DNA of 64,000 nucleotides from Streptomyces sp. NBC_00878 (GTDB lineage Bacteria; Actinomycetota; Actinomycetes; Streptomycetales; Streptomycetaceae), in assembly GCF_026341515.1 (NCBI RefSeq), contig NZ_JAPEOK010000001.1, positions 2,294,001-2,358,000 on the forward strand, in the 5' to 3' direction. Both the position numbers and the translations under genes were made by a program. Below are positions 1 to 64,000 of this stretch, piece by piece (position 1 is the first letter of the stretch; each line of letters starts with the position of its first letter). The notes beneath the pieces are model-generated. The model saw only the letters and a program-made list of their open reading frames with translations. It was not told where the DNA came from and did no database searches.

Positions 1-1102
1 CGGTTTCCAGTTTGAAGCCGAGATCGGTGCGCTTGAGTACCGTCCTGGCGATCGGGCGCCGCTCGGATTCGTACGTCTCCAGCAGCCACGCGGGGCTTTC
101 GTTGTTGACCACTTGCGCGAGTTTCCACGCGATGTTCACCGCGTCGCCGATGCCCAGGTTCAGGCCCTGGCCGCCGGCCGGGTTGTGGATGTGCGCGGCG
201 TCGCCGATCAGGAAGGAATTGCCGACGCGGAACTTCGCGGCGATGCGGCTGTGGAAGCGGAACATCGACGCCCATTCGATCTTCTGAAGGCGGGCGTCGA
301 CGCGGAAATAGGACTCGAACCAGCGTTGCAGGTCGCCGTGGTCCAAAGCCGCATAGGCCTGGTGCGAGGCTTCTCCGTTGTCCGTGGGCGCCCGGTGGAG
401 GTCGGGCGGCACCACACCGAAGAGGCGGCAGCGGCCACTGGCGAGCGGCAGGATGCCGACGAAGCCGCCCCGGGTGAGGTTCAGCCGCATCCCCTTGACT
501 CCGAGGTCCACGTCGAGGGTCACATCTGCCAGCATGCCGCTCTGCGCGTACGTCTCGCCGTCGAAGTCCTGGCCGAGGAAGCGGCGTACGGTGCTGCTCG
601 CGCCGTCCGCGCCGACCAGCCAGCGCGCGCTGATGGTCGACGACACCTCGCCCTTCCGCACCCGGACCCGTACGGCGTCTCCGGTGTCGACCAGTTCGTC
701 CACGGTGGACTGCCACTCCACGTCCACGGCATGCTCGGCCAGCGCGGCGACCAGCAGCCGTTCGGTCTCGGACTGCTCCAGGGCCAGGGCGAAGGGGAAC
801 CGCGTACGGTCCGCGGTGCCCTCGCCGGCCAAGGGCATCTTCCCGGCGTGGCGGCCGTTCTCGTGGATGGCCACGTGAGTGATCCGCAGCCCACGGGCCA
901 CGGCTTCGTCGGCGACTCCGAGTTGATCCAGGTGTTCGAGAGTGCGCGCGTGCACGATGGCGGCGCGTGCCTGTTCCACCGGGCCGGGCTTGCTGTCGAC
1001 GATCCGTACCCGGACCCCCTTCTGCGCCATGAGTAACGCGGCGGTCAGTCCGCTCGGACCTGCTCCTACCACGAGGACCTCGCAATCGTGTGGATCGCGC
1101 AT
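1..1102 (-). CDS. FAD-dependent monooxygenase (PheA/TfdB-like), 3' end cut by window edge
   Basis: Reading leftward from an ATG at 1102, the frame stays open to the window edge (367 codons). Residues 10-18 read LVVGAGPSG, the dinucleotide-binding GxGxxG of group A flavin hydroxylases. Around residues 298-315 FLIGDAAHIHNPAGGQGLN gives the second FAD-binding GD motif and the GGQGLN loop. The family uses NAD(P)H and O2 to hydroxylate or epoxidise aromatic or polyketide substrates. The C-terminal domain lies outside the window. It diverges from the methyltransferase at 1447 and probably belongs to the same biosynthetic group. The substrate is unknown. It does not look specifically like RebC/StaC. 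Confidence 0.9.
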   Translation of the reverse strand, partial: MRDPHDCEVLVVGAGPSGLTAALLMAQKGVRVRIVDSKPGPVEQARAAIVHARTLEHLDQLGVADEAVARGLRITHVAIHENGRHAGKMPLAGEGTADRTRFPFALALEQSETERLLVAALAEHAVDVEWQSTVDELVDTGDAVRVRVRKGEVSSTISARWLVGADGASSTVRRFLGQDFDGETYAQSGMLADVTLDVDLGVKGMRLNLTRGGFVGILPLASGRCRLFGVVPPDLHRAPTDNGEASHQAYAALDHGDLQRWFESYFRVDARLQKIEWASMFRFHSRIAAKFRVGNSFLIGDAAHIHNPAGGQGLNLGIGDAVNIAWKLAQVVNNESPAWLLETYESERRPIARTVLKRTDLGFKLET

Positions 1103-1446
1103 GAAGCCTCCTGCCTGGCGTGAGTACTAGAGGACGGGCCTGATTCGCCCCGATGCGCCGAGTATCGCGACCCTGCGGATGCGCGCACATCGTGCACGGG
1201 GAACGCCGACGCATGGTTTCTGGCCGCTGTACTCGGGACTGATTCGTCCCACGTGCAAGATCACACCCGCGAGGCGGGCGGCACCCCACGCGAGTTCGCA
1301 GGTTCTTGTGGCCGTCGCTCAACACGCGCGGTCCGTGCAGAAGGATCGGTTCCGGACCGGTTGCCCGCGTGGCAGCCACCGCGATTCGACCACCGCGATT
1401 CGACCACTGTGATTCGACCCCGCCGAGAAATGCCGAGGACGCGTTT
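1103..1446. other. Divergent intergenic/promoter region
   Basis: This 344-bp gap separates the leftward monooxygenase from the rightward methyltransferase operon and must hold both promoters. I see no credible gene in it. Its only obvious structure is the three-copy 14-bp direct repeat at 1378-1419, just upstream of the methyltransferase start. Confidence 0.6.
1378..1419. repeat. Three tandem 14-bp direct repeats upstream of methyltransferase
   Basis: Units at 1378-1391 and 1392-1405 are identical (ACCGCGATTCGACC). The third, 1406-1419, reads ACTGTGATTCGACC. They end 27 bp before the ATG at 1447, where an activator or repressor could bind. The 14-bp period differs from the 11-bp spacing of classical SARP boxes. 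A regulator-binding role is an inference. Confidence 0.6.
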
Positions 1447-2166
1447 ATGACCGAAGCTGCGCAGCCCGTGGCGACCGATCCAGAACCCTACTTCGACGAA
1501 CTCGCCGACCTGTACGAAAGGTTCACGAGCGTCCGCGACGCCGCTACCAGCCCCATTCGCTCCTGGCTGGTCGAGCATCTTGTTCCTGGCAAGCGAGCCA
1601 TCGACATCGGCTGCGGTGGCGGCAACAACTGCTTGATGCTGGCCGACCGCTACGACGAGGTCGTCGGGGTGGACATCTCGCAGCGCATGCTCGACATAGC
1701 CGCGACCAAGCCGTCCCGTGTTCCGGTGCGCTACGAGTGCCGCGGCGCCCTGGATCTCAGCCCGGACACGGACGGCACCTTCGACCTGGTGATGTCGGTC
1801 AACGCCGTCTTCCACATCGGTCCGGCCGACACCGTACTGAAGCGACTGCGTGAACTGGTTGCCCCCGGTGGGAGGTTGCTGATCATCGATGTCACCCAGC
1901 CGGATGCAGCGGGTGCGCAGCCCAGTGAGCAGAGCGCCTACGCCTTCGAAACAGCGAAGATCGTCTATGAGATATCCGGCGATGTGGAGGCCGCCGCCGA
2001 CTCGATGCGGATGATGCTGCACCCGCGCTGGCTGGAGATGAGCGCACAGCACGCGCCGCTGACGGATACGGAGTTCACTCGCGCCTACACGGCGGCGTTG
2101 CCCGGAGTCCAGATCACCAAAGACCTGGTTCCCACCATGAGCGCCGCTCTCTGGAACGCGCCGTGA
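1447..2166 (+). CDS. Class I SAM-dependent methyltransferase
   Basis: A 239-aa protein with SAM motif I at about residues 50-62 (AIDIGCGGGNN) followed by an acidic motif II (VVGVDISQRML), which places it among class I small-molecule methyltransferases. The ATG at 1447 is chosen because the recognisable family N-terminus begins there and GAGGA lies upstream; an in-frame start at 1306 would add 47 residues of non-coding character. Its stop overlaps the next gene's GTG start (GTGA, 2163-2166), indicating translational coupling. In this context it probably N- or O-methylates a product of the downstream dimer synthase and oxygenases. The substrate cannot be read from sequence. Confidence 0.88.
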   Translation: MTEAAQPVATDPEPYFDELADLYERFTSVRDAATSPIRSWLVEHLVPGKRAIDIGCGGGNNCLMLADRYDEVVGVDISQRMLDIAATKPSRVPVRYECRGALDLSPDTDGTFDLVMSVNAVFHIGPADTVLKRLRELVAPGGRLLIIDVTQPDAAGAQPSEQSAYAFETAKIVYEISGDVEAAADSMRMMLHPRWLEMSAQHAPLTDTEFTRAYTAALPGVQITKDLVPTMSAALWNAP

Positions 2167-5100
2167 GCGTCTTCGACCTTCCGAGGCTGCATTTCGCCGG
2201 GCTCGCTGTCACCAGGCTGCCGACGGGGCCCCGTGACGGCCTGCTGGACCTGACGACCAATCAAGTGCTCACGGACGACGGGCCGTTCCCTCCGGAGCGG
2301 CCGGTGCAGGAGTACTACGACTTCCTGCACAACCGGGGCGAGCGTTACGAGCCCGACGGCGAGATCACTCCGCAGGGCCGGTTCGGGACCACCAAGGGCT
2401 GGAACTTCGGCGGCAACGGGCACTTCTGGATCGACGCGAAGGTGGTCGGCCACGAAGGCGAGGCCGGACGCGTCGAGACGACGGACCCGCTGGTCGGACG
2501 CCAGCTGGACCTGTGGGGCCACTACTGCGAATACACCGCGGGCACCGCCAACCGCGCACGCGTCTTCGATGTGGATCCCTCGTCGAACTGGACCACCACC
2601 GTCATGGTGGGCCATCTCGCACTGGGTCGATCGGGCCGCTCCCACGAGGTCGGCTATCTGATGACCGGCGACGTCAACGGCATGTGCCCACCGCGCTGGC
2701 AGAACTCCGCACACATCCTCGACGTCGGAGAGCATCCGCTGTCCGCGCAGTTCCGCCGCTCCGTGGTGCACCAGTTCGTGGTGGACGCGCAGGAGGGCCT
2801 CTACTGGCTGGACGGAGCGGAAGCCTCCCCCGCGCTGACCGCCCTGCGCGCGCTCATGGACAGCGGCGCGGCCGACGGCCTCGTGGTGCAGATGGCCCTG
2901 TTCAACATGGCCACCCCCACAGCCAATGACGAGCCCGACGTGTGGAACCTGCGCGGCACGATCGCCCCGTGGCACAGCCAGGAGCTGCGCACCTACCCCG
3001 CCGGCCGGCTGCTCACCGGGCGCAGGCGCCGCTCGGCCGGCCGGTCGGCCCCGCTGCACAACCTGACCGTTCGAGTCGACGACACTCATGTGACGGCCAA
3101 CCTGATCACCGCTCTGCCCGTGGAACACCGTGCGCCCCGGAGCGGTCCCGGCCCCGCCCACCGTCTCGGAGCCTTCGCCGACCTCGGAGACCTGGAACTG
3201 CGCACCGCCTCCGGCACGTTGCTGGCGACCATCCCCGGCAGTGCCTACCTCGACGGGAACTACTCCCTGACCAGCGGCGTGCTCACCGTGCCCCGCGTGG
3301 ACGGCGGCACCGGCAATCCGAGCGAGGCACTGCGCGTGACCTCCACGGAGGGCACCACACTCCTCGACGAGGAGGAGACGGTCGTCCAGTCGGACGAGGC
3401 GTGTCTGTTCCTGGAGCACCCCAACGCGCGGACCGGCGAGGACTTCGCCGTGGAGATTCCGCTGCGCTCGTATGTGCGCGGCGAGCCCGCCAGGGTGGAC
3501 GCCATCCAGGTCCGGCAGTTCTTCAACCCGCGTGGCCTGCCGCTGGACGAGGCCGCCCGGTCCCCCGACGCCCGTCCGGACGACGTCCACATCGTGTCCT
3601 TCCTGCGGCCCGGCAGGCAGGACTGCGCCACCCGATGCGTCACCTCGACCGACGAGCACGGCCACGGCAAGGTCACCGTCAAGGGAGCGCGCGGCGGCGC
3701 CACCAGGGTGCTGCTGCTGCCCGAGGGCGAGCAGTTGCCGGCGGACCCCGACCTGCCCGGGTCGGCGGCACCGGCCTACGACAACGACGACGAGCTGGGG
3801 TACTGGTCGGGGGTGGGGTCACTCGCCATCCGGGTGCTGCCCGACCACTGGTATCTCGACGAGTTGCCGGACAGCGAGATCACGTTCCAGACGGTCTACA
3901 ACGAACTGCTCGCCTACTACGAACTGAAGTACTCGTTCATGCGCTCGGAAGTGCTGAGTCTGGCCGACGAGTTCAAGGTCGAGCCCTACGCGCGGCTGAT
4001 CTGGCACGTCAGCGACTCCAAGCACAAGGACAAGACCTTCTACATGCCGCCCACGCGCGATATGAGCGCACCTCAGACCAGGCTGCTGTTGCGGTACCTG
4101 CTGGCCGACGAGGCAAAGCGGCAGACACCGCCGAGGCTGGTGCCGCACGAACCCAAGTCCGGCCTGATCACCACCCGGGACGAGCTCCTGGACGCGCTGC
4201 ACCATGCGGCACGCATCGAGCTGGCCACCATGATCCAGTACCTGTACGCGGCCTACTCCATCCCCATCCATGGTGCCGCCCGGCACTACGTGGCCAGCGG
4301 CGAATGGACCGAGGAGCAGCTCCAAATCGCCTGCGGCGAGGGCACCCACACCCTGCGAGGCGGCATCCGGGGCAGTCTGATGAACGTGGCCAGGGAGGAG
4401 ATGATGCACTTCCTGGCGATCAACAACATCATCATGGCCATGGGCAGGCCGTTCTTCGTGCCACCGCTGGACTTCGGTGAGTTCAACCGGCAGACCTCCG
4501 TACCGCTGGAGTTCTCGCTGGAGCCCTTCAGCCTTGCCAGTGTGCAGCGGTTCGTGGCGCTGGAGCAGCCGCACGATCTCGCGCCGGAGGTGGCGGGCAA
4601 CGACCACGCGGCCCGCACACCCGACGGCGAGCCCTACCCGTACAGCTCGCTGAGCGAGTTGTACGCGGCGATCCGCGAGGGCATCCCGCGGGTGCCCGGG
4701 GCGTTCCTCGTCAAGAAGGGACGGGGTGGCGGAGCGCACCATCTGTTCATGCGTGAGTCCGTCAACGCCGTGCATCCGGACTATCAGCTGGAAGTCGACG
4801 ATGTCGCCAGCGCGGTATTCGCCATCGACTTCGTCACCGAGCACGGCGAGGGCGGCTCCATCCCCTCGGTGCTGCCCGAAGAGGAATCCCATTTCGACAC
4901 GTTCCTGCGTATCTCCGAACTGCTGGTGAACGAACGGGCCTTGGGGCCGACAGGGCGGCGCATTCCCTGGAACCCGGCCTATCCGGTGGTGCGCAATCCC
5001 ACGCTCGCATCCCACAGTCCGGGAAATACTCTCGTCACCCATGAACCCGCGCGGCTGGCCATGACGGTGTTCAACCGCTCGTACTTCATCGCCATGCAGC

Positions 5101-5441
5101 TGATGGTGCAGCACTTCGGCTACAGCCCGGACAAGAACCTGCGCCGGTCCCGGCTGATGAACTGGGCGTTGGACGTTATGACCGGAGTGCTGCGACCGGT
5201 CGGTGAACTGATCGTGACCCTGCCCGCGGGCCGCCCGGGCCGAACGGCCGGCCCCTCCTTCGAATTGGGCAAGGCACCCGAATACATCTCCCGGCCCGAT
5301 GTGGCCACGGAGTGGATGGCACGCGAGTTGCACGAGATCGCCCAACTGGCCCGTAAGTGCACCGGCCTGACCCCGACCGTGGCGGATTTGCTCGCATTCA
5401 TCGGCGACCAGCTCCGCGCGACAGACCCCCAGGATCTGTGA
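2163..5441 (+). CDS. RebD/StaD/VioB-like tryptophan-dimer (chromopyrrolic acid type) synthase homologue
   Basis: A 1092-aa protein, close in size to VioB (about 1000 aa) and RebD/StaD. The N-terminus (MSVFDLPRLHFAGLA), the block around residues 120-135 (LWGHYCEYT) and the C-terminal RSRLMNWALDVMTGVLRP near residue 995 follow VioB from memory. A ferritin-like domain begins near residue 674 (ELATMIQYLYAAYSIP) and has an AREEMMH helix near 742. In known systems these enzymes couple two indole-3-pyruvate imines made by an L-Trp oxidase (RebO, StaO, VioA). The GTG start overlaps the preceding stop, and the stop overlaps the next ATG (TGATG). No oxidase gene is visible here, so a different substrate or a distant partner is possible. 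Confidence 0.87.
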   Translation: MSVFDLPRLHFAGLAVTRLPTGPRDGLLDLTTNQVLTDDGPFPPERPVQEYYDFLHNRGERYEPDGEITPQGRFGTTKGWNFGGNGHFWIDAKVVGHEGEAGRVETTDPLVGRQLDLWGHYCEYTAGTANRARVFDVDPSSNWTTTVMVGHLALGRSGRSHEVGYLMTGDVNGMCPPRWQNSAHILDVGEHPLSAQFRRSVVHQFVVDAQEGLYWLDGAEASPALTALRALMDSGAADGLVVQMALFNMATPTANDEPDVWNLRGTIAPWHSQELRTYPAGRLLTGRRRRSAGRSAPLHNLTVRVDDTHVTANLITALPVEHRAPRSGPGPAHRLGAFADLGDLELRTASGTLLATIPGSAYLDGNYSLTSGVLTVPRVDGGTGNPSEALRVTSTEGTTLLDEEETVVQSDEACLFLEHPNARTGEDFAVEIPLRSYVRGEPARVDAIQVRQFFNPRGLPLDEAARSPDARPDDVHIVSFLRPGRQDCATRCVTSTDEHGHGKVTVKGARGGATRVLLLPEGEQLPADPDLPGSAAPAYDNDDELGYWSGVGSLAIRVLPDHWYLDELPDSEITFQTVYNELLAYYELKYSFMRSEVLSLADEFKVEPYARLIWHVSDSKHKDKTFYMPPTRDMSAPQTRLLLRYLLADEAKRQTPPRLVPHEPKSGLITTRDELLDALHHAARIELATMIQYLYAAYSIPIHGAARHYVASGEWTEEQLQIACGEGTHTLRGGIRGSLMNVAREEMMHFLAINNIIMAMGRPFFVPPLDFGEFNRQTSVPLEFSLEPFSLASVQRFVALEQPHDLAPEVAGNDHAARTPDGEPYPYSSLSELYAAIREGIPRVPGAFLVKKGRGGGAHHLFMRESVNAVHPDYQLEVDDVASAVFAIDFVTEHGEGGSIPSVLPEEESHFDTFLRISELLVNERALGPTGRRIPWNPAYPVVRNPTLASHSPGNTLVTHEPARLAMTVFNRSYFIAMQLMVQHFGYSPDKNLRRSRLMNWALDVMTGVLRPVGELIVTLPAGRPGRTAGPSFELGKAPEYISRPDVATEWMARELHEIAQLARKCTGLTPTVADLLAFIGDQLRATDPQDL

Positions 5442-6748
5442 TGGCTTCGGAAACACTGGACACAACGGTGTGCGTGGTCGGCGGCGGGCCCGCCGGCGCG
5501 ATGCTGGGTCTGCTGCTCGCCCGCAGCGGGGTGGACGTGGTGGTCCTGGAGAAACACGCGGATTTCCACCGCGACTTCCGGGGCGACACGGTGCACCCGG
5601 CGACGCTTCAGATACTCGACGAGGTCGGCCTGGTGGAGAAGTTCCACGAGCTGCCGCATCAAAAGGTTTCCACGATCGGTGTGGTGCAGGACGGCAAACG
5701 CATCAACATCGCGGATTTCAGCAAGTTGAAGGTGCCCTACCCGTATATGGCGTTCGTGCCGCAGTGGGACTTCCTCGATCTCATCACCGCGGAGGCGGCA
5801 GCCCGTTACCCCTCTTTCCGGCTCCTCATGTGCTCCGAGGCGCTGGGCGTGATACGCGAGAACGGCAGGGTCGCCGGAGTCAGGGTGCGCCGGGAGGAAG
5901 GCGAGTTGGAGGTGCGCAGCACGTTGGTGGTGGCCGCCGACGGCAGGCACTCCGCCATCCGCGAGGACATCGGTGCGAAGCCGCGGTTGATCGGCGCCTC
6001 CCTCGATGTGATCTTCTTCCGGATCTCCCGCCGGGAAAGTGATCCGGACGAAGGCATTTGTGTCCGGATCGGCAATGGAAAGATCTTCGGGGCGACCGAC
6101 CGCAGGACCTACTGGCAGATGTCCTATGAGACCGGCAAAGGCGGTCTGGAGGACATCCGCAGAAGAGGGCTTGCCGCCTTCCGCGCCGATCTCGCCGCGC
6201 TCGTACCGTTCCTGGCCGACCGCGTGCACGAGGTGGCTTCGATGGACGACCTGAGTCTGCTGGAGGCGCGGATCGACCGGCTGGAGCAGTGGCACGCTCC
6301 GGGCCTGCTGTTCATCGGCGACGCCGCACACGCGATGTCACCGGTCGCCGGATTCGGGGTGAACCTCGCCGTCCAGGACGCCGTGGCCACCTCCAACGCG
6401 CTGACCGGCGCCCTGCTGCACAGCCAAGGCACGGGTGCGGCCTTCGACGACACGCTCCTGGCCAAGGTGCGCCGACGTCGGCGGCTGACCACCGCGCTCT
6501 CCCAGGGACTGCAGCGCGGAACACAGAAGTTCGGCATCGACAGCGCCCTGAAGGGTTCGGGTCAGCCGCCGGCACCGAAGATCTTCGAGCGCTTCGGCCC
6601 CGCGCAGAAGCTGATGAGCCGTGTCATCGGACTCGGCTTTCGGCAGGAGCACGTCCGCACCCCGGAAGCCGACCGGCAGCGGCCGCCTTCCCCACCGTGG
6701 TCCGCGTTCACCCCGCAGGCCAAGCCCGATGAGGAGCACCAGTCATGA
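5441..6748 (+). CDS. FAD-dependent aromatic monooxygenase
   Basis: A 435-aa flavoprotein monooxygenase. Residues 11-20 carry VVGGGPAGAM (FAD GxGxxG), and near residue 292 GDAAHAMSPVAGFGVNLA supplies the second FAD motif. A charged loop EKHADFHRDFRGDTVHP follows the first strand, as in PHBH-fold hydroxylases. The ATG at 5441 overlaps the preceding TGA by one base, and its own TGA overlaps the O-methyltransferase ATG. It sits where indolocarbazole and violacein clusters place RebC, StaC, VioC or VioD and would tailor the dimer-synthase product. It is shorter than RebC/StaC (over 500 aa), so a specific orthology is not claimed. Confidence 0.9.
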   Translation: MASETLDTTVCVVGGGPAGAMLGLLLARSGVDVVVLEKHADFHRDFRGDTVHPATLQILDEVGLVEKFHELPHQKVSTIGVVQDGKRINIADFSKLKVPYPYMAFVPQWDFLDLITAEAAARYPSFRLLMCSEALGVIRENGRVAGVRVRREEGELEVRSTLVVAADGRHSAIREDIGAKPRLIGASLDVIFFRISRRESDPDEGICVRIGNGKIFGATDRRTYWQMSYETGKGGLEDIRRRGLAAFRADLAALVPFLADRVHEVASMDDLSLLEARIDRLEQWHAPGLLFIGDAAHAMSPVAGFGVNLAVQDAVATSNALTGALLHSQGTGAAFDDTLLAKVRRRRRLTTALSQGLQRGTQKFGIDSALKGSGQPPAPKIFERFGPAQKLMSRVIGLGFRQEHVRTPEADRQRPPSPPWSAFTPQAKPDEEHQS

Positions 6749-7797
6749 CATCCGACGTCACCGCCGGGGAACCGTCCGAGGCCCAGCAGCAGGCCATGCA
6801 GAGCACCGCCCAGATGATGTCCATGATCACTGGGTACTGGGTCACCCAGATCCTGCGCACGGCGGCGGAGCTGGGCGTGGCCGACCATCTCGCTCAACGT
6901 CCGCTGACCGCCGCGGAGTTGGCCGAAATCGTGGGCAGCGATCCCGAGGCGACCTTCCGGTTCCTCCGGGCCTGCGCCGCACTCGGCCTGGCAACACCGG
7001 ACGACGAGCTCCGTTTCACCAGCACGCCGCTACTGGACACGCTCCGCACGGGCGTGCCGCACTCGCTGCGCGACATCGCGCTGGTGCATGGCTCGCCGGG
7101 GCACTGGCTGCCCTGGGCGCATCTCCCGGAGGCTGTGCGCGCGGGAAAGCCACAGACCGAGATCGCGCTCGGCATGGACATCTGGGATCACTTCGCGGCC
7201 AACCCGACGGAGGGCGACCGCTTCTTCTCGTCGATGACGGAACTGACGGCCGGGTTGTCCACGGAGGTGGCTCAGCTGATCGACACCAGTGACGTCACGG
7301 TGGCGGTGGACGTCGGAGGCGCCAACGGCTCCTTGCTGCATGCCCTGATGGGCGCCGACGACGCGTTACGAGGGGTGGTTCTGGACCTGCCCGGCATCGA
7401 GGAGTCCGCCCGTGCCGAGGCGGAGAAGGTCGGTCTGAGTGACCGGATCACGGTGGTGGGCGGTTCCTTCTTCGACTCCGTACCGCAGGGCGATCTGCTG
7501 CTGCTCAAGGCCGTACTGCACAACTGGGACGACGAGGCCTGCGTGAACATCCTGCGCAAGTGCCGGGAAGCCCTCAATCCCGGTGGCCGGGTCGTCGTGG
7601 TGGAGATGCCGCTCGGCCCGGTCGGAGCGCCGGGGTTCGCTCCACTGCTGGACCTCAACATGCTGGCCGTGCTACCCGGCCGGGAACGCGAACTCAGCCA
7701 CTACGAGGCCCTGTTCACCGCCGCCGGTCTGCGTGGCACGAAGGTGACGCCCACCAGTTCGCCGCAATGCCTGATCGAGGCCGTCGTCGGCCCGTGA
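6745..7797 (+). CDS. O-methyltransferase (hydroxyneurosporene/DnrK-type)
   Basis: A 350-aa enzyme with an N-terminal dimerisation/winged-helix region (SMITGYWVTQILRTAAELG) and a class I SAM fold. Motif I is VDVGGANGS at about residue 187, and the catalytic histidine is H259 in KAVLHNWDDE. This family methylates phenolic or enol hydroxyls of aromatic natural products using SAM. The start overlaps the upstream stop (ATGA), so it is co-translated with the flavoprotein. Codon 208 (7366-7368) is a TTA, making the gene dependent on the bldA leucyl-tRNA. The acceptor is probably the oxygenated dimer-synthase product (inference). Confidence 0.9.
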   Translation: MTSDVTAGEPSEAQQQAMQSTAQMMSMITGYWVTQILRTAAELGVADHLAQRPLTAAELAEIVGSDPEATFRFLRACAALGLATPDDELRFTSTPLLDTLRTGVPHSLRDIALVHGSPGHWLPWAHLPEAVRAGKPQTEIALGMDIWDHFAANPTEGDRFFSSMTELTAGLSTEVAQLIDTSDVTVAVDVGGANGSLLHALMGADDALRGVVLDLPGIEESARAEAEKVGLSDRITVVGGSFFDSVPQGDLLLLKAVLHNWDDEACVNILRKCREALNPGGRVVVVEMPLGPVGAPGFAPLLDLNMLAVLPGRERELSHYEALFTAAGLRGTKVTPTSSPQCLIEAVVGP

Positions 7798-7884
7798 CGT
7801 CGGCAACCCGGTCTACCTACCAGCCCGTTCTGCTGCGCACCCGACGTCATGGGCCGAAGCGCGACGGGCGGAGAGACGGACTGT

Positions 7885-9192
7885 ATGACGACGGACCAAA
7901 CCATCTCGCTCCTCACAGGTCTCGCCATCATGGTGCTCCTGGCACGGCTGCTCGGTGCGCTGGCCCGACGCCTGGGCCAGCCCGCGGTGATCGGCGAAGT
8001 CCTCGCCGGTATCGCGCTGGGGCCGACCCTCTTGCACGGCGCGATCTCGGACGCTCTCTTCCCCGCCGCCACGCGCCCCCTGCTCAGTGCCCTGGCCGCG
8101 ATCGGCGTCATCATCTTCATGTTCCTCGTCGGACTCGAGTGGGACGCGTCCTTGATTCAGGGGAGCGGTGCCATCGCCCCCAGCGTCTCGTTCGGCTCGA
8201 TCCTGCTGCCCTTCGGCCTCGGCGCGGTGCTGGCCTTGTATCTCATGGACGACCACGGCACCGGCAACAAGACGGCGTTCATGCTCTTCATGGGCATCGC
8301 CATGTCGATCACCGCGTTCCCGGTGCTGGCCCGGATTCTCGCCGACCGGGGCATGACCCGTACTCCGCTGGGCGCGGTGGCGCTGGCCTGTGCGTCGATC
8401 GACGACGTCCTCGCCTGGTCCCTGCTCGCCGCGGTGGTGGCCCTCAACGATGCGGCGGGCCCCGACCAGTGGCGGATCCTGCTCGCCGTCCCGTACGTCC
8501 TCGGCATGCTGTTCGTCCTGCGTCCCGCATTACGGCGGATGGCGGACCGTCACGTATCGCTTCGGCTCACCCCGACCGTGTTCGCGTGCATTTTCGCCGG
8601 TCTGCTGCTGTCCGCCGCCGCCACCGAATGGCTGGGCCTGCACTACATCTTCGGTGCTTTCCTCTTCGGCGTCGTCCTGCCGCGCTCCGGCACCCAGCGG
8701 CTCCGCGGTGAAGTGCACGACCGCCTCGGCCAGATGAGCGGCACGCTGCTGTTGCCGGTGTTCTTCCTGGTCGCCGGTTTGCAGGTCAATCTGTCCGGAC
8801 TCGACGCCCGCGGGCTCGGTGACCTGGGGCTCATTCTGCTGGCCGCGGTGAGCGGCAAGTTCATCGGCGCCTTCGCCGCCGCCCGGCTGAACCGGATGCC
8901 CGTCCGGCAGTCCGCCGCGCTGGCCACGCTGATGAACACGCGCGGTCTCACCGAACTCATCGTCCTGAACGTGGGTCTGCAACTGGGCTTCATCCAGCAG
9001 GAGCTCTATTCGCTCATGGTGGTCATGGCCGTGGTGACGACCGCGATGGCGGGTCCGCTGCTGACCTGGATACTGGGACGACCGACCGGCAACGACCCCA
9101 CAGATCCGGACGCCGACGGTGCCAAGGACGCCACCGACACCGCCGAGGCCGCCAACGCCTCCGAACGTGTGGCAGGCCGTCACCCCAAGTAG
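7885..9192 (+). CDS. CPA2-family cation/proton antiporter
   Basis: A 435-aa membrane protein with about a dozen hydrophobic helices and CPA2 signatures (QPAVIGEVLAGIALGP near the N-terminus, then HYIFGAFLFGVVLPRSG). ATG 7885 is preferred over an in-frame ATG at 7849 because GGAGAGA lies 8 bp upstream. Similar antiporters occur in natural-product clusters; rebeccamycin rebU is one I recall. Together with the neighbouring LuxR-type regulator this supports a bisindole-like cluster and suggests export or self-protection. Codon 216 (8530-8532) is TTA. The 87-bp gap after the O-methyltransferase is short enough for co-transcription. Confidence 0.88.
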   Translation: MTTDQTISLLTGLAIMVLLARLLGALARRLGQPAVIGEVLAGIALGPTLLHGAISDALFPAATRPLLSALAAIGVIIFMFLVGLEWDASLIQGSGAIAPSVSFGSILLPFGLGAVLALYLMDDHGTGNKTAFMLFMGIAMSITAFPVLARILADRGMTRTPLGAVALACASIDDVLAWSLLAAVVALNDAAGPDQWRILLAVPYVLGMLFVLRPALRRMADRHVSLRLTPTVFACIFAGLLLSAAATEWLGLHYIFGAFLFGVVLPRSGTQRLRGEVHDRLGQMSGTLLLPVFFLVAGLQVNLSGLDARGLGDLGLILLAAVSGKFIGAFAAARLNRMPVRQSAALATLMNTRGLTELIVLNVGLQLGFIQQELYSLMVVMAVVTTAMAGPLLTWILGRPTGNDPTDPDADGAKDATDTAEAANASERVAGRHPK

Positions 9193-9207
9193 AGGCGATC
9201 GCATCTC

Positions 9208-9238
9208 GGAAGTGCCTTGCGGGTAGCAAGGCACTTCT
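9208..9238. terminator. Bidirectional terminator hairpin
   Basis: A perfect 13-bp stem with loop GGGTA lies between two convergent genes (antiporter and LAL regulator). The left arm begins GGAAGTGCCTTGC and the right arm is its exact complement. Confidence 0.8.
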
Positions 9239-9301
9239 CCGTCGGCGCGGCGGCCCGGCAGACCACATGTGTGGTGCGTTCCGCTCCGCCGGCCGCCCAG
9301 G

Positions 9302-12190
9302 TCAGCGAGTGAAGGCTATGCGAGCCAGGTCCACCCGGGACTGAATCGTGAGCTTGCGATAGATCTGCCGCAGGTGAAAGCCCACGGTGTGCGGCGAGAC
9401 GAACAGCTCGCTGGCGACCTGTCTGTTGGTCAGTCCCCGGGCCACCAGCAGCGCCACCTTTTCCTCGGTACGCGTCAGGCTGTCCCAGCCCGTCTGCGGC
9501 TGATGGGGCACATGCTTCCAGTGCCGCCGTCGTACACCCAGGCGCCGCAGCCGCTTGCGTACGCGTGCCTCGTCCCAGATCGCGCCCAGATCGCGGTAGG
9601 CCGTCATCGCGGTGTTGAGCGCCCTGATGGCCTCCTCCCGGTCGTCGGTGTGCAGGAGTACGCCCAGGTCCTCGGTCGCGGAGGCTGCCGCCCATGGGTC
9701 GCCATAGTGCTCGGCCACGCCCTCCAAGGACTTGATGTCGCCGGTGAGCAGTGCCCGGCTGTGGGCAGCGGCGGCGGTGACGGCGGGGTACGCGTGAGCG
9801 ACCGAGCTGATCCTCGCGGCGGTGGAAGCGATCAGCGCGGCCGTCTCCTTGTCGTCCGCCGCCAACGCGGTACGCACGCACCACGCGGTGGCCGACGGGT
9901 CCTCCAGCAGCAGCTGAGGGAGCTTGTCCGGATCGTCGATGAAGGGGCGCAGCACCTCCAGTGCCTCCCGCTCCCTGCGTTGTGCGGCCCGCACCTGTGC
10001 GGTGACCAGGTAACACATCACCGACCACGGCTGCTCGTACTGAGCACGAGCGCTGTCCAGCTGGGCCAGCCCGTCGTCCGCCGTGGCCAGTTCACCGCGC
10101 CGAAGGGCGGCGGCCACCAGGACGCCGTACAGATGCGGCTCCCACAACGGCATCTGCACCTGTTGGGACGCCCGGATCCCGGCCTCGGCATCGGCCTCGG
10201 CCGTGGCCAGGTCGCCGCGGGCGAAGTGCACCCAGGCACTCAGCGCCAGCGGCAGTGCGGCGAGGACTCTGTTGTGCTCCGAGTCGATGGTGTGCTGGAT
10301 GGTCGCCACCGTCGCCATGGCCTCGTCGAGTCTGCGGACCCTGGTCAGCATCCAGGCCTTGGTCCACAGCGGCCCGGCCTGCCAGAAGCTGGTCAGCGGA
10401 AGGTGCAGGGCGATGGCCTGGTTCAACGTGTCGAACGCGTCCTCGATGCGTCCCTCGCGCCACCGTGCCATCGCGCAGAGGTTCAGCGCTGCCGCGCGCG
10501 TGTCGTTGTTGTGGGTGCCCTCTGTGGTGATGACGTGTTCCGCGACTTTCGCGGCGGCGCTGATCTCGCCGGTGTGGGACAGCACGTCCAGTTGCAGCAG
10601 AACCGGTGAGGGTTCCCCCTCCTGCAAGGCCGCGGTGCTGCCCCAGAGTGCGGACGCGTCCTGCACGATCTCGGACGCGGTCCGGGCGTCTCCACGCAGC
10701 AGGAGCGCGGTTGCCAGCCAGGTGTACAGGGGACGGATGAACCCGTCCTCCGCGGAGTTCCGGCTGCAGGCCAGCACGGATTCGGCGACGTCGATCGCCT
10801 GTTGCAGGTTGCCGTGACGGAGCAGTCCGATCGTCGCGGTGATGGCCAGCCGGATGTGCTCAGGCCGTCCGCGATCGGCGGCCTCCAGGCCGCGCAGGGC
10901 CAGCGCCGCGGCATCCCCCGGGGAGGCCGGAAGCAGTTTCTCGGCTGCCGCGCGGATCGTGCTGACAGCCCGTGAGTCTCCGGCTTGTCTGCAGTGCACG
11001 AGGTGCAGAGCCGCGGCGTCGGTCGAACCACCCTTGCGGGCCAGGATCATGTCCGCCGCCTGCTGGTGCAGCAACGACCGCATCAGCGGTGGCACCGTGC
11101 CCACGACAGCGCGCCAGATCGGCTCGTTGCGGAAGGCGAACTCCTCGGCCCCGTACGTCAGCAGTCCGGCGTCAAGGGCTTCCTTGAGTGGGGTCAGGAG
11201 TGCGGCCGGGCTCTTGTCGAGCATCTCCGCCAGGTCGCACGGGGCGAAGGACGCACCGAGTACGGCTGCCACCTGAAGGCTCTGCTGGGTGCCCGGTGCC
11301 AGCCGCGCCAGGCGCTCGTGAACCAGCCGGAGGAAGGGGCGGGGCAGGTGCGCGTCCGGTTCGGAGGCGACGGCTGAGGCGATCCCCGAGGTCAGCGGCC
11401 CGTTCGCCAGACCCGCCGTGTCGTCGGTGATGCGCAGGCAGTTCTCCTCGACCAGCCCGCGCACCAGGTCCACCACCGTTTGCGGCGTGCCGCCCAGCCA
11501 TTCCCCGAGGGCCCGTACGTCGTCGTCCGGTTTCGCGGTGAGCAGGTCGCCGATGAGCCCGGCGACCGCGTCGTCGTCGAGGGGCTCCAGCGCGGGCAGC
11601 CACACGGTGGTGCGGCTGCGGGCCAGCTCCTGCACCAGCATGTTGTTGGGGCAGTCCGCCTCCTGAGGCTGCAGCGCGAACACCCACAGCACGGGGAGGT
11701 CCCCCAACTTACGGACCAGGGCGCTGAGGGCGCGGAGCACCAGCAGGTCCACGCGGTGCGTGTCGTCCAGCACCACCAGAAGGGGGCCATGCCGTACGTG
11801 CCCGTGCAGGCGCGCCTCGATCTGTCCGGTCAGCCGGGTGAGCCTGTCCGCGTCCGGGGCACTGGCGCGGTTCTGCCGGTCGGCCGCGGAGGGCGCCGGT
11901 GTGATCGAGGTCGAGCCGTGAACCTGCCCCTGTCCGTCGACGAAGCGGTCCACTACCGCGAAACCCAGCCGTTTCGCGACGGTGGCGGTCTCCAACAGGA
12001 GCCGGGTCTTGCCGCTGCCGGCAGGTGACTGCAGCAGCATCAGAGTGCTTTGCCCGCTCTCATCGACGGCGCGTAACGCGGCTTCGATCCGCTCAAGGTG
12101 AATCTCGCGGCCGTATAATCGCGGGGTCACTGTCGGAGACGATCGAAAATCGGCTAACTTTTTCAGCCCGTCGGAAATCTTCCGTTTCAT
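9302..12190 (-). CDS. LAL-type LuxR-family transcriptional regulator
   Basis: A 962-aa large ATP-binding regulator of the LuxR family. The Walker A motif is at residues 55-62 (SPAGSGKT), a Walker B-like LLVVLDD lies near 138, a long helical TPR-like region follows, and a C-terminal LuxR helix-turn-helix (LTNRQVASELFVSPHTVGFH) sits just before the end. LAL proteins usually act as pathway-specific activators; RebR fills that place in rebeccamycin. The start at 12190 puts a TTA at codon 12 (12155-12157), a strong bldA checkpoint at the very start of translation. It converges on the antiporter and most likely controls the 1-9192 gene group. Confidence 0.92.
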   Translation of the reverse strand: MKRKISDGLKKLADFRSSPTVTPRLYGREIHLERIEAALRAVDESGQSTLMLLQSPAGSGKTRLLLETATVAKRLGFAVVDRFVDGQGQVHGSTSITPAPSAADRQNRASAPDADRLTRLTGQIEARLHGHVRHGPLLVVLDDTHRVDLLVLRALSALVRKLGDLPVLWVFALQPQEADCPNNMLVQELARSRTTVWLPALEPLDDDAVAGLIGDLLTAKPDDDVRALGEWLGGTPQTVVDLVRGLVEENCLRITDDTAGLANGPLTSGIASAVASEPDAHLPRPFLRLVHERLARLAPGTQQSLQVAAVLGASFAPCDLAEMLDKSPAALLTPLKEALDAGLLTYGAEEFAFRNEPIWRAVVGTVPPLMRSLLHQQAADMILARKGGSTDAAALHLVHCRQAGDSRAVSTIRAAAEKLLPASPGDAAALALRGLEAADRGRPEHIRLAITATIGLLRHGNLQQAIDVAESVLACSRNSAEDGFIRPLYTWLATALLLRGDARTASEIVQDASALWGSTAALQEGEPSPVLLQLDVLSHTGEISAAAKVAEHVITTEGTHNNDTRAAALNLCAMARWREGRIEDAFDTLNQAIALHLPLTSFWQAGPLWTKAWMLTRVRRLDEAMATVATIQHTIDSEHNRVLAALPLALSAWVHFARGDLATAEADAEAGIRASQQVQMPLWEPHLYGVLVAAALRRGELATADDGLAQLDSARAQYEQPWSVMCYLVTAQVRAAQRREREALEVLRPFIDDPDKLPQLLLEDPSATAWCVRTALAADDKETAALIASTAARISSVAHAYPAVTAAAAHSRALLTGDIKSLEGVAEHYGDPWAAASATEDLGVLLHTDDREEAIRALNTAMTAYRDLGAIWDEARVRKRLRRLGVRRRHWKHVPHQPQTGWDSLTRTEEKVALLVARGLTNRQVASELFVSPHTVGFHLRQIYRKLTIQSRVDLARIAFTR

Positions 12191-12924
12191 AGTCTATCCC
12201 TAACGCTGGCATGGGGAGAAGAGACAGGTGCCGTCATTGGGGCAGTTATGGATGTGGTGTCTACGAAGCACAACGGCCACCAACGCGGGGCAGCTCGCCG
12301 ATGACGCCGATTCCTTTGGGCGCCATGAAATCGTCAGGGACTAACGCCTGTACCGCAGATGGCTGATGCGGGGGAGGTATCAGCTCGGGTGTACTGAGCG
12401 GGAGGACATCGGGGAGGGATTGATTTTCCTGAACCTTTAACAGCGGCAATGGGCCGAGAGGATTCTTCGGCGAGTTCCATTATGCAATTCCTTGGCGGCG
12501 GCTTGGCAGTCCACAAACTGGTCACCGGTTGGCCAGACTGTGCCCATCCTTTCCCGTGACGCCACGTCACACACACCGGACGAGGCCGTGGCGATCGCCG
12601 TAGAGCCACTCAGCGATCCGTCCCATGGCCTATACCCCAATGATGCGGACCCATACGAGTCAGTACAGGTTGGGTGGATGCGCCCCGAGTTCGCCGAAGA
12701 CTCCGGTTTGTGGATGTGACCTGGGGTTTCCGGGTCGTCCAGTAGTCGCCGGCATCGTATTCGGCGAGTGGGACGTGGCCTATCTCACCGTTCAGACAGC
12801 GGAAGTTGCACCCATCGATCTTTCCGGCGGTGACCAACTCGACCTCGGCCAGGGCCTTTCAGGCCGCCGGGGCTTGAAAAGTTCGGTCTCCGGATCCTCG
12901 TGCACCGCGTGCCACGCGGTCACC
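12191..12924. other. Gene-poor region with insertion-sequence remnant
   Basis: About 730 bp separate the LAL promoter from the end of the kinase gene. Its right third holds the IS3-type transposase fragment listed separately. The left two thirds (12191-12700) has lower GC than its surroundings and several short open frames on both strands, none with a recognisable family, good start or coding bias. I see nothing else that can be supported. Confidence 0.55.
12709..12858 (-). pseudogene. IS3-family transposase C-terminal fragment (degenerate)
   Basis: Reading leftward from 12858, the frame gives KALAEVELVTAGKIDG, then NGEIGHVPLAEYDAG, then TTRKPQVTST. From memory, intact actinomycete IS3-group integrases end with a block like ALAEVELATAEWIDWYNHRRL, then GEIGHVPPxEYE, then TTKPQVT. 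Several conserved positions are changed (GKIDGCNFRC where EWIDWYNHRR is expected), and a stop lies directly upstream at 12859-12861. No start, catalytic DDE region or inverted repeats are visible. This is the decayed tail of an old insertion. Confidence 0.7.
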
Positions 12925-15042
12925 TCAGAACGTGGTGAGGGCGATGACCTTGTTGTCATGCAGGAGGAAGATGCGGTTTCCGTCCGCGGTCAGGCGGTAA
13001 TCGTCGGTTCTGGGGAATTCGTACCGCCATTTCCGACTCCCGTCGGACGCCTGCGCGGCGTCGATCTCCATGGGGTCGGTTTGCTTGATGGGCCTGTCGA
13101 ACGTCCAGACCGCGTTCCCCTGTGGCAGAACCCGGCCCGCGTAGACGGCCGTCGTCGCGGAGGGATAGCCGGACCACGCCTGGCTGCCGTCGCGCCTGTC
13201 GAGGCGCACGGGGTAGAGGCCCTCCGTGGCGTAGAGCGCGCCCCCGGAGACCGTCGCCGGCCCCCACCACTCGCGATCGGTGCCTCCGTCGGGTCTCGCG
13301 CTCCAGATCCTCTCCCCGTCGCTGAGCCGCAGCGCGTCCAGGGTCCTGCCGTTGAGGTACACGGTGTCGCCTTGGACGGCCGGGCGGCGTGGATTCACCT
13401 CGTCGACGCGCTCGACCCGGCTCCAGGCCGTACGGCCGCTGCTCGTGTCCACCGCCAGGCAGTTGCCGTCGGATGTCGCCACGACCAGCCTGCCCCGGCC
13501 GGTGGCGCCGCGGGGGACCAGCTTCTCGCGGAAGTCGGCCGGGACCGTCACCGTCCACCGGACCTTCGCGTCCGAGCGGCCGACGCTGCGCAGCCGGTCG
13601 TCCTTCGTGACGAAGTACACCGCCTCCGTGTCGGCGGCGAGAAACAACGCCGCCTCGGCCCCCGGGCAGGTCCACTTGGGTTCACCGGTGGACGGGACGT
13701 ACGTACGCAACGCGCCCTGGCTGTCCGTGCCCACGACCAGCCGGTCCGAGAGCGACAGATAGCCGCTCTTCGCCACGATGCGGGGCGCGTTCCAGCGTCG
13801 GGTGCCGTCCTTGACGTCAAAGGCCCCGAGGCCGCCGCTCGCGGCGCCGAACACGAGGACGTCGCGCACCGGCAGCAGATACGGCGAGTAGATGTCCGCC
13901 GCGTTCTCCAGTGTCCAGAGGGTGGTCGGCCGGCCCACGGAGCCGGACACCCGGTCGACTCCGCCGTCCAGTTTCGCCATGGGGGTGCGCACCGCCGACG
14001 GAACGGCGAACGGGTCGTTCGTCGCGTCGGCGCGCGTGCCGAGCCACCACGCCGTCGTGCCGCCCCCGGCGGCGACCACCACACCCGCGGTGGAGAGCCC
14101 GGTGAGCAGCCGCCGCCGCGTCAACGGCCGTCTCCCGCCCGTCAGTTGCGCGGTGACCTCGGTGGTGAGCCGGTGGGCGCCGGTCTCCCGCTCCCTGATC
14201 GCGTCGGCGAGCCGCCCCCGGCTCCAGACCCGGACGGCACGCCTGGACACGGCCGCGGCCCGCGCGATCTGGGCGGGTACGGGACGCGCCGCCGGATCCT
14301 TCGCCAGACAGGGCTCGATGAGATCCCTCAACTGCGGCTCGACGCCGTCCAGTTGTGGCTCCCCGTGGACGACCTCGTACTGCACCACGGCCACATGGGA
14401 ACCCTCGAACGTACGCTTTCCGGTGGCCGCGTACGCGAGCACCGCGCCCAGCGAGAACACGTCCGCGGCCGGGGTGACGCGCCGTCCGAGCGCCTGCTCC
14501 GGTGCGCCGTAGCCCGGAGTGAAGAGCGCCTGGCCGGTGGTGGTGAGGGTCAGCCCGTGTTCGGGACGGGCGATGCCGAAGTCGATGACGCGTGGCCCGT
14601 CCGAGGTGAGCACGATGTTCGGCGGCTTGAGATCACGGTGGACGAAGCCCGCCGCGTGGATGTCGGCGAGGGTGTGGGCGAGGGACGCGGCCAGGGCGCG
14701 CAGCGCGGGCTCGGTGAGCGGGCCGTACGCCTCGACCGCCTCGTCCAGGGTGAGACCGGCCAGGAACTCGCTGGCGATCCACGGGCGGGTGCCCTCGGTC
14801 CGCGCCTCCAGTACGGCCGCGACTCCCCCGCTGCGCACGGCCTGTGCGGCCCGCGCCTCGCGCACGAAGCGCCTGCCGAGATCGATGTCGTGGGCGAGTT
14901 CGGGCCGCAGCACCTTGACCGCCGCCAGGGTGCCGTCGCCGCCCTGGCCGATGTAGACCTTGCCCATCCCGCCTTCGCCGAGGACGCCGAGGAGCCGGTA
15001 GGGGCCGAGGCGGACCGGGTCCCCGGTGCCGAGAGGGTTCAT
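12925..15042 (-). CDS. Transmembrane Ser/Thr protein kinase with PQQ-type beta-propeller sensor domain
   Basis: A 705-aa Hanks-type kinase. The glycine loop LGEGGMGKVY is at residues 21-30, the catalytic loop HRDLKPPN near 134, the DFG near 153, and an APEQ follows. A single transmembrane segment at about 310-333 (STAGVVVAAGGGTTAWWLG) leads into about 370 residues of PQQ/WD-like repeats, rich in W, G and D blades, predicted outside the membrane. It should autophosphorylate and phosphorylate Ser/Thr targets in response to an external signal. The ATG at 15042 is used because kinase homology starts at once. It lies 32 bp after the second kinase gene, in the same orientation, as a probable operon. 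Confidence 0.9.
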   Translation of the reverse strand: MNPLGTGDPVRLGPYRLLGVLGEGGMGKVYIGQGGDGTLAAVKVLRPELAHDIDLGRRFVREARAAQAVRSGGVAAVLEARTEGTRPWIASEFLAGLTLDEAVEAYGPLTEPALRALAASLAHTLADIHAAGFVHRDLKPPNIVLTSDGPRVIDFGIARPEHGLTLTTTGQALFTPGYGAPEQALGRRVTPAADVFSLGAVLAYAATGKRTFEGSHVAVVQYEVVHGEPQLDGVEPQLRDLIEPCLAKDPAARPVPAQIARAAAVSRRAVRVWSRGRLADAIRERETGAHRLTTEVTAQLTGGRRPLTRRRLLTGLSTAGVVVAAGGGTTAWWLGTRADATNDPFAVPSAVRTPMAKLDGGVDRVSGSVGRPTTLWTLENAADIYSPYLLPVRDVLVFGAASGGLGAFDVKDGTRRWNAPRIVAKSGYLSLSDRLVVGTDSQGALRTYVPSTGEPKWTCPGAEAALFLAADTEAVYFVTKDDRLRSVGRSDAKVRWTVTVPADFREKLVPRGATGRGRLVVATSDGNCLAVDTSSGRTAWSRVERVDEVNPRRPAVQGDTVYLNGRTLDALRLSDGERIWSARPDGGTDREWWGPATVSGGALYATEGLYPVRLDRRDGSQAWSGYPSATTAVYAGRVLPQGNAVWTFDRPIKQTDPMEIDAAQASDGSRKWRYEFPRTDDYRLTADGNRIFLLHDNKVIALTTF

Positions 15043-15074
15043 CGGAGGTGTCCTTATCCGGGAGGGCGAGGCGG

Positions 15075-17240
15075 TCACCTGAGCGGGTAGGCGGCCAGCT
15101 GGTCCTTGTCCACAGCGAGGATCAGCCGCGCCTGCGCGAACTCGTAGAACTGCGTACCTGTCGTTCTGTACGTGAGTACGGGCGCGTGGTCCGCCAGACT
15201 CACCGCCCGCAGTTGCAGCCCGTTCTTGTAGTACGCGTGGCGGGTGCCGAGGACCGGTCGCCAGATGGTGTAGGCCTCGTCCGCCTCGTTTGTCGTCTCG
15301 GTCCACAGGACCTTGCCCCGTTCCGCGTCGACGGCCGTGAGCCCGATGCCCGACCCGACGGTGTACAGCACACCCTTGCTCAGCGTCGGCGGGCCGTAGA
15401 TCTGCCCGAGCTCGGTGGCCCACGCCTGTGTTCCGTCACTCAGTCTCCGTGCCTGGAGCTGGGAACCACCGAGGTAGAGGTACTTGTCGTCCATGGCCAA
15501 CTCGCTCCGGAGCGCCTCGGGGACGTTGACGTTGTACGGCATGTCCCACAGGGCCTCTCCGCTGCGGGTGTCACGTACGACGACGTCCGTCTGCTGCTCG
15601 GCGAGCACCTGGAAGGTCACCAGGTGGTCGCCGACGGCCTTCGCGGCGGGGAAGTTGAGCCGTCGGCTGTCGCTTGCCCGCCGCGGCAGCGGCTGCGTCC
15701 AGCGCGTCTTTCCGGTCCTGAGGTCGGCGGCGCGCAGGGTCCAGGTCTGTGAGGGCAGAAAGCCGTCGTCCCGCGCGACCTCTCCGTAGCCCGCCGCCAC
15801 GTACGCGACACCGTCGGAGATGCGCAGGAGCTGGTTCGCCTTGATGGGGAACGTGGCGTCCGCGAGGCTGGTCGAGGTCGGCCCCGCGCGGTCCTGGCCC
15901 TCGTTCCAGACATCGATCGACATCGACTCCCCCTTCGCGGCGAAGTCATGGTCGAGCAGGTACAACCGCCCGTCCCGCACCGCCGCCTGCCACCAGTTGA
16001 CCGAGGTGCGCACCTCCCGCTGCACCCGCCCGGTGGTCGGATCGAGGCGTTTGGCGGTCGTGTTCAACGGTAGCCAGATCGATCCGTCGGCCTGGTGGGG
16101 CTCGACCAGACCCCAGCCCAGCACGTCGAGGTCGTCGCCGTCGTGCTGCCACAGCGGATCGAGGTTGCGTGTCTGCTGGGTGACCTCGCTGACCGTGGCG
16201 GTGGCACGCCCTCGCTGCCACCACATGCCACCCGCGGCCGCGGTCACCGCGAGGGCCCCGACCGCGGTCAGGAGCCCGCGCCGCGAGGGGCCCGGCCCGG
16301 GCAGTGCGGTGACCGCGGAGGCGCTCGCCTCGACCGCCGGTGCGGCCAGCCGTTCGGGCACGATCCGCCACACGTCGGCGGCTCGCCGCCCGATCTGCGC
16401 GAGCAGGGCGTCGGGCAGGTGCTCGGCGAACTCGCCCGTCCCGTCGTGCAGTTGGGCCGTCAGTTCCGCGAGGCCCGGCCGCTTCTCCGGCTCCTTGGCC
16501 AGGCACCGGGCGAGCACGGGCACGAGCGGGGCCGGTACGCCGCGGAGGTCCGCGTCCGCGTACCGCACCCGGTACAGCAGATCCGCCGGCTGCCCGTGCC
16601 CGAACGGCGGGCGTGCGGTGGCCGCGTACACGAGCACCCCGGCGAGCGCGAAGACGTCACCGGCCGCGTCGTGCGCCTTCCCGGTCGCCTGCTCCGGGGA
16701 CATGAACGCCGGTGTGCCGACCGAGGCACCGGTACGGGTGAGCCGGTCGTCGCCGATGGCCCGCGCGATCCCGAAGTCGATGACCTTCGGGCCGTAGGCG
16801 GTGACGAGGATGTTGGACGGCTTGAGGTCGCGGTGCACGACGTCCGACCGGTGCAGCTGGTCGAGCGCCGAACACAGGGCGGCGCCCAGCGCCCGCACCG
16901 ACCTCTCGGGCAGCGGTCCCCCGCTCCGCACGGCCTCGTCGAGGGCCGGCCCGAGCACGAACTCGGTTGCCATCCACGGCGTTTCACCGAGCGGATCGGC
17001 CTCCATGACCCGGGCTCCGAACCGGTCTCCGATGACCCGGGCCGCGTCCACTTCGAGCCGGAACCGGGTACGGGCCGCCGGATCGGTGGCGATCCCGGCG
17101 TGCATGGTCTTGAGCGCGACCGTCCGGCCACCGGCGGTACGCGCCATGTACACGGTGCCCATGCCGCCGCTCCCGAGCCGGGCGACGAGCCGGTACGGGC
17201 CGAGGGTTGTCGGGTCGTCATGGGTGAGAGGAGTCGGCAT
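15075..17240 (-). CDS. Transmembrane Ser/Thr protein kinase with PQQ-type beta-propeller sensor domain
   Basis: A 721-aa paralogue of the kinase downstream. The glycine loop LGSGGMGTVY is at residues 22-31, the catalytic loop HRDLKPSN near 134, and DFGIARAIG follows. The transmembrane segment is at about 320-340 (LLTAVGALAVTAAAGGMWW), with a C-terminal repeat propeller of about 380 residues. The start at 17240 (MPTPLTHDD) is chosen because conserved sequence begins there; the frame extends upstream, but with arginine/proline-rich non-coding character. The two ectodomains differ in sequence, so duplication was probably followed by divergence of ligand specificity. It lies 61 bp after the pseudokinase. 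Confidence 0.9.
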   Translation of the reverse strand: MPTPLTHDDPTTLGPYRLVARLGSGGMGTVYMARTAGGRTVALKTMHAGIATDPAARTRFRLEVDAARVIGDRFGARVMEADPLGETPWMATEFVLGPALDEAVRSGGPLPERSVRALGAALCSALDQLHRSDVVHRDLKPSNILVTAYGPKVIDFGIARAIGDDRLTRTGASVGTPAFMSPEQATGKAHDAAGDVFALAGVLVYAATARPPFGHGQPADLLYRVRYADADLRGVPAPLVPVLARCLAKEPEKRPGLAELTAQLHDGTGEFAEHLPDALLAQIGRRAADVWRIVPERLAAPAVEASASAVTALPGPGPSRRGLLTAVGALAVTAAAGGMWWQRGRATATVSEVTQQTRNLDPLWQHDGDDLDVLGWGLVEPHQADGSIWLPLNTTAKRLDPTTGRVQREVRTSVNWWQAAVRDGRLYLLDHDFAAKGESMSIDVWNEGQDRAGPTSTSLADATFPIKANQLLRISDGVAYVAAGYGEVARDDGFLPSQTWTLRAADLRTGKTRWTQPLPRRASDSRRLNFPAAKAVGDHLVTFQVLAEQQTDVVVRDTRSGEALWDMPYNVNVPEALRSELAMDDKYLYLGGSQLQARRLSDGTQAWATELGQIYGPPTLSKGVLYTVGSGIGLTAVDAERGKVLWTETTNEADEAYTIWRPVLGTRHAYYKNGLQLRAVSLADHAPVLTYRTTGTQFYEFAQARLILAVDKDQLAAYPLR

Positions 17241-17301
17241 CGGGCTCTTGTCGTCCGGGGCTGTGGAGGACCGCGGCCGGATACGGCGTTCCCGGCCGTG
17301 C

Positions 17302-18204
17302 CTACGCTGGCAACTGCACCTCGGCCGCCAGCACGGAGGCCGACTGATGAGCGACGGCGGCGACGATCCGGGCGGGCAACCAGCCGACGCCGAGCAACGA
17401 GTCGGCCCGCGAGCCGACCCCCGCCCCCGCGGGAACGGCCGTGGGGACATCGGGCGCCAACAACGCGATGATGTCAGAGAGTTGCGGGCGATGGGCCGGT
17501 TCGCGGGCCAAACACCATGTCACGAGCGAGCGCAGCAGGGCCGGTATCTCCTCCCGCTCCGGCGTCGTGGAGCCCGTGGCGGCGTACGCGAGCGTCGCAC
17601 CCAGCGCGTACACGTCGCCCAGCGGAGACGGCTGTCCACCGGCGGCCTGCTCGGGCGCGAGGCTCCCGGCGTCGAGCCCCGGCACGTCCTGACGTGGGGC
17701 GCCGTCCGGCGCGGCGGCCCGGACCGCCCCGAAACAGCCGAGCCGGGGGCCGTCGGCGGCGAGCAGCACGGCGGCCGGGCAGAGCCCCGCGTGCGTCAGC
17801 TCCTGCCCGTGCAGCACGGCGAGTGTCTCGGCCAGCGCCACGGCGAGCGCTCGTACCGTCCGCTCGGGCAGGGGACCGCCGTTCACGGCGAGGGCGACGG
17901 GGAGCGGCAGCGCGGGCACATAGGGCCCGGCATGCCACGCCTCGCCGCCAGGGGCGGCGACTTCGGTTGCCGGAAGCACCCAGGGACCGAGGAGAAAGCG
18001 CGAGGCGTCGGCCTCGCGCATGAAACGCCGCGGGTCGGCCTTCGGCAGGGGTGTGCTCAGCAGTACGGTGCGGTCGCCGTCGGCGCTGCGGGCGATGAAG
18101 CGGCGCTCCGGGACGGGTGTGGGCCCGGAGGCTGTGGACCCGGAGGCGTCGGCGTCGAGGCGGGTGACGACCGTGTAGGGGCCGATCCGCCGTGTCGTGG
18201 TCAT
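17302..18204 (-). CDS. Pseudokinase (Hanks-fold, catalytic residues lost)
   Basis: A 300-aa protein that aligns with the kinase domains downstream: it starts RRIGPYTVVTRL, has a LAPEQAAGGQPSPLGDVYALGA activation-segment region, and a PAHRPQLSDII helix. The catalytic HRDLKPxN is replaced by HAGLCPAAV (near residue 140), DFG by CFG (near 153), and there is no GxGxxG loop. It should therefore not phosphorylate. It lacks a transmembrane segment and a propeller. As first gene of the run it may regulate or scaffold the two active kinases (inference). It could also simply be decaying, but the frame is intact and GC bias is normal. Confidence 0.82.
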   Translation of the reverse strand: MTTTRRIGPYTVVTRLDADASGSTASGPTPVPERRFIARSADGDRTVLLSTPLPKADPRRFMREADASRFLLGPWVLPATEVAAPGGEAWHAGPYVPALPLPVALAVNGGPLPERTVRALAVALAETLAVLHGQELTHAGLCPAAVLLAADGPRLGCFGAVRAAAPDGAPRQDVPGLDAGSLAPEQAAGGQPSPLGDVYALGATLAYAATGSTTPEREEIPALLRSLVTWCLAREPAHRPQLSDIIALLAPDVPTAVPAGAGVGSRADSLLGVGWLPARIVAAVAHQSASVLAAEVQLPA

Positions 18205-18410
18205 ACGTCGGCCGCCTTCGCCTTCCGGGTGAGTACCGCCCGACTTCCAAGTAAGTGCCGCCCGACGTGTACACGACGTGACCGGTGCCGGTCAACGCCG
18301 TACGGATGCCGTTGGCTTCCGACCGGCTCTCGCGGCACGGCCACACGTCACCGGAAGCGCTGTCCGATTCGTTCAAGACCCCCGTCCGCCGCCCTCCCTA
18401 CGGTTGCCCC

Positions 18411-18812
18411 ATGACTCCACGATTCGACCTCATCGGCCTCGTCGTCTCCGACATGGCCGCCTCCCTGACCTTCTACCGCCGCCTGGGGCTCGAGTTTCCC
18501 GAGGGCTCCGAGAAGCAGCCGCACGTCGAGGCGGCCCTGCCCGGCGGCCTGCGCTTCGCCCTCGACACGGAGGACACGATCCGCTCCTTCCACCCCGACT
18601 GGCAGCCGCCGACGGGCGCGGGGAGGGTCGGACTGGCCTTCGTGTGCGACAGCCCCGCGGATGTCGACGCCACGTACGAGGACCTGGTGGCCGCCGGCTA
18701 CGACTCCGAACTCAAGCCCTGGAACGCCGACTGGGGCATGCGCTACGCGGTGGTGAGGGACCCGGACGGCAACGGCGTGGACCTGTTCGCACCGCTGGGC
18801 GGCACGACGTAG
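18411..18812 (+). CDS. VOC-superfamily (glyoxalase/bleomycin-resistance-like) protein
   Basis: A 133-aa protein with the vicinal-oxygen-chelate pattern: FDLIGLVVSDMAASLTFYRR at the N-terminus, and YAVVRDPDGNGVDLFAPL at the C-terminus supplying the usual terminal metal-ligand region. The family covers glyoxalases, dioxygenases and antibiotic-sequestering proteins. Nothing here decides which. The ATG at 18411 is chosen over upstream in-frame starts because the fold begins directly after it. It stands alone and converges on the AraC-family gene with a 15-bp gap. Confidence 0.85.
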   Translation: MTPRFDLIGLVVSDMAASLTFYRRLGLEFPEGSEKQPHVEAALPGGLRFALDTEDTIRSFHPDWQPPTGAGRVGLAFVCDSPADVDATYEDLVAAGYDSELKPWNADWGMRYAVVRDPDGNGVDLFAPLGGTT

Positions 18813-18827
18813 GAAACGGGTGGGCCC

Positions 18828-19610
18828 TCAACGCCGCAGCAACTCCCCCAGCGGCGCCCCCGCCAACTCCCGTACGTCACGCGCCAAGTGGGCCTGGTCG
18901 GCGAAGCCGGCCCGCGCGGCGGTGTCCGCCGGCGGCACCCCGTCCCGCGCCAGCCCCAGGGCCCGTTGCAGCCGAAGCACCCGAGCCAGCGTCTTCGGCC
19001 CGTAGCCGAAGGCGTCCCGGGCCCGCCGGTGCAGCTGCCGTTCGCTCCACCCCACCGCGTCCGCGACCGAGGCGACGGAGTGTCCCGCGGACAGGCCCGC
19101 CACAGCGCTCCGCACCCACGGGTCCGGCGGGTCGACGTCGCCCGCCCGCGCCAGGGCCACCGCCTCCAGCGCGGCGGCGGGATCGGTGGCCGCGTCGACC
19201 CGCTCGGTCAGCCGCCGGACGTCCTCCGCGCTCCACAGATCCGCGAGGTCGACCCGCTGGTCGCGCAGTTCGTGCGCCGGCACGCCCAGGTAGGCGGGCG
19301 CGGTCCCCGGGAAGAACCGGACGCCCGCGAACCGGGTAACGGCGGACGCGTCGCTCACGTACGCACGGGTGTCGGGCCCCGCGACGAAGAGCCGCCCCTC
19401 GGTCCACAGCAGGTCCATGCACCCGTCGGGCAGCACCGGCGCCGAGTCGCCCGGCACGGCGGTACGGGTCCACACGACCGCACCCGTGAGCCGCGACGCC
19501 CATTCCCTGTAACGGGTCGGCGACACGTCCTCCACGTACGACCCAGCAGATCCAACAGATCCAACAGATCCAACAGGCCCAGCAGGCCCAGCAGGCCCAG
19601 TCACGGACAA
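18828..19610 (-). CDS. AraC-family transcriptional regulator with DUF6597-like sensor domain
   Basis: About 230-260 aa. The N-terminal half ([20 protein letters not shown], then VGVRFFPG-like segments) matches the unknown-ligand domain often fused to AraC regulators. The C-terminus has an AraC helix-turn-helix ([20 protein letters not shown], then [18 protein letters not shown]). The longest frame opens with a TTG at 19610 and a Gly/Pro/Val repeat created by 9-bp DNA repeats. A GTG at 19526 just before SPTRYREW is an equally plausible true start. Its target is unknown. The next AraC gene is immediately upstream in the same direction. Confidence 0.85.
19543..19596. repeat. Six-copy 9-bp tandem repeat at 5' end of AraC gene
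   Basis: Six 9-bp units of the type CCAACAGAT or CCAGCAGGC run head to tail. In the regulator's frame they encode Gly-Ser-Val and Gly-Pro-Ala triplets. Unit-number change would keep the frame. Confidence 0.75.
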
Positions 19611-19614
19611 AACG

Positions 19615-20550
19615 CTACGCCGCCCTCGTCCGGTGTTCCTGCGGGCTGACCCCGTAGACCCGCTTGAAGGCGCTGGACAGGGCGAACGCGCTGCCGTAGC
19701 CGACCTGGCGGGCGATCGCCTCCAGGGTGTCCCCGGTGCCGCGCAGCCGGTCGGCGGCGAGGGCGAGGCGCCAGCCGGTCAGGTATGTCATCGGGGGCTC
19801 GCCCACGAGTTCGCTGAAGCGGCGGGCGAGCGCGGCCCGTGAGACGCCGGCCTTCGCGGCGAGGGAGGCGACCGTCCAGGGGTGCGCCGGATCGTCCTGG
19901 AGGAGCCGCAGGACCCGGCCCACGACGGGGTCGGCGAGCGCCAGGTACCAGGCGGGCGCCGCGGCCTCCGGGCGGGAGAACCAGGCCCGCAGCGCGGCGA
20001 TGACCAGCAGGTCGAGCAGCCGGTCGAGGACGACCTCCTGGCCGGGTTCGTCGCGCACGATCTCTTCCATGATCAGTGGGGTCAGCGGGCACGCCCACAC
20101 GTCGGAGGTCAGGGTCAGGAGCGGCGGCAGGGCGTCCAGCAGCCGGCCGCTGATCTCGCCGTTCATCGGGTAGGTCCCGATCAGCATCACCATCGAGCCG
20201 TCGAGCCGCGCTCCCCAGGTGCGGACGCCCAGGTCCATCCTGCCCCGCAGCGAGCGTCCGTCGGGGTACGTGCACACCTGGCCGGGCAGGATCACCGCCT
20301 GGGGCGCGGTCGACGGATCGTCGGCGCAGGTGTACGGGGCGGGGCCGCGCGCGATGGCGAGGTCGCCGGCCCGCAGCAGTGCCGGCTCCCCCTCCTCGGG
20401 CGTGATCCAGGCATGCCCGCGCACCAGGAGCATGACGGTGAGCGGGGCACGGTCCTCGATGCGGAGGGACCAGGGTGGCTCGAAACACGCTCGGATCATG
20501 AAGGCGCCACGCGCGCGTGGACCTTCCAGAAGGCCTGCGAGTGCGTCCAT
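19615..20550 (-). CDS. AraC-family transcriptional regulator (cupin-type sensor)
   Basis: A 311-aa regulator. An N-terminal cupin-like half ([19 protein letters not shown], then [13 protein letters not shown]) precedes a two-helix-turn-helix AraC domain ([20 protein letters not shown], then [20 protein letters not shown], and the closing [10 protein letters not shown]). It diverges from the NmrA-like oxidoreductase at 20631 with an 80-bp shared promoter gap. In this family that arrangement usually means control of the neighbouring redox gene (inference). Confidence 0.9.
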
Positions 20551-20630
20551 GACTTCAGCGTAGACGCGCCCTTATGGGAACGAGAGCTTCAGCGATGTCC
20601 CCTCGCGACGCGGCGCCGTTGACTGGGCTC

Positions 20631-21467
20631 ATGACGGAAAACACGCGGAACGAGACGGTGTTGGTGACGGGGGCCTCGGGCAAGACGGGGCGCCGGGTGG
20701 CGGAGGCCGCGAAGGCCGCCGGGTTCGGTGTACGGGCCGCTTCGCGCGGTGGCGAGGTGCGTTTCGACTGGTTCGACCGCTCGACCTGGGACGGGGCGTT
20801 GCGGGGCGCGGACGCGGCGTATCTGGCGTACACGCCGGACGTCGGCGCGCCGGGTGCCGCGGAGAACATCGACGCCATCGCGCGGCGGGCCCAGGAGCTC
20901 GGCGTCCGTCGTCTGGTGATGCTGTCGGCGCGCGGTGAACGGCAGGCGGAGCCGACCGAGCGGGCGCTGCGCGAGTCGGGTGCCCAGTGGACGGTCGTGC
21001 GGGCCGACTGGTTCTTCCAGAACTTCAGCGAGGGCCTGCTGCTGGAGGACGTACGGAGCGGTGAGTTCGTGTTCCCGGCGGGTGAGGTGAAGGTGCCGTT
21101 CATCGACACGCGGGACCTCGCGGACGTCGTCGTGAAGGCGCTGACGGACTCCTCGTACGCGGGACGGACCCTGGAGATCACGGGGGCGCGGCTGCTGTCC
21201 TTCCGGGAGGCCATGGCGGAGATCTCCGCGGCGGCGGGCCGGGACATCCGCTATCTGCCGGTGCCGACGAAGGAGTACGGGGCGATCCTGGCCGGGTTCG
21301 GGCTGCCGCCCGAGGAGGTCGCGTTCATGGAGGAGGTATTCGACGGGCTGCTCGACGGCAGCAACGCGCAGTCGACTGAGACCGTCCAGCAGGTTCTGGG
21401 GCGCGCGCCGCGCGATTTCACGGACTTCGCGCGGGAGCTCGCGGCGACCGGCGTGTGGAAGGTCTGA
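20631..21467 (+). CDS. NmrA-like NAD(P)-binding oxidoreductase
   Basis: A 278-aa atypical short-chain dehydrogenase. The N-terminal TVLVTGASGKTGRRVA is the NmrA-type GxxGxxG nucleotide site, and an RADWFFQNFSEGLLLEDV segment follows mid-protein. Relatives act as NAD(P)H:quinone or azo reductases or as redox sensors; no Ser-Tyr-Lys triad is evident. ATG 20631 is chosen because the family N-terminus starts there (an upstream in-frame ATG at 20574 would overlap the divergent promoter). It is probably controlled by the divergent AraC regulator. Confidence 0.86.
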   Translation: MTENTRNETVLVTGASGKTGRRVAEAAKAAGFGVRAASRGGEVRFDWFDRSTWDGALRGADAAYLAYTPDVGAPGAAENIDAIARRAQELGVRRLVMLSARGERQAEPTERALRESGAQWTVVRADWFFQNFSEGLLLEDVRSGEFVFPAGEVKVPFIDTRDLADVVVKALTDSSYAGRTLEITGARLLSFREAMAEISAAAGRDIRYLPVPTKEYGAILAGFGLPPEEVAFMEEVFDGLLDGSNAQSTETVQQVLGRAPRDFTDFARELAATGVWKV

Positions 21468-21511
21468 CGGCCACCGGCGTACCCCCGAAAGTTCAAGAAG
21501 CGCCCCCTGGC

Positions 21512-21540
21512 GCCCCCGTCGCGGTCACAGCGGCGGGGGC
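21512..21540. terminator. Bidirectional terminator hairpin
   Basis: An 11-bp stem (GCCCCCGTCGC against GCGGCGGGGGC, one wobble pair) with a 7-nt loop lies between two convergent genes. It overlaps the last codons of the YihY gene. Confidence 0.6.
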
Positions 21541-22673
21541 TCGTCGCCGTTCTTGGGGGTGGTCTTCGCGTGGGTGCGCAGCCGGGCGGTCACGTCCTCC
21601 GGGGGCAGGAAGCGGGACCAGCGCTCCGGGAACTCGGAGGGCATGTCCGGGTCGTCGGGGTCGTCGTCGAGGTGGGCCCGGACGGCGGCCGCGCGGGCCA
21701 CGACGTCGGCGGCCTGTTCCGCGCGCAGTCGCTCGTTGACGGCGCGTGCGGCAGCGGTGGCGGCGGCCGGCCAGACCCGGTCGATGGCCGCGTTGACGGC
21801 GGCGCCCACCAGCACCGCGAAGGCGGAGACGCCGATCCACAGCAGTACGGCGACGGGGGCGGCCAGGGAGCCGTAGATGCTGGGGCCCTCGACCGTGTTG
21901 GTGAGGTAGATGCGCAGCAGGAAGCTGCCCAGGACCCACATGGCGAGGGCCACCAGGGCGCCCGGCACGTCCTCGACCCAGGGGGAGCGCACCGGTACCG
22001 ACACGTGGTACAGCGTCGTCAGGAAGGCGATGGACAGCACCATGACGACAGGCCAGTAGAGCCCCTGTACGACGGTCGCCGACCAGGGAACGATGTCCAC
22101 CACGGCGTCCGGGCCCGCGACCACCAGCGGCATCACGATGGAACCGATGAGCAGTGCCGCGAGGAACAGCGCGAAGGCCACGAGCCGGGTCTTGACGATG
22201 CCGCGCACCCCGTCGAGGCCGTACATCACGGTGATGGTGTCTATGAAGACGTTCACCGCGCGCGAGCCCGACCACAGGGCGAAGAGGAAGCCGAGGGAGA
22301 TGACGTCCGGGCGTCCGCCCTCCATGACGTCGTGGAGGACGGGCTCGGCGATCTGTGTGACGCCCTTGTCGGTGAGGATCGTGCGGGACGCCTCCAGGAG
22401 GTTGCTCTCCAGGCTGGCGATGGTGTCGGCGCCGGTCCAGTCGTCGACGTAGACCAGCAGTCCGAGCATGCTGAGCAGCAGCGGCGGCACGGACAGCAGG
22501 GTGAAGAACGCCGCCTCCGCCGCGAGTCCGAGGATCCGGTACTCGATGCAGGAGTTGACGGTGTCCTTGAGCAGCAGCCAGGTGGTCCTGCGCTTGGAGA
22601 CGTTCCGGTAGAGGGCTCGGGCCCGATGGAGACGGCCGGAGGTCCTCTGAGGGGGTTCACTTGCGGGCTGCAC
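21525..22673 (-). CDS. YihY/BrkB-family inner-membrane protein
   Basis: A 382-aa polytopic membrane protein of the YihY/virulence-factor-BrkB (UPF0761) family. The diagnostic N-terminal pattern is LGLAAEAAFFTLLSVPPLL, followed by about six hydrophobic helices and a charged, proline-rich C-terminal tail. The family function is unsettled (envelope or transport roles have been suggested). The start is the GTG at 22673. It stands alone, convergent with the oxidoreductase and divergent from the 790-bp region ahead of the polyamino-acid locus. Confidence 0.88.
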   Translation of the reverse strand: MQPASEPPQRTSGRLHRARALYRNVSKRRTTWLLLKDTVNSCIEYRILGLAAEAAFFTLLSVPPLLLSMLGLLVYVDDWTGADTIASLESNLLEASRTILTDKGVTQIAEPVLHDVMEGGRPDVISLGFLFALWSGSRAVNVFIDTITVMYGLDGVRGIVKTRLVAFALFLAALLIGSIVMPLVVAGPDAVVDIVPWSATVVQGLYWPVVMVLSIAFLTTLYHVSVPVRSPWVEDVPGALVALAMWVLGSFLLRIYLTNTVEGPSIYGSLAAPVAVLLWIGVSAFAVLVGAAVNAAIDRVWPAAATAAARAVNERLRAEQAADVVARAAAVRAHLDDDPDDPDMPSEFPERWSRFLPPEDVTARLRTHAKTTPKNGDEPPPL

Positions 22674-23464
22674 GCCCTAAAGGTATCCGCCGCGGGAGGT
22701 TGCACTCATCCCCCGGTCCATGGGCCTCGGCAGCCGTGACCGGCGGCGGCAAGCGTCCCTTCCGGTTCCGTCATGCGGGGGAAAAGCGGAAGCAACCCGA
22801 CAGAAATCGTAAAGATAAATCGAACCCGTTTTCTGTCATGCACCCGTTGGCTGAATTCCCTACCTTCCGGAAGCGGAACAGGCAACGACACATACACCGC
22901 CCATAAGGTGAGTTCCCCGGTCGCGCGGACGGACGGCAGGATCCAGGAACGCAATCGACGGAGCGGTGAGCGGCGAGAAAGAGCCATTGGCCGAAACGCC
23001 CTTGACCCGTTCATGAGCACGCGGAAACAATTCGGATTGCATTCCGCTGGGCACGTGGGGACGGCTCAGTAGCACCACGACACGGGGGACTAAGAAAGGC
23101 CTGGACCAGGGCCTGACACAGCCGCGATACCCGTGATCCGCGTGGGAACCACGCGGGTCATGCCGTGCTGCACTGCACCTTTCACGCGGCCACTTCACAC
23201 ACTTCCTGAAACAACCTCTTCTCGGGTGACCTTCCTTTCCACGAGCGCCATTCTTCCTTCCGGGCACGATTACCTCTTCCGGAACAAGCCTTTCTTCCGG
23301 CGCACCGGAATCACATCGGAATCACCCTGATTCACCCACGCATCACGCGTAGCCAATTCGGCCGTGGAATGAAACTGCGGGCGTGATTCCTTCGTATCCC
23401 CCACCGGAGCACGAATCGCTCCGAACGATACACAAGCAGCAGAAATGACCAGCAAGGAGATCAA
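22674..23464. other. Long, relatively AT-rich promoter region before the Pls-like locus
   Basis: About 790 bp without a convincing gene between two divergent transcription units. By Streptomyces standards parts are AT-rich (for example AATCGTAAAGATAAATCG at 22807-22824). Repeated CTTCCGG and CCGGAA motifs occur near 22864 and at 23275-23310. Short frames such as a 19-codon one at 23013-23072 have no recognisable match. The 3' end carries AAGGAGA (23454-23460), the ribosome-binding site for the 23465 gene. Most of it is probably regulatory DNA or an untranslated leader. Confidence 0.55.
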
Positions 23465-25960
23465 GTGGTGGGAAATCCCGGAGAGGTCACGACCATCGAT
23501 CCGGCCGGCTCCCCGGCCGGCCGCGACCCGGTGAGCGGCACCGAAAGCGTCCTCGCGGAGGTGCTCGCCGGTGTCGTCAAGGTCGAGCAGGTCCCCGTCG
23601 ACAGTCACTTCTTCGACGACCTCGGGGCCAACTCCCTGGTGATGGCGCACTTCTGTGCCCGGGTCAGGAAGCACCCCGATCTGCCGGCCGTGTCGATGCG
23701 GGACGTCTACGGCCACCCGACGATACGCGACCTGGCGGCGGCGCTCGCCGAGGTCCCGGACGAGCCGTCGGCGCCCGCGCCCGCACCGGCCGAAGCGCCC
23801 CCACCGGGCAGCACCGCACGGTATGTCCTGTGCGGAACACTGCAGTTCCTCGTCTTCGCGGCGTACTGCCTCCTGTCCGGGCTCATCACCACGCGGGGGT
23901 ACGAGTGGGTCTCGGCCGGGGACGGCGTGCTGGACATCTATCTGCGGTCGGCCGTCTTCGGCGGTGCCGTCTTCGTCGGTGTGTGCACGGTCCCGGTGGT
24001 GGCCAAGTGGGTGCTGATCGGCCGCTGGAAGGAGACCGAGTTCCCCGTCTGGAGCCTCGCGTACCTGCGCTTCTGGACCGTCAAGGCACTGCTGCACGCC
24101 AACCCGATGGTCATGTTCGCCGGCAACCCGCTCTACGTTCTCTATCTGCGGGCGCTCGGCGCGCGCATCGGCAAGAACGTCACGATCCTCTCCCACTCGG
24201 TCCCGGTCTGCACCGACCTGTTCACCGTCGGCGCGGGCACGGTGATCCGCAAGGACTCGTACTTCCTGTGCTACCAGGCGCACGCCGGGCGGATCCGCAC
24301 CGGCCCGGTGACCCTGGGCCGGGACGTCTTCGTCGGCGAGAAGACCGTGCTCGACATCGGCACCTCCATGGGCGACGGTTCCCAGCTCGGCCACGCGTCC
24401 GCGCTGTACGGCGGCGCCGCGGTGCCGGACGGACAGCACTGGCACGGCTCACCGGCCCAGCGCACGGACGTGGACTACGTACGGGTCGCGCCGGCGGACT
24501 GCGGCACCGCGCGCCGGGTGGGCTACGGCCTGGCCACCGTGCTCCAGACACTGTTCCTCTACGTGCCGCTCCTCGTCGGGGGTACGTACATGCTGCTCAC
24601 GGTGGCTCCCGCGCTCGACGTGCTGCTCGACCGGAACACGCGGCACATCACGTCGGCACGGTTCTACGCAGAGGCGCTCGGGCTGTCGCTCGCGCTCTTC
24701 CTGTGCTTCATCCTGATCGGCTTCGCCACCGTGTCCGTGGTGCCGCGGCTGCTGAACCGGCTCCTCGAACCGGACCGGGTCTATCCGCTCTACGGCTTCC
24801 ACTACTCGGTGCAGCGTGCCGTCGCGCGCCTGACCAACGTGAAGTTCTTCAAGTGGCTGTGCGGGGACAGCTCGTACATCGTCCACTACCTGCGGGCCCT
24901 CGGCTACGACCTCTCGCACGTCGAGCAGACCGGCTCCAACTTCGGTACGGAGGTGGCGCACGAGACGCCGTATCTGGCCTCCGTCGGCAGCGGCACGATG
25001 GTCGCGGACGGGCTGTCGATCATGAACGCCGAGTTCTCCGGCACGTCGTTCCGCGTCTCGCGCGCGACGATCGGGCCGCGGAACTTCCTCGGGAACCACA
25101 TCGCCTACCCCGCCGGGGGCCGCACCGGCGAGAACTGTCTGCTCGCGACGAAGGTCATGGTCCCGCTCGACGGCGAGATACGCGAGGGTGTCGGCCTGCT
25201 GGGCTCGCCGCCCTTCGAGATACCGCGGACCGTGGAGCGCGACACCCGCTTCGACCACCTCCGTGAGGGCGACGAACTGCGCCGCCGTCTCGCCGCGAAG
25301 AACCGCCACAACCTGCGCACCATGGGCCTGTTCCTGTTCATCCGGTGGCTGGACTGGTTCGCCATCACACTCCTCGGCTTCGCCGCCTTCGACCTGTACG
25401 GGGATCAAGGCGCCCTCGGCGGCCTGCTGGTCGGCGCGTCCCTGATCGTCGGCCTCGTGTTCACCACCGGCTACTACGTGCTGGTGGAGCGGCTGATCTG
25501 CCGGTTCCGTCCGCTGGAGCCGCGGCTGCACTCCATCTACGACCCGCTCTTCTGGAAGCAGGAGCGGCTGTGGAAGATCCCCGACCGGCACATCAGCGTC
25601 TACAACGGCACCCCGTTCAAGAACCTGGTCTGGCGGCTGCTCGGGGTCCGGATGGGACGCAGGGTCTTCGACGACGGCTGCTCCATCACCGAGCGGACGC
25701 TCACCGCCATCGGAAGCGACAGCACGCTCGGCGCGCACAGCAAGGTGCAGTCGCACTCGCAGGAGGACGGCACCTTCAAGTCCGACCACATCGAGATCGG
25801 CGACGGCGTCACGCTCGGCGTCGGCGCACTCGTCCACTACGGCGCGTCAATGGGGGATGCCGCCGTACTCGCTCCCGACTCCTTCCTGATGAAGGGCGAG
25901 GAAGTGCCGGCGGGGGCCCGCTGGGGCGGGAATCCGGCAGTCGCTCCGCGACACGCCTGA
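23465..25960 (+). CDS. Pls-type membrane polyamino-acid synthetase half: carrier domain plus six-helix, three-domain C-terminus
   Basis: An 831-aa protein. Residues 20-95 are a peptidyl-carrier domain with the pantetheine serine at S57 (FFDDLGANSLVM). Three pairs of membrane helices follow (for example QFLVFAAYCLLSGLITT, VPLLVGGTYMLLTVAP, FAITLLGFAAFDLYG), each followed by a soluble domain. The first and last contain hexapeptide beta-helix repeats (VGAGTVIRKDSYF; IEIGDGVTLGVGALVHYG). This is the T-TM-C1-TM-C2-TM-C3 layout of epsilon-poly-L-lysine synthetase (Pls/PosA, TIGR02353), but the adenylation domain is missing and supplied by the next gene. The start is GTG 23465, or 23468, after AAGGAGA. 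The tandem C domains are thought to form isopeptide bonds between side-chain amine and carboxylate. Confidence 0.88.
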   Translation: MVGNPGEVTTIDPAGSPAGRDPVSGTESVLAEVLAGVVKVEQVPVDSHFFDDLGANSLVMAHFCARVRKHPDLPAVSMRDVYGHPTIRDLAAALAEVPDEPSAPAPAPAEAPPPGSTARYVLCGTLQFLVFAAYCLLSGLITTRGYEWVSAGDGVLDIYLRSAVFGGAVFVGVCTVPVVAKWVLIGRWKETEFPVWSLAYLRFWTVKALLHANPMVMFAGNPLYVLYLRALGARIGKNVTILSHSVPVCTDLFTVGAGTVIRKDSYFLCYQAHAGRIRTGPVTLGRDVFVGEKTVLDIGTSMGDGSQLGHASALYGGAAVPDGQHWHGSPAQRTDVDYVRVAPADCGTARRVGYGLATVLQTLFLYVPLLVGGTYMLLTVAPALDVLLDRNTRHITSARFYAEALGLSLALFLCFILIGFATVSVVPRLLNRLLEPDRVYPLYGFHYSVQRAVARLTNVKFFKWLCGDSSYIVHYLRALGYDLSHVEQTGSNFGTEVAHETPYLASVGSGTMVADGLSIMNAEFSGTSFRVSRATIGPRNFLGNHIAYPAGGRTGENCLLATKVMVPLDGEIREGVGLLGSPPFEIPRTVERDTRFDHLREGDELRRRLAAKNRHNLRTMGLFLFIRWLDWFAITLLGFAAFDLYGDQGALGGLLVGASLIVGLVFTTGYYVLVERLICRFRPLEPRLHSIYDPLFWKQERLWKIPDRHISVYNGTPFKNLVWRLLGVRMGRRVFDDGCSITERTLTAIGSDSTLGAHSKVQSHSQEDGTFKSDHIEIGDGVTLGVGALVHYGASMGDAAVLAPDSFLMKGEEVPAGARWGGNPAVAPRHA

Positions 25961-26007
25961 GGCTCCACGGCACAGAGGAAGAAAGACAACAGGGGGGAAG
26001 AAAGACC

Positions 26008-28467
26008 ATGGACACGATCCCGAAGTGGACGTTCGATCCGGTGCCCGGCAACGCGGAGTACGAAGTGCCGCTGCCCGAGGGCCTGTTGAGGGAGCCCAGC
26101 GCTCTCCTGGCCGCACACGCCAGGGTCCTCGCCGCACTGTCCGGCGAGCGCGAGGTGACCGTCGGGTACGTGGCGGCGAAGGGCGAGCGGCCGAGGCCGT
26201 GCCCGCTGACCGTCGGTACCGGCTCCTGGCGTGACCTGCTGGAGCTCGCGCGTGCGGCCGAGGCGGACCTGGCCGCGGATGAGGCGGGGGACAAACGGGC
26301 CGCGGACGGGGCGGGGGACGAACCAGCCGGGTACGGGGCGGGGAGCGAACCGGCCGCGGACGGGGCAGGGAGCGAACCGGCCGCGGACGGGGCAGGGAAC
26401 GAACCGGCCGCGTTCGAGACGGTGCTGGATCCGCACGGCGGCCGGGGCCCCGAGGACACCGTGCTGCACGTGTCGTTCGAGGACCGCACACTGCGCCTGC
26501 GCTACCGCACCGACGTCCTCGACGCCGACGCAGCCGCCCGAATCGCGGGCTACCACCTCACCGCGCTCTCCCTGCTCACCGCCGATCCGGACGCCGCACC
26601 CGGCCGGCAGAGTCTGCTGTCCGACGACGAACTCCTCTTCCAGCTCGACGGGCTGGCCGGACCGGACCGCGAGCTGCCGGACCGCCGGGTCCACGAGCTG
26701 TTCGAGGCAAGGGTGTCGGCGCATCCCGACGCCGTCGCGGCCGTGCGCGGCGACGAACGGTGGACGTACCGCGAGCTCAACTCCCGCGCGAACCAGCTCG
26801 GCCGGGCCCTGCTGACCCGCGGGCTGCGCCGCGAGGACGTCGTCGCCGTGGTCATGGAACGCGATCTGGACTGGATGGCCGCCGTCCTCGCCGTCCTCAA
26901 GGCGGGCGGCGTGTATCTGCCGATCGAGCCGCACTTCCCCGCCGAGCGCATCGCGGCCACCCTCGCGCGCGCCGGCTGCGAACTCGTCCTGACGGAACAC
27001 GGCAGCACCACCACCCTGGACGAGGCGGCCACGGGCACCCGCACCCTGCACGTCGACACGGCCTACGCGGAGAACCACCCCGACAGCGACCTCGGCATCC
27101 CGGTCGCCGCCGGCCAACTCGCCTACATCTACTTCACCTCCGGCTCCACCGGCGAGCCCAAGGGCGCGATGTGCGAGCACGCGGGCTTCCTCAACCACGT
27201 CCACGCCAAGCTCGACGACCTGGGCGTCGGCGAGGGCCAGGTGGTCGCCCAGACCGCGCCCCAGTGCTTCGACATCTCGCTGTGGCAGCTGGTCTCCGCG
27301 CTCCTGGTCGGCGGCCGGACCCTGCTGGTCGAACAGGAGGTCATCCTGGACGTCCCCCGGTTCGTGGACACCATCACGCAGGGCCGGGTCAACGTGCTCC
27401 AGGTGGTCCCGTCGTACCTCGAAGCCGTGCTCGCCGAGTTGGAGCAGCGCCCACGCGAACTGCCGGACCTGCGCTGTGTGTCGGTGACCGGGGAGGCGGT
27501 GAAGAAGGAGCTCGTCGAGCGCTGGTTCGCGACCGAGCCCGGGATCCGGCTGGTCAACGCGTACGGGCTGACCGAGACCTCGGACGACACCAACCACGAG
27601 GTCATGGAGCGGGTGCCGGACCAGGACCGGGTCCCGCTCGGGCGGCCGGTCGCCAACGTACGCGTGTACGTCGTCGACGAGGACCTGTGCCCGGTCCCCC
27701 TCGGCGCGCCCGGCGAGATCGTCTTCTCCGGGGTCTGCGTCGGCCGCGGGTACGTCAACGACCCCGAGCGGACCAGGGCGGCGTTCACGTCCGATCCGTA
27801 CCGGCCGGGCGAGCGGCTGTACCGCAGCGGTGACCACGGCCGCTGGCTGCCCGACGGCAAGCTGGAGTTCCTCGGCCGCCGGGACAACCAGGTCAAGATC
27901 CGCGGCTTCCGTATCGAGATCGGCGAGATCGAGAACGCGCTGCTGCGGGTGCCCGGCGTCCGGGACGGTGCCGTGGTGGTCGTGGGGGGCACGCGGCTGG
28001 TGGCGTTCTGCGCCGGGTCCGGCCCGCTCGGCTCCGGATCCGACCGGCCCGGCGCGGGGGCCGTGCGGGAGCGGCTGGCCGTGTCGCTGCCCGCGTACAT
28101 GGTCCCGTCGGCCGTCCACTGGCGGGAGAGCCTGCCGCTGACCGCCAACGGCAAGACCGACCGCAAGACGCTGACCGCGCTCGCCGGGGAGCTCGACTCC
28201 GCCGGGATCGGTTCGCGCGCCGGTCAGGGCCCGCGCGCGCCCGGCACCGCGAACGAGCGCCGGGTGGCGGCGGCCTGGGCCGAGGTGCTCGGCATCCCCA
28301 CGGACCGGATCGGCCGCCGGGACCACTTCTTCGACCGCGGCGGCACCTCGCTCGCGGCGGTGAAGCTGGCGATCGCCCTGGACCGGGCGATCACCCTCAA
28401 GGACGTCACCCGCCACCCGGTCCTCGCGGACCTGGCGGGACTCCTGGAACCGCCCGCCCCCTCCTGA
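26008..28467 (+). CDS. NRPS adenylation-carrier (A-T) protein, predicted diaminopropionate-activating
   Basis: An 819-aa protein. Residues 1-90 and 136-220 resemble the tail of a condensation domain without its HHxxxDG, interrupted by a Gly/Ala repeat (91-135). The adenylation core shows A3 YFTSGSTGEPKG near 375, A5 NAYGLTET near 516, and A10 NGKTDRKTL near 713. A carrier domain ends the protein (FFDRGGTSLAAVKL, serine near 778). By hand alignment to PheA the specificity residues read DIWQSTADDK; the acidic pair near the end suits a basic side-chain amine. Neighbouring Dap-synthesis genes point to L-2,3-diaminopropionate. It probably loads its own carrier and passes the residue to the membrane protein. 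The ATG at 26008 follows a purine-rich AGGGGGG site. Confidence 0.9.
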   Translation: MDTIPKWTFDPVPGNAEYEVPLPEGLLREPSALLAAHARVLAALSGEREVTVGYVAAKGERPRPCPLTVGTGSWRDLLELARAAEADLAADEAGDKRAADGAGDEPAGYGAGSEPAADGAGSEPAADGAGNEPAAFETVLDPHGGRGPEDTVLHVSFEDRTLRLRYRTDVLDADAAARIAGYHLTALSLLTADPDAAPGRQSLLSDDELLFQLDGLAGPDRELPDRRVHELFEARVSAHPDAVAAVRGDERWTYRELNSRANQLGRALLTRGLRREDVVAVVMERDLDWMAAVLAVLKAGGVYLPIEPHFPAERIAATLARAGCELVLTEHGSTTTLDEAATGTRTLHVDTAYAENHPDSDLGIPVAAGQLAYIYFTSGSTGEPKGAMCEHAGFLNHVHAKLDDLGVGEGQVVAQTAPQCFDISLWQLVSALLVGGRTLLVEQEVILDVPRFVDTITQGRVNVLQVVPSYLEAVLAELEQRPRELPDLRCVSVTGEAVKKELVERWFATEPGIRLVNAYGLTETSDDTNHEVMERVPDQDRVPLGRPVANVRVYVVDEDLCPVPLGAPGEIVFSGVCVGRGYVNDPERTRAAFTSDPYRPGERLYRSGDHGRWLPDGKLEFLGRRDNQVKIRGFRIEIGEIENALLRVPGVRDGAVVVVGGTRLVAFCAGSGPLGSGSDRPGAGAVRERLAVSLPAYMVPSAVHWRESLPLTANGKTDRKTLTALAGELDSAGIGSRAGQGPRAPGTANERRVAAAWAEVLGIPTDRIGRRDHFFDRGGTSLAAVKLAIALDRAITLKDVTRHPVLADLAGLLEPPAPS
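26278..26412. repeat. In-frame 27-bp minisatellite in the A-T gene
   Basis: Imperfect 27-bp units encode a 9-residue Gly-Ala-Gly-Ser-Glu-Pro-Ala-Ala-Asp motif, giving a flexible acidic linker of about 45 residues inside the N-terminal region. The two central copies are identical at the protein level. Copy number can change without frameshift. Confidence 0.75.
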
Positions 28468-28619
28468 ACCACGGCCGACCACACGAGAAGCGACGAAAAG
28501 TCGCAACGGAAAAGTCGCAAGAGACGGACGAGACGGAACCGAAGGCAGCTACGACACCCATGACCGGAACACCGCACACCCGCACGACCGAACACCGCAA
28601 GGCCGAAAGGAAGCACCTG

Positions 28620-29624
28620 ATGTCGTCTTCATCTCCGACGTTGCTCCCGGACGTCGACCTGCGCCCCGGCAGCCCTCCGATCCTGCGTGCCGACGCCGCG
28701 GGCAACACGGCGGGCTGGGCCGCCGAACACCGCGACGCGCTGCGGGCCGTCGTCGCCGAGCACGGCTGCGTCCTGGTCCGTGGCCTGGAGCTGCGCGACC
28801 CCGCCACGACCGCGACCGTCTTCCGCCGGCTGGCCGCCGGCCTGATGCCCGACCGGGAGTCCTTCGCGCCCCGGCGGACGTACGAGGACGGCGTGTACTC
28901 CTCGTCCAAGTGGCCGCCGAACCAGCAGATGTGCATGCACCACGAGCTGAGTTACGCCCTGGAGTTCCCCTCGCTGATGCTGTACGCCTGCCTCGACGCG
29001 CCCGACCAGGGCGGGGCCACCGCGGTCGCCGACGCACCGTCCGTGCTCGCCGCGCTGCCCGCCTCCCTCACGGAACGCTTCGAGCGCGAGGGCTGGCTGC
29101 TCACCCGCACGTACAACGACGAGATCGGGGCGACCCTCACCGAGGCCTTCGGCACCGAGGACCGCGCGGCCGTCGAGCACTACTGCCGTACCCACGCGAT
29201 CGAGTTCGCCTGGCAGTACGACGGCTCCCTGCGCACCCGGCAGCACCGCAGCGCCGTGGTCCGCCACCCCGTCACCCGGCGGCGCTGCTGGTTCAACCAG
29301 ATCGCGTTCCTCAACGAGTGGACGATGGACCCCGAGGTGCACGAGTACCTGGTGGACGTCTACGGCTCCGACGGTCTCCCCTTCAACACCCGCTACGGGA
29401 ACGGCGATCCGATCGGCGAGGACGTCGCAGGGACCATCAACGAGGTGTACGAGGCGCACACCGCGCGCGAGCCGTGGCGCTCCGGCGATCTGCTGCTCGT
29501 CGACAACATCCGTACCGCACACAGCAGGGAGCCGTTCGAGGGCCCGCGCGAGGTGCTCGCCGCGCTCGCCGACCCGGTCCGGCTGACCGACTGCGCACCG
29601 ACCACCGAAGTGAGGGCCGCATGA
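28620..29624 (+). CDS. TauD/SyrP-like Fe(II)/2-oxoglutarate-dependent dioxygenase
   Basis: A 334-aa non-haem iron oxygenase of the TauD/clavaminate-synthase superfamily. The metal motif is HHELSY near residues 106-111 (H-x-E, as in clavaminate synthase and SyrP, rather than H-x-D), with a distal histidine in NIRTAHSREPF near 300 and an arginine shortly after to bind 2-oxoglutarate. SyrP-type members beta-hydroxylate amino acids while bound to carrier proteins. Between the A-T protein and the Dap genes it most likely hydroxylates the activated residue (inference). The ATG at 28620 is preferred over one at 28560 because of GAAAGGA upstream. Its stop overlaps the next start (ATGA). Confidence 0.87.
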   Translation: MSSSSPTLLPDVDLRPGSPPILRADAAGNTAGWAAEHRDALRAVVAEHGCVLVRGLELRDPATTATVFRRLAAGLMPDRESFAPRRTYEDGVYSSSKWPPNQQMCMHHELSYALEFPSLMLYACLDAPDQGGATAVADAPSVLAALPASLTERFEREGWLLTRTYNDEIGATLTEAFGTEDRAAVEHYCRTHAIEFAWQYDGSLRTRQHRSAVVRHPVTRRRCWFNQIAFLNEWTMDPEVHEYLVDVYGSDGLPFNTRYGNGDPIGEDVAGTINEVYEAHTAREPWRSGDLLLVDNIRTAHSREPFEGPREVLAALADPVRLTDCAPTTEVRAA

Positions 29625-30691
29625 CCACCACGGACGAGAACGGCACGACCACCACGGAACCCGGGACGCTCATGCCTCCCCCGTTCTCCGTCATCTCCGG
29701 CGCCCAGGTCCACGAGGCCCTGCACGGGCGGGAGTCCGAGATCGTCGACCTGGTCGAGACCGTGTACCGCGTGCACGGCGCGGGCGACTCGGTGAACCCG
29801 CCGTCGTACTTCCTGAAGTTCCCGGACCGGCCGTCGTCCCGGATCATCGCGCTGCCCGCGTCGATCGGCGGGCCGGTGGGGGTGGACGGCCTGAAGTGGG
29901 TCTCCAGCTTCCCCGGCAACACGGCGAGCGGTCTGCCGCGCGCCTCGGCGGTGCTGATCCTCAACGACCACGACACGGGCTACCCGTTCGCGTGTCTGGA
30001 GAGCTCGATCATCAGTGCCACCCGGACGGCGGCCTCGGCGGCCCTCGCGGCCGACCGGCTCAGCCGCGACCGCGCCCGGCCCACCCGGGTCGGGTTCATC
30101 GGTACCGGGCTGATCGCCCGCTACATCCACACCCATCTGGCCGCCACCGGCTGGTCGTTCGAGGAGACCGGGGTGTACGACCTGTCGGCGGACAGCGCGG
30201 CCGGCTTCAGCGGCTACCTGGAGCGGTCGGGCACCAAGGGCAGGATCGCCGTGCACGACAGCGCCGAGTCGCTGATCCGCTCCAGTGACCTGCTGGTCTT
30301 CGCCACCGTCGCGGCGAAGCCGCACGTCCACGACCCGGCGTGGTTCTCCCACGCCCCGCTGGTGCTGCATGTGTCGCTGCGCGACCTCGCGCCCGAGATC
30401 CTGCTCGACTCGGCCAACTTCGTGGACGACGTCGAGCACTGTCTGAAGGCCGAGACCTCGCCGCACCTGGCCGAACAACTCACCGGAAGCCGCGACTTCA
30501 TCGACGGCACGCTGGACGACGTGCTCTGCGGGCGGGTGACCGTACCGGCGGACCGGACGGTGGTGTTCTCGCCCTTCGGCCTCGGGGTCCTCGACCTCGC
30601 GGTCGGCAAGTTCGTCCACGACGAGGTGGCCCGCAGGGGCGAGCCGCACGTCGTCGACGGCTTCTTCCACGAACTGCGCCGGTACGGCTGA
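29621..30691 (+). CDS. SbnB-like dehydrogenase for L-2,3-diaminopropionate biosynthesis
   Basis: A 356-aa member of the ornithine cyclodeaminase/mu-crystallin fold. GLKWVSSFPGN, RASAVLILNDHDTGYPFAC and the Rossmann GFIGTGLIARY near residue 157 closely follow SbnB as I know it. SbnB oxidatively hydrolyses N-(1-amino-1-carboxy-2-ethyl)-glutamate to Dap and 2-oxoglutarate with NAD. It overlaps the dioxygenase gene by four bases and is followed by its partner SbnA. About 30 N-terminal residues are Thr-rich and not part of the fold. Confidence 0.92.
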   Translation: MTTTDENGTTTTEPGTLMPPPFSVISGAQVHEALHGRESEIVDLVETVYRVHGAGDSVNPPSYFLKFPDRPSSRIIALPASIGGPVGVDGLKWVSSFPGNTASGLPRASAVLILNDHDTGYPFACLESSIISATRTAASAALAADRLSRDRARPTRVGFIGTGLIARYIHTHLAATGWSFEETGVYDLSADSAAGFSGYLERSGTKGRIAVHDSAESLIRSSDLLVFATVAAKPHVHDPAWFSHAPLVLHVSLRDLAPEILLDSANFVDDVEHCLKAETSPHLAEQLTGSRDFIDGTLDDVLCGRVTVPADRTVVFSPFGLGVLDLAVGKFVHDEVARRGEPHVVDGFFHELRRYG

Positions 30692-30752
30692 CCGGCGGGC
30701 ACCGCGCCGCGCGAGGAGCGGGGCGCGGTGCCGCATGAAGGAGGGGGACATC

Positions 30753-31742
30753 ATGCCCGTCATTTCCGAACCAACACAGTTCAACGAGGACGAGCTCTAC
30801 GTTGACCTGCGAGCGGCACTGGGGCTGCCGCTCTTCCTGAAGTGCGAGGGATTCAACTTCGCGGGCTCGATCAAGCTCAAGGCCGCCACCGAGATGGTGA
30901 ACGCCGCCGAGCGCGACGGCGTGCTGCGGCCGGGATCCGTCCTGGTCGAGTCGTCGTCCGGGAACCTCGGCGTGGCGCTGAGCATGATCGCGGCGAGCCG
31001 TGGCTACGGGTTCCTGTGCGTCACCGACTCACGCTGCAATCCGGCGACCCGGCGGATGATGGAGGCACTGGGCAGCGTGGTCCACGTGATCGACGAGCCC
31101 GACCTGCACGGCGGCTTCCTGGGCGCGCGGATCGCGTACGTCAGCGCAGTGTGCGCCTCGGACGACCGGTACGTGTGGCTCAACCAGTACGCCAACGAGG
31201 GCAACTGGCGCGCGCACTACCGCACCACGGCACCGGCCATCGCCCGCCGTTTCCCGCACCTGGACGTGCTGTTCGTCGGGGCCGGCACCACCGGCACCCT
31301 GATGGGCTGCGCGCGCTGGTTCTGGCAGCAGCGGCGCCGCGTGCGGATCGTGGCCGTGGACACGGTCGGATCGGTGACCTTCGGGGGGCCGCCAGCCCCC
31401 CGGATGATCCCCGGCCTGGGCATGGCCGTCCGTCCGCCGCTGCTCGACGAGTCGTACGTGGACGACGTGGTGCACGTCCCGGAGCCGGACACGCTGCGTG
31501 CCTGCCGTCGACTGGCCGCCCGGGGCTTCCTGTTCGGCGGCTCCACCGGCACGGTGGTCAGCGGCGCGTCCGAATGGCTGGCCCGGTACGGGCGGCGGGA
31601 GCTCACGGCGGTGGCGATCGCCCCGGACCTCGGCGAGCGCTACCTCGACACGGTCCACCGCCCGGGCTGGGGGGTGAACGTCCACGGCGAGGACACGCTC
31701 GGCGGCTCCGGCGAGCTGGCCGCCCTGTCGCACCCCGCCTGA
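30753..31742 (+). CDS. SbnA-like PLP-dependent synthase for L-2,3-diaminopropionate biosynthesis
   Basis: A 329-aa cysteine-synthase-fold enzyme. The PLP lysine lies in GSIKLKAA near residue 40, the substrate loop SSSGNLG near 67, and GAGTTGTL binds the PLP phosphate. SbnA uses O-phospho-L-serine and L-glutamate to make the N-linked intermediate that SbnB cleaves to Dap. The start 30753 follows AAGGAGGGGGA. An in-frame ATG at 30735 would bury that site. It is the last gene of the Dap/polymer operon, so monomer supply is encoded with the machinery that uses it. Confidence 0.92.
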   Translation: MPVISEPTQFNEDELYVDLRAALGLPLFLKCEGFNFAGSIKLKAATEMVNAAERDGVLRPGSVLVESSSGNLGVALSMIAASRGYGFLCVTDSRCNPATRRMMEALGSVVHVIDEPDLHGGFLGARIAYVSAVCASDDRYVWLNQYANEGNWRAHYRTTAPAIARRFPHLDVLFVGAGTTGTLMGCARWFWQQRRRVRIVAVDTVGSVTFGGPPAPRMIPGLGMAVRPPLLDESYVDDVVHVPEPDTLRACRRLAARGFLFGGSTGTVVSGASEWLARYGRRELTAVAIAPDLGERYLDTVHRPGWGVNVHGEDTLGGSGELAALSHPA

Positions 31743-31827
31743 CCGGCACGGCGTGGCGGAGTGAGGCACGGCCCGGTGCGGCGGGAGTTCGGTGACGACC
31801 GCCGTACCGAGGGGTAGGTTCGCAGGC

Positions 31828-33480
31828 ATGGCAGCCAGCACCCACACCGTGACCAACCAGGCCCCGCCGCTGGTCGCGTACGACGTCTTCAACGCCGACC
31901 GGGCCCTGGTGGAGGCGGTCGACCGGCACCTCGACCCACAACTGGCCGACGAGCCACAGCTGCTCGACGAGGCGCGCGACGACCTGTCGGCGCTCGGGCG
32001 TACGTCCGGATCGGCGCAGGTCCAGTCCTGGGGGGCACTGGCCAACGAGAACCCGCCGAAGCTGCGCACCCACGACCGCTACGGCAACCGGATCGACGAG
32101 GTCGACTTCCATCCGTCCTGGCACCGGCTGCTCGGCAAGGGTGTCTCGGCGGGCCTGACGGCGGCGTGGACGCGGCCCGGCGGGCATGTGCGGCGCGCGG
32201 CCGCCTTCGTGGTCTGGACGCAGGTCGAGGCGGGGAACTGCTGCCCGCTGTCGATGACGCACGCGGCGGTGCCCGCACTGCGCACCGACCCGGCTCTCGC
32301 CGCCGAGTGGGAGCCACGCCTCACGTCCACGGTGTACGACCAGGACATGCGGCCCGCGGCACGGAAGGCCGGCGTGCTCCTCGGGATGGGCATGACGGAG
32401 AAGCAGGGCGGCAGCGACGTACGGGCGAACACGACGACCGCGCGAGCACTGGCCGAGGACGGGACGTACGAGCTGTCCGGTCACAAGTGGTTCTGCTCGG
32501 CGCCGATGTCGGACGGCTTCCTGGTGCTGGCGCAGGCACCGGACGGGCTGACGTGCTTCCTGGTGCCGCGGGTCCTGGAAGACGGCACACGCAACGTGTT
32601 CATGATCCAGCGACTCAAGGACAAGCTGGGCAACCGGTCGAACGCGTCGGCCGAGGTCGAGTTCGACGGGACGTGGGCGCGCCGGGTCGGGGACGAGGGA
32701 CGCGGGGTGCCCGCCATCATCGGGATGGTCGCGGCGACCCGCCTCGACTGTGTGCTCGGCTCGGCGGGACTGATGCGCCAGGCCGTCTCCCAGGCCGTCC
32801 ACCACTCCACGTACCGCGAGGCGTTCGGCGGCAGGCTGATCGACAAGCCGCTGATGCGGAACGTCCTGGCGGACCTGGCCCTGGAGTCGGAGGCCGCGAC
32901 GACGCTCGGGCTGCGTCTGGCCGCCGCGTACGACGACGGGAGCGAGCAGGAGCGGGCGTTCCTGCGGCTCGCGGTCCCGGCCGCGAAGTACTGGGTGACG
33001 AAGCGGTGCACGCCGGTCGTGGCGGAGGCCCTGGAGTGCCTGGGCGGCAACGGCTACGTGGAGGAGTCGGGCCTGCCGCGGCTGCTGCGCGAGTCGCCGC
33101 TCAACTCCGTCTGGGAGGGCGCGGGCAACGTCCAGGCGCTGGACGTCCTGCGCGCCCTGCAACGCGAGCCGGGGGCCCTGAACGCCTACCTCCAGGAGGT
33201 CGGCAAGGCGCGCGGCGCCGACCACCGCCTGGACGGCGCGATCAAGAACATGCTGACCGAACTCGCCGACCTGGAGGGCATCGAGGGACGCGCCCGGCGG
33301 GTGGTCGAGCGGATCGCGGTGGTGCTCCAGGGCTCGCTGCTGGTCCGGTTCGCGCCGCCGGAGGTCGCCGACGCGTTCTGCGCCTCACGCCTCGGCGGGG
33401 ACTGGGGAACGACGTTCGGGACCCTGCCGCACACCCTGGACCTCGGCTCGGTGGTGGAGCGGGCGCGGCCCGTCTCCTGA
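31828..33480 (+). CDS. aidB: AidB-like acyl-CoA-dehydrogenase-family flavoprotein
   Basis: A 550-aa protein that follows E. coli AidB (541 aa) through its length: MGMTEKQGGSDV, GHKWF(C)S, RLKDKLGNRSNAS and NSVWEGAGN are recognisable. AidB binds FAD and DNA, is part of the adaptive response to alkylation and may deactivate alkylating agents. Actinomycete relatives are common and may have other roles. The ATG at 31828 follows GTAGG. It lies 86 bp downstream of sbnA-like in the same direction but probably has its own promoter and function. A strong hairpin follows at 33536. Confidence 0.88.
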   Translation: MAASTHTVTNQAPPLVAYDVFNADRALVEAVDRHLDPQLADEPQLLDEARDDLSALGRTSGSAQVQSWGALANENPPKLRTHDRYGNRIDEVDFHPSWHRLLGKGVSAGLTAAWTRPGGHVRRAAAFVVWTQVEAGNCCPLSMTHAAVPALRTDPALAAEWEPRLTSTVYDQDMRPAARKAGVLLGMGMTEKQGGSDVRANTTTARALAEDGTYELSGHKWFCSAPMSDGFLVLAQAPDGLTCFLVPRVLEDGTRNVFMIQRLKDKLGNRSNASAEVEFDGTWARRVGDEGRGVPAIIGMVAATRLDCVLGSAGLMRQAVSQAVHHSTYREAFGGRLIDKPLMRNVLADLALESEAATTLGLRLAAAYDDGSEQERAFLRLAVPAAKYWVTKRCTPVVAEALECLGGNGYVEESGLPRLLRESPLNSVWEGAGNVQALDVLRALQREPGALNAYLQEVGKARGADHRLDGAIKNMLTELADLEGIEGRARRVVERIAVVLQGSLLVRFAPPEVADAFCASRLGGDWGTTFGTLPHTLDLGSVVERARPVS

Positions 33481-33535
33481 GACACCGTCTCCAGACACCC
33501 CGTCTCCTGAGACACCGTCAACACGCGTACGGCAC

Positions 33536-33569
33536 GGGGGTGGTGCTGCGCCGACACGGCACCACCCCC
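33536..33569 (+). terminator. Terminator hairpin after aidB-like gene
   Basis: An 11-bp perfect stem (GGGGGTGGTGC with GCACCACCCCC) encloses a 12-nt loop, followed by GTTCT. The remainder of the 350-bp gap before the GAF regulator holds a short GAGACACCGTC repeat (33479-33520) and nothing else I can support. Confidence 0.75.
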
Positions 33570-33831
33570 GTTCTGTGGCCCCGTTGAGCGGAGCACGCAC
33601 ACCGCGCGAGGCGGCGTTACGCCAATTTTTGGACATACGGCGGAAGTTCACCAGGGTTGCAGAGGGTTGCAAGCTCTCCCCACCCCGCGCGAAACCTCCG
33701 CGCCACGTCCGGAGTGTCGCCGTCCACGACGGACAGGCGGCACTATGAGACGTGCAGTCAGTACGGGCCCTGGGTCCCACGGCCGGAAAGACTGGGACCA
33801 GTTGTCCGCTCAGACTCTCCGGGAGGACCCA

Positions 33832-35112
33832 GTGGCGCACTCGCCGATGGACATGACGCGGCTCACCGCCCTGGACGCGGCGCAGGCGGCACGGGTGCTC
33901 GACGAGGTGCGCAACGCGACCCTGGCCGGCGAGCGCGCCCGGCTCGATCCGCGGCCGGTCATCGGGGAGTCCTGGGGGCGGATGCTGCGCTGCGGCGTCG
34001 ACCCCGACCACGACTTCCGCGCCGGAGTGCTCGGCCCCGACGAGGTCGAGCGGCGCCGCCGCGACTCCCCGCTTCGGCACATCCTCCCCGTACTGCGGGA
34101 GGGGCTGCTGTCGGTCGCGGACACCGCCCACCACATCATGGTCGTGGCGGACCCGGAGGGCCGCGTGCTGTGGCGCGAGGGCAGCCGGCCGGTGCTGCGC
34201 AAGGCCGACGGGTTCGGCTTCGAGATCGGCGCGGACTGGGGCGAGGAGGTCGTCGGGACGAACGGTGTCGGCACCCCCGCCGTGGTCCGCCGCCCCGTCC
34301 AGGTCTTCGCCGCCGAGCACTTCGTACGCACCCACGCCACCTGGACCTGCACGGGAGCGCCGATCACCGATCCGCGCGACGGCGAGCTGATCGGGGTCGT
34401 GGACCTCAGCGGGCCCTGGGAGACCATGCACCCGGCGACGCTCGCGTGGGTCGACTCGGTGGCCAAGCTCGCCGAGGCGCGGCTGCGGGAGCGGCATCTG
34501 ACCGCGCTGGACCGGCTGCGCGCGGTGGCCGCGCCGGTGCTCGCCCGGATCACCGGCCGCGCGCTCGCGGTCGACAAGGACGGCTGGACCGCGGCGATCA
34601 CCGGCATGCCGTACGTGGACAGGCTCGCGCTGCCCAGGACGATCGGCGCGGACCGGATCTGGGTACCGTCGCTCGGCCTGTGCTCGGTGGAACCGCTGCC
34701 GGGCGGCTGGCTGGTGCGTGCCTCGGACAAACCGGTGCCCCGCGCCGCCACCCGGATCGCGCTCGACCTGACGCGGTCGCGCCGCTGGTCGGTGACCGTG
34801 ACGGGCGGCGCCGGCACCTGGACCCACGAACTGAGCCCCCGCCACGCGGAGTTACTCTGCCTCCTGGCCCTGCACCGCACGGGCCGCAGCGCCGCGGCCC
34901 TGGCGGACGACATGTTCGGCGACCCGGCCCGCACGGTAACGGTACGAGCCGAAATGTCCCGCGTGCGACGCTATCTGGGCGGGGCCCTGGAACACCGGCC
35001 GTATCGTTTCTGCGAGGACGCGGAAGTCGAACTCCTCCTGCCGGACAACCGCTTGAACCTACTCCCCCACTCAACGGCACCGGGAATTCTCAGGGCAAGG
35101 AAAACCGCCTGA
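33832..35112 (+). CDS. GAF-domain transcriptional regulator with C-terminal DNA-binding domain (TTA-containing)
   Basis: A 426-aa protein from the GTG at 33832 (GGGAGGA at 33821-33827); an open extension to 33667 has no family support. The middle (VVGTNGVGTPAVVRRPVQVF, then CTGAPITDP, VVDLSGPW) is the AcoR-type GAF sensor. The last 90 residues form a winged-helix-like domain (SPRHAELLCLLALHRTGRSA), and there is no sigma-54 AAA domain. TTA codon 341 (34852-34854) makes it bldA-dependent. Its target is not obvious. It could act on the polyamino-acid locus 2 kb upstream or elsewhere. Confidence 0.84.
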   Translation: MAHSPMDMTRLTALDAAQAARVLDEVRNATLAGERARLDPRPVIGESWGRMLRCGVDPDHDFRAGVLGPDEVERRRRDSPLRHILPVLREGLLSVADTAHHIMVVADPEGRVLWREGSRPVLRKADGFGFEIGADWGEEVVGTNGVGTPAVVRRPVQVFAAEHFVRTHATWTCTGAPITDPRDGELIGVVDLSGPWETMHPATLAWVDSVAKLAEARLRERHLTALDRLRAVAAPVLARITGRALAVDKDGWTAAITGMPYVDRLALPRTIGADRIWVPSLGLCSVEPLPGGWLVRASDKPVPRAATRIALDLTRSRRWSVTVTGGAGTWTHELSPRHAELLCLLALHRTGRSAAALADDMFGDPARTVTVRAEMSRVRRYLGGALEHRPYRFCEDAEVELLLPDNRLNLLPHSTAPGILRARKTA

Positions 35113-35147
35113 TAAGGGGCGCGGGGAACTGCGCGACAAGCCCCCAC
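35103..35147. repeat. Streptomyces dispersed intergenic repeat, copy 1
   Basis: AAGGGGCGCGGGGAACTGCG, then CGACAAGCCCCCAC (35114-35147), preceded by AACCGCCTG. The same element is at 61753-61797. It can fold through GGGGC and GCCCC arms. In this copy the ACCGCCTGA part supplies the last two codons and the stop of the GAF regulator gene. Confidence 0.8.
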
Positions 35148-35332
35148 ACACCCGCAGCCAACACACAACGCCCCCCGCTCAACCCGCGGAGCGACCCGCG
35201 ACCGATTCCGGCATATTCGACCGAGCCACCCGCCCTCTGACGTACCATCCTTCCCACGGCCCCCCACATCCGCCCCCTCCGGCGCTCAACCGCCGGATCA
35301 CAGGAGGCAGTTGGCCGACGACGGGAGGACCT

Positions 35333-36706
35333 ATGACGTCCAGAGGCAGACACCGCCGCCGAAAGAAGGGGCGTGTCCTGCGGGGCGCGCTGTCCGGAAC
35401 CGCCCTCGCCCTCACCGCCGCCGCGACCATCATCAGCACCTCGCAGGCCGCGGGGAGCGACAATCCCGGCCCGCTGACGTCGATCACCTCCTCGTCCGAG
35501 GTCAACAAGCTCCAGCTGCACGAGAACCTGGTCAACGAGACCACGCTCGACACGCTCCAGAGCGGGATGGGCGGGAACGTCGGGGTCGACACCGTCCTCG
35601 ACAGCGCCAACCACCCGATGCGCAACAAGGCCGACTGCGACGCCACCGAGTCGGCGGCCCTGCCCGTCGAGCCGGCCGCCACCCGCGCGTACTGCTGGGA
35701 CGACGGGGACGCGAAGACACAGAAGTGGCTGCCGCAGTCCGTCACCACCTCCGGGGACGCCGACAACGACGGCAAGTGGGGCGACGACCGCGTCATCCTC
35801 GCGGGCTGGACGCACAACGACGACAAGGCGGGCGAACCGGCCGACGACAAGGGCCTCGCCCGGGTCGCCGTCATCGACGCGAACGACCCGGACAACCTCA
35901 CGTACCGCTGGGTTCTGCTGGTCGCCCCGGTCTCCGGCGGCCAGGACTTCGAAGCCGTCCGCTCCCGCCTCGGCGGCATGGTCTGGTACCAGGACAAGCT
36001 GATCGTCACCGCGAAGAACGGCGCCGATCACGACAGCGCCCTGTACGTCTTCGACATGAACCGCATCCTCCAGGCCGACGTCGACAGTCCCGAGGTCGGC
36101 AAGGTGGACGGCGGCTGGTCGGCACGCGGCTACCAGTACGTGATGCCCGCCATCGGCTCGTACAGCCTCACCGGCGGAGCCTGCGACGCGAGCAACGACA
36201 ACGGGGTCCCCTGTTTCGGCTCCATCTCCCTGGACCGGACATCGACCCCGGACAGCCTGGTCGCGAACGAGTGGTTCAGCTCCGGCGGCACCGAGCCTGC
36301 CCGCGTCTGGCGCTACGACTTCAGCACCGCGAGCGACCGCGCGGGGCTGCTCGGCAGCGACGCCCGTGACAACGTGAACGCCGACGACGCGTACGAGACC
36401 AAGGCCGTCGGGCTCCAGGGCGTCCTCTCCCACAAACCGAGCGGCGCGAGCGAGGCCGACTGGTACACGGGGTACGACCCGGGCAGCCGCGACCGGCACG
36501 GCACGCTCTGGCGGCAGAGCGAGGGCACCGCCAAGGCCGCGAAGTGCGGGTCCGGTGTGGCGTACGCCTGCTGGGGCCGGCACACCGAGTCCCTGTCGTA
36601 CTGGCAGGAGACCGGCGAGCTGTGGACCCTCACCGAGTCGGCGGCGAACCCGGAGCGGGTCCTGTACGCGGTACCGCTGTCGGCGGTCGCCGCCTCAGTG
36701 GAGTGA
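35333..36706 (+). CDS. Secreted protein of unknown function
   Basis: A 457-aa protein with an N-terminal signal peptide: a basic stretch (RGRHRRRKKGR), a hydrophobic core GTALALTAAATII and a likely cleavage after SQA near residue 40. The mature part has D/N/W-rich repeats resembling a beta-propeller (for example GGMVWYQDKLIVTAKNG, GSISLDRTSTPDSLVANEW) and four or more cysteines. No enzyme motif is evident. The ATG at 35333 follows GGGAGGA. It is a single-gene unit. Similar hypothetical secreted proteins occur in Streptomyces, but I cannot name a function. Confidence 0.82.
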   Translation: MTSRGRHRRRKKGRVLRGALSGTALALTAAATIISTSQAAGSDNPGPLTSITSSSEVNKLQLHENLVNETTLDTLQSGMGGNVGVDTVLDSANHPMRNKADCDATESAALPVEPAATRAYCWDDGDAKTQKWLPQSVTTSGDADNDGKWGDDRVILAGWTHNDDKAGEPADDKGLARVAVIDANDPDNLTYRWVLLVAPVSGGQDFEAVRSRLGGMVWYQDKLIVTAKNGADHDSALYVFDMNRILQADVDSPEVGKVDGGWSARGYQYVMPAIGSYSLTGGACDASNDNGVPCFGSISLDRTSTPDSLVANEWFSSGGTEPARVWRYDFSTASDRAGLLGSDARDNVNADDAYETKAVGLQGVLSHKPSGASEADWYTGYDPGSRDRHGTLWRQSEGTAKAAKCGSGVAYACWGRHTESLSYWQETGELWTLTESAANPERVLYAVPLSAVAASVE

Positions 36707-36753
36707 TCTGCTCGGTGAAGTGATCTGTCCGGTGAAGTGATCTGCTCGGTGGA
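36703..36753. repeat. Three 17-bp tandem repeats spanning the stop codon of the secreted-protein gene
   Basis: Units at 36703-36719, 36720-36736 and 36737-36753 follow GTGATCTGCTCGGTGAA with one or two changes, plus a partial fourth (GTGATGC). The gene's TGA lies inside the first unit, and each unit carries the same TGA. Confidence 0.8.
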
Positions 36754-36863
36754 GTGATGCGGGCGATCCGTGTGCCGTCCGCGACGTGATCGGAGTGGCC
36801 CCCGACGGCTGACCTCGGGCGTCGACGAAGAGCCCGCGGCGGCCGTCAACATGGGCGTCCTGG

Positions 36864-36895
36864 AGGCGGGGCCCGCTTTGGAGCGGGCCCCGCCT
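36864..36895 (+). terminator. Terminator hairpin
   Basis: A 13-bp perfect stem (AGGCGGGGCCCGC with its complement) and loop TTTGGA lie downstream of the secreted-protein gene and 20 bp before the GNAT start. Confidence 0.8.
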
Positions 36896-36914
36896 TCGTG
36901 GTTCGCTGGCCCGC

Positions 36915-37484
36915 ATGAGCATCGCTGTGACCACCTGGTCCCTGGAGCAGACCTCCCCGGCCGACCAGCTGCCCGCCGCCGCCCCCGACGGCGACGTCCG
37001 GATCGTCCGCGCCGAGGTGCCCTCCCCCGAGTTCAGCCGCTACCTGTACACCGCGGTCGGCGGCGACATCCGCTGGACGGACCGGCTCGGCTGGACGTAC
37101 GCGCAGTGGCAGGAGGACCTGGACCGGTCGGGTGCGGAGACCTGGGTCGCGTACGACCGCGGGACGCCGGCCGGGTACGTGCACCTGGACGCGCAGGACG
37201 ACGGCGTCGTGGAGATCGTCCACTTCGGGCTGATCCCCGCCTTCCGGGGCCGGCGCATCGGCGGGCACCTCCTCTCGCGCGGCGTGGCACGGGCCTGGGA
37301 CCTGGCCGACCGCTGGCCCGGGCGGGCGCAGACCAAGCGCGTCTGGTTGCATACATGCAGCAAGGACGGGGAGCACGCGATGGACAACTACCTGCGCCGC
37401 GGCTTCAAGCTCTTCGACACCAAGGTCGAGGAGGAGCCGGATGTGACGGCCCCCGGGCCCTGGCCGGGGGCGCACGTCGACTGA
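36915..37484 (+). CDS. GNAT-family N-acetyltransferase
   Basis: A 189-aa protein with GNAT motif A (VEIVHFGLIPAFRGRRIGGH) giving the acetyl-CoA pyrophosphate loop, and motif B (NYLRRGFKLFDTKVEE) near the C-terminus. Substrate unknown. It is transcribed alone between the 36864 terminator and the sulfur-operon leader. No N-terminal targeting signal is seen. Confidence 0.88.
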   Translation: MSIAVTTWSLEQTSPADQLPAAAPDGDVRIVRAEVPSPEFSRYLYTAVGGDIRWTDRLGWTYAQWQEDLDRSGAETWVAYDRGTPAGYVHLDAQDDGVVEIVHFGLIPAFRGRRIGGHLLSRGVARAWDLADRWPGRAQTKRVWLHTCSKDGEHAMDNYLRRGFKLFDTKVEEEPDVTAPGPWPGAHVD

Positions 37485-37611
37485 CCTGGCACGACACGGT
37501 CCGCTCCGGTCCGTGTGACTGACACCACCCTTGTCTCACACCTCGGGACAAGGGTGTCCGAATCGTGGACGAAGCTGGACTGTGTCCAGATCGCCGTGAC
37601 ACGCTTCCGTC

Positions 37612-37695
37612 ATGTCTGGAACTGGGATTGCCTTGGTGAGTCGGCGGCACGTCGACCTCGGCCGCATGTCCAGCGCCATCTGTCCGGCGAGCTGA
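37612..37695 (+). CDS. Cysteine-type leader peptide of the sulfate-assimilation operon
   Basis: A 27-codon frame starting MSGTGIALVS and ending RRHVDLGRMSSAICPAS before TGA. This matches the short putative leader peptide I know from upstream of cysteine and sulfur genes in many Streptomyces, including the conserved AICPAS end with its single cysteine codon. A hairpin at 37747-37770 and the sulfite reductase at 37832 follow, so ribosome behaviour on this frame could set operon readthrough according to cysteine supply (inference). It is too short for ordinary gene finding. Confidence 0.82.
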   Translation: MSGTGIALVSRRHVDLGRMSSAICPAS

Positions 37696-37746
37696 CCGCC
37701 CCGGCACGGCCGGTATTTCCCCGTTTACTTCCCCCCTGCGCGATGA

Positions 37747-37770
37747 AGCGCACGCGTTTTCGTGTGCGCT
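37747..37770 (+). promoter_or_regulatory. Attenuator-like hairpin before sulfite reductase
   Basis: A 10-bp stem (AGCGCACGCG with CGTGTGCGCT, one G-T pair) and TTTT loop is followed by CGTTTCC. It lies 51 bp after the leader peptide stop and 61 bp before the sulfite reductase start, the position of an attenuator. No alternative antiterminator pairing was worked out. Confidence 0.55.
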
Positions 37771-37831
37771 CGTTTCCGCAGGTATGAGCCGCTCTCCTTC
37801 CTGTCCCGCAGTCCCGAAGGACGTATCAACC

Positions 37832-39526
37832 ATGGCCGCCACCCCGCAGAATCCCGCCGCCGCGCCCCGCCGCAAGGTGAGCCGTCACCGCGGTGAGGGT
37901 CAGTGGGCCGTGGGTCACTTCACCCCGCTCAACGGCAACGAACAGTTCAAAAAGGACGACGACGGTCTCAACGTGCGGACACGCATTGAGACGATCTACT
38001 CCAAGCGGGGCTTCGACTCGATCGACCCCAACGACCTGCGCGGCCGGATGCGCTGGTGGGGCCTCTACACCCAGCGCAAGCCCGGGATCGACGGCGGCAA
38101 GACCGCGATCCTGGAGCCGGAGGAGCTCGACGACAAGTACTTCATGCTGCGGGTGCGGATCGACGGCGGACGCCTCACCACCCAGCAGCTGCGGGTCATC
38201 GGCGAGATCTCGCAGGAGTTCGCCCGGGGCACCGCGGACCTCACCGACCGGCAGAACGTCCAGTACCACTGGATCCGCATCGAGGACGTCCCGGAGATCT
38301 GGGAGCGCCTCGAAGCCGTCGGGCTTTCCACCACCGAGGCCTGCGGTGACACGCCCCGCGTCATCCTCGGTTCACCCGTCGCCGGGATCGCCGAGGACGA
38401 GATCATCGACGGCACGCCCGCGATCGACGTGATCCACCGCCGGATCATCGGCAACAAGGACTTCTCGAACCTGCCCCGCAAGTTCAAGTCCGCCATCTCC
38501 GGCTCACCGCTGCTCGACGTGGCGCACGAGATCAACGACATCGCCTTCGTCGGCGTGAACCACCCGGAGCACGGCCCCGGCTTCGACGTCTGGGTCGGCG
38601 GCGGTCTCTCCACCAACCCGAAGATCGGCCAGCGCCTCGGCGCCTGGGTCCCGCTGGACGAGGTCCCGGACGTCTACGAGGGCGTCATCTCGATCTTCCG
38701 CGACTACGGCTACCGGCGCCTGCGTACGCGCGCCCGGCTGAAGTTCCTCGTCGCCGACTGGGGTGTCGAGAAGTTCCGTCAGGTGCTGGAGGACGAGTAC
38801 CTGAAGCGCACGCTCATCGACGGCCCGGCGCCCGACCAGCCGGTCGCCCGCTGGCGCGACCACGTCGGCGTGCACCGGCAGCAGGACGGCCGGTACTACG
38901 TGGGCTTCGCCCCGCGCGTGGGCCGCGTGGACGGCGCGACCCTCACGAAGATCGCCGAGCTGGCCGAGGCGCACGGCTCCGGCCGCCTGCGCACCACCGT
39001 CGAGCAGAAGATGATCGTGCTCGACGTCGAGCAGGAGCGGATCGACTCGCTGGTGGAGGGCCTGGAGGCGCTCGACCTGACGGTCCGGCCGTCGCCCTTC
39101 CGGCGCGGCACGATGGCCTGCACCGGCATCGAGTACTGCAAGCTCGCCATCGTCGAGACCAAGGCGCGCGGTGCCTCGCTGATCGACGAACTGGAGCGCC
39201 GCATCCCCGAGTTCGACGAGCCCATCACCATCAACATCAACGGCTGCCCGAACGCCTGCGCCCGTATCCAGGTCGCGGACATCGGCCTCAAGGGCCAGTT
39301 GATGCTGAACGACCAGGGCGAGCAGGTCGAGGGCTACCAGGTGCACCTCGGCGGCGCGCTCGGCCTGGAGGCCGGCTTCGGCCGCAAGGTCCGCGGTCTG
39401 AAGGTCACTTCGGAGGAACTGCCCGACTACGTCGAGCGCGTGCTCAAGCGCTTCGAGGAGGAGCGCGAGGACGGCGAGCGCTTCGCCACGTGGGCCACGC
39501 GGGCCAGCGAGGAGTCGTTGTCATGA
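37832..39526 (+). CDS. Ferredoxin-type sulfite reductase (siroheme, 4Fe-4S)
   Basis: A 564-aa nitrite/sulfite reductase reducing sulfite to sulfide with six electrons. Siroheme/iron-sulfur ligands are C430 and C436 (CTGIEYC) and C472 and C476 (GCPNAC). Duplicated ferredoxin-like half-domains surround them (LTDRQNVQYHW; RTTVEQKMIVLDV). The ATG at 37832 follows GAAGGA. It heads the sulfate-reduction genes and overlaps the 59-aa gene by four bases (ATGA). The position next to APS reductase and sulfurylase genes favours sulfite over nitrite. No electron-donor ferredoxin is encoded nearby. Confidence 0.94.
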   Translation: MAATPQNPAAAPRRKVSRHRGEGQWAVGHFTPLNGNEQFKKDDDGLNVRTRIETIYSKRGFDSIDPNDLRGRMRWWGLYTQRKPGIDGGKTAILEPEELDDKYFMLRVRIDGGRLTTQQLRVIGEISQEFARGTADLTDRQNVQYHWIRIEDVPEIWERLEAVGLSTTEACGDTPRVILGSPVAGIAEDEIIDGTPAIDVIHRRIIGNKDFSNLPRKFKSAISGSPLLDVAHEINDIAFVGVNHPEHGPGFDVWVGGGLSTNPKIGQRLGAWVPLDEVPDVYEGVISIFRDYGYRRLRTRARLKFLVADWGVEKFRQVLEDEYLKRTLIDGPAPDQPVARWRDHVGVHRQQDGRYYVGFAPRVGRVDGATLTKIAELAEAHGSGRLRTTVEQKMIVLDVEQERIDSLVEGLEALDLTVRPSPFRRGTMACTGIEYCKLAIVETKARGASLIDELERRIPEFDEPITININGCPNACARIQVADIGLKGQLMLNDQGEQVEGYQVHLGGALGLEAGFGRKVRGLKVTSEELPDYVERVLKRFEEEREDGERFATWATRASEESLS

Positions 39527-39702
39527 GCGAGCGTGCGGCGCCCTTCTACTGCCCCTACTGCGGTGACGAGGACCTGCGTCCCAGCGAGCAGGGGCACGGC
39601 GCGTGGGAATGCGCGGCATGCAGTCGAGCCTTCCAACTGAAGTTCCTCGGGCTGCTTGCCCGGGGGGTTCAGCGCACCGACGGTGGAGGGGACGAGATAT
39701 GA
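39523..39702 (+). CDS. Small zinc-ribbon-like protein conserved in sulfate-assimilation operons
   Basis: A 59-aa protein with two CxxC pairs (FYCPYCGDE and WECAACSRAF) typical of a zinc ribbon. It is coupled on both sides by ATGA overlaps, between sulfite reductase and APS reductase, so it must be translated with them. From memory a similar small protein sits here in other Streptomyces. Its function is unknown; metal or sulfide handling, or an assembly role for the reductases, would fit. Confidence 0.8.
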   Translation: MSERAAPFYCPYCGDEDLRPSEQGHGAWECAACSRAFQLKFLGLLARGVQRTDGGGDEI

Positions 39703-40478
39703 CGACCGTTCGGATCGATGCCGATACCCATACCGATACCGACACCCATACCGATACCCGTACCGAGAATCAGGCCGACCCTGAGCTCGGCCGGGACGCC
39801 GAGCTCAAGGCGCTCGCCGAGCAGGCCGGCCGCGACCTGGAGGACGCCTCCGCACTGGAGATCCTCCAGTGGGCGGCGGACACCTTCGGCAAGCAGTTCT
39901 GTGTGACCTCCTCGATGGAGGACGCGGTGGTCGCCCACCTCGCCTCCCGCGCGAGGCCCGGCGTGGACGTCGTCTTCCTCGACACCGGCTACCACTTCGA
40001 GGAGACCATCGGCACCCGGGACGCGGTCGAGGCCGTGATGGACGTCAACGTCATCACGCTCACCCCGCGCCAGACCGTGGCCGAGCAGGACTCCGAGTAC
40101 GGACCGAAGCTGCACGACCGCAACCCCGACCTGTGCTGCGCGCTGCGGAAGGTCAAGCCCCTGGAAGAGGGGCTCACCAAGTACCGCGCGTGGGCGACGG
40201 GTCTGCGCCGCGACGAGTCCCCGACCCGGGCGAACACCCCGGTCGTCGGCTGGGACGAGAAGCGCCGCAAGGTCAAGGTCTCGCCGATCGCCCGCTGGAC
40301 GCAGGACGACGTCGACGCGTACGTCACCGAGCACGGCGTACTCACCAACCCCCTGCTGATGGACGGCTACGCCTCCGTCGGCTGCGCCCCCTGCACCCGC
40401 CGGGTCCTTGAGGGCGAGGACGCTCGCGCCGGCCGCTGGGCGGGCCGCGCGAAGACCGAGTGCGGACTGCACGGCTGA
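39699..40478 (+). CDS. cysH: Assimilatory APS reductase (4Fe-4S type CysH)
   Basis: A 259-aa enzyme reducing adenylylsulfate to sulfite. C146-C147 (LCCALRK) and C229/C232 (GCAPC) form the four-cysteine cluster site that distinguishes APS reductases from PAPS reductases. C255 in the ECGLH tail is the catalytic cysteine. The N-terminus has a repetitive His/Asp/Thr stretch (residues 7-22) encoded by 6-bp DNA repeats that is unlikely to be folded. The start overlaps the zinc-ribbon gene stop (ATGA). Confidence 0.93.
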   Translation: MTTVRIDADTHTDTDTHTDTRTENQADPELGRDAELKALAEQAGRDLEDASALEILQWAADTFGKQFCVTSSMEDAVVAHLASRARPGVDVVFLDTGYHFEETIGTRDAVEAVMDVNVITLTPRQTVAEQDSEYGPKLHDRNPDLCCALRKVKPLEEGLTKYRAWATGLRRDESPTRANTPVVGWDEKRRKVKVSPIARWTQDDVDAYVTEHGVLTNPLLMDGYASVGCAPCTRRVLEGEDARAGRWAGRAKTECGLHG

Positions 40479-40531
40479 TCATGGCTGCTACTTCGATGAA
40501 TTCGTCGCCTTCGATGAACCAGGAGATTCAA

Positions 40532-41065
40532 GTGACCGGAGCCACCATCTGGCTCACGGGTCTGCCGAGCGCCGGCAAGACCACCATCGCGTACGAACTG
40601 GCCGGACGGCTGCGCGAGGAGGGCCACCGTGTCGAGGTGCTCGACGGCGACGAGATCCGTACGTTCCTGACGGCGGGCCTCGGCTTCAGCCGCGAGGACC
40701 GGCACACGAACGTACAGCGCATCGGTTTCCTCGCCGACCTGCTGGCCCGCAACGGCGTCAAGACGCTCGTGCCGGTCATCGCCCCGTACGCGGACAGCCG
40801 CGAGGCGGTGCGGGGGCGCCACCAGGCGAGCGGGGCCGCGTACCTGGAGGTGCATGTCGCCACTCCGGTCGAGGTGTGCAGCGAGCGGGACGTGAAGGGC
40901 CTGTACGCCAAGCAGGCGGCGGGCGAGATCTCGGGTCTCACCGGGGTCGACGACCCGTACGAGGAGCCCGAGTCGCCGGATCTGCGCATCGAGTCGCACA
41001 CCCAGTCCGTGCAGGAGTCCGCGGCGGCGCTGCACGCGCTGCTCGCCGAGAGGGGTCTCGCATGA
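40532..41065 (+). CDS. cysC: Adenylylsulfate (APS) kinase
   Basis: A 177-aa P-loop kinase that phosphorylates APS to PAPS. Walker A is GLPSAGKT at residues 10-17, followed by VEVLDGDEIR and the FSREDRHTNVQRIGF lid. The GTG at 40532 with AGGAG 6 bp upstream gives the usual length; upstream ATGs would add a Ser/Asn-rich tail. Its stop overlaps cysD (ATGA). Because the reductase next door uses APS directly, PAPS made here probably serves other sulfotransfer reactions. Confidence 0.93.
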   Translation: MTGATIWLTGLPSAGKTTIAYELAGRLREEGHRVEVLDGDEIRTFLTAGLGFSREDRHTNVQRIGFLADLLARNGVKTLVPVIAPYADSREAVRGRHQASGAAYLEVHVATPVEVCSERDVKGLYAKQAAGEISGLTGVDDPYEEPESPDLRIESHTQSVQESAAALHALLAERGLA

Positions 41066-42003
41066 CGACGACCGTTGCCGATGTCTCCGAGGAGGGGACC
41101 GACAGCCCGTACGCGCTGAGCCACCTGGACGCTCTGGAGTCCGAGGCGGTGCACATCTTCCGTGAGGTGGCGGGCGAGTTCGAGCGGCCGGTGGTCCTCT
41201 TCTCCGGCGGCAAGGACTCCATCGTCATGCTGCATCTGGCGCTGAAGGCGTTCGCGCCCGCCGCGGTGCCGTTCTCGCTGCTGCACGTGGACACCGGGCA
41301 CAACTTCCCGGAGGTCCTGGAGTACCGCGACCGTACGGTGAAGAAGCACGGGCTGCGGCTGCACGTCGCCTCCGTGCAGGACTACATCGACCGCGGCGTC
41401 CTCAAGGAGCGCCCGGACGGGACGCGTAACCCCCTGCAGACCCTGCCGCTGACGGAGAAGATCCAGGCCGAGCGGTTCGACGCGGTGTTCGGCGGCGGAC
41501 GCCGGGACGAGGAGAAGGCCCGCGCCAAGGAGCGGGTGTTCTCACTGCGGGACGAGTTCTCCCAGTGGGACCCGCGCCGCCAGCGTCCCGAGCTGTGGAA
41601 CCTCTACAACGGACGGCACGCGCCCGGCGAGCACGTCCGCGTTTTTCCGTTGAGCAACTGGACCGAGCTGGACGTCTGGCAGTACATCGCCCGCGAGGGC
41701 ATCGAGCTGCCGGAGATCTACTTCGCGCACGAGCGGGAGGTGTTCCAGCGGGCCGGCATGTGGCTGACGGCGGGCGGCTGGGGCGGCCCGAAGGGCGGCG
41801 AGAGTGTCGAGAAGCGGCAGGTCCGCTACCGGACCGTGGGCGACATGTCCTGCACGGGTGCCGTCGACTCGGACGCCACCACGCTGGACGCCGTGATCGC
41901 CGAGATCGCCGCCTCCCGGCTCACCGAGCGGGGCGCCACCCGCGCCGACGACAAGATGTCCGAGGCCGCGATGGAAGACCGCAAGCGCGAGGGGTACTTC
42001 TAA
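41062..42003 (+). CDS. cysD: Sulfate adenylyltransferase subunit 2 (CysD)
   Basis: A 313-aa PP-loop ATP pyrophosphatase with SGGKDS at residues 48-53, and RDEEKARAKER and DMSCTGAV further on. With CysN it makes APS from sulfate and ATP. The start at 41062 overlaps the cysC stop. cysN follows after two bases, as expected for an obligate heterodimer. Confidence 0.95.
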   Translation: MTTTVADVSEEGTDSPYALSHLDALESEAVHIFREVAGEFERPVVLFSGGKDSIVMLHLALKAFAPAAVPFSLLHVDTGHNFPEVLEYRDRTVKKHGLRLHVASVQDYIDRGVLKERPDGTRNPLQTLPLTEKIQAERFDAVFGGGRRDEEKARAKERVFSLRDEFSQWDPRRQRPELWNLYNGRHAPGEHVRVFPLSNWTELDVWQYIAREGIELPEIYFAHEREVFQRAGMWLTAGGWGGPKGGESVEKRQVRYRTVGDMSCTGAVDSDATTLDAVIAEIAASRLTERGATRADDKMSEAAMEDRKREGYF

Positions 42004-42005
42004 CC

Positions 42006-43361
42006 ATGACCAGCACCGCCGAACCCACCGTGCCGCTCTCGGTCGAGCAGCTCTCCGAGACGACCCTGCTGCGCTTCGCGACCGCCGGGTCCGTCGACGA
42101 CGGCAAGTCCACCCTCGTCGGCCGCCTGCTGCACGACTCCAAGTCGGTCCTCACCGACCAGTTGGAGGCCGTGGAGCACGCCTCGCGCAACCGCGGCCAG
42201 GACACGCCCGACCTCGCGCTGCTCACCGACGGTCTGCGGGCCGAGCGGGAGCAGGGCATCACGATCGACGTGGCGTACCGTTACTTCGCCACGGCCCGGC
42301 GCCGGTTCATCCTCGCCGACACGCCCGGACACGTGCAGTACACCCGCAACATGGTGACGGGTGCCTCCACGGCCGAGCTGACGGTGGTCCTCGTGGACGC
42401 CCGCAACGGTGTCGTCGAGCAGACCCGGCGCCACGCGGCGATCGCCGCGCTGCTGCGCGTCCCGCACGTCGTGCTGGCGGTCAACAAGATGGACCTCATC
42501 GAGTACAAGGAGTCCGTCTTCGCGGCGATCGCCGAGGAGTTCACGGCGTACGCCTCCGAGCTGGGCGTCCCCGAGATCACCGCGATCCCGATCTCCGCGC
42601 TCGTCGGCGACAACGTGGTGGACCCGTCGGCCAACATGGACTGGTACGGCGGCCCGACCTTCCTGGAGCACCTGGAGACGGTCCCGGTCAGCCACGACCT
42701 CACGACCTGCCACGCGCGTCTGCCCGTGCAGTACGTGATCCGTCCGCAGACCGCCGAACACCCCGACTACCGGGGGTACGCGGGCCAGATCGCGGCCGGC
42801 GCCTTCCGCGTCGGCGAGGCGGTCACCGTGCTGCCCTCCGGCCGTACGTCGCGGATCTCCGGGATCGACCTGCTCGGCGAGCCGGTCGACGTGGCCTGGA
42901 CGACACAGTCGGTGACGGTCCTCCTGGAGGACGACGTCGACATCTCGCGCGGCGACCTGCTCGTACCGACCAAGGACGCACCCGCGACCACGCAGGACGT
43001 CGAGGCGACCGTCTGCCACGTCGCCGACGCGCCGCTGACGATCGGCCACCGCGTGCTGCTCAAGCACGGCACCCGCACGGTCAAGGCGATCGTCAAGGAC
43101 ATCCCGTCCCGGCTGACCCTCGACGACCTGTCGCTGCACCCGCACCCGGGCCACCTGGTCGCCAACGACATCGGCCGCGTCAAGATCCGTACGGCCGAGC
43201 CGCTGCCGGTCGACTCGTACGCCGACTCCCGGCGCACCGGTTCCTTCATCCTGATCGACCCCTCCGACGGCACCACGCTCACCGCGGGCATGGTCGGCGA
43301 GTCCTTCGCCTCTCCGGAGCCGGTCAAGGCCGAGGCGGACGACGACGGTTGGGACTTCTGA
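42006..43361 (+). CDS. cysN: Sulfate adenylyltransferase subunit 1, GTPase (CysN)
   Basis: A 451-aa EF-Tu-like GTPase whose GTP hydrolysis drives APS formation by CysD. G1 is GSVDDGKST at residues 28-36, G2/G3 EREQGITIDVAYRYF and ADTPGH, and G4 NKMD. It lacks the APS-kinase fusion seen in NodQ, consistent with the separate cysC upstream. The length is a little shorter than E. coli CysN (475 aa). Confidence 0.95.
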   Translation: MTSTAEPTVPLSVEQLSETTLLRFATAGSVDDGKSTLVGRLLHDSKSVLTDQLEAVEHASRNRGQDTPDLALLTDGLRAEREQGITIDVAYRYFATARRRFILADTPGHVQYTRNMVTGASTAELTVVLVDARNGVVEQTRRHAAIAALLRVPHVVLAVNKMDLIEYKESVFAAIAEEFTAYASELGVPEITAIPISALVGDNVVDPSANMDWYGGPTFLEHLETVPVSHDLTTCHARLPVQYVIRPQTAEHPDYRGYAGQIAAGAFRVGEAVTVLPSGRTSRISGIDLLGEPVDVAWTTQSVTVLLEDDVDISRGDLLVPTKDAPATTQDVEATVCHVADAPLTIGHRVLLKHGTRTVKAIVKDIPSRLTLDDLSLHPHPGHLVANDIGRVKIRTAEPLPVDSYADSRRTGSFILIDPSDGTTLTAGMVGESFASPEPVKAEADDDGWDF

Positions 43362-43362
43362 C

Positions 43363-43467
43363 ATGACTTCCCACGACTTCTACTCCACGTTCGCGAAGGA
43401 GGGCGGCCGCGTCGGCAGCGGCGCCCTCGGCAGCGGGCACGGCGGGGTGGCGCGATGTGCGTGCTGA
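43363..43467 (+). CDS. Possible short open frame between cysN and the ABC transporter
   Basis: A 34-codon frame starting MTSHDFYSTFAKEGG, one base after the cysN stop codon and ending ...ARCAC before TGA. Two of its last three codons are cysteine. It has normal codon bias but no recognised family. It could be a small protein, a second cysteine-sensing leader or chance. The ABC lipoprotein start is 125 bp downstream. Confidence 0.35.
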   Translation: MTSHDFYSTFAKEGGRVGSGALGSGHGGVARCAC

Positions 43468-43591
43468 CGTACGCGCACTGCCTGCGCGCCCCGTCCCCCC
43501 GCCCGCCGTCGCGGATACGACGAAGACCTGCCGACCTCCCGGCCACGACCTGAAGAACGTGACCGCCGGGCCAACGAGAGGAACCCCTCCC

Positions 43592-44698
43592 GTGCCTGCC
43601 AACCGCTCCCGAGCCTTCCGGCGCACTGCCGCGGCCATAGCCGCGCTCCCCCTCCTCACCCTCGCCGCCTGCGGCTACGGCTCCGAGTCCAAGGACGACG
43701 GCACCTCGAAGGTCGCCGCCGAGGGCAAGAAGCTCTCCACCGACACCGTCCGGATCGGCTACTTCCCGAACCTGACGCACGCCACCGCACTCGTGGGCGA
43801 CCAGGAGGGGCTGCTGCAGAAGGAGCTGGGGGGCACGAAGGCCTCGTACGCCCAGTTCAACGCGGGTCCTTCGGAGATCGAGGCGCTCAACTCCGGTTCG
43901 ATCGACATCGGCTGGATCGGCCCCTCGCCCGCCATCAATGGCTACAGCACCACCGACGGCAAGGGCCTTCGGATCATCGGCGGCTCCGCGTCCGGCGGTG
44001 TGAAGCTGGTGGTCAACCCGGACAAGGTCAAGTCCCTGAAGGACATCAAGGGCAAGAAGATCGCGACCCCGCAGCTGGGCAACACGCAGGACGTGGCGTT
44101 CCTCAACTGGATCGCGGAGCAGGGCTGGAAGGTCGACGCCGAGAGCGGCAAGGGCGATGTGTCCGTGGTCCGCACGGACAACAAGATCACCCCGGACGCC
44201 TACAAGTCGGGCTCCATCGACGGTGCGTGGGTGCCGGAGCCGACCGCGTCCAAGCTGGTCGCCGAGGGCGGCAAGGTGCTGCTCGACGAGGCCGGCCTGT
44301 GGCCGGACAAGAAGTTCGTGATCACGAACATCATCGTGTCGCAGAAGTTCCTCAAGGAGCACCCGGACGTCGTCGAGGCGGTGCTGCGTGGCTCGGTGAA
44401 GACCAACACGTGGATCAACGCCAACCCGGACAAGGCGAAGGCCGCCGCCAACACCAAGCTGGAGGAGCTGTCCGGCAAGGCGCTGCCCGCCAACGTGATC
44501 GACCCGGCGTGGAAGTCGATCCAGTTCACCGACGATCCGCTAGCCTCGACCCTCAACACCGAGGCGGAGCACGCGGTGAAGGCGGGTCTGCTGGAGCAGC
44601 CGAAGCTCGACGGCATCTACGATCTCGCGCCGCTGAACAAGGTCCTCAAGGCTGAAGGCAAGAGCACGGTCGAGGACGCCGGTCTCGGCGTCAAGTAA
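43592..44698 (+). CDS. ABC transporter substrate-binding lipoprotein (SsuA/sulfonate-type)
   Basis: A 368-aa lipoprotein. A basic N-terminus and LLTLAAC lipobox place the lipidated cysteine at about C27. The mature region (RIGYFPNLTHATALVGDQEG, then GSIDIGWIGPSPAIN, DGAWVPEP) is the NMT1/SsuA type that binds sulfonates, nitrate or related anions. The GTG at 43592 follows GAGAGGA at 43576. Its place in the sulfate-reduction operon, followed by ATPase and permease, supports import of an organic or inorganic sulfur source. Confidence 0.9.
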   Translation: MPANRSRAFRRTAAAIAALPLLTLAACGYGSESKDDGTSKVAAEGKKLSTDTVRIGYFPNLTHATALVGDQEGLLQKELGGTKASYAQFNAGPSEIEALNSGSIDIGWIGPSPAINGYSTTDGKGLRIIGGSASGGVKLVVNPDKVKSLKDIKGKKIATPQLGNTQDVAFLNWIAEQGWKVDAESGKGDVSVVRTDNKITPDAYKSGSIDGAWVPEPTASKLVAEGGKVLLDEAGLWPDKKFVITNIIVSQKFLKEHPDVVEAVLRGSVKTNTWINANPDKAKAAANTKLEELSGKALPANVIDPAWKSIQFTDDPLASTLNTEAEHAVKAGLLEQPKLDGIYDLAPLNKVLKAEGKSTVEDAGLGVK

Positions 44699-44734
44699 GC
44701 CCGGACACTCATGAGTTCCCAGGAGGTGACGACC

Positions 44735-45523
44735 ATGGCAACCGCCCTCGCCAAGACCGTCGACGCCAGTACGTCGGTGGAGTACGCCGCGCGGATCGAG
44801 CACGTCTCGAAGTCCTTCGCCGGACCCGCCGGGCAGCAGCTCGTCCTGGACGACATCACGCTCGATGTCGCGCCGGGCGAGTTCGTCACCCTCCTGGGAG
44901 CCTCCGGGTGTGGCAAGTCGACGCTGCTGAATCTGGTCGCCGGGCTCGACAAGCCGTCCGCGGGCGGCATCAGCACCGACGGCCGCCCGGCCCTGATGTT
45001 CCAGGAGCACGCCCTTTTCCCGTGGCTGACCGCGGGCAAGAACATCGAACTCGCCCTGAGGCTGCGGGGCGTGCCGAAGTCCGAGCGCCGTGAGAAGGCG
45101 GAGGAGCTGCTCGAACTCGTCCGCCTGAAGGGCGCGTACGGCAAGCGGGTGCACGAGCTGTCGGGCGGTATGCGGCAGCGGGTCGCCCTGTCCCGCGCGC
45201 TCGCGCAGGACAGCAAGCTGCTGCTGATGGACGAGCCGTTCGCGGCACTCGACGCGATCACGCGGGACGTGCTGCACGACGAACTGACGCGTATCTGGCG
45301 CGAGACGAACGTGTCGGTGCTGTTCGTGACGCACAACGTGCGCGAGGCGGTACGGCTCGCCGAGCGTGTGGTGCTGCTCTCCTCGCGCCCGGGGCGTGTC
45401 GCGCGGGAGTGGACGGTCGACATCCCGCAGCCGCGCCGTATCGAGGACTCCGCCGTGGCGGAACTGTCCGTCGAGATCACCGAACAACTGCGTGGGGAGA
45501 TCCGCCGTCATGGCCAGCACTGA
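44735..45523 (+). CDS. ABC transporter ATP-binding protein (SsuB-like)
   Basis: A 262-aa ATPase with Walker A GASGCGKST, signature LSGGMRQRVALSRAL, Walker B LLLMDEP and a switch histidine (VTHNVREAVRLAE). The ATG at 44735 is chosen because CAGGAGGTG lies directly upstream, inside the longer frame that begins at 44711. It overlaps the permease start by 14 bp. It energises import through the permease that follows. Confidence 0.93.
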   Translation: MATALAKTVDASTSVEYAARIEHVSKSFAGPAGQQLVLDDITLDVAPGEFVTLLGASGCGKSTLLNLVAGLDKPSAGGISTDGRPALMFQEHALFPWLTAGKNIELALRLRGVPKSERREKAEELLELVRLKGAYGKRVHELSGGMRQRVALSRALAQDSKLLLMDEPFAALDAITRDVLHDELTRIWRETNVSVLFVTHNVREAVRLAERVVLLSSRPGRVAREWTVDIPQPRRIEDSAVAELSVEITEQLRGEIRRHGQH

Positions 45524-46445
45524 GACGAGCACCGTCAAGGACGGCAGCGTCACGAACAGTGGCGTCACGAACGGCGGCGGCAAGGAAGGCAACGACCTCG
45601 CCGGACTCGAAGCGGGCCTCGACGCGCTGGAGACGGTCCAGACCAGCCGCACTCCGTTCCGCAAGACCTTCGTGGAGAAGATCTTTCCCCCGATCGTCGC
45701 CGTGGCACTGGTGCTGGTGGTCTGGCAGGTCCTGGTGTGGGCGAAGGTCACCGACAGCTACAAGCTGCCTGCGCCGTCCGCGGTCTGGGACGAGGTCACC
45801 GAGGCCTGGCTCCAGGGCACGCTCCTCGAATACATCTGGACGAGCGTCTCGCGCGGCCTGCTCGGCTTCCTCATGGCCCTCGCCATCGGTACGCCCCTGG
45901 GTCTGCTGGTCGCCCGGGTGAAGTTCATCCGCGCGGCGATCGGCCCGATCCTGTCCGGGCTCCAGTCGCTGCCCTCGGTGGCGTGGGTGCCGCCGGCGGT
46001 GCTCTGGCTCGGGCTGAACGACTCGATGATGTACGCGGTCATCCTGCTCGGCGCGGTCCCGTCCATCGCGAACGGGCTCGTCTCGGGTGTCGACCAGGTG
46101 CCGCCGCTGTTCCTGCGGGCGGGCCGCACGATGGGCGCGACGGGGCTGCGCGGTACGTGGCACGTCGTGGTGCCGGCCGCGCTGCCCGGCTATCTCGCGG
46201 GTCTGAAGCAGGGCTGGGCGTTCTCGTGGCGTTCGCTGATGGCCGCGGAGATCATCGCGTCCTCGCCCGACCTGGGCATCGGCCTCGGCCAGCTGCTGGA
46301 GAACGGCCGAACCGCCAACAGCATGTCCATGGTGTTCCTCGCCATCCTCCTCATCCTGATCGTCGGTATCGCCATCGACCTGCTGATCTTCAGTCCGCTG
46401 GAGCGGTGGGTGCTGCGCACCCGCGGCCTCCTCGTGAAGAGCTGA
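45510..46445 (+). CDS. ABC transporter permease (SsuC-like)
   Basis: A 311-aa permease with six hydrophobic segments (first at about residue 55, VAVALVLVVWQVLVW) and an ATPase-coupling loop (GATGLRGTWHVVVPAALPG). It follows the SsuC/nitrate-taurine permease pattern. The N-terminal 45 residues are a Gly/Asn/Thr-rich cytosolic tail. Translation is coupled to the ATPase gene by overlap. Confidence 0.92.
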   Translation: MASTETSTVKDGSVTNSGVTNGGGKEGNDLAGLEAGLDALETVQTSRTPFRKTFVEKIFPPIVAVALVLVVWQVLVWAKVTDSYKLPAPSAVWDEVTEAWLQGTLLEYIWTSVSRGLLGFLMALAIGTPLGLLVARVKFIRAAIGPILSGLQSLPSVAWVPPAVLWLGLNDSMMYAVILLGAVPSIANGLVSGVDQVPPLFLRAGRTMGATGLRGTWHVVVPAALPGYLAGLKQGWAFSWRSLMAAEIIASSPDLGIGLGQLLENGRTANSMSMVFLAILLILIVGIAIDLLIFSPLERWVLRTRGLLVKS

Positions 46446-46451
46446 ACTCCC

Positions 46452-47189
46452 ATGCCCGCACCGGTACTTCTCGTCATCGCCCACGGCAGCCGCGACCCGC
46501 GCCATGCCGCGACGGTGCACGCCCTGGTGCGGCGCGTCCGGGCCCTGCGCCCGGGCGTACGCGTGGAGACCGGCTTCCTGGACTTCACCATCCCTTCGGT
46601 CCCGGGGGTGTTGGAGTCGCTGGCGGCGGAGGGGGTGAGGGATGTGGTGGCCCTTCCTCTCCTCCTCACCCGGGCCTTCCACGCGAAGGCGGACATCCCG
46701 GCGGTGCTGAGTGAGGCTCCCGCCCGGCTGCGGATCCGGCAGGCCGAGGTGCTCGGTCCGTCGCCGCTGCTGACCGCCGCACTCGAACGGCGGTTGTACG
46801 AGGCGGGGTTGGCGCCCGTCGACAAGTCCTCGACCGGGGTCGTGCTGGCCTCGGCGGGGTCCACGGACCCGGAGGCGATCGCGGTGATCGCGGATATCGC
46901 GGAGGAGTGGCGGCGGACCGGTTGGCGCGCCGTGCGGCCCGCGTTCGCGTCCGCGTCGTTGCCGCGTACGGAGGATGCGGTGCGGGAGTTGCGCGCTCTC
47001 GGCTGCGCGCGAGTGGCTGTCGCCCCGTACGTACTGGCTCCCGGCTTCCTGCCGGACCGGATCGCGCGGGGGGCGGCCGAGGCGGACATCCTGTCGGACG
47101 TCCTGGGCCCGGCACCGGAGGTGGCCCGCGTGCTCCTGCACCGCTACGACGCGGCGCGGATTCCTGCGCTGGCGGCGATCGGCGCCTGA
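46452..47189 (+). CDS. CbiX/SirB-family sirohydrochlorin ferrochelatase
   Basis: A 245-aa tandem-half chelatase with the metal-site VIAHGSRDPRH at the N-terminus and a histidine in TRAFHAKADIP. It would insert iron into sirohydrochlorin to give siroheme, the cofactor of the sulfite reductase at the head of the same operon. A cobalt-chelating role in cobalamin synthesis is less likely in this context. It begins 6 bp after the permease stop and ends the operon before hairpins at 47189-47343. Confidence 0.9.
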   Translation: MPAPVLLVIAHGSRDPRHAATVHALVRRVRALRPGVRVETGFLDFTIPSVPGVLESLAAEGVRDVVALPLLLTRAFHAKADIPAVLSEAPARLRIRQAEVLGPSPLLTAALERRLYEAGLAPVDKSSTGVVLASAGSTDPEAIAVIADIAEEWRRTGWRAVRPAFASASLPRTEDAVRELRALGCARVAVAPYVLAPGFLPDRIARGAAEADILSDVLGPAPEVARVLLHRYDAARIPALAAIGA

Positions 47190-47293
47190 GCCGGGGGCTT
47201 TCTTCGCCCCCGCCGCCCCTACCCGTCCCGTCCCTGGGGGCTCCGCCCCGTACAGTTTCTTCTCACGCGCGAGCGCTGATTGATCGGCCATGA

Positions 47294-47343
47294 ATAAGGC
47301 CCCGGTATTCCCTCGCATCTGCGGGGCGGATACCGGGCCTTAT
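47294..47343. terminator. Strong bidirectional terminator
   Basis: Left arm 47294-47308 (ATAAGGCCCCGGTAT) pairs with 47330-47343 (ATACCGGGCCTTAT) with one bulged C. It lies between the convergent chelatase and XRE-regulator genes, with an A/T-rich continuation in both directions. A smaller GGGGGC/GCCCCC stem is just after the chelatase stop. Confidence 0.82.
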
Positions 47344-47351
47344 CTGTGTTT

Positions 47352-48566
47352 CTAGGCTTCGATGGCCTTCAAGCCCTCGTACACCTCGCGCAAGTCGGGC
47401 GCCTCCGGAAGTTGTCGAGCCTCTACCGCTTTGACGACTTCCAGCGCTCGCCAGTGATTTGATGGGACTACGCGCCCACTGAGTATGGCTTTCTGGGCGG
47501 AGTCGCAGGCTTCGTCAAGGCGGTTGTCCGCGAGGAGAACTAGCGCCAAGTCAATGTTGGCGGAGGCCACTCGGCGCGGCCATTTGGTGATGTCATTGGA
47601 AGGGCTCAGACGCGCGATAACCTCACGCGCGTAAGGTTCTGCCGCAGCGTCGCCCAACCATGCGAGGGTAGTTGCCGTGTAGGCGAGCGCTTTTGCAGGG
47701 TCGTACTGATAATGATGCTCTTTCGGGCGCTCAGTAATTCCCAGCTTGGCAGCCATCTTCTGTACCCGCTCGATAGCCGTGTATGTCTCTGTCGCGTGGC
47801 CAAGCCTCGCGTGTGCGCGCCCTTCCTGGGCGGTTGCCTGAATCAGTGCCGACGTTCCCGGAGGCGCGACATTTTGAGCGGCTAGGGACAGTTCAAGTGC
47901 CCGCGCGTAGTCGCCATCTGTTAGCACGCGCCACGCGTCGGTTTCGTAGCACCATGCTTCGATTTCCGGGTGTTCCACTTGCCGGGCGAGCGTGACAGCC
48001 GCTTGCAGTCTGGCCGTTGCTGCATGGATCTGTTTGAGGTCGATGTGGAGCGTTGCGCCGAGGAGGGACAGCCAACCACCGACTACCAGCAAACGTCTGT
48101 GTTCCGCGAGCGTCTTGCGCGCGTCAAGCAACTGCACGACATACGCGGAGTGCTGCCGTACCCGTTCCAAGAGTTCAGCCGGAGGAGTTACCGGATAGGC
48201 GGTGGCCAATTCATCGAAGGCGCGCTCTAGTCGCGCAAGCGTTTCCGGTCCGACGTCGCTTTCCTGCACTCGGCGAGCCAATTCCCAGGCGGCCATTTCA
48301 TCGTTGTTGGCAGGCTCAGCGACTGTAATCCATCCGTTCACCGGACCGGAGGGCAGAACGTCGGAGGCAAGCAATTCGTCCAGCTCTCTGGACGTAACTT
48401 GCAACAGCTTTGCCATCTTCGGCCGCTGATGCGGTTGGGGGTCTACTTCTCCCCGTTCCCAGCGTTGCACCGTGGTGCGATCGACTTTCAGGGCATCTGC
48501 GAACTGCTCTTGGGTGTACCCGCTCGCCTTCCGGCGCTGTGCTAGACGCTGCCGCTTGCCTGCCAT
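47352..48566 (-). CDS. XRE-family regulator with TPR-like C-terminal region
   Basis: A 404-aa protein. Residues 4-58 form a helix-turn-helix (QRRKASGYTQEQFADALKV, then DRTTVQRWERGEVDPQ). The remainder is helical with TPR-like repeats (ALELSLAAQNVAPPG, EPYAREVIARLSP). Such proteins are common next to small accessory genes in Streptomyces, often as peptide- or partner-sensing repressors or activators. GC is clearly lower than in the flanking operons, suggesting horizontal origin. It diverges from the three-gene set at 48758. Confidence 0.85.
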   Translation of the reverse strand: MAGKRQRLAQRRKASGYTQEQFADALKVDRTTVQRWERGEVDPQPHQRPKMAKLLQVTSRELDELLASDVLPSGPVNGWITVAEPANNDEMAAWELARRVQESDVGPETLARLERAFDELATAYPVTPPAELLERVRQHSAYVVQLLDARKTLAEHRRLLVVGGWLSLLGATLHIDLKQIHAATARLQAAVTLARQVEHPEIEAWCYETDAWRVLTDGDYARALELSLAAQNVAPPGTSALIQATAQEGRAHARLGHATETYTAIERVQKMAAKLGITERPKEHHYQYDPAKALAYTATTLAWLGDAAAEPYAREVIARLSPSNDITKWPRRVASANIDLALVLLADNRLDEACDSAQKAILSGRVVPSNHWRALEVVKAVEARQLPEAPDLREVYEGLKAIEA

Positions 48567-48757
48567 GCCCGTACTCCGTCCGGGTGCCGTCTTCCCTGGT
48601 CAGGGTAGCCCGTGCAGCCAACGTGCCGCCTAAATGCGGCAGTTCTGCCGTGGTGCGGCCTCCGTGCAGCGCGGCAGCGTGGACAGACGCAAGGACCCCC
48701 GCGACCGCGCGACCGGTCCGGGGGCGTGGACCACCTGAAGGAAGCAGGCAGCCACCC

Positions 48758-49105
48758 ATGTACGTATCACGTCTACTCGATCGAGTGAGAGCGGCCCTGG
48801 GCCGACGCGCCCCCGGCAGACACGCCCGCCCCGCAACACCTCCTGTAGCGCCGCCTGCGCCCCGCAGGCGCCCCAGCCCGAACGTGCTGGGCGCGAGGCT
48901 GGTCGACGTGCGCAGGCAACGTAGGGGCAGGCACGCCCAGGGTGAGGCATGGCAGCCGCAGCCGCATGTGCGCTCAGAGTGGTTCCCGCCTGCCGACTGG
49001 GAGCGCACAGGCGCCATGGTCCGGCCCTACGTGGCCAACCTGGGCGAGGCGCCCAGGAGCGCGCGCACAGGCGCCCAGGGCGCCCCGTGGGGGCACGTCC
49101 AGTGA
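48758..49105 (+). CDS. Small Arg/Pro-rich accessory protein, unknown function
   Basis: A 115-aa basic protein starting MYVSRLLDRVRAALG, with RPATPPVAPPAPRRR and a C-terminal WERTGAMVRPYVANLGEAPR. No family is recognised. The ATG at 48758 has GAAGGAAG about 14 bp upstream. Its stop overlaps the next start (TGATG). Position opposite an XRE/TPR regulator suggests it is regulated by, or a partner of, that protein (inference). Confidence 0.6.
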   Translation: MYVSRLLDRVRAALGRRAPGRHARPATPPVAPPAPRRRPSPNVLGARLVDVRRQRRGRHAQGEAWQPQPHVRSEWFPPADWERTGAMVRPYVANLGEAPRSARTGAQGAPWGHVQ

Positions 49106-49311
49106 TGACGATTGAGGTCTACCGGATCAATCCGGAGACAGGCGCCCGTACTCCCGTTCGCAGCAAGCACACCGTGAAACCGGCGCGCGTGCCGGACTAC
49201 TCAAGCTCATATCCGCCTTGCTCGTGCCCGCGCTGTAAGGGCAAGGGCAGTAGAGGCAGGCTGAGTGCCCAGGTGGCCGAAGCGAACCGGCGTAGCAGGG
49301 GGGAACTGTGA
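49105..49311 (+). CDS. Small cysteine-motif protein, unknown function
   Basis: A 68-aa protein, MTIEVYRINPETGARTPVRS at the N-terminus and a CSCPRC cluster in the middle (YPPCSCPRCKGKG), which may bind metal. It overlaps the gene on each side (TGATG at its start, GTGA at its end). Proteins of this type recur beside XRE regulators in Streptomyces accessory islands, from memory. No function is assigned. Confidence 0.65.
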   Translation: MTIEVYRINPETGARTPVRSKHTVKPARVPDYSSSYPPCSCPRCKGKGSRGRLSAQVAEANRRSRGEL

Positions 49312-50183
49312 CGCGCTCGATCATCAAAGCCGCTGAATGGACGCTCGGGCCGGAAACCGCCGAGGGTGCCCCGCAGGGCATCTACTCCGCCGAGTGCATG
49401 ATGTGCGGGGTGCAGACTCAGCCAACTGACGATGAACGCTTGCCAGTTGAGGTATGGGCGTTGAAGCACACGGGCTTGAACCCGACGCATCGTCAGTTCA
49501 AGGCAACGGCGGAAACCTTCTGGCGCGTCACGCCGACAGGAGACAACCCCTACCGCGAGAGCGACGCCGAGGTGTCCGCACAGGGCGCCCAGGCGTCCTT
49601 TTCTCTCGGATCACTCTCACGGGCCTGCGATAGGTTGCCCGCGATGACTGAACTCGGACGCGTCGCCTGGCCGCCTGCCCCGATCAAGACTGAGCGGCTC
49701 GTGCTCCGTGAGTCCGAGGCCCGCGACCGTGCGGCGTTCATCGAGCTGCTGGCGTCACCAGAGGTGCACACGTACCTCGGCGGCCCCCGTCCGCGTGACG
49801 AGCTTGAGCGAGAGATGCCCGGGGTGCCCGAGCAGTGGCCCGGGAGTTTTGTCGTTGATCTCGACGGGGCGATGATCGGCCAGATCCTGCTCAGAAGAGC
49901 ACCGGAGCACCACCGCCCGGCTGCCGCGGGGAAAGCCGATCTCGGCTACCTGTTCCTGCCCCGGGCGTGGGGGTTCGGGTACGCCGCCGAGGCGTGCGCG
50001 GCGGCACTCGACTGGTTCGACGGCGTCCTTCCCGGCGAGCCGGTGGTGCTCGCCACCCAGACCGCAAACGTCGTTTCGATGCGCCTCGCGGCAAAGCTGG
50101 GGTTCACCGAGGTAGAGCGGTTCCATGCCTGGGACGCCGAGCAGTGGCTCGGCCTACGGTCCCCGGTCACGCCGTCCGATTGA
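49308..50183 (+). CDS. Fusion of a small DUF7848-like domain with a GNAT acetyltransferase
   Basis: One open frame of 291 aa. Residues 1-95 (MTRSIIKAAEWTLGPET, ECMMCGVQTQ, VEVWALKHTG) resemble the approximately 90-aa cysteine-containing protein that normally stands alone at this place beside XRE regulators. From residue 113 (MTELGRVAWPPAPIKTERLV) it is a RimJ/RimL-type GNAT with LGYLFLPRAWGFGYAAEACA as motif A. An internal ATG at 49644 with TAGGTT at 49631 could start a separate leaderless GNAT. Either a true fusion or two genes whose first stop was lost. Confidence 0.72.
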   Translation: MTRSIIKAAEWTLGPETAEGAPQGIYSAECMMCGVQTQPTDDERLPVEVWALKHTGLNPTHRQFKATAETFWRVTPTGDNPYRESDAEVSAQGAQASFSLGSLSRACDRLPAMTELGRVAWPPAPIKTERLVLRESEARDRAAFIELLASPEVHTYLGGPRPRDELEREMPGVPEQWPGSFVVDLDGAMIGQILLRRAPEHHRPAAAGKADLGYLFLPRAWGFGYAAEACAAALDWFDGVLPGEPVVLATQTANVVSMRLAAKLGFTEVERFHAWDAEQWLGLRSPVTPSD

Positions 50184-50330
50184 GCTCGGCCGTTCGGCTG
50201 CAAAGGGTCTACCCTGCGGTGGCTAGTTACCCTGTCCACACCCGCCCTGACCTGCCGCTATTTACGCGTCAGAGCCACCCACCCTTTAAGAAGGCGCTCC
50301 GCCCCCAGACCCCCGTATCGCGCTGAACGC

Positions 50331-50411
50331 GCTCGTCCTCAAACGCCGGACAGGCTGGTAGTCAGCCCCTCCGGCGTTTGAGGAGCGGGGTTCGGGGGCA
50401 GCGCCCCCGAG
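50331..50411. repeat. Dispersed palindromic repeat of the CCTCAAACGCCGG type
   Basis: CCTCAAACGCCGG (50337-50349) and its exact complement (50371-50383) flank an inner CAGGCTG/CAGCCC stem, followed by a second hairpin CGGGGGCAGCGCCCCCG (50393-50409). I recognise this as a very common Streptomyces intergenic element that often works as a terminator. It lies after the GNAT fusion gene and at the 3' side of the TIGR03086 gene. The rest of the 308-bp gap shows nothing else. Confidence 0.8.
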
Positions 50412-50491
50412 TGGTGACAATGGGGGTCCCCCCGCTCGACCGAAACCGAGAGTGGGGGAGGGTCGGGGCGGCGGGGGCGAAACAGGTCTGT

Positions 50492-51139
50492 TCAGGTGCC
50501 CGCACGGGCCAGGCGTGGGTCCCGGCCGCTCAGGCCCAGCGCCCGGGCGAAGACCGGGGCGTCGTCGGCCACCGGCACAGCGGCCGCGAAGCCGTCGTAC
50601 TGGCGGTACACGTCGCCGTGCGTGACGACGACATCGAGGACGACACGGGCCGCCGCATCCGAGATCCGGTACTCCTGACCGGTGGCAACCGCCACATCCC
50701 ACCCATGCACCGCCATCTCCTTCACGATCATCGAGGCAAGCTCGGGAGCCGCCATCGACCCCATCCCGAAATCCACCTCCCCCTCCCACACCACCGGATC
50801 CGCCCACGCGGCAACCGCCCGGTCGAGCTGGGCGGCATACGCCGACGCCCACTCCGGCCCCGCGGCGAAGTCCCGCCCGGTCAGCTCCTCGGAGAGCGGC
50901 TCGCGCAGCGCCCGATGCTCCAGACCGTGCGAGGTGTACAGCACCCAGTGGTTCACCAGAGCCCGGACATCCCAGTCCGGACAGTGCGTGGCCCCGGCGA
51001 GCTGCGCCACCGCAACCCCGCGCGCGACACGAGCGGCCTCGGCGGCACATTCGACCATGACGGGATGCAGGCTCTCCATCGTGTAGAGCACACAGGGAGG
51101 GTTCCCCTCGCCCAACTTCTTGTCCGCGTTCTTGTCCAT
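50492..51139 (-). CDS. TIGR03086-like (DinB/mycothiol maleylpyruvate isomerase fold) protein
   Basis: A 215-aa protein. The pattern HPVMVECAAEAARVARGV, CPDWDVRALVNHWVLYTSHG and MAVHGWDVAVATGQ matches the actinobacterial TIGR03086 family, a four-helix DinB-like metal-binding fold. The conserved histidines (in LVNHW and MAVHGWD) are probable metal ligands. Many members are thought to be mycothiol-dependent enzymes of unknown substrate. The start at 51139 lies 11 bp after the reductase gene, so the two probably form an operon. An internal ATG near 51080 is an alternative start. Confidence 0.83.
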   Translation of the reverse strand: MDKNADKKLGEGNPPCVLYTMESLHPVMVECAAEAARVARGVAVAQLAGATHCPDWDVRALVNHWVLYTSHGLEHRALREPLSEELTGRDFAAGPEWASAYAAQLDRAVAAWADPVVWEGEVDFGMGSMAAPELASMIVKEMAVHGWDVAVATGQEYRISDAAARVVLDVVVTHGDVYRQYDGFAAAVPVADDAPVFARALGLSGRDPRLARAGT

Positions 51140-51149
51140 GCGCCCCACG

Positions 51150-52187
51150 CTAGGGACGCGACCCCGCACCCTCTTGAACAAACGCGACAGCTTCATCGGC
51201 CAGCCGCACCAGCTCGTCCACCGGCATCGAACCGGCCGGCCGCCGCTCACGCGCGAAGTCGTTCGCGAGCCGTTGCAGCAGGTCGTTGAGCGGCGTCGGT
51301 ACGCCGTGCAACCGCCCCAGCAGGGCGATCTCCCCGTTGAGATAGTCCGCCTCGATCGTCCCCGTGCCCCGGTTCAGCGACTGCCACGACGACCCGGCAC
51401 CCCGCTCGGACCCGTCGAAGGGCTCGAAACGGATCTTGTCGGCGCGGGCCTCCTTCTGTTCCTCCTCCGAGGCGTAGGCAAGGCCCGCCGCGGTCAGCGC
51501 GGCCTCACCCTCGGCACGCACCCGGGCGTAGAGCGCGATGCCCTCCTCGCTGGTGAGCAGGCCGCTGACCGCCTCGATCGAGTTGGCGAGGTTGCCGAGG
51601 AGCTTGGCGTACTGCCACCGCGTCACGTCGGCCACGACCGGCGCCTCGAAGCGGGACGCGGACAGGTCGGCGCCGATACGCCGCGCCGTCTCGTCCGTGC
51701 CGTGCGGATACCGTCCGAGGTGCAGGATCCCGGTCAGCGGCGCACAGGCGGCGGACACCACCCCCGGCTCGACGAACGTCGCGGGCAGCCATACGCACAC
51801 CCCGTACACCCGCCGGAAGCGGCGCAGCGCGAGCCGCTGGCTCTCCACCCCGTTCTGCGCGCAGACCAGCGGCAGCCGCTCGGCGGCCGTGCCGCCGCCC
51901 GCCACGGGCACCGGTCCCCACGCCTCCAGGGCCGCCTCGCTGTCCTGCGTCTTGACGGCGAGCACGAGCACGTCCTCCGCGCCCAGTTCGCCGAGCGCGT
52001 GCGGCCCGTCCACGACGGGCGGCCGATGGGTACGCGGACCGTCGGGCGTCACCAGGCGCAGCCCCCGCTCGCGCAGCGCCTCGTACTGCGCGCCCCGCGC
52101 GACCAGCACCACGTCGTGCCCCGACTCGGCGAGGCGACCGCCGATGGCCCCGCCGACAGCCCCTGCTCCAATGACGATGTAGCGCAT
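51150..52187 (-). CDS. 2-dehydropantoate 2-reductase family protein
   Basis: A 345-aa NADPH-dependent reductase. N-terminal MRYIVIGAGAVGGAIGGRLA is the Rossmann site, and KLLGNLANSIEAVSG contains the catalytic-lysine region of PanE/ApbA. It would reduce ketopantoate to pantoate for coenzyme A, but paralogues of unknown substrate are frequent, and it is about 40 aa longer than E. coli PanE. The start at 52187 is the first Met of the Rossmann strand. It diverges from the aldo/keto reductase with a 38-bp gap containing a CATATG-centred palindrome. Confidence 0.85.
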   Translation of the reverse strand: MRYIVIGAGAVGGAIGGRLAESGHDVVLVARGAQYEALRERGLRLVTPDGPRTHRPPVVDGPHALGELGAEDVLVLAVKTQDSEAALEAWGPVPVAGGGTAAERLPLVCAQNGVESQRLALRRFRRVYGVCVWLPATFVEPGVVSAACAPLTGILHLGRYPHGTDETARRIGADLSASRFEAPVVADVTRWQYAKLLGNLANSIEAVSGLLTSEEGIALYARVRAEGEAALTAAGLAYASEEEQKEARADKIRFEPFDGSERGAGSSWQSLNRGTGTIEADYLNGEIALLGRLHGVPTPLNDLLQRLANDFARERRPAGSMPVDELVRLADEAVAFVQEGAGSRP

Positions 52188-52225
52188 ACGTCCGAGCCTG
52201 CCACAAACATATGTACGCTCCATCA

Positions 52226-53098
52226 ATGATTCCGGAAACCTTCGAGCTCGCGGGCCGGTTGCCCGTACGCCGTCTCGGTTACGGCACCGCTCAGTTGACC
52301 GGACCCGGGTACTGGGGGCCGCGCGGCGACGCCCGGGACGCGGTGGGCCTGCTGCGGCGGGCCGTGGAGCGCGGGGTCACGCTGATCGACACGGCGGACA
52401 ACTACGGTCCGTCGATCGCCGAGGCGCTCGTCGCCGAGGCCCTGTACCCGTATCCGCCCGGCCTGGTGATCGCCACGAAGGGCGGTGTCGTACGCACCGG
52501 TCCGGACGCCTGGCACATCGAGGGGCGGCCCGAGCGGCTACGGGCGATGTGCGAGGCGAGCCTACGGCGGCTGCGCCTCGACACGATCGACCTGTACCAG
52601 CTGCACCGGCTGGACCCGGACGTGCCGATGGCCGAACAGCTGGGCGCGCTCGACGAGTTGCGCCGCGAGGGCAAGATCCGGCACATCGGCCTGGACACGG
52701 TCACGGCCGAACAGCTCACAGCGGCAAGGCAGTTGACGGACGGCATCGCGTCCGTGCAGAACCGGTACAACCTCACCGACCGCGCCTCGGAGCCACTGCT
52801 GAAGCTGTGCGAGGCACACGGCCTCGCGTTCCTGCCCTGGTTCCCGCTGGGCAACGGCTCGTTGACGACGTCCCCGAAAGCGGCGGGCCGAGCAACGGCG
52901 ACGCGGGTCTGCGCGGACATCGCCGCCGCACGCGGTACCTCACCCGGCCGGATCGCCCTGGCCTGGCTGCTGCACCACTCCCCCGCACTCTGCCCGACCC
53001 CCGGCACGAGCTCCCCCGCCCATCTGGAGGAGAACCTCGACGCGGCCACCGTACGGCTCGACGCGGACGACATGTCCCGCCTCGACGCCCTGGGGTGA
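52226..53098 (+). CDS. Aldo/keto reductase
   Basis: A 290-aa TIM-barrel oxidoreductase with the AKR tetrad visible: D and Y in DTADNYGPS, K in VIATKGG, H in DLYQLHRLDP. NADPH-binding residues are expected near the C-terminus (TPGTSSPAHLEENL). Substrate unknown. ATG 52226 is preferred; 52211 would add five residues. It shares a short divergent promoter region with the ketopantoate-reductase-like gene. Confidence 0.9.
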   Translation: MIPETFELAGRLPVRRLGYGTAQLTGPGYWGPRGDARDAVGLLRRAVERGVTLIDTADNYGPSIAEALVAEALYPYPPGLVIATKGGVVRTGPDAWHIEGRPERLRAMCEASLRRLRLDTIDLYQLHRLDPDVPMAEQLGALDELRREGKIRHIGLDTVTAEQLTAARQLTDGIASVQNRYNLTDRASEPLLKLCEAHGLAFLPWFPLGNGSLTTSPKAAGRATATRVCADIAAARGTSPGRIALAWLLHHSPALCPTPGTSSPAHLEENLDAATVRLDADDMSRLDALG

Positions 53099-53118
53099 CC
53101 TTGCCGGTGCGACATTTC

Positions 53119-53149
53119 TTGACAATGTGCAGGGGGCAGACCCCAGGAT
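53119..53149 (+). promoter_or_regulatory. Candidate promoter of transglutaminase-like gene
   Basis: TTGACA (53119-53124) is followed after 19 bp by CAGGAT (53144-53149), and the ATG at 53157 begins 8 bp further on. A transcript from here would be leaderless or nearly so, consistent with the lack of a good ribosome-binding site. Confidence 0.5.
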
Positions 53150-53156
53150 CCTGGGC

Positions 53157-54090
<934 letters not shown>

Positions 54091-54119
<29 letters not shown>

Positions 54120-54471
54120 ACGGGGTTCCCTGGTGGAAGTAAAGCTGCCATCCTTCCGCCGTCCGCCGCCACAGCGAACTGCGGTGCGCGTGGCGCCCGT
54201 TGTTCTCGGTGTCGAAGGTGAGGTGGACCAGGTCCGGGCCGAGCTCGACGCCCTTCATGCGGGAGGTGACGCTCGGGCTGGATCCCGACTCCGTCGTCGC
54301 CAGGCTGGCGATGATCGAGACCCGGTCCCAGTGCCGCCCGGAGACGCCGAACTCGTGGAAGCCGGGGTGCAGCAGCGCCCCGAGGAGTTCGGGTGAGCGG
54401 CGGATCGCCGGGTCGAGGAGGCTCAGTTCGCCCTCGATGGCCGCCTCGACGGCGGGGCTGTGGTCAGCCAC
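54091..54471 (-). CDS. NTF2-like/DUF4440-type small protein
   Basis: A 126-aa protein with the NTF2-like cone-fold pattern: an N-terminal AIEGELSLLDPAIRRSPELL helix, LLHPGFHEFGVSG, and a C-terminal HRSSLWRRTAEGWQLYFHQG. Relatives include ketosteroid-isomerase-like proteins of mixed function. Its start overlaps the DUF1697 gene stop by 8 bp, suggesting co-translation. It overlaps the convergent transglutaminase-like gene at the other end. Confidence 0.85.
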
Positions 54472-55009
54472 TGGTCAGCTCCGCGAGTTTGGTGACGGTG
54501 TTCCAGTTCCGCGTGGTGGCGACGATGCCCTTCGTCATCCGGGGCTTCGACAGGGTCTCCGCCAGTTTGGAGCGGCCGAGGCCGTCGGGGGCGTAGAGGT
54601 AGAGGACGCGGTCGCCCAGGCGGAACTCCTCGGGCAGGAAGGCCTGTTGGTCGATCGACGCGAAGCGTTCCGGGCCGACCGGCTCGGAGAAGTACGTGGC
54701 GTGCAGTTGCCTGGCCTCCAGGTCGGCGGCCGGGAACGGGCAGGCGTCGAGGACGGCCCGCAGATACGCGTGGTCACGCACCAGGACGTCGACCGTGAAG
54801 CCGAAGCGCTTCTCCAGCGCCCCCGACAGCTCCGCGGCGAGCGAGTCCTCGTCGCCGTGGCCGCTGGCGAAGACGGCGTTCCCGCTCTGGAGATACGTGC
54901 CGACGTCCCCGTACCCGAGGCCTTCCATGAGGGTGCGCAGTTCGGCCATGGGGACCTTCTTGGCGCCGCCCACGTTGATGCCGCGCAGCAGGGCCGCGTA
55001 TGTCGTCAT
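54464..55009 (-). CDS. DUF1697 family protein
   Basis: A 181-aa protein. The N-terminal MTTYAALLRGINVGGAKKVP, YLQSGNAVFAS in the middle, and NWNTVTKLAEL at the C-terminus are diagnostic of DUF1697. No biochemical function is established. The ATG at 55009 is the family start; the open frame extends to 55261 but without homology. It is the first gene of a two-gene unit with the NTF2-like gene. Confidence 0.9.
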   Translation of the reverse strand: MTTYAALLRGINVGGAKKVPMAELRTLMEGLGYGDVGTYLQSGNAVFASGHGDEDSLAAELSGALEKRFGFTVDVLVRDHAYLRAVLDACPFPAADLEARQLHATYFSEPVGPERFASIDQQAFLPEEFRLGDRVLYLYAPDGLGRSKLAETLSKPRMTKGIVATTRNWNTVTKLAELTSG

Positions 55010-55471
55010 ACCCACAGTCATCCGCACACCATAAAGCGGCCGTCGTGCCCCGTGGGGGTGGGCACGACGGCCGCGGTTCGCGGGCGCCCGGACAACGCAA
55101 GTTACCGTCCGGTTGGTACGACCCTGGCCGATGGGCGCGCTCAGAGCAACACCCATGCACAGTTGTGACTTGTTCAACAAGCTTTCGTAACATTCAAAAG
55201 GGATCTTCCCCGCAGGTCGGGCGGCAACCGGCGGCGTACCGGACACACCGGTGGGGCGCACCGGACACCCTGATCACGACCCCCGAGGCGCCGCTTTGCA
55301 TGTAAGGGGCTCCCATCCTCCTCAGTGCTGAGGCTGTGGGGTCCGAGCGGAGGAGTCGGGCTCCCGGTACCTCACCGAGCAGCACGACGAGAGATCCTTA
55401 TCCGCCCCATACCTTCGAAGTCAGAGGTGTCGACAGGAGGTCGGCGCCGCACACGAGGAGGCAAGCCCGTC
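55010..55471. other. Divergent intergenic region with a 15-bp perfect inverted repeat
   Basis: This 460-bp gap separates leftward DUF1697 from the rightward MMPL gene. Its main structure is GCGGCCGTCGTGCCC at 55036-55050 with an exact complement at 55060-55074 (9-nt loop). An AT-rich stretch at 55160-55200 holds the palindrome CTTGTTCAACAAG (55169-55181). No gene was supported. The AT-rich part is a good place for the MMPL promoter and an operator. Confidence 0.6.
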
Positions 55472-57754
55472 ATGGGGAACGGAGACACGCGGGTTCGGGG
55501 CATAGCGGCCCGGGCCGGCGGCTGGAGTGCCCGGCACCGCTGGGCGGCCGTCGGGATCTGGCTGCTGTTCGTCGTCCTGGCCATGGGGCTCGGCTCCGCG
55601 GCGGGCACGGTCGAACTCAAGGACAGCGACCAGCTCAGCGGCGAGACAGGACGGGCCGCGGCCATCGCGGAGGCCGCGGGCATCGAGGAGCCGGCCGGGG
55701 AGACCGTCCTCATCCAGGGGAAGGGCGCGGGTGTCAAGGCGACGGACGCCGAGTTCCGCGCCGCCGTCGACGCCGTGATGAAGGCGGTCGAGGGCACCGG
55801 CAAGGTGACCGATGTGGCCTCGCCGTACGACACGGACACGATCTCGAAGGACGGCCGCAGCGCGCTGGTGCAGTTCGACATGCGCGGCGACGCGGACACG
55901 GCGGGCGAGCGGGTGGAGCCCGTCCTGAAGGCCGTCGACACCGTGCAGAAGGACCATGAGGCGGTGCTGATCGAGGAGATCGGCGGCGCCAGCATGAACA
56001 AGACGTTCGACGACGCGTTCGGCAACGACTTCAAGCAGGCCGAGTACTCCGCCGTACCCGTCGCCCTCGGCATTCTGCTGATCGCGTTCGGCGCGCTGGT
56101 GGCGGCGCTGGTGCCGGTACTGCTAGCGATCACCGCGATCATGGCGACGATCGGTCTGATGGGGCTCGTCAGCCATCTGCAGCCGATGGACGACGCCTCC
56201 AGCTCCGTGATGCTGCTCGTCGGTCTGGCGGTCGGCGTCGACTACTGCCTGTTCTATCTGCGGCGCGAGCGCGAGGAGCGCTCGGCGGGCCGGGACCCCG
56301 AGACCGCGCTGCGGATCGCCGCGGCGACCAGTGGCCGCGCCATCATCGTCTCCGGTGTTACGGTGTGCGTGGCGATGGCGGGCATGCTGTTCACCGGAAT
56401 CGCCACCTTCAAGGCGATGGGACTGGCTTCCCTGATGGTCGTGGCGGTTGCCATGGTCGGCTCGGTGACGGTCCTGCCCGCGGTCCTCTCGCTGCTCGGT
56501 ACGCGGGTCGAGAAGGGGCGGATTCCGTTCCTGCACCCGGACAAGCGGCGCAAGTCCAACGGCGGTTCAGCCAACGGCGGTTCGGCCAACGGTGGAAGCC
56601 GGTTCTGGACGAGCGTGCTGCGGGTGGTGCTGGCCAAGCCGGCGATCTCGCTGGTCGTCGCGACGGGCGCGCTGCTGGCCATCGCGGCCCCCGCGCTCGG
56701 TATGAAGACTCAGAACCTCACGCTGGACCAGGAGTTCGGCGACTCGCTGCCGATCGTGAAGACGTACGAGAGGGTCAACGAGGCCTTCCCCGGCGGTTCC
56801 GACCCGGCCGAGGTGGTCGTCAAGGCCGACGACATCAACTCCGCCGAGGTGAAGTCCGCGATCGCCGACTTCCGTGCGCGGGCGGTCAGTTCGGGTGCCT
56901 CGCGCGGTCCGGTCGAGGTCAAGGTGCACGACGCGCAGAACCTCGCCTTCGTCTACGTGCCGCTGGTGGGCGGCTCGGACCTGGACGAGGCCGAGAAGAG
57001 CCTGGAGACCATCCGCGACGAGGTCCGTCCGGCGACGCTCGGCAAGGTCGACGGGGTCGAGGCTCCGGTGACCGGACAGGTCGCGGGCTCGAAGGACTTC
57101 AACGACCAACTCGTGAGCGCGGTGGCCCCGGTCTTCGCCTTCGTCGTGGTCTTCGCCTTCCTGCTGATGCTCCTGTCGTTCCGCTCGCTGACGATCGCGA
57201 TCACCTCGATCGTCCTCAACCTCCTCTCGGTCGGGGCGGCCTACGGCATCCTGGTCGCCGTCTTCCAGCACGGCTGGGGCGCGTCGCTGGTGGGCGCGGA
57301 GGGCGTGGGCGCCATCATCACCTGGCTGCCGCTGTTCCTCTTCGTGATCCTCTTCGGGCTCTCGATGGACTACCACGTGTTCGTGGTCTCGCGGATCCGT
57401 GAGGCGCGGATGCGGGGGCTGACGACCCGGGACGCCATCCAGCACGGGGTCGTCACGACGGCCGGAGTCATCACCAGCGCCGCCGTCATCATGGTCGCCG
57501 TCTTCGCGATCTTCGGCACGCTGTCCATGCAGTCCATGAAGCAGATGGGCGTGGGTCTCGCGGCCGCGGTCCTGATCGACGCGACGATCATCCGCGGTGT
57601 GCTGCTCCCGGCGGTGATGGCCCTCCTCGGGGAACGCAACTGGTACTTCCCGAAGTGGCTGAACCGCCTGCCGGACCTCAGCCACGACGAGTCCCCCGAG
57701 GCCGCGTCCTCGCCGCCGCCTCCGGCGGTCGAAGGGGAGAAGGTCGGGGTCTGA
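55472..57754 (+). CDS. MMPL/RND-family membrane transporter
   Basis: A 760-aa protein with the MmpL layout: helix 1 (AAVGIWLLFVVLAMG), a large periplasmic-type domain, a block of helices with LLVGLAVGVDYCLFYLRRERE, then a second domain and a second block with ILFGLSMDYHVFVVSRIREA. The GxDYxxFxxxRxRE signature appears in both halves and supports proton-driven transport of lipids, siderophores or drugs. The ATG at 55472 follows GAGGAGG. A Ser-Asn-Gly repeat near residue 360 is a linker. Substrate unknown. Confidence 0.93.
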   Translation: MGNGDTRVRGIAARAGGWSARHRWAAVGIWLLFVVLAMGLGSAAGTVELKDSDQLSGETGRAAAIAEAAGIEEPAGETVLIQGKGAGVKATDAEFRAAVDAVMKAVEGTGKVTDVASPYDTDTISKDGRSALVQFDMRGDADTAGERVEPVLKAVDTVQKDHEAVLIEEIGGASMNKTFDDAFGNDFKQAEYSAVPVALGILLIAFGALVAALVPVLLAITAIMATIGLMGLVSHLQPMDDASSSVMLLVGLAVGVDYCLFYLRREREERSAGRDPETALRIAAATSGRAIIVSGVTVCVAMAGMLFTGIATFKAMGLASLMVVAVAMVGSVTVLPAVLSLLGTRVEKGRIPFLHPDKRRKSNGGSANGGSANGGSRFWTSVLRVVLAKPAISLVVATGALLAIAAPALGMKTQNLTLDQEFGDSLPIVKTYERVNEAFPGGSDPAEVVVKADDINSAEVKSAIADFRARAVSSGASRGPVEVKVHDAQNLAFVYVPLVGGSDLDEAEKSLETIRDEVRPATLGKVDGVEAPVTGQVAGSKDFNDQLVSAVAPVFAFVVVFAFLLMLLSFRSLTIAITSIVLNLLSVGAAYGILVAVFQHGWGASLVGAEGVGAIITWLPLFLFVILFGLSMDYHVFVVSRIREARMRGLTTRDAIQHGVVTTAGVITSAAVIMVAVFAIFGTLSMQSMKQMGVGLAAAVLIDATIIRGVLLPAVMALLGERNWYFPKWLNRLPDLSHDESPEAASSPPPPAVEGEKVGV

Positions 57755-57790
57755 CAACCTGAACCGCGACACAGCGGCAGTACAGCGGCA

Positions 57791-57820
57791 GCGTGGCCGG
57801 GGCAAGTGCCCCGGCCACGC
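57791..57820. terminator. Bidirectional terminator hairpin
   Basis: A 13-bp perfect stem (GCGTGGCCGGGGC with its complement) and loop AAGT lie between the convergent MMPL and CDP-alcohol transferase genes. Confidence 0.85.
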
Positions 57821-57846
57821 CGTCGTGTTGTGCGGGATACGCCGGG

Positions 57847-59037
57847 TCAGGCCGCGGTGGTCACCTCGTCCCGCTCGAAGGAGTCGATGGTGCGGGTGAA
57901 GTCGCGGGTCGAGAGCAACAGCTTGTAGATGATGGCGAGTTCGAAGACGAGAAGCAGGGCGCCGGAGACCAGCGTCGCCTCGATGACCGCGTCGAGGAGC
58001 GGGCCGACGATGAAGACACCCATCTGGAACTCGATGCCGCTCACCAGGTGCGCACGAATGCGACGGCGCAGGAGGAAGGACCGCAGCCGGAGATAGACCG
58101 GGAAGCGGTGGCGGAACTCCTTCTGGAGGTCGATGATTTGGGCGCCCCGAGGCTTCTGAGGAACGCCGGAGGTTCCTTCGGAACCCGGTTCGGACACGGT
58201 CTCGGAACCCGATTCCGACACGGTCGCGGAACCCGGTCCCGACACGGTCGCGGAACCCGGTCCCGACACGGTCTCAGAATCCGGTCCCGACACGGTCGCG
58301 GAACCCGGTCCCGACACGGTCTCAGAATCCGGTTCCGACACGGTCGCGGAACCCGATACGGACAGAGGCTCGGTACCGGTTGCGGACACGGTCTCGGTAT
58401 CCGTTGCGGACATGGCCGACGTCCTGCGGATGTCGTGTTCGATGTCCGCCTCGGGGTTGTTGCGCAACAGGTCTTCCATGAAGGCGAGTTCGGCGGAGTT
58501 GTCCGAGCGCCGGGCCTCCCGCACCCGCGCCTTGATCTGTTTGCGCATGGAGTAGCGGATCTTGAAGATCTCCAGGGAGTTGATGTAGCGCAGCATGTCG
58601 AGGCCGACGACGGCGAGCGCCAGCCAGATGTAGATGGTGTCACCGGTGCGGTCGTACTGCCCGGCCATCAGCGCGACCCCGCACACCGCCACCCGGATAC
58701 GGTCGAAGACGAAGTCCAGCCAGGCCCCGAAGACGGAGCCCTGGCCGGTCAGCCGCGCCACCTTCCCGTCCATGCAGTCGAGGATGAAACTCAGGTGGTA
58801 GACGAGGGCTCCGGCGATCAGCCACCGCCAGTCGCCGAAGGCGAAGCACGCCGCCGACACCAGCCCGAGCAGGAACGCCCCCCAGGTGATCTGGTTCGGC
58901 GTGATCCTCGTGCGCATCGCGGTGAGCCTCACCAGCGGCGTGGCCACCGGGTCGACGAGCAGCACGGTCCACCACGCGTCACGCTTCTTCTCCGTGATGC
59001 GGCGTACCTCTGCGAGGGGCGGTATGTCTCGGCGCAT
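57847..59037 (-). CDS. CDP-alcohol phosphatidyltransferase with repeat insertion
   Basis: A 396-aa membrane enzyme. DCMDGKVARLTGQGS followed by VFGAWLDFVFD gives the CDP-OH signature D-x2-D-G-x2-A-R-x8-G-x3-D-x3-D, with catalytic and metal-binding aspartates. Hydrophobic segments flank it on both sides. It transfers a phospho-head group to an alcohol (glycerol-3-phosphate, inositol phosphate or other); substrate not determined. Residues 207-287 are a Ser/Val/Pro/Gly/Thr repeat inserted before a basic linker and two final helices. The family is usually about 200-250 aa, so this is long. Confidence 0.88.
   Translation of the reverse strand: MRRDIPPLAEVRRITEKKRDAWWTVLLVDPVATPLVRLTAMRTRITPNQITWGAFLLGLVSAACFAFGDWRWLIAGALVYHLSFILDCMDGKVARLTGQGSVFGAWLDFVFDRIRVAVCGVALMAGQYDRTGDTIYIWLALAVVGLDMLRYINSLEIFKIRYSMRKQIKARVREARRSDNSAELAFMEDLLRNNPEADIEHDIRRTSAMSATDTETVSATGTEPLSVSGSATVSEPDSETVSGPGSATVSGPDSETVSGPGSATVSGPGSATVSESGSETVSEPGSEGTSGVPQKPRGAQIIDLQKEFRHRFPVYLRLRSFLLRRRIRAHLVSGIEFQMGVFIVGPLLDAVIEATLVSGALLLVFELAIIYKLLLSTRDFTRTIDSFERDEVTTAA
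58177..58416. repeat. 24-bp minisatellite, about ten in-frame copies
   Basis: Contiguous 24-bp units with core GAACCCGGTCCCGACACGGT lie head to tail from 58177 to 58416. Each encodes eight residues of Ser-Val-Ser-Gly-Pro-Gly-Ser-Ala type in the CDP-alcohol transferase. There are no spacers, so it is not a CRISPR array. Confidence 0.9.
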
Positions 59038-59151
59038 GGGTCAACTTCCTGCGTTCGTAGTGAGTTCACCTCACGCTAAGAAGCTGTTCAGGCAACGAAC
59101 AAGGAGTTCACTGCGCAACCTTCGACAGGGGGTAACGGTCGTACTCAGCAA

Positions 59152-59173
59152 CCCGATCGATGCCTCGATCGGG
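59152..59173 (-). terminator. Hairpin downstream of the macrolide glycosyltransferase gene
   Basis: A 9-bp perfect stem (CCCGATCGA with TCGATCGGG) and 4-nt loop lie in the 295-bp gap after the mgt stop on the minus strand, followed in that direction by TTGCT. It probably ends the erm-mgt transcript. Nothing else is supported in this gap. Confidence 0.55.
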
Positions 59174-59332
59174 CGGATACCGCGTTATCCGAGCGTTACC
59201 GAATGACCGTCCCGTTATCCAAAGGGCGCCAGGGCTTCACCGTTGGCGTACAACCGTGACCCATGGGAATTCCGGGCTCGCGGACGGTCACCCGATCACG
59301 CCCTTTCGGGCCTCACGACACCGACTCTTCGG

Positions 59333-60562
59333 TCATGCCGAGGCCCCCGAGGACCCCGAGCCGCTCTTTCGGATTTCCTCCTCGATCAGATCCGCCGCAC
59401 GTGCGGTGCCGCCCTCGGTCGCCATGTCCGCCTGGATCTCCTTGAGCCGCCGCGCGACGTCCGGATCACCGGTGACCGCGAGAACGGCCTCGCGCAGGGT
59501 CTCGGCCGTCGCCTCCTCCATCGGCAGGTGCCGGGCGACGCCGAGCGCCTGCAGCATGTCCGCGTTGCCGAACTGGTCGACGGCCTGGGGCACGCAGACC
59601 ATCGGCGTGGTGGTCGCCAGCCCTTCCTGGCTGCCGCCTGCGCCCGCGTGCGTGATGAAGACGTCGGCCTGCTTGAGGATCGCCAACTGCGGTACCCAGT
59701 CCCGGACTTCGACGTTCCCCGGGACGTGCCCCAGCTCGCCCGGATCGACGTGCTTGCCGATCTGCAGCACCACGTGCCAGCCGGGCCGGCCCCCGAAGGC
59801 CTTCACGCACGCGCGATAGAACTCGGGCTGCTTGGTGAAGGCGGAGCCCAGGGACACGAGGAGGACGCGCTCGGCGTCAGCGGGGCGCCGCCACTCCCCC
59901 TGGGCGGCGCGGTCGCCCTGGCAGGCGCCGACGAACGTGTACACCGACTCGTCGACCCGGTCGGCGTTCGGCTGGAGGGCCTTCGGGATCAGGACGAGGG
60001 AGCGGGCGGGGCGACCGCCGAACGAGTCGGGGTCCTGGGCGACCCCGTTCTCGTCCAGCCACGCCTGGAAGCGCGCGTAGTACGCCCTGCCCCGCTCGGT
60101 CTTCTTCGGCTCCGCCCACATGGGCTCGGCGACCTCCTCCTCGTACCCCTCCCAGGCGACGAGGTTCGGCGAGAGGGAGACGGCCGGGACGCCCCAGCGG
60201 TGCGCGAGGACACGGGCTGGGTACGAGGTGATGTCGTGCAGTACGAGGTCCGGCTCGTCGCCTTCGTACGCCTCGACGAGCTGCGGGAGTGCCTGGATCG
60301 CGTCGGCCAGGAAGGGCTCCACGTTGTCCAGGAGTGTGGTCCCCCATGCCTCGGGGTCGTCGTCGGGGGACGGCAGGGTCGACTTCCAGAGCCTCGGCTC
60401 GGCACCGGTCTCCGCGACCTTGTCGGCGAAGACGGGCGGAATCGCGTACGTGACCCGGTGCCCGCGGGCGACGAGCTCCCGGATCACCTCAAGGCTCGGG
60501 TTCACGTGCCCGTGGGCGGCGATGGAGAACATGGCGATGTGGGCGGGGTGTGAGGTGGTCAT
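59333..60562 (-). CDS. mgt: Macrolide-inactivating UDP-glycosyltransferase (Mgt/OleD-type)
   Basis: A 409-aa GT-B enzyme. From memory nearly every block matches OleD and S. lividans Mgt: [20 protein letters not shown] (catalytic H17), [32 protein letters not shown], and the donor-site [10 protein letters not shown]. It transfers glucose from UDP-glucose to the desosamine hydroxyl of macrolides, inactivating them. The ATG at 60562 gives the OleD-like length. It lies 66 bp after the erm gene, in the lrm-mgt order of S. lividans, and has its own candidate promoter with an operator. Confidence 0.94.
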
Positions 60563-60569
60563 GAGCCCG

Positions 60570-60599
60570 ACCATAAGCGAGACGATACGTCTCGTACAA
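60570..60599 (-). promoter_or_regulatory. Candidate leaderless mgt promoter with palindromic operator
   Basis: On the minus strand TTGTAC (60599-60594), an 18-bp spacer and TATGGT (60575-60570) precede the ATG at 60562 by about 7 bp, predicting a leaderless transcript. The spacer holds a perfect palindrome CGAGACGATACGTCTCG (60578-60594), the size and form of a TetR-family operator. A repressor there would block the promoter. No TetR gene is in this window. Confidence 0.7.
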
Positions 60600-60628
60600 T
60601 GCAATTGCGGCCTCCCGTCCTACGCGAC

Positions 60629-61411
60629 TCACCGCGACGCCAGCACGTGGTGGAGCCCCAGCCACTGCTCGGGCGACACCTCCCCGACGAGGGCACGCGG
60701 GTCGAGACACGCGGCCCTGAACGCGGCATCCACCCGGCGCCGTGGGTGGGCCCGGCGCAGCGAGGCGTGCAGAGAGCCGCCGACCCCCGAGAAACCGAGC
60801 TCGACCAGGTGCCGCCAGGCGTCGTACGAGGTCCGGTCGAGCAGGGGCGTGCGGCGTCGCTCGATGCGTACGATTCCGGCGTCGACCCGGGGCACGGGCC
60901 GGAACCGGGTCCTGGTGACCCGGCCGAGGAACCGCCACTCGAAGCGCGGCCAGGTGCGGACGGTCAGCAGAGTCCAACTCCCGTAGTCCCCGGTGCGTTT
61001 GCGGGCGTATTCGAGCTGGGTGAGGAGGGTGGCGTCCGTGAGACCGGGCGCGCGCAGACACCAGTCGACGACGTCCGCGGTACGCGAGAAGGGCACGTTC
61101 CCGGCGACGGAGAAGGCGGTGCCAGGCGGCCGGGCGGCGAGGAAGTCGTCGCCGATCACCCGCACTTGGGGCGTCCCGGAGAAGCGGGCGCGCAGGGCGG
61201 GTACGAGCCGTGGGTCGATCTCGTAGGCGAGCAGCTCCCGGCAGCGGGGTGCGAGCACCTCGGTCAACGCGCCTTTGCCCGCGCCCACTTCGAGTACGAG
61301 GGGCGGGTGGTGCGGGTGCGGTACGGCGAGCCGGGCGAAGCGGTCGGCGGTGGCGCGGTCGGTGAGGAAGTTCTGCGAGAGCGCGCGCGAAACGTGGGTG
61401 GGGCGGGCCAT
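60629..61411 (-). CDS. erm(O): 23S rRNA adenine-N6 methyltransferase, Erm family (lrm/erm(O)-like)
   Basis: A 260-aa protein, the length of S. lividans Lrm. SAM motif I is EVGAGKGAL at residues 41-49 and the catalytic NVPF at 105-108. The N-terminal SRALSQNFLTDRATADRF is characteristic of Erm proteins. It methylates A2058 of 23S rRNA, giving resistance to macrolides and lincosamides. The ATG at 61411 follows AAGGA. A 265-nt leader with a 36-codon frame and a hairpin precedes it, as in drug-inducible erm genes. The assignment to erm(O) rather than another actinomycete erm class rests on its pairing with mgt and recalled length. Confidence 0.92.
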   Translation of the reverse strand: MARPTHVSRALSQNFLTDRATADRFARLAVPHPHHPPLVLEVGAGKGALTEVLAPRCRELLAYEIDPRLVPALRARFSGTPQVRVIGDDFLAARPPGTAFSVAGNVPFSRTADVVDWCLRAPGLTDATLLTQLEYARKRTGDYGSWTLLTVRTWPRFEWRFLGRVTRTRFRPVPRVDAGIVRIERRRTPLLDRTSYDAWRHLVELGFSGVGGSLHASLRRAHPRRRVDAAFRAACLDPRALVGEVSPEQWLGLHHVLASR

Positions 61412-61490
61412 GGCCTGCGGTCCTTGTCTTCCGTGACGACGAAACGGGCAGACGAAGGCCCCGACCGGAAGGGAAGAGAAGACACGCGCA

Positions 61491-61521
61491 GCAGGCGGGC
61501 ACGCGTCAGCCGCGTGCCTGC
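61491..61521 (-). promoter_or_regulatory. Hairpin between erm leader peptide and erm
   Basis: GCAGG-C-GGGCACGCG (61491-61505) pairs with CGCGTGCCTGC (61511-61521): an uninterrupted 8-bp core GGCACGCG/CGCGTGCC, extended after a bulge, with loop TCAGC. It lies between the leader stop (61565) and the erm ATG (61411), where an attenuator or sequestering stem would be expected. Confidence 0.55.
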
Positions 61522-61564
61522 TCCAAGGCGTACGTGAGAGGGGTTGCCCCTGCGGCGACTGCCG

Positions 61565-61675
61565 TCAGCGGGCGAAACTCCCCGGTCCGGTCAGGGCACC
61601 GGGGGCACGCCGCATCCGAATGGAATACGTGCAGCCCCGGCCAAGACCGGAGAAGTAAATCGAGTTGATACCCAC
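61565..61675 (-). CDS. Leader peptide of the erm gene (36 codons, leaderless GTG)
   Basis: From GTG 61675 the minus strand reads MGINSIYFSGLGRGC, continuing to ...TGPGSFAR and TGA at 61565. The start coincides with the predicted transcription start of the promoter at 61683-61712, so it would be the first codon of the mRNA. Its opening resembles the ErmC leader (MGIFSIFVIS) on which macrolide-bound ribosomes stall. It most likely couples drug binding to unfolding of the downstream hairpin (inference). Confidence 0.72.
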   Translation of the reverse strand: MGINSIYFSGLGRGCTYSIRMRRAPGALTGPGSFAR

Positions 61676-61682
61676 GCCGGGC

Positions 61683-61712
61683 ACGCTAGGCGAGCCAGAC
61701 CGGAACGGACAA
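61683..61712 (-). promoter_or_regulatory. Candidate promoter of the erm leader transcript
   Basis: On the minus strand TTGTCC (61712-61707), an 18-bp spacer, then TAGCGT (61688-61683), a near-consensus vegetative Streptomyces promoter. Initiation about 7 bp downstream falls at 61675-61676, the first base of the leader GTG. Confidence 0.7.
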
Positions 61713-61752
61713 CCGATTTTCACCCCGCGCCTTCCACCAGGGGTAGGAGAAC

Positions 61753-61797
61753 CGCCTGCTTTTAAGGGGCGCGGGGAACTGCGCGACCAGCCCCCAC
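61753..61797. repeat. Streptomyces dispersed intergenic repeat, copy 2
   Basis: AAGGGGCGCGGGGAACTGCG followed by CGACCAGCCCCCAC (61764-61797), preceded by AACCGCCTG: one base different from the copy at 35114-35147 over 34 bp. It lies between the erm promoter and the 3' end of the ABC lipoprotein gene, where it may terminate transcription. Confidence 0.82.
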
Positions 61798-61852
61798 CGG
61801 CCGGCACCCGACGAACCACCCGCGTCCCCCAAGGCCCGGGCCAGCGAACCCG

Positions 61853-63154
61853 TCACCTCTGATACCGCGCCAACACCAGATTCCCGTCCCCCACAAGCCG
61901 CTCACGCAACTCACCCAGCCCAATAGCCCCGCTGTAGTACTCCTGAAACGCAGGCGTAGCCACCTTGTCCTTCCACTCCGGATAGCCCCGCACGGCCTGC
62001 GCCGGCGCCGACCGCAGATACCGCGCAAGCTCCGCACCGACCGCCCACCCGTCCTCCTCCACCCGCAGCGCCGGATCCCGGAGCGCCTCCGTCCCGGTCG
62101 GCAGCATCCAGTCGCCGAGCGCGAGCCGCACCATGTTCCGCGGCTGGAGCAGGAAGTCGATGAACGCGGCGGCCTCCTCCTTGTGCGGACTGTCCTCCGC
62201 GACGGACAAGGTCTGTGGACTCACCCCCTGAGTGAGCCCATCCGCTCCGGCCGGCGCGGGCAGCACCTGCCAGTCGAAGCCCTCCGGCGCCTGTTGCACG
62301 ATCTGCTGCCGGTACGAGAACCCGAGCGGAACCATCGCGTACTTGCCGCCGAAGAAGCCGGGCAGTGTGTCGGATCCGCCGCTGCCGAGCGTCGAACTCG
62401 ACGCGCTGCCATCGGTGTTGACCTGATCGTGAACAGTCCGAGGCACCACCTCGTCGGCCGCCCCGAACCGAATCCGCACCTTGCCGTCCGAGCCCCGATG
62501 GAACAACTGCCCGCCGGTCGAGAGCGACAGGTCGAGGGTCGCCGACACGGGTTCCTTGAGCGGCCAGGCCACACCGTACTTCCCTTCCCCATCGCCCAGT
62601 TCATCGGTGATCGCCCTGAACTCGTCCCAGGTCCACGGCTGTTCGGGCGTCGGAATCCGTACGCCGGACTCCCGCAACCACGTGGCGTTGGCGATCAGGA
62701 CACGCGGCTCCTGGAGGAACGGCACGCCGTAGACCCCGTCCCCGAAGGTCACGGTCTCCCAACTCCGCTGCGGAATATCGGACTTGAGCCGCTCCGGCAG
62801 GAGACCACGCAGATCCGCGAGATACCCGCCGTACGCGAAGTCCGCGAGGTCGTCCGAGGCGTCATGGATGATGTCCGGCGCCTCACCGCCCTCGAAGGAG
62901 GTGAGCAGCTGGTCGTGAACGCTGTCCCAACTCCCCTGTACGTACTCGACCTTGACATCCGGATGTGCATCGTTCCATTCCTCCACCAGCTCCCTGTTGG
63001 CGTCGACGGACTCCTGCTGCCAGGCGAGGGACTGGAAGCGGAGGGTGACCCTGCCGTCCCGCGAGCCGCCGCCGTCGCCGTCGCCGCCGGTGCAGGCCGT
63101 ACAGCTCGTGAGCAGCAGCGCCACCACCATCGCGACGAGCCGTTTCGTCCGCAT
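61853..63154 (-). CDS. ABC transporter sugar-type substrate-binding lipoprotein
   Basis: A 433-aa extracellular solute-binding protein, family 1 (MalE-like). The signal peptide MRTKRLVAMVVALLLTSC places the lipid-modified cysteine at about C18. The mature region includes LVEEWNDAHPDVKVEYVQGS and APDIIHDASDDLADF, typical of oligosaccharide-binding proteins. The ATG at 63154 overlaps the permease stop by one base (TGATG), coupling the two. Ligand unknown. Confidence 0.92.
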   Translation of the reverse strand: MRTKRLVAMVVALLLTSCTACTGGDGDGGGSRDGRVTLRFQSLAWQQESVDANRELVEEWNDAHPDVKVEYVQGSWDSVHDQLLTSFEGGEAPDIIHDASDDLADFAYGGYLADLRGLLPERLKSDIPQRSWETVTFGDGVYGVPFLQEPRVLIANATWLRESGVRIPTPEQPWTWDEFRAITDELGDGEGKYGVAWPLKEPVSATLDLSLSTGGQLFHRGSDGKVRIRFGAADEVVPRTVHDQVNTDGSASSSTLGSGGSDTLPGFFGGKYAMVPLGFSYRQQIVQQAPEGFDWQVLPAPAGADGLTQGVSPQTLSVAEDSPHKEEAAAFIDFLLQPRNMVRLALGDWMLPTGTEALRDPALRVEEDGWAVGAELARYLRSAPAQAVRGYPEWKDKVATPAFQEYYSGAIGLGELRERLVGDGNLVLARYQR

Positions 63155-63987
63155 CAGCTCTTCACCGCCCCGGCGAGCATCCCGCCCGTGATCCGTTTCT
63201 GGATGACCGCGAAGACGACCAGCGAGGGCAGGGTCGCCAGGAACGCGGCCGCCGCGAGGGGCCCGAGGTCCGCCACGCCCTCCGCGCCGAGGAAGTGCGT
63301 GAGGACGACCGGAAGGGTCTGTTTCTCCGGGGTCTTGAGGAGCACCAGCGCGAAGAAGAACTCGTTCCACGCGCTGATGAACGCGAACAGCGCCGTGGCC
63401 ACGATCCCCGGCGCGAGCAGCGGGGCGGTGATCGAGACCAGCGTCCGCACCTTGCCGGCTCCGTCCACCGCCGCGGCCTCCTCCAGCTCGGTCGGCACGG
63501 CCCGTACGTACCCCACGAGCATCCACAGCGCGAACGGCAGCGCCCACACCACGTACACCATGATCAGACCCGCTACGGAGTTGATCAGCCGCAGGTTCTT
63601 CAGGACCAGGAACAGCGGGATGATCACCAGGGCGAACGGGAACGCCTGGCTGACCACGACCCAGCCGGTCGCCGCCTTCGCGAGCCGCGTGCGGTGCCGG
63701 GCCATGACGTACGCCATCGGGGTCGCGATCAGTACGGCGATCACCGCCGCGCCGACCGCCGCGATCAGCGAGTTCAACGCGGCGTCCAGCAGCGGCTGTT
63801 CGTCGAAGGCCTGCCGGAAGTTGGCGAGGGTCGGGTCCTTGGGGATCCAGGTCGGATGCAGACTCCCCAGCTCGCGCGGCGGTTTGAAGGCGGTGGAGAT
63901 CAGCCAGAGGAAGGGGAATGCGAGGAAGACGAGATACCCGAGGAGGGCGAGGTACTGGCTCGCGCGAGCCGATTTCCGTGTCCTCAC
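63154..63987 (-). CDS. ABC transporter permease (MalG-like)
   Basis: A 277-aa sugar-type permease with six hydrophobic segments and the EAA coupling loop (ELEEAAAVDGAGKVRTLVSI). The N-terminal LVFLAFPFLWLISTAFKPP is the usual first helix and periplasmic FKP motif. The GTG start at 63987 appears to overlap the preceding gene's TGA (GTGA), as expected for a MalF-MalG pair. Confidence 0.92.
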   Translation of the reverse strand: MRTRKSARASQYLALLGYLVFLAFPFLWLISTAFKPPRELGSLHPTWIPKDPTLANFRQAFDEQPLLDAALNSLIAAVGAAVIAVLIATPMAYVMARHRTRLAKAATGWVVVSQAFPFALVIIPLFLVLKNLRLINSVAGLIMVYVVWALPFALWMLVGYVRAVPTELEEAAAVDGAGKVRTLVSITAPLLAPGIVATALFAFISAWNEFFFALVLLKTPEKQTLPVVLTHFLGAEGVADLGPLAAAAFLATLPSLVVFAVIQKRITGGMLAGAVKS

Positions 63988-64000
63988 GCGTCCTCGCCTC
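63984..64000 (-). CDS. Upstream permease gene, last codons only (probable)
   Basis: Before the MalG-like GTG the minus strand reads codons for Gly-Glu-Asp-Ala followed by TGA at 63986-63984. The normal operon order (MalF-like before MalG-like) and the GTGA overlap suggest this is the end of the partner permease. Only five codons are visible. Confidence 0.4.

What the first reader, a model, noticed from the sequence alone, without database searches (positions are those of the whole stretch)
23465..31742. Split Pls-type polyamino-acid synthetase wired to its own diaminopropionate supply
Seen: the membrane half (six helices, three soluble domains) of an epsilon-poly-lysine-synthetase-like enzyme begins with a carrier domain (S57) but has no adenylation domain. 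The next gene is a separate A-T protein. A SyrP-like dioxygenase and SbnB/SbnA Dap-synthesis genes follow, with coupled or short spacing. There is no canonical condensation, thioesterase or export gene. Known: Pls is a single A-T-TM-C chain; poly-Dap and, as I recall, a split epsilon-poly-beta-lysine system have been reported. Inference: the A-T protein activates Dap, which is perhaps hydroxylated on the carrier, and hands it to the membrane carrier for isopeptide chain growth, giving poly- or oligo-(hydroxy)Dap. The two-carrier relay plus dioxygenase is the novel part.
Basis: partly seen in the sequence, partly recalled or inferred. Interest (0 to 1): 0.88.

Follow-up and report, generated by a model that had tools for sequence, protein, structure and literature searches.

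The report
Split membrane polyamino-acid synthetase, Dap-fed
A conserved five-gene operon in Streptomyces appears to build short chains from the unusual amino acid diaminopropionate, using a membrane polymer-making enzyme that has lost its own activating domain and is instead supplied by a separate activating protein plus an oxidising enzyme; the same supply genes also occur beside ordinary peptide assembly lines.

Summary
23465-31742 encodes a carrier plus six-helix Pls/PosA protein (TIGR02353, 803 bits, cut-off 423) without an adenylation (A) domain, a separate A-T protein, a TauD-type Fe/2OG oxygenase, SbnB and SbnA. It is not chance: among 100 other Streptomyces genomes drawn evenly, 32 split-size synthetase genes have the A-T beside them in 30, the oxygenase in 29, SbnB in 27 and SbnA in 28; 0 of 40 single-chain synthetases fetched do. 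The A pocket reads DIWQST[A/T]DD in nearly all relatives, two positions from a PvdL (Dab-type) pocket. In a quick tree the split proteins nest among single chains mostly with a poly-Dap-type code, and one of the four basal branches keeps a wrecked cis A domain. New here: A-T, oxygenase, SbnB and SbnA also sit in canonical NRPS clusters without the membrane gene, and 6 of 12 such A-T clusters examined show an A-less C-T module (2 of 20 control NRPS stretches do; p about 0.03-0.06, modest). Reading: a portable in-trans loading unit for Dap, probably oxidised on its own carrier, with the membrane protein as one acceptor. Product, oxidation chemistry and carrier-to-carrier transfer are unproven. 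A widespread, apparently undescribed variant of a known kind.

The parts
23465..25960 (+). Pls/PosA-family membrane condensation protein without A domain: carrier (S57), then six TM helices and three soluble domains (T-TM)
   Evidence: TIGR02353 803 bits vs 423, PF00550 29-94; S57 invariant 26/26; hydropathy; AlphaFold model; Foldseek hexapeptide transferases
26008..28467 (+). stand-alone A-T protein; residues about 1-220 resemble the end of a condensation domain; A code D-I-W-Q-S-T-A-D-D plus A10 Lys (K716); carrier serine S781; no TE
   Evidence: PF00501, PF13193, PF00550; start; nine code positions; K716 and S781 invariant 21/21
28560..29624 (+). TauD/TfdA (SyrP/AmbC-like by name) Fe(II)/2OG oxygenase; internal start 28620 possible
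29621..30691 (+). SbnB, 2,3-diaminopropionate biosynthesis
   Evidence: TIGR03944 409 bits vs 327; only hit over cut-off in the genome
30735..31742 (+). SbnA, 2,3-diaminopropionate biosynthesis (alternative start 30753)
   Evidence: TIGR03945 377 bits vs 350

Best explanation
The operon is a split, in-trans-loaded branch of the Pls/poly-Dap synthetases. SbnB and SbnA make L-Dap (family assignment shown; substrate inferred). The A-T protein activates Dap and holds it on its own carrier, where the Fe/2OG oxygenase modifies it (inferred from strict linkage and from the SyrB1-type precedent). The residue is then supplied to the carrier (S57) of the membrane protein, either from carrier to carrier or by the same A domain charging it in trans. 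The membrane protein's three soluble domains join residues through side-chain amide bonds, giving a short Dap-based isopeptide oligomer, probably with oxidised units (inferred). The A-T/oxygenase/SbnB/SbnA quartet is a portable loading unit: in other genomes it sits in canonical NRPS clusters, and half of the A-T clusters examined were seen to contain an A-less C-T module.
For: Profiles. Linkage: of 49 split loci with enough flank, SbnB (>=50% identity) near 47, SbnA (>=34%) near 49, oxygenase (>=55%) near 48; 0 of 4 single-chain loci. Even draw: A-T 30/32, oxygenase 29/32, SbnB 27/32, SbnA 28/32 split loci versus 0/40 single-chain loci (Fisher 4e-17 for the oxygenase). Acidobacteria and Gemmatimonadetes MAGs have diverged SbnA/SbnB upstream; one pair, L051's, was profile-checked and is over cut-off. 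Code near-invariant; a PvdL A domain aligned to it reads DIWELTADD (that it takes Dab is recalled). Ancestry: split proteins nest among single chains, of which eight of nine read have a DFE[C/A]LS-type code with the Phe reported for poly-Dap synthetase. L081 keeps a fused A domain with broken A3/A8 and no A10, next to an A-T ORF with intact A3-A8 that runs off the contig. Orphan T-TM: 5 of 6 genomes carry A-T and oxygenase elsewhere (A-T background 56 of 150; binomial 0.03). Quartet in 11 loci without the membrane gene in the ~20 kb read; A-less C-T in 6 of 12 A-T clusters. Trans A-T precedents: PMC8949500.
Against: No biochemistry. No carrier-to-carrier transferase seen in the operon. About half of relatives have a hydrolase-type TE behind the A-T carrier, which could mean release of a free amino acid rather than relay. 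Chain length and linkage are unknown. The pocket differs from the PvdL one at two positions, so Dap is inferred. The A-less-module argument is modest: 6 of 12 A-T clusters against 2 of 20 control NRPS stretches (p 0.03), or 6 of 45 against 2 of 69 C-T-C intervals (p 0.056); the control stretches are shorter, A-less modules also occur without the quartet, and G080/G113 are near-identical. G026, which has A-T and oxygenase but no SbnB, showed an NRPS without a clear A-less C-T. L043's genome has an orphan T-TM but neither A-T nor oxygenase; L116 lacks the oxygenase and SbnB nearby. Five A-T loci have the oxygenase but no SbnB. The nesting of the split group has SH-aLRT 89-90 only, and L081's join with L073 is flagged as a possible long-branch artefact.
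Confidence: 0.6

Rival explanations
1. Simple trans-loaded poly-Dap synthetase: the A domain charges both carriers with unmodified Dap, the membrane protein makes a homopolymer, and the oxygenase/A-T carrier makes only a starter, end-cap or pendant unit (compare the comb-like Dap polymer of Takehara 2021, seen only as a citation in PMC10522769 and PMC9606270).
For: Grouping with poly-Dap-type single chains; orphan T-TM proteins in genomes with a distant A-T; tandem carriers in some relatives.
Against: The oxygenase is as tightly linked as the A-T (29/32 vs 30/32) and accompanies it in all 16 loci without the membrane gene, so it looks integral.
Confidence: 0.21
2. Free-monomer route: A-T plus oxygenase, with a TE where present, releases an oxidised Dap as a free amino acid or antimetabolite, which the membrane protein then ligates.
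For: TE with GHSSG fused to the A-T in 18 loci, and in 12 of 30 A-T loci of the even draw.
Against: TE is absent in the window and in about half of relatives; A-less C-T modules in 6 of 12 A-T clusters suggest direct delivery, though the control makes this modest.
Confidence: 0.13
3. Hetero-ligation: the A-T loads a different (hydroxylated) residue and free Dap is only the nucleophile, giving a small hetero-peptide rather than a Dap oligomer.
For: Hydroxylation of Dap itself is chemically awkward; Pls-type chemistry uses a free amine as acceptor (recalled).
Against: Acidic pair at code positions 330/331 and a PvdL-like pocket point to a diamino acid on the carrier; the wrecked A domain of L081 has a poly-Dap-type code.
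Confidence: 0.06

Closest known systems
Poly(L-diaminopropionic acid) synthetase of Streptomyces albulus PD-1 (PMC4668381; parts 1-2 of 5 read)
   Same: Same membrane domain type; Dap made by cysteine-synthase-like and cyclodeaminase-like proteins; the window protein groups with single chains whose code has the Phe reported for this enzyme
   Different: Single A-T-TM chain; no oxygenase or separate A-T in the parts read; in the window the A domain is on another protein and closest to canonical NRPS A domains. Its own sequence was not in the tree
Pls (epsilon-poly-L-lysine) and PosA (delta-poly-L-ornithine) (PMC10522769; parts 1, 3, 4 of 8 and passages read)
   Same: TIGR02353 domain, six helices; three beta-helices packed as one unit in the published PosA model
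   Different: A domain in the same chain; 25-32% identity to the window's membrane protein for 38 of the 40 fused Streptomyces loci (53% for L159 and L160)
SyrB1/SyrB2/SyrC/SyrE split module (PMC8949500, section 4.1 read)
   Same: Stand-alone A-T, Fe/2OG enzyme acting on the carrier-bound residue, and an A-less acceptor carrier
   Different: Acceptor is a membrane polymerase; HHE site, so oxygenase rather than halogenase; no SyrC seen in the window genes scanned
Trans A-T complementation in albicidin, cystobactamid, ramoplanin and enduracidin (PMC8949500, section 4.1 read)
   Same: A-T in trans serves a module with a missing or dead A domain; ramoplanin/enduracidin A-T also bears an N-terminal extension
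   Different: Those acceptors are multimodular NRPSs; here also a Pls-type enzyme, with Dap genes and an oxygenase in the same cassette

Membership tests
Pls/PosA homopolyamino-acid synthetases | TIGR02353 domain above curated cut-off | tested here: met
   803.1 vs 423.1 bits
Pls/PosA homopolyamino-acid synthetases | six helices and three soluble domains | tested here: met
   six hydrophobic regions; model with three strand-rich domains
Pls/PosA homopolyamino-acid synthetases | carrier domain with Ser in the same chain | tested here: met
   PF00550 29-94, S57 26/26
Pls/PosA homopolyamino-acid synthetases | A domain in the same chain | tested here: not met
   no AMP-binding match in the 831-aa protein; separate gene
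Pls/PosA homopolyamino-acid synthetases | isopeptide homopolymer product | not testable with these tools
   needs expression and mass spectrometry
Poly-Dap synthetase (PDAPs) | own Dap-activating A domain (Phe at second code position) | tested here: not met
   window code DIWQSTADD on another protein; Phe criterion from PMC10522769
SbnA/SbnB Dap synthases | both profiles above curated cut-off | tested here: met
SyrB1-type split module | stand-alone A-T plus Fe/2OG enzyme gene plus A-less acceptor carrier | tested here: met
SyrB1-type split module | Fe/2OG halogenase site (no acidic ligand; recalled) | tested here: not met
   HHE retained 17/17: oxygenase type
SyrB1-type split module | dedicated aminoacyl shuttle (SyrC) | tested here: inconclusive
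   none among the operon and flanking ORFs scanned; a fused TE in about half of relatives; rest of genome not searched

The most novel reading that the evidence does not exclude
The A-T/oxygenase/SbnB/SbnA quartet is a portable delivery unit for an oxidised Dap residue that plugs into A-less carriers of two unrelated condensation machines: canonical NRPS modules and a membrane polymerase of Pls type. The acceptors lose their own A domain once the unit is present. With the membrane partner it makes a new polymer class, an isopeptide oligo(oxidised-Dap).
Probability: 0.37. Interest if true: 0.86.

Novelty: new variant of a known kind. Interest (0 to 1): 0.73.

Why it matters
30 of 101 Streptomyces genomes searched, this one included, carry a split-size synthetase, so this is a common pathway whose product I could not find described. 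It would give a Pls-type polymerase fed by a modifying, in-trans loader, a route to new polycationic polymers, and a handle on how the Pls membrane domain receives its aminoacyl donor, since donor loading and condensation are here on separable proteins. The same loader genes in canonical NRPS clusters offer a second system in which the oxidised Dap residue could be read off a peptide.

Tried and rejected
Rejected: chance adjacency. Rejected: frameshift of a fused gene; the 831-aa frame has its own RBS-like start, and the 120 best homologues listed are 795-881 aa long. Rejected: the A-T as a Pls A domain merely cut off; its top PDB matches are canonical NRPSs and relatives carry a C-domain remnant. 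Rejected: the TE as a universal part (absent in window).

Led nowhere: identifying 9n1u, the closest A-domain structure; searches for the pocket code DIWELTADDK, for TIGR02353 or S. avermitilis nrps7. PMC11204786 (passage) describes Dap-containing lipopeptides but the terms for A domain, hydroxylase and dioxygenase do not occur; PMC11643055 (passage) has Dap only in its reference list. The VIA-align list for the oxygenase does not name SyrP, which says nothing about kinship.

Control results told against my reading: my first control for A-less modules held almost no NRPS and was useless; a second, 20 NRPS stretches of 20 kb fetched by C-domain hits, has 2 A-less C-T in 69 intervals (L215, L216) with no A-T of this kind in the stretch. 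One of these controls (L217) has an oxygenase at 45% identity. I lowered the best explanation from a draft 0.62 to 0.60 and the novel case from 0.40 to 0.37 for this.

Of 12 A-T clusters examined (11, G101): A-less C-T in G101, G020, G064, G080, G113, G036; a carrier preceded by a 960-971 bp stretch matching neither my A nor C profile in G144 and G088; no A-less module in the part read for G006, G069 and G026; no C domain in the stretch read for G049. L187 and others were not extended.

That nothing is in print rests only on the PMC open-licence searches; Yamanaka 2022 and Takehara 2021 were seen only as citations.

Dropped before counts: 10 of 59 split loci and 6 of 10 single-chain loci for short flanks; of its 10 loci without A-T, four (L063, L070, L071, L075) are truncated or partial and were not followed, and L047 and L072 were searched with the orphans but counted apart (their genomes have A-T and oxygenase elsewhere). 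In some searches two of 43 single-chain hits (G014; G060 contig 15) were not fetched and the genome's own (L090) was read apart, so the control is 40. L097 and L110 run off their contigs and count as misses. Split and single-chain were first told apart by open-frame length (under 1130 or over 1170 aa), then by the A-domain hit upstream. In the tree 15 of 86 similar split rows were thinned out, and the label 'split+AT' was given to every row not otherwise named, a few of which (such as L063, L071) are cut before the A-T.
Full report
WHAT IS THERE. The window lies at G000:C1:2294001-2358000 of an 11.1-Mb Streptomyces-type genome. Five co-directional genes fill 23465-31742. The first (831 aa) has a carrier domain and then a full-length TIGR02353 domain (803 bits, cut-off 423) and no A domain. 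Hydropathy gives six membrane regions. AlphaFold (pLDDT 76.9, pTM 0.79) gives helices in those places and three strand-rich domains between and after them; Foldseek's best solved matches are hexapeptide acyltransferases, each covering part of the model. A three-beta-helix picture was published for PosA (PMC10522769, part 4 read). The second gene starts at 26008 and encodes an N-terminal stretch that in relatives resembles the end of a C domain (13 of 21 match PF00668 at E up to 1, the window's own does not), then A and T. The third is a TauD-type oxygenase with H127, E129 and H321 invariant in 17 of 17 sequences (that these are the iron ligands is recalled). The fourth and fifth are SbnB and SbnA over their curated cut-offs. 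Upstream lies a BrkB-like gene on the other strand, downstream an AidB-like dehydrogenase and, further on, sulfate-assimilation genes, so the operon is a compact island.

IS IT MORE THAN CHANCE. A scan of one-genome-per-species contigs with the membrane protein gave 79 loci. Of 59 with a matching A-T, 49 have enough flank; SbnB is near 47, SbnA near 49 and the oxygenase near 48 (SbnA threshold 34% identity, two of the 49, L051 and L056, being below 40%). For an unbiased test I searched 101 Streptomyces genomes, this one included, with TIGR02353: 55 have a hit over cut-off, 76 hits in all, 33 of split size (in 30 genomes) and 43 single-chain. I fetched 32 split and 40 single-chain neighbourhoods. 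Split: A-T 30/32, oxygenase 29/32, SbnB 27/32, SbnA 28/32; single-chain: 0/40 for oxygenase, SbnB and SbnA (Fisher 4e-17 for the oxygenase and 4e-15 for SbnB). Misses among split loci: L097 and L110 run off the contig, L116 lacks oxygenase and SbnB, L118 and L122 are orphans. In Acidobacteria and Gemmatimonadetes MAGs diverged SbnA/SbnB lie upstream of the membrane gene; the pair of one of them, L051, was scanned and is over cut-off.

WHICH AMINO ACID. Nine code positions placed by motif anchors read DIWQST[A/T]DD in all A-T proteins of the first set except L062 (DIWQVTADD) and in all A-T rows of the second except L183; the A10 lysine is invariant in 21 of 21. A PvdL A domain aligned to the window's reads DIWELTADD, two differences; that this PvdL domain takes Dab is recalled. 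With SbnA/SbnB beside it the simplest reading is Dap. SbnB is the only one over cut-off in this genome. The genome's other Pls-family gene is a single chain with code DAESIGT..; calling it lysine-type rests on recall.

ANCESTRY. In a quick maximum-likelihood tree rooted on nine Pls-type single chains, the split proteins lie within a larger group whose other members are single chains; of nine whose code was read, eight have DFE[C/A]LS.. and one (L050) DAESIGTVV. PMC10522769 gives Phe at that second position for poly-Dap synthetase. The nodes that nest the split group have SH-aLRT 89-90. One of its four basal branches is L081 with L073 of the same MAG, a pairing the program flags as a possible long-branch artefact. 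L081 (4764-9239) still has an A domain in front of tandem carriers, with a poly-Dap-type code, but its A3 and A8 motifs are broken and the A10 part is gone; an A-T ORF with code DIWQSTADD and intact A3-A8 motifs begins 88 bp later and runs off the contig. That fits a fused Dap synthetase whose own A domain decayed once an A-T in trans took over. It is one MAG contig, a lead and not proof.

IN TRANS. Six loci with a membrane protein but no A-T nearby (L032, L037, L040, L043, L118, L122) were checked at genome level: five of six genomes carry a matching A-T and oxygenase elsewhere; L043's has neither. A matching A-T is found in 56 of 150 Streptomyces genomes, so five of six has a binomial probability of 0.03: suggestive only.

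THE QUARTET ELSEWHERE. The A-T, oxygenase, SbnB and SbnA also occur without the membrane protein. In L165, from the genome of locus L037 (titled Streptomyces ochraceiscleroticus), the quartet lies behind a canonical NRPS ending C-T-C-A-T-TE, with no A in the C-T module. A search of 150 genomes with that A-T gave 56 with a close match. I fetched 20 neighbourhoods, chosen mainly for lacking the membrane gene: five have it, fifteen do not. With L165 that makes 16 loci without it in the stretch read: the full quartet in 11 (L165, L172, L174, L176, L178, L179, L180, L182, L185, L186, L187), and A-T plus oxygenase without SbnB in 5 (L173, L175, L177, L181, L183). Domain scans of 11 extended regions plus L165 found an A-less C-T module in G101, G020 and G064 (no A signal above noise) and in G080, G113 and G036 (only a scar of A-domain sequence, 26-51 bits); G080 and G113 have near-identical layouts. 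G144 and G088 have a carrier preceded by a 960-971 bp unassigned stretch; none was seen in the parts read for G006, G069, G026 and G049. Control: 20 NRPS stretches fetched by C-domain hits show 2 A-less C-T among 69 C-T-C intervals, against 7 of 46 in the A-T loci, one of them counted twice; Fisher 0.03 per cluster and 0.056 per interval. So the tie between quartet and A-less module is real-looking but modest, and rests on its fit with the Pls case.

HOW IT PROBABLY WORKS. Shown: domain content, linkage, near-invariant pocket, invariant carrier serines on both proteins, missing cis A domain in the membrane protein. Inferred: SbnA/SbnB make Dap; A-T loads it; the oxygenase acts on the A-T-bound residue, as the Fe/2OG enzyme does in SyrB1-type systems and TauD-type enzymes do on carrier-bound Asp (PMC8949500, section 4.1 and passages); the residue reaches S57; the membrane protein makes isopeptide bonds. 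Not known: whether transfer is carrier-to-carrier or the A domain charges both carriers; what the oxygenase makes (from general chemistry, free beta-hydroxy-Dap is a hemiaminal that should lose ammonia, so desaturation or an N-acylated hemiaminal must be considered); chain length. A TE with GHSSG is fused behind the A-T carrier in 18 loci of the first set, and 12 of 30 A-T loci of the even draw show the motif (16 have a tail long enough); Pfam calls it a thioesterase in the two scanned. Its role (editing, release or transfer) is open, and the window lacks it.

NOVELTY. Single-chain Dap synthetase, Pls structure and trans A-T modules are all known. Papers read in part (PMC4668381 parts 1-2; PMC10522769 parts 1, 3, 4 and passages; PMC9606270 passages; PMC8949500 section 4.1 and passages) and ten library searches show no split Pls-type synthetase, no oxygenase in such a system, and no quartet. 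[quoted passage not shown] A potato-scab proteome paper notes an SbnB near an SbnA gene and an NRPS gene, produced with tubers (PMC11479980 passage); I did not check whether it is this operon. I therefore call it a new variant of a known kind.

Noticed in passing
L038, L039, L041, L046, L053, L074: A Kutzneria/Kibdelosporangium/Amycolatopsis clade; five of the six A-T proteins were read and have Thr instead of Ala at code position 322 (L046's was not read). A threonine-synthase-like PLP enzyme follows SbnA in L039, L041, L046 and L074 (only L039's was scanned, below curated cut-offs); perhaps another diamino acid. One clade, so one event.
   Followed up: partly
L163 and L164 (plasmids of Streptomyces sp. 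CdTB01 and S. mirabilis P16B-1): T-TM genes on plasmids with no annotated A-T, SbnA or SbnB in the 20 kb shown (that gene table is incomplete); on the CdTB01 plasmid beside cation-diffusion transporters and a copper-resistance gene.
   Followed up: no
L036, L039, L043, L048, L072, L081: Two or three tandem carrier motifs ahead of the membrane domain in some relatives.
   Followed up: no
L047, L072: T-T-TM plus oxygenase with no close A-T or SbnA/SbnB, next to an AMP-binding ligase (exosortase-type acyl-CoA ligase in L072, scanned); an A-T carrier fragment seems to survive in L072, which looks like decay.
   Followed up: partly
G000:C1:8829070-8831112 (L090): A second, single-chain Pls-family gene in the same genome with code DAESIGT.. 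and no SbnA/SbnB or oxygenase in the 13 kb read.
   Followed up: partly
L173, L175, L177, L181, L183: A-T (same code, except L183) plus oxygenase without SbnB; a different amino-acid supply is possible.
   Followed up: no
L215, L216: A-less C-T modules in control NRPS stretches with no A-T of this kind in the 20 kb read.
   Followed up: no
window 12925-18204: Three overlapping kinase-like ORFs on the minus strand; two have Ser/Thr kinase plus PQQ-propeller domains, the third is below the Pfam cut-off.
   Followed up: no
L055, L045, L081: In Pseudonocardia, single-chain poly-Dap-like synthetases sit close to split ones.
   Followed up: no
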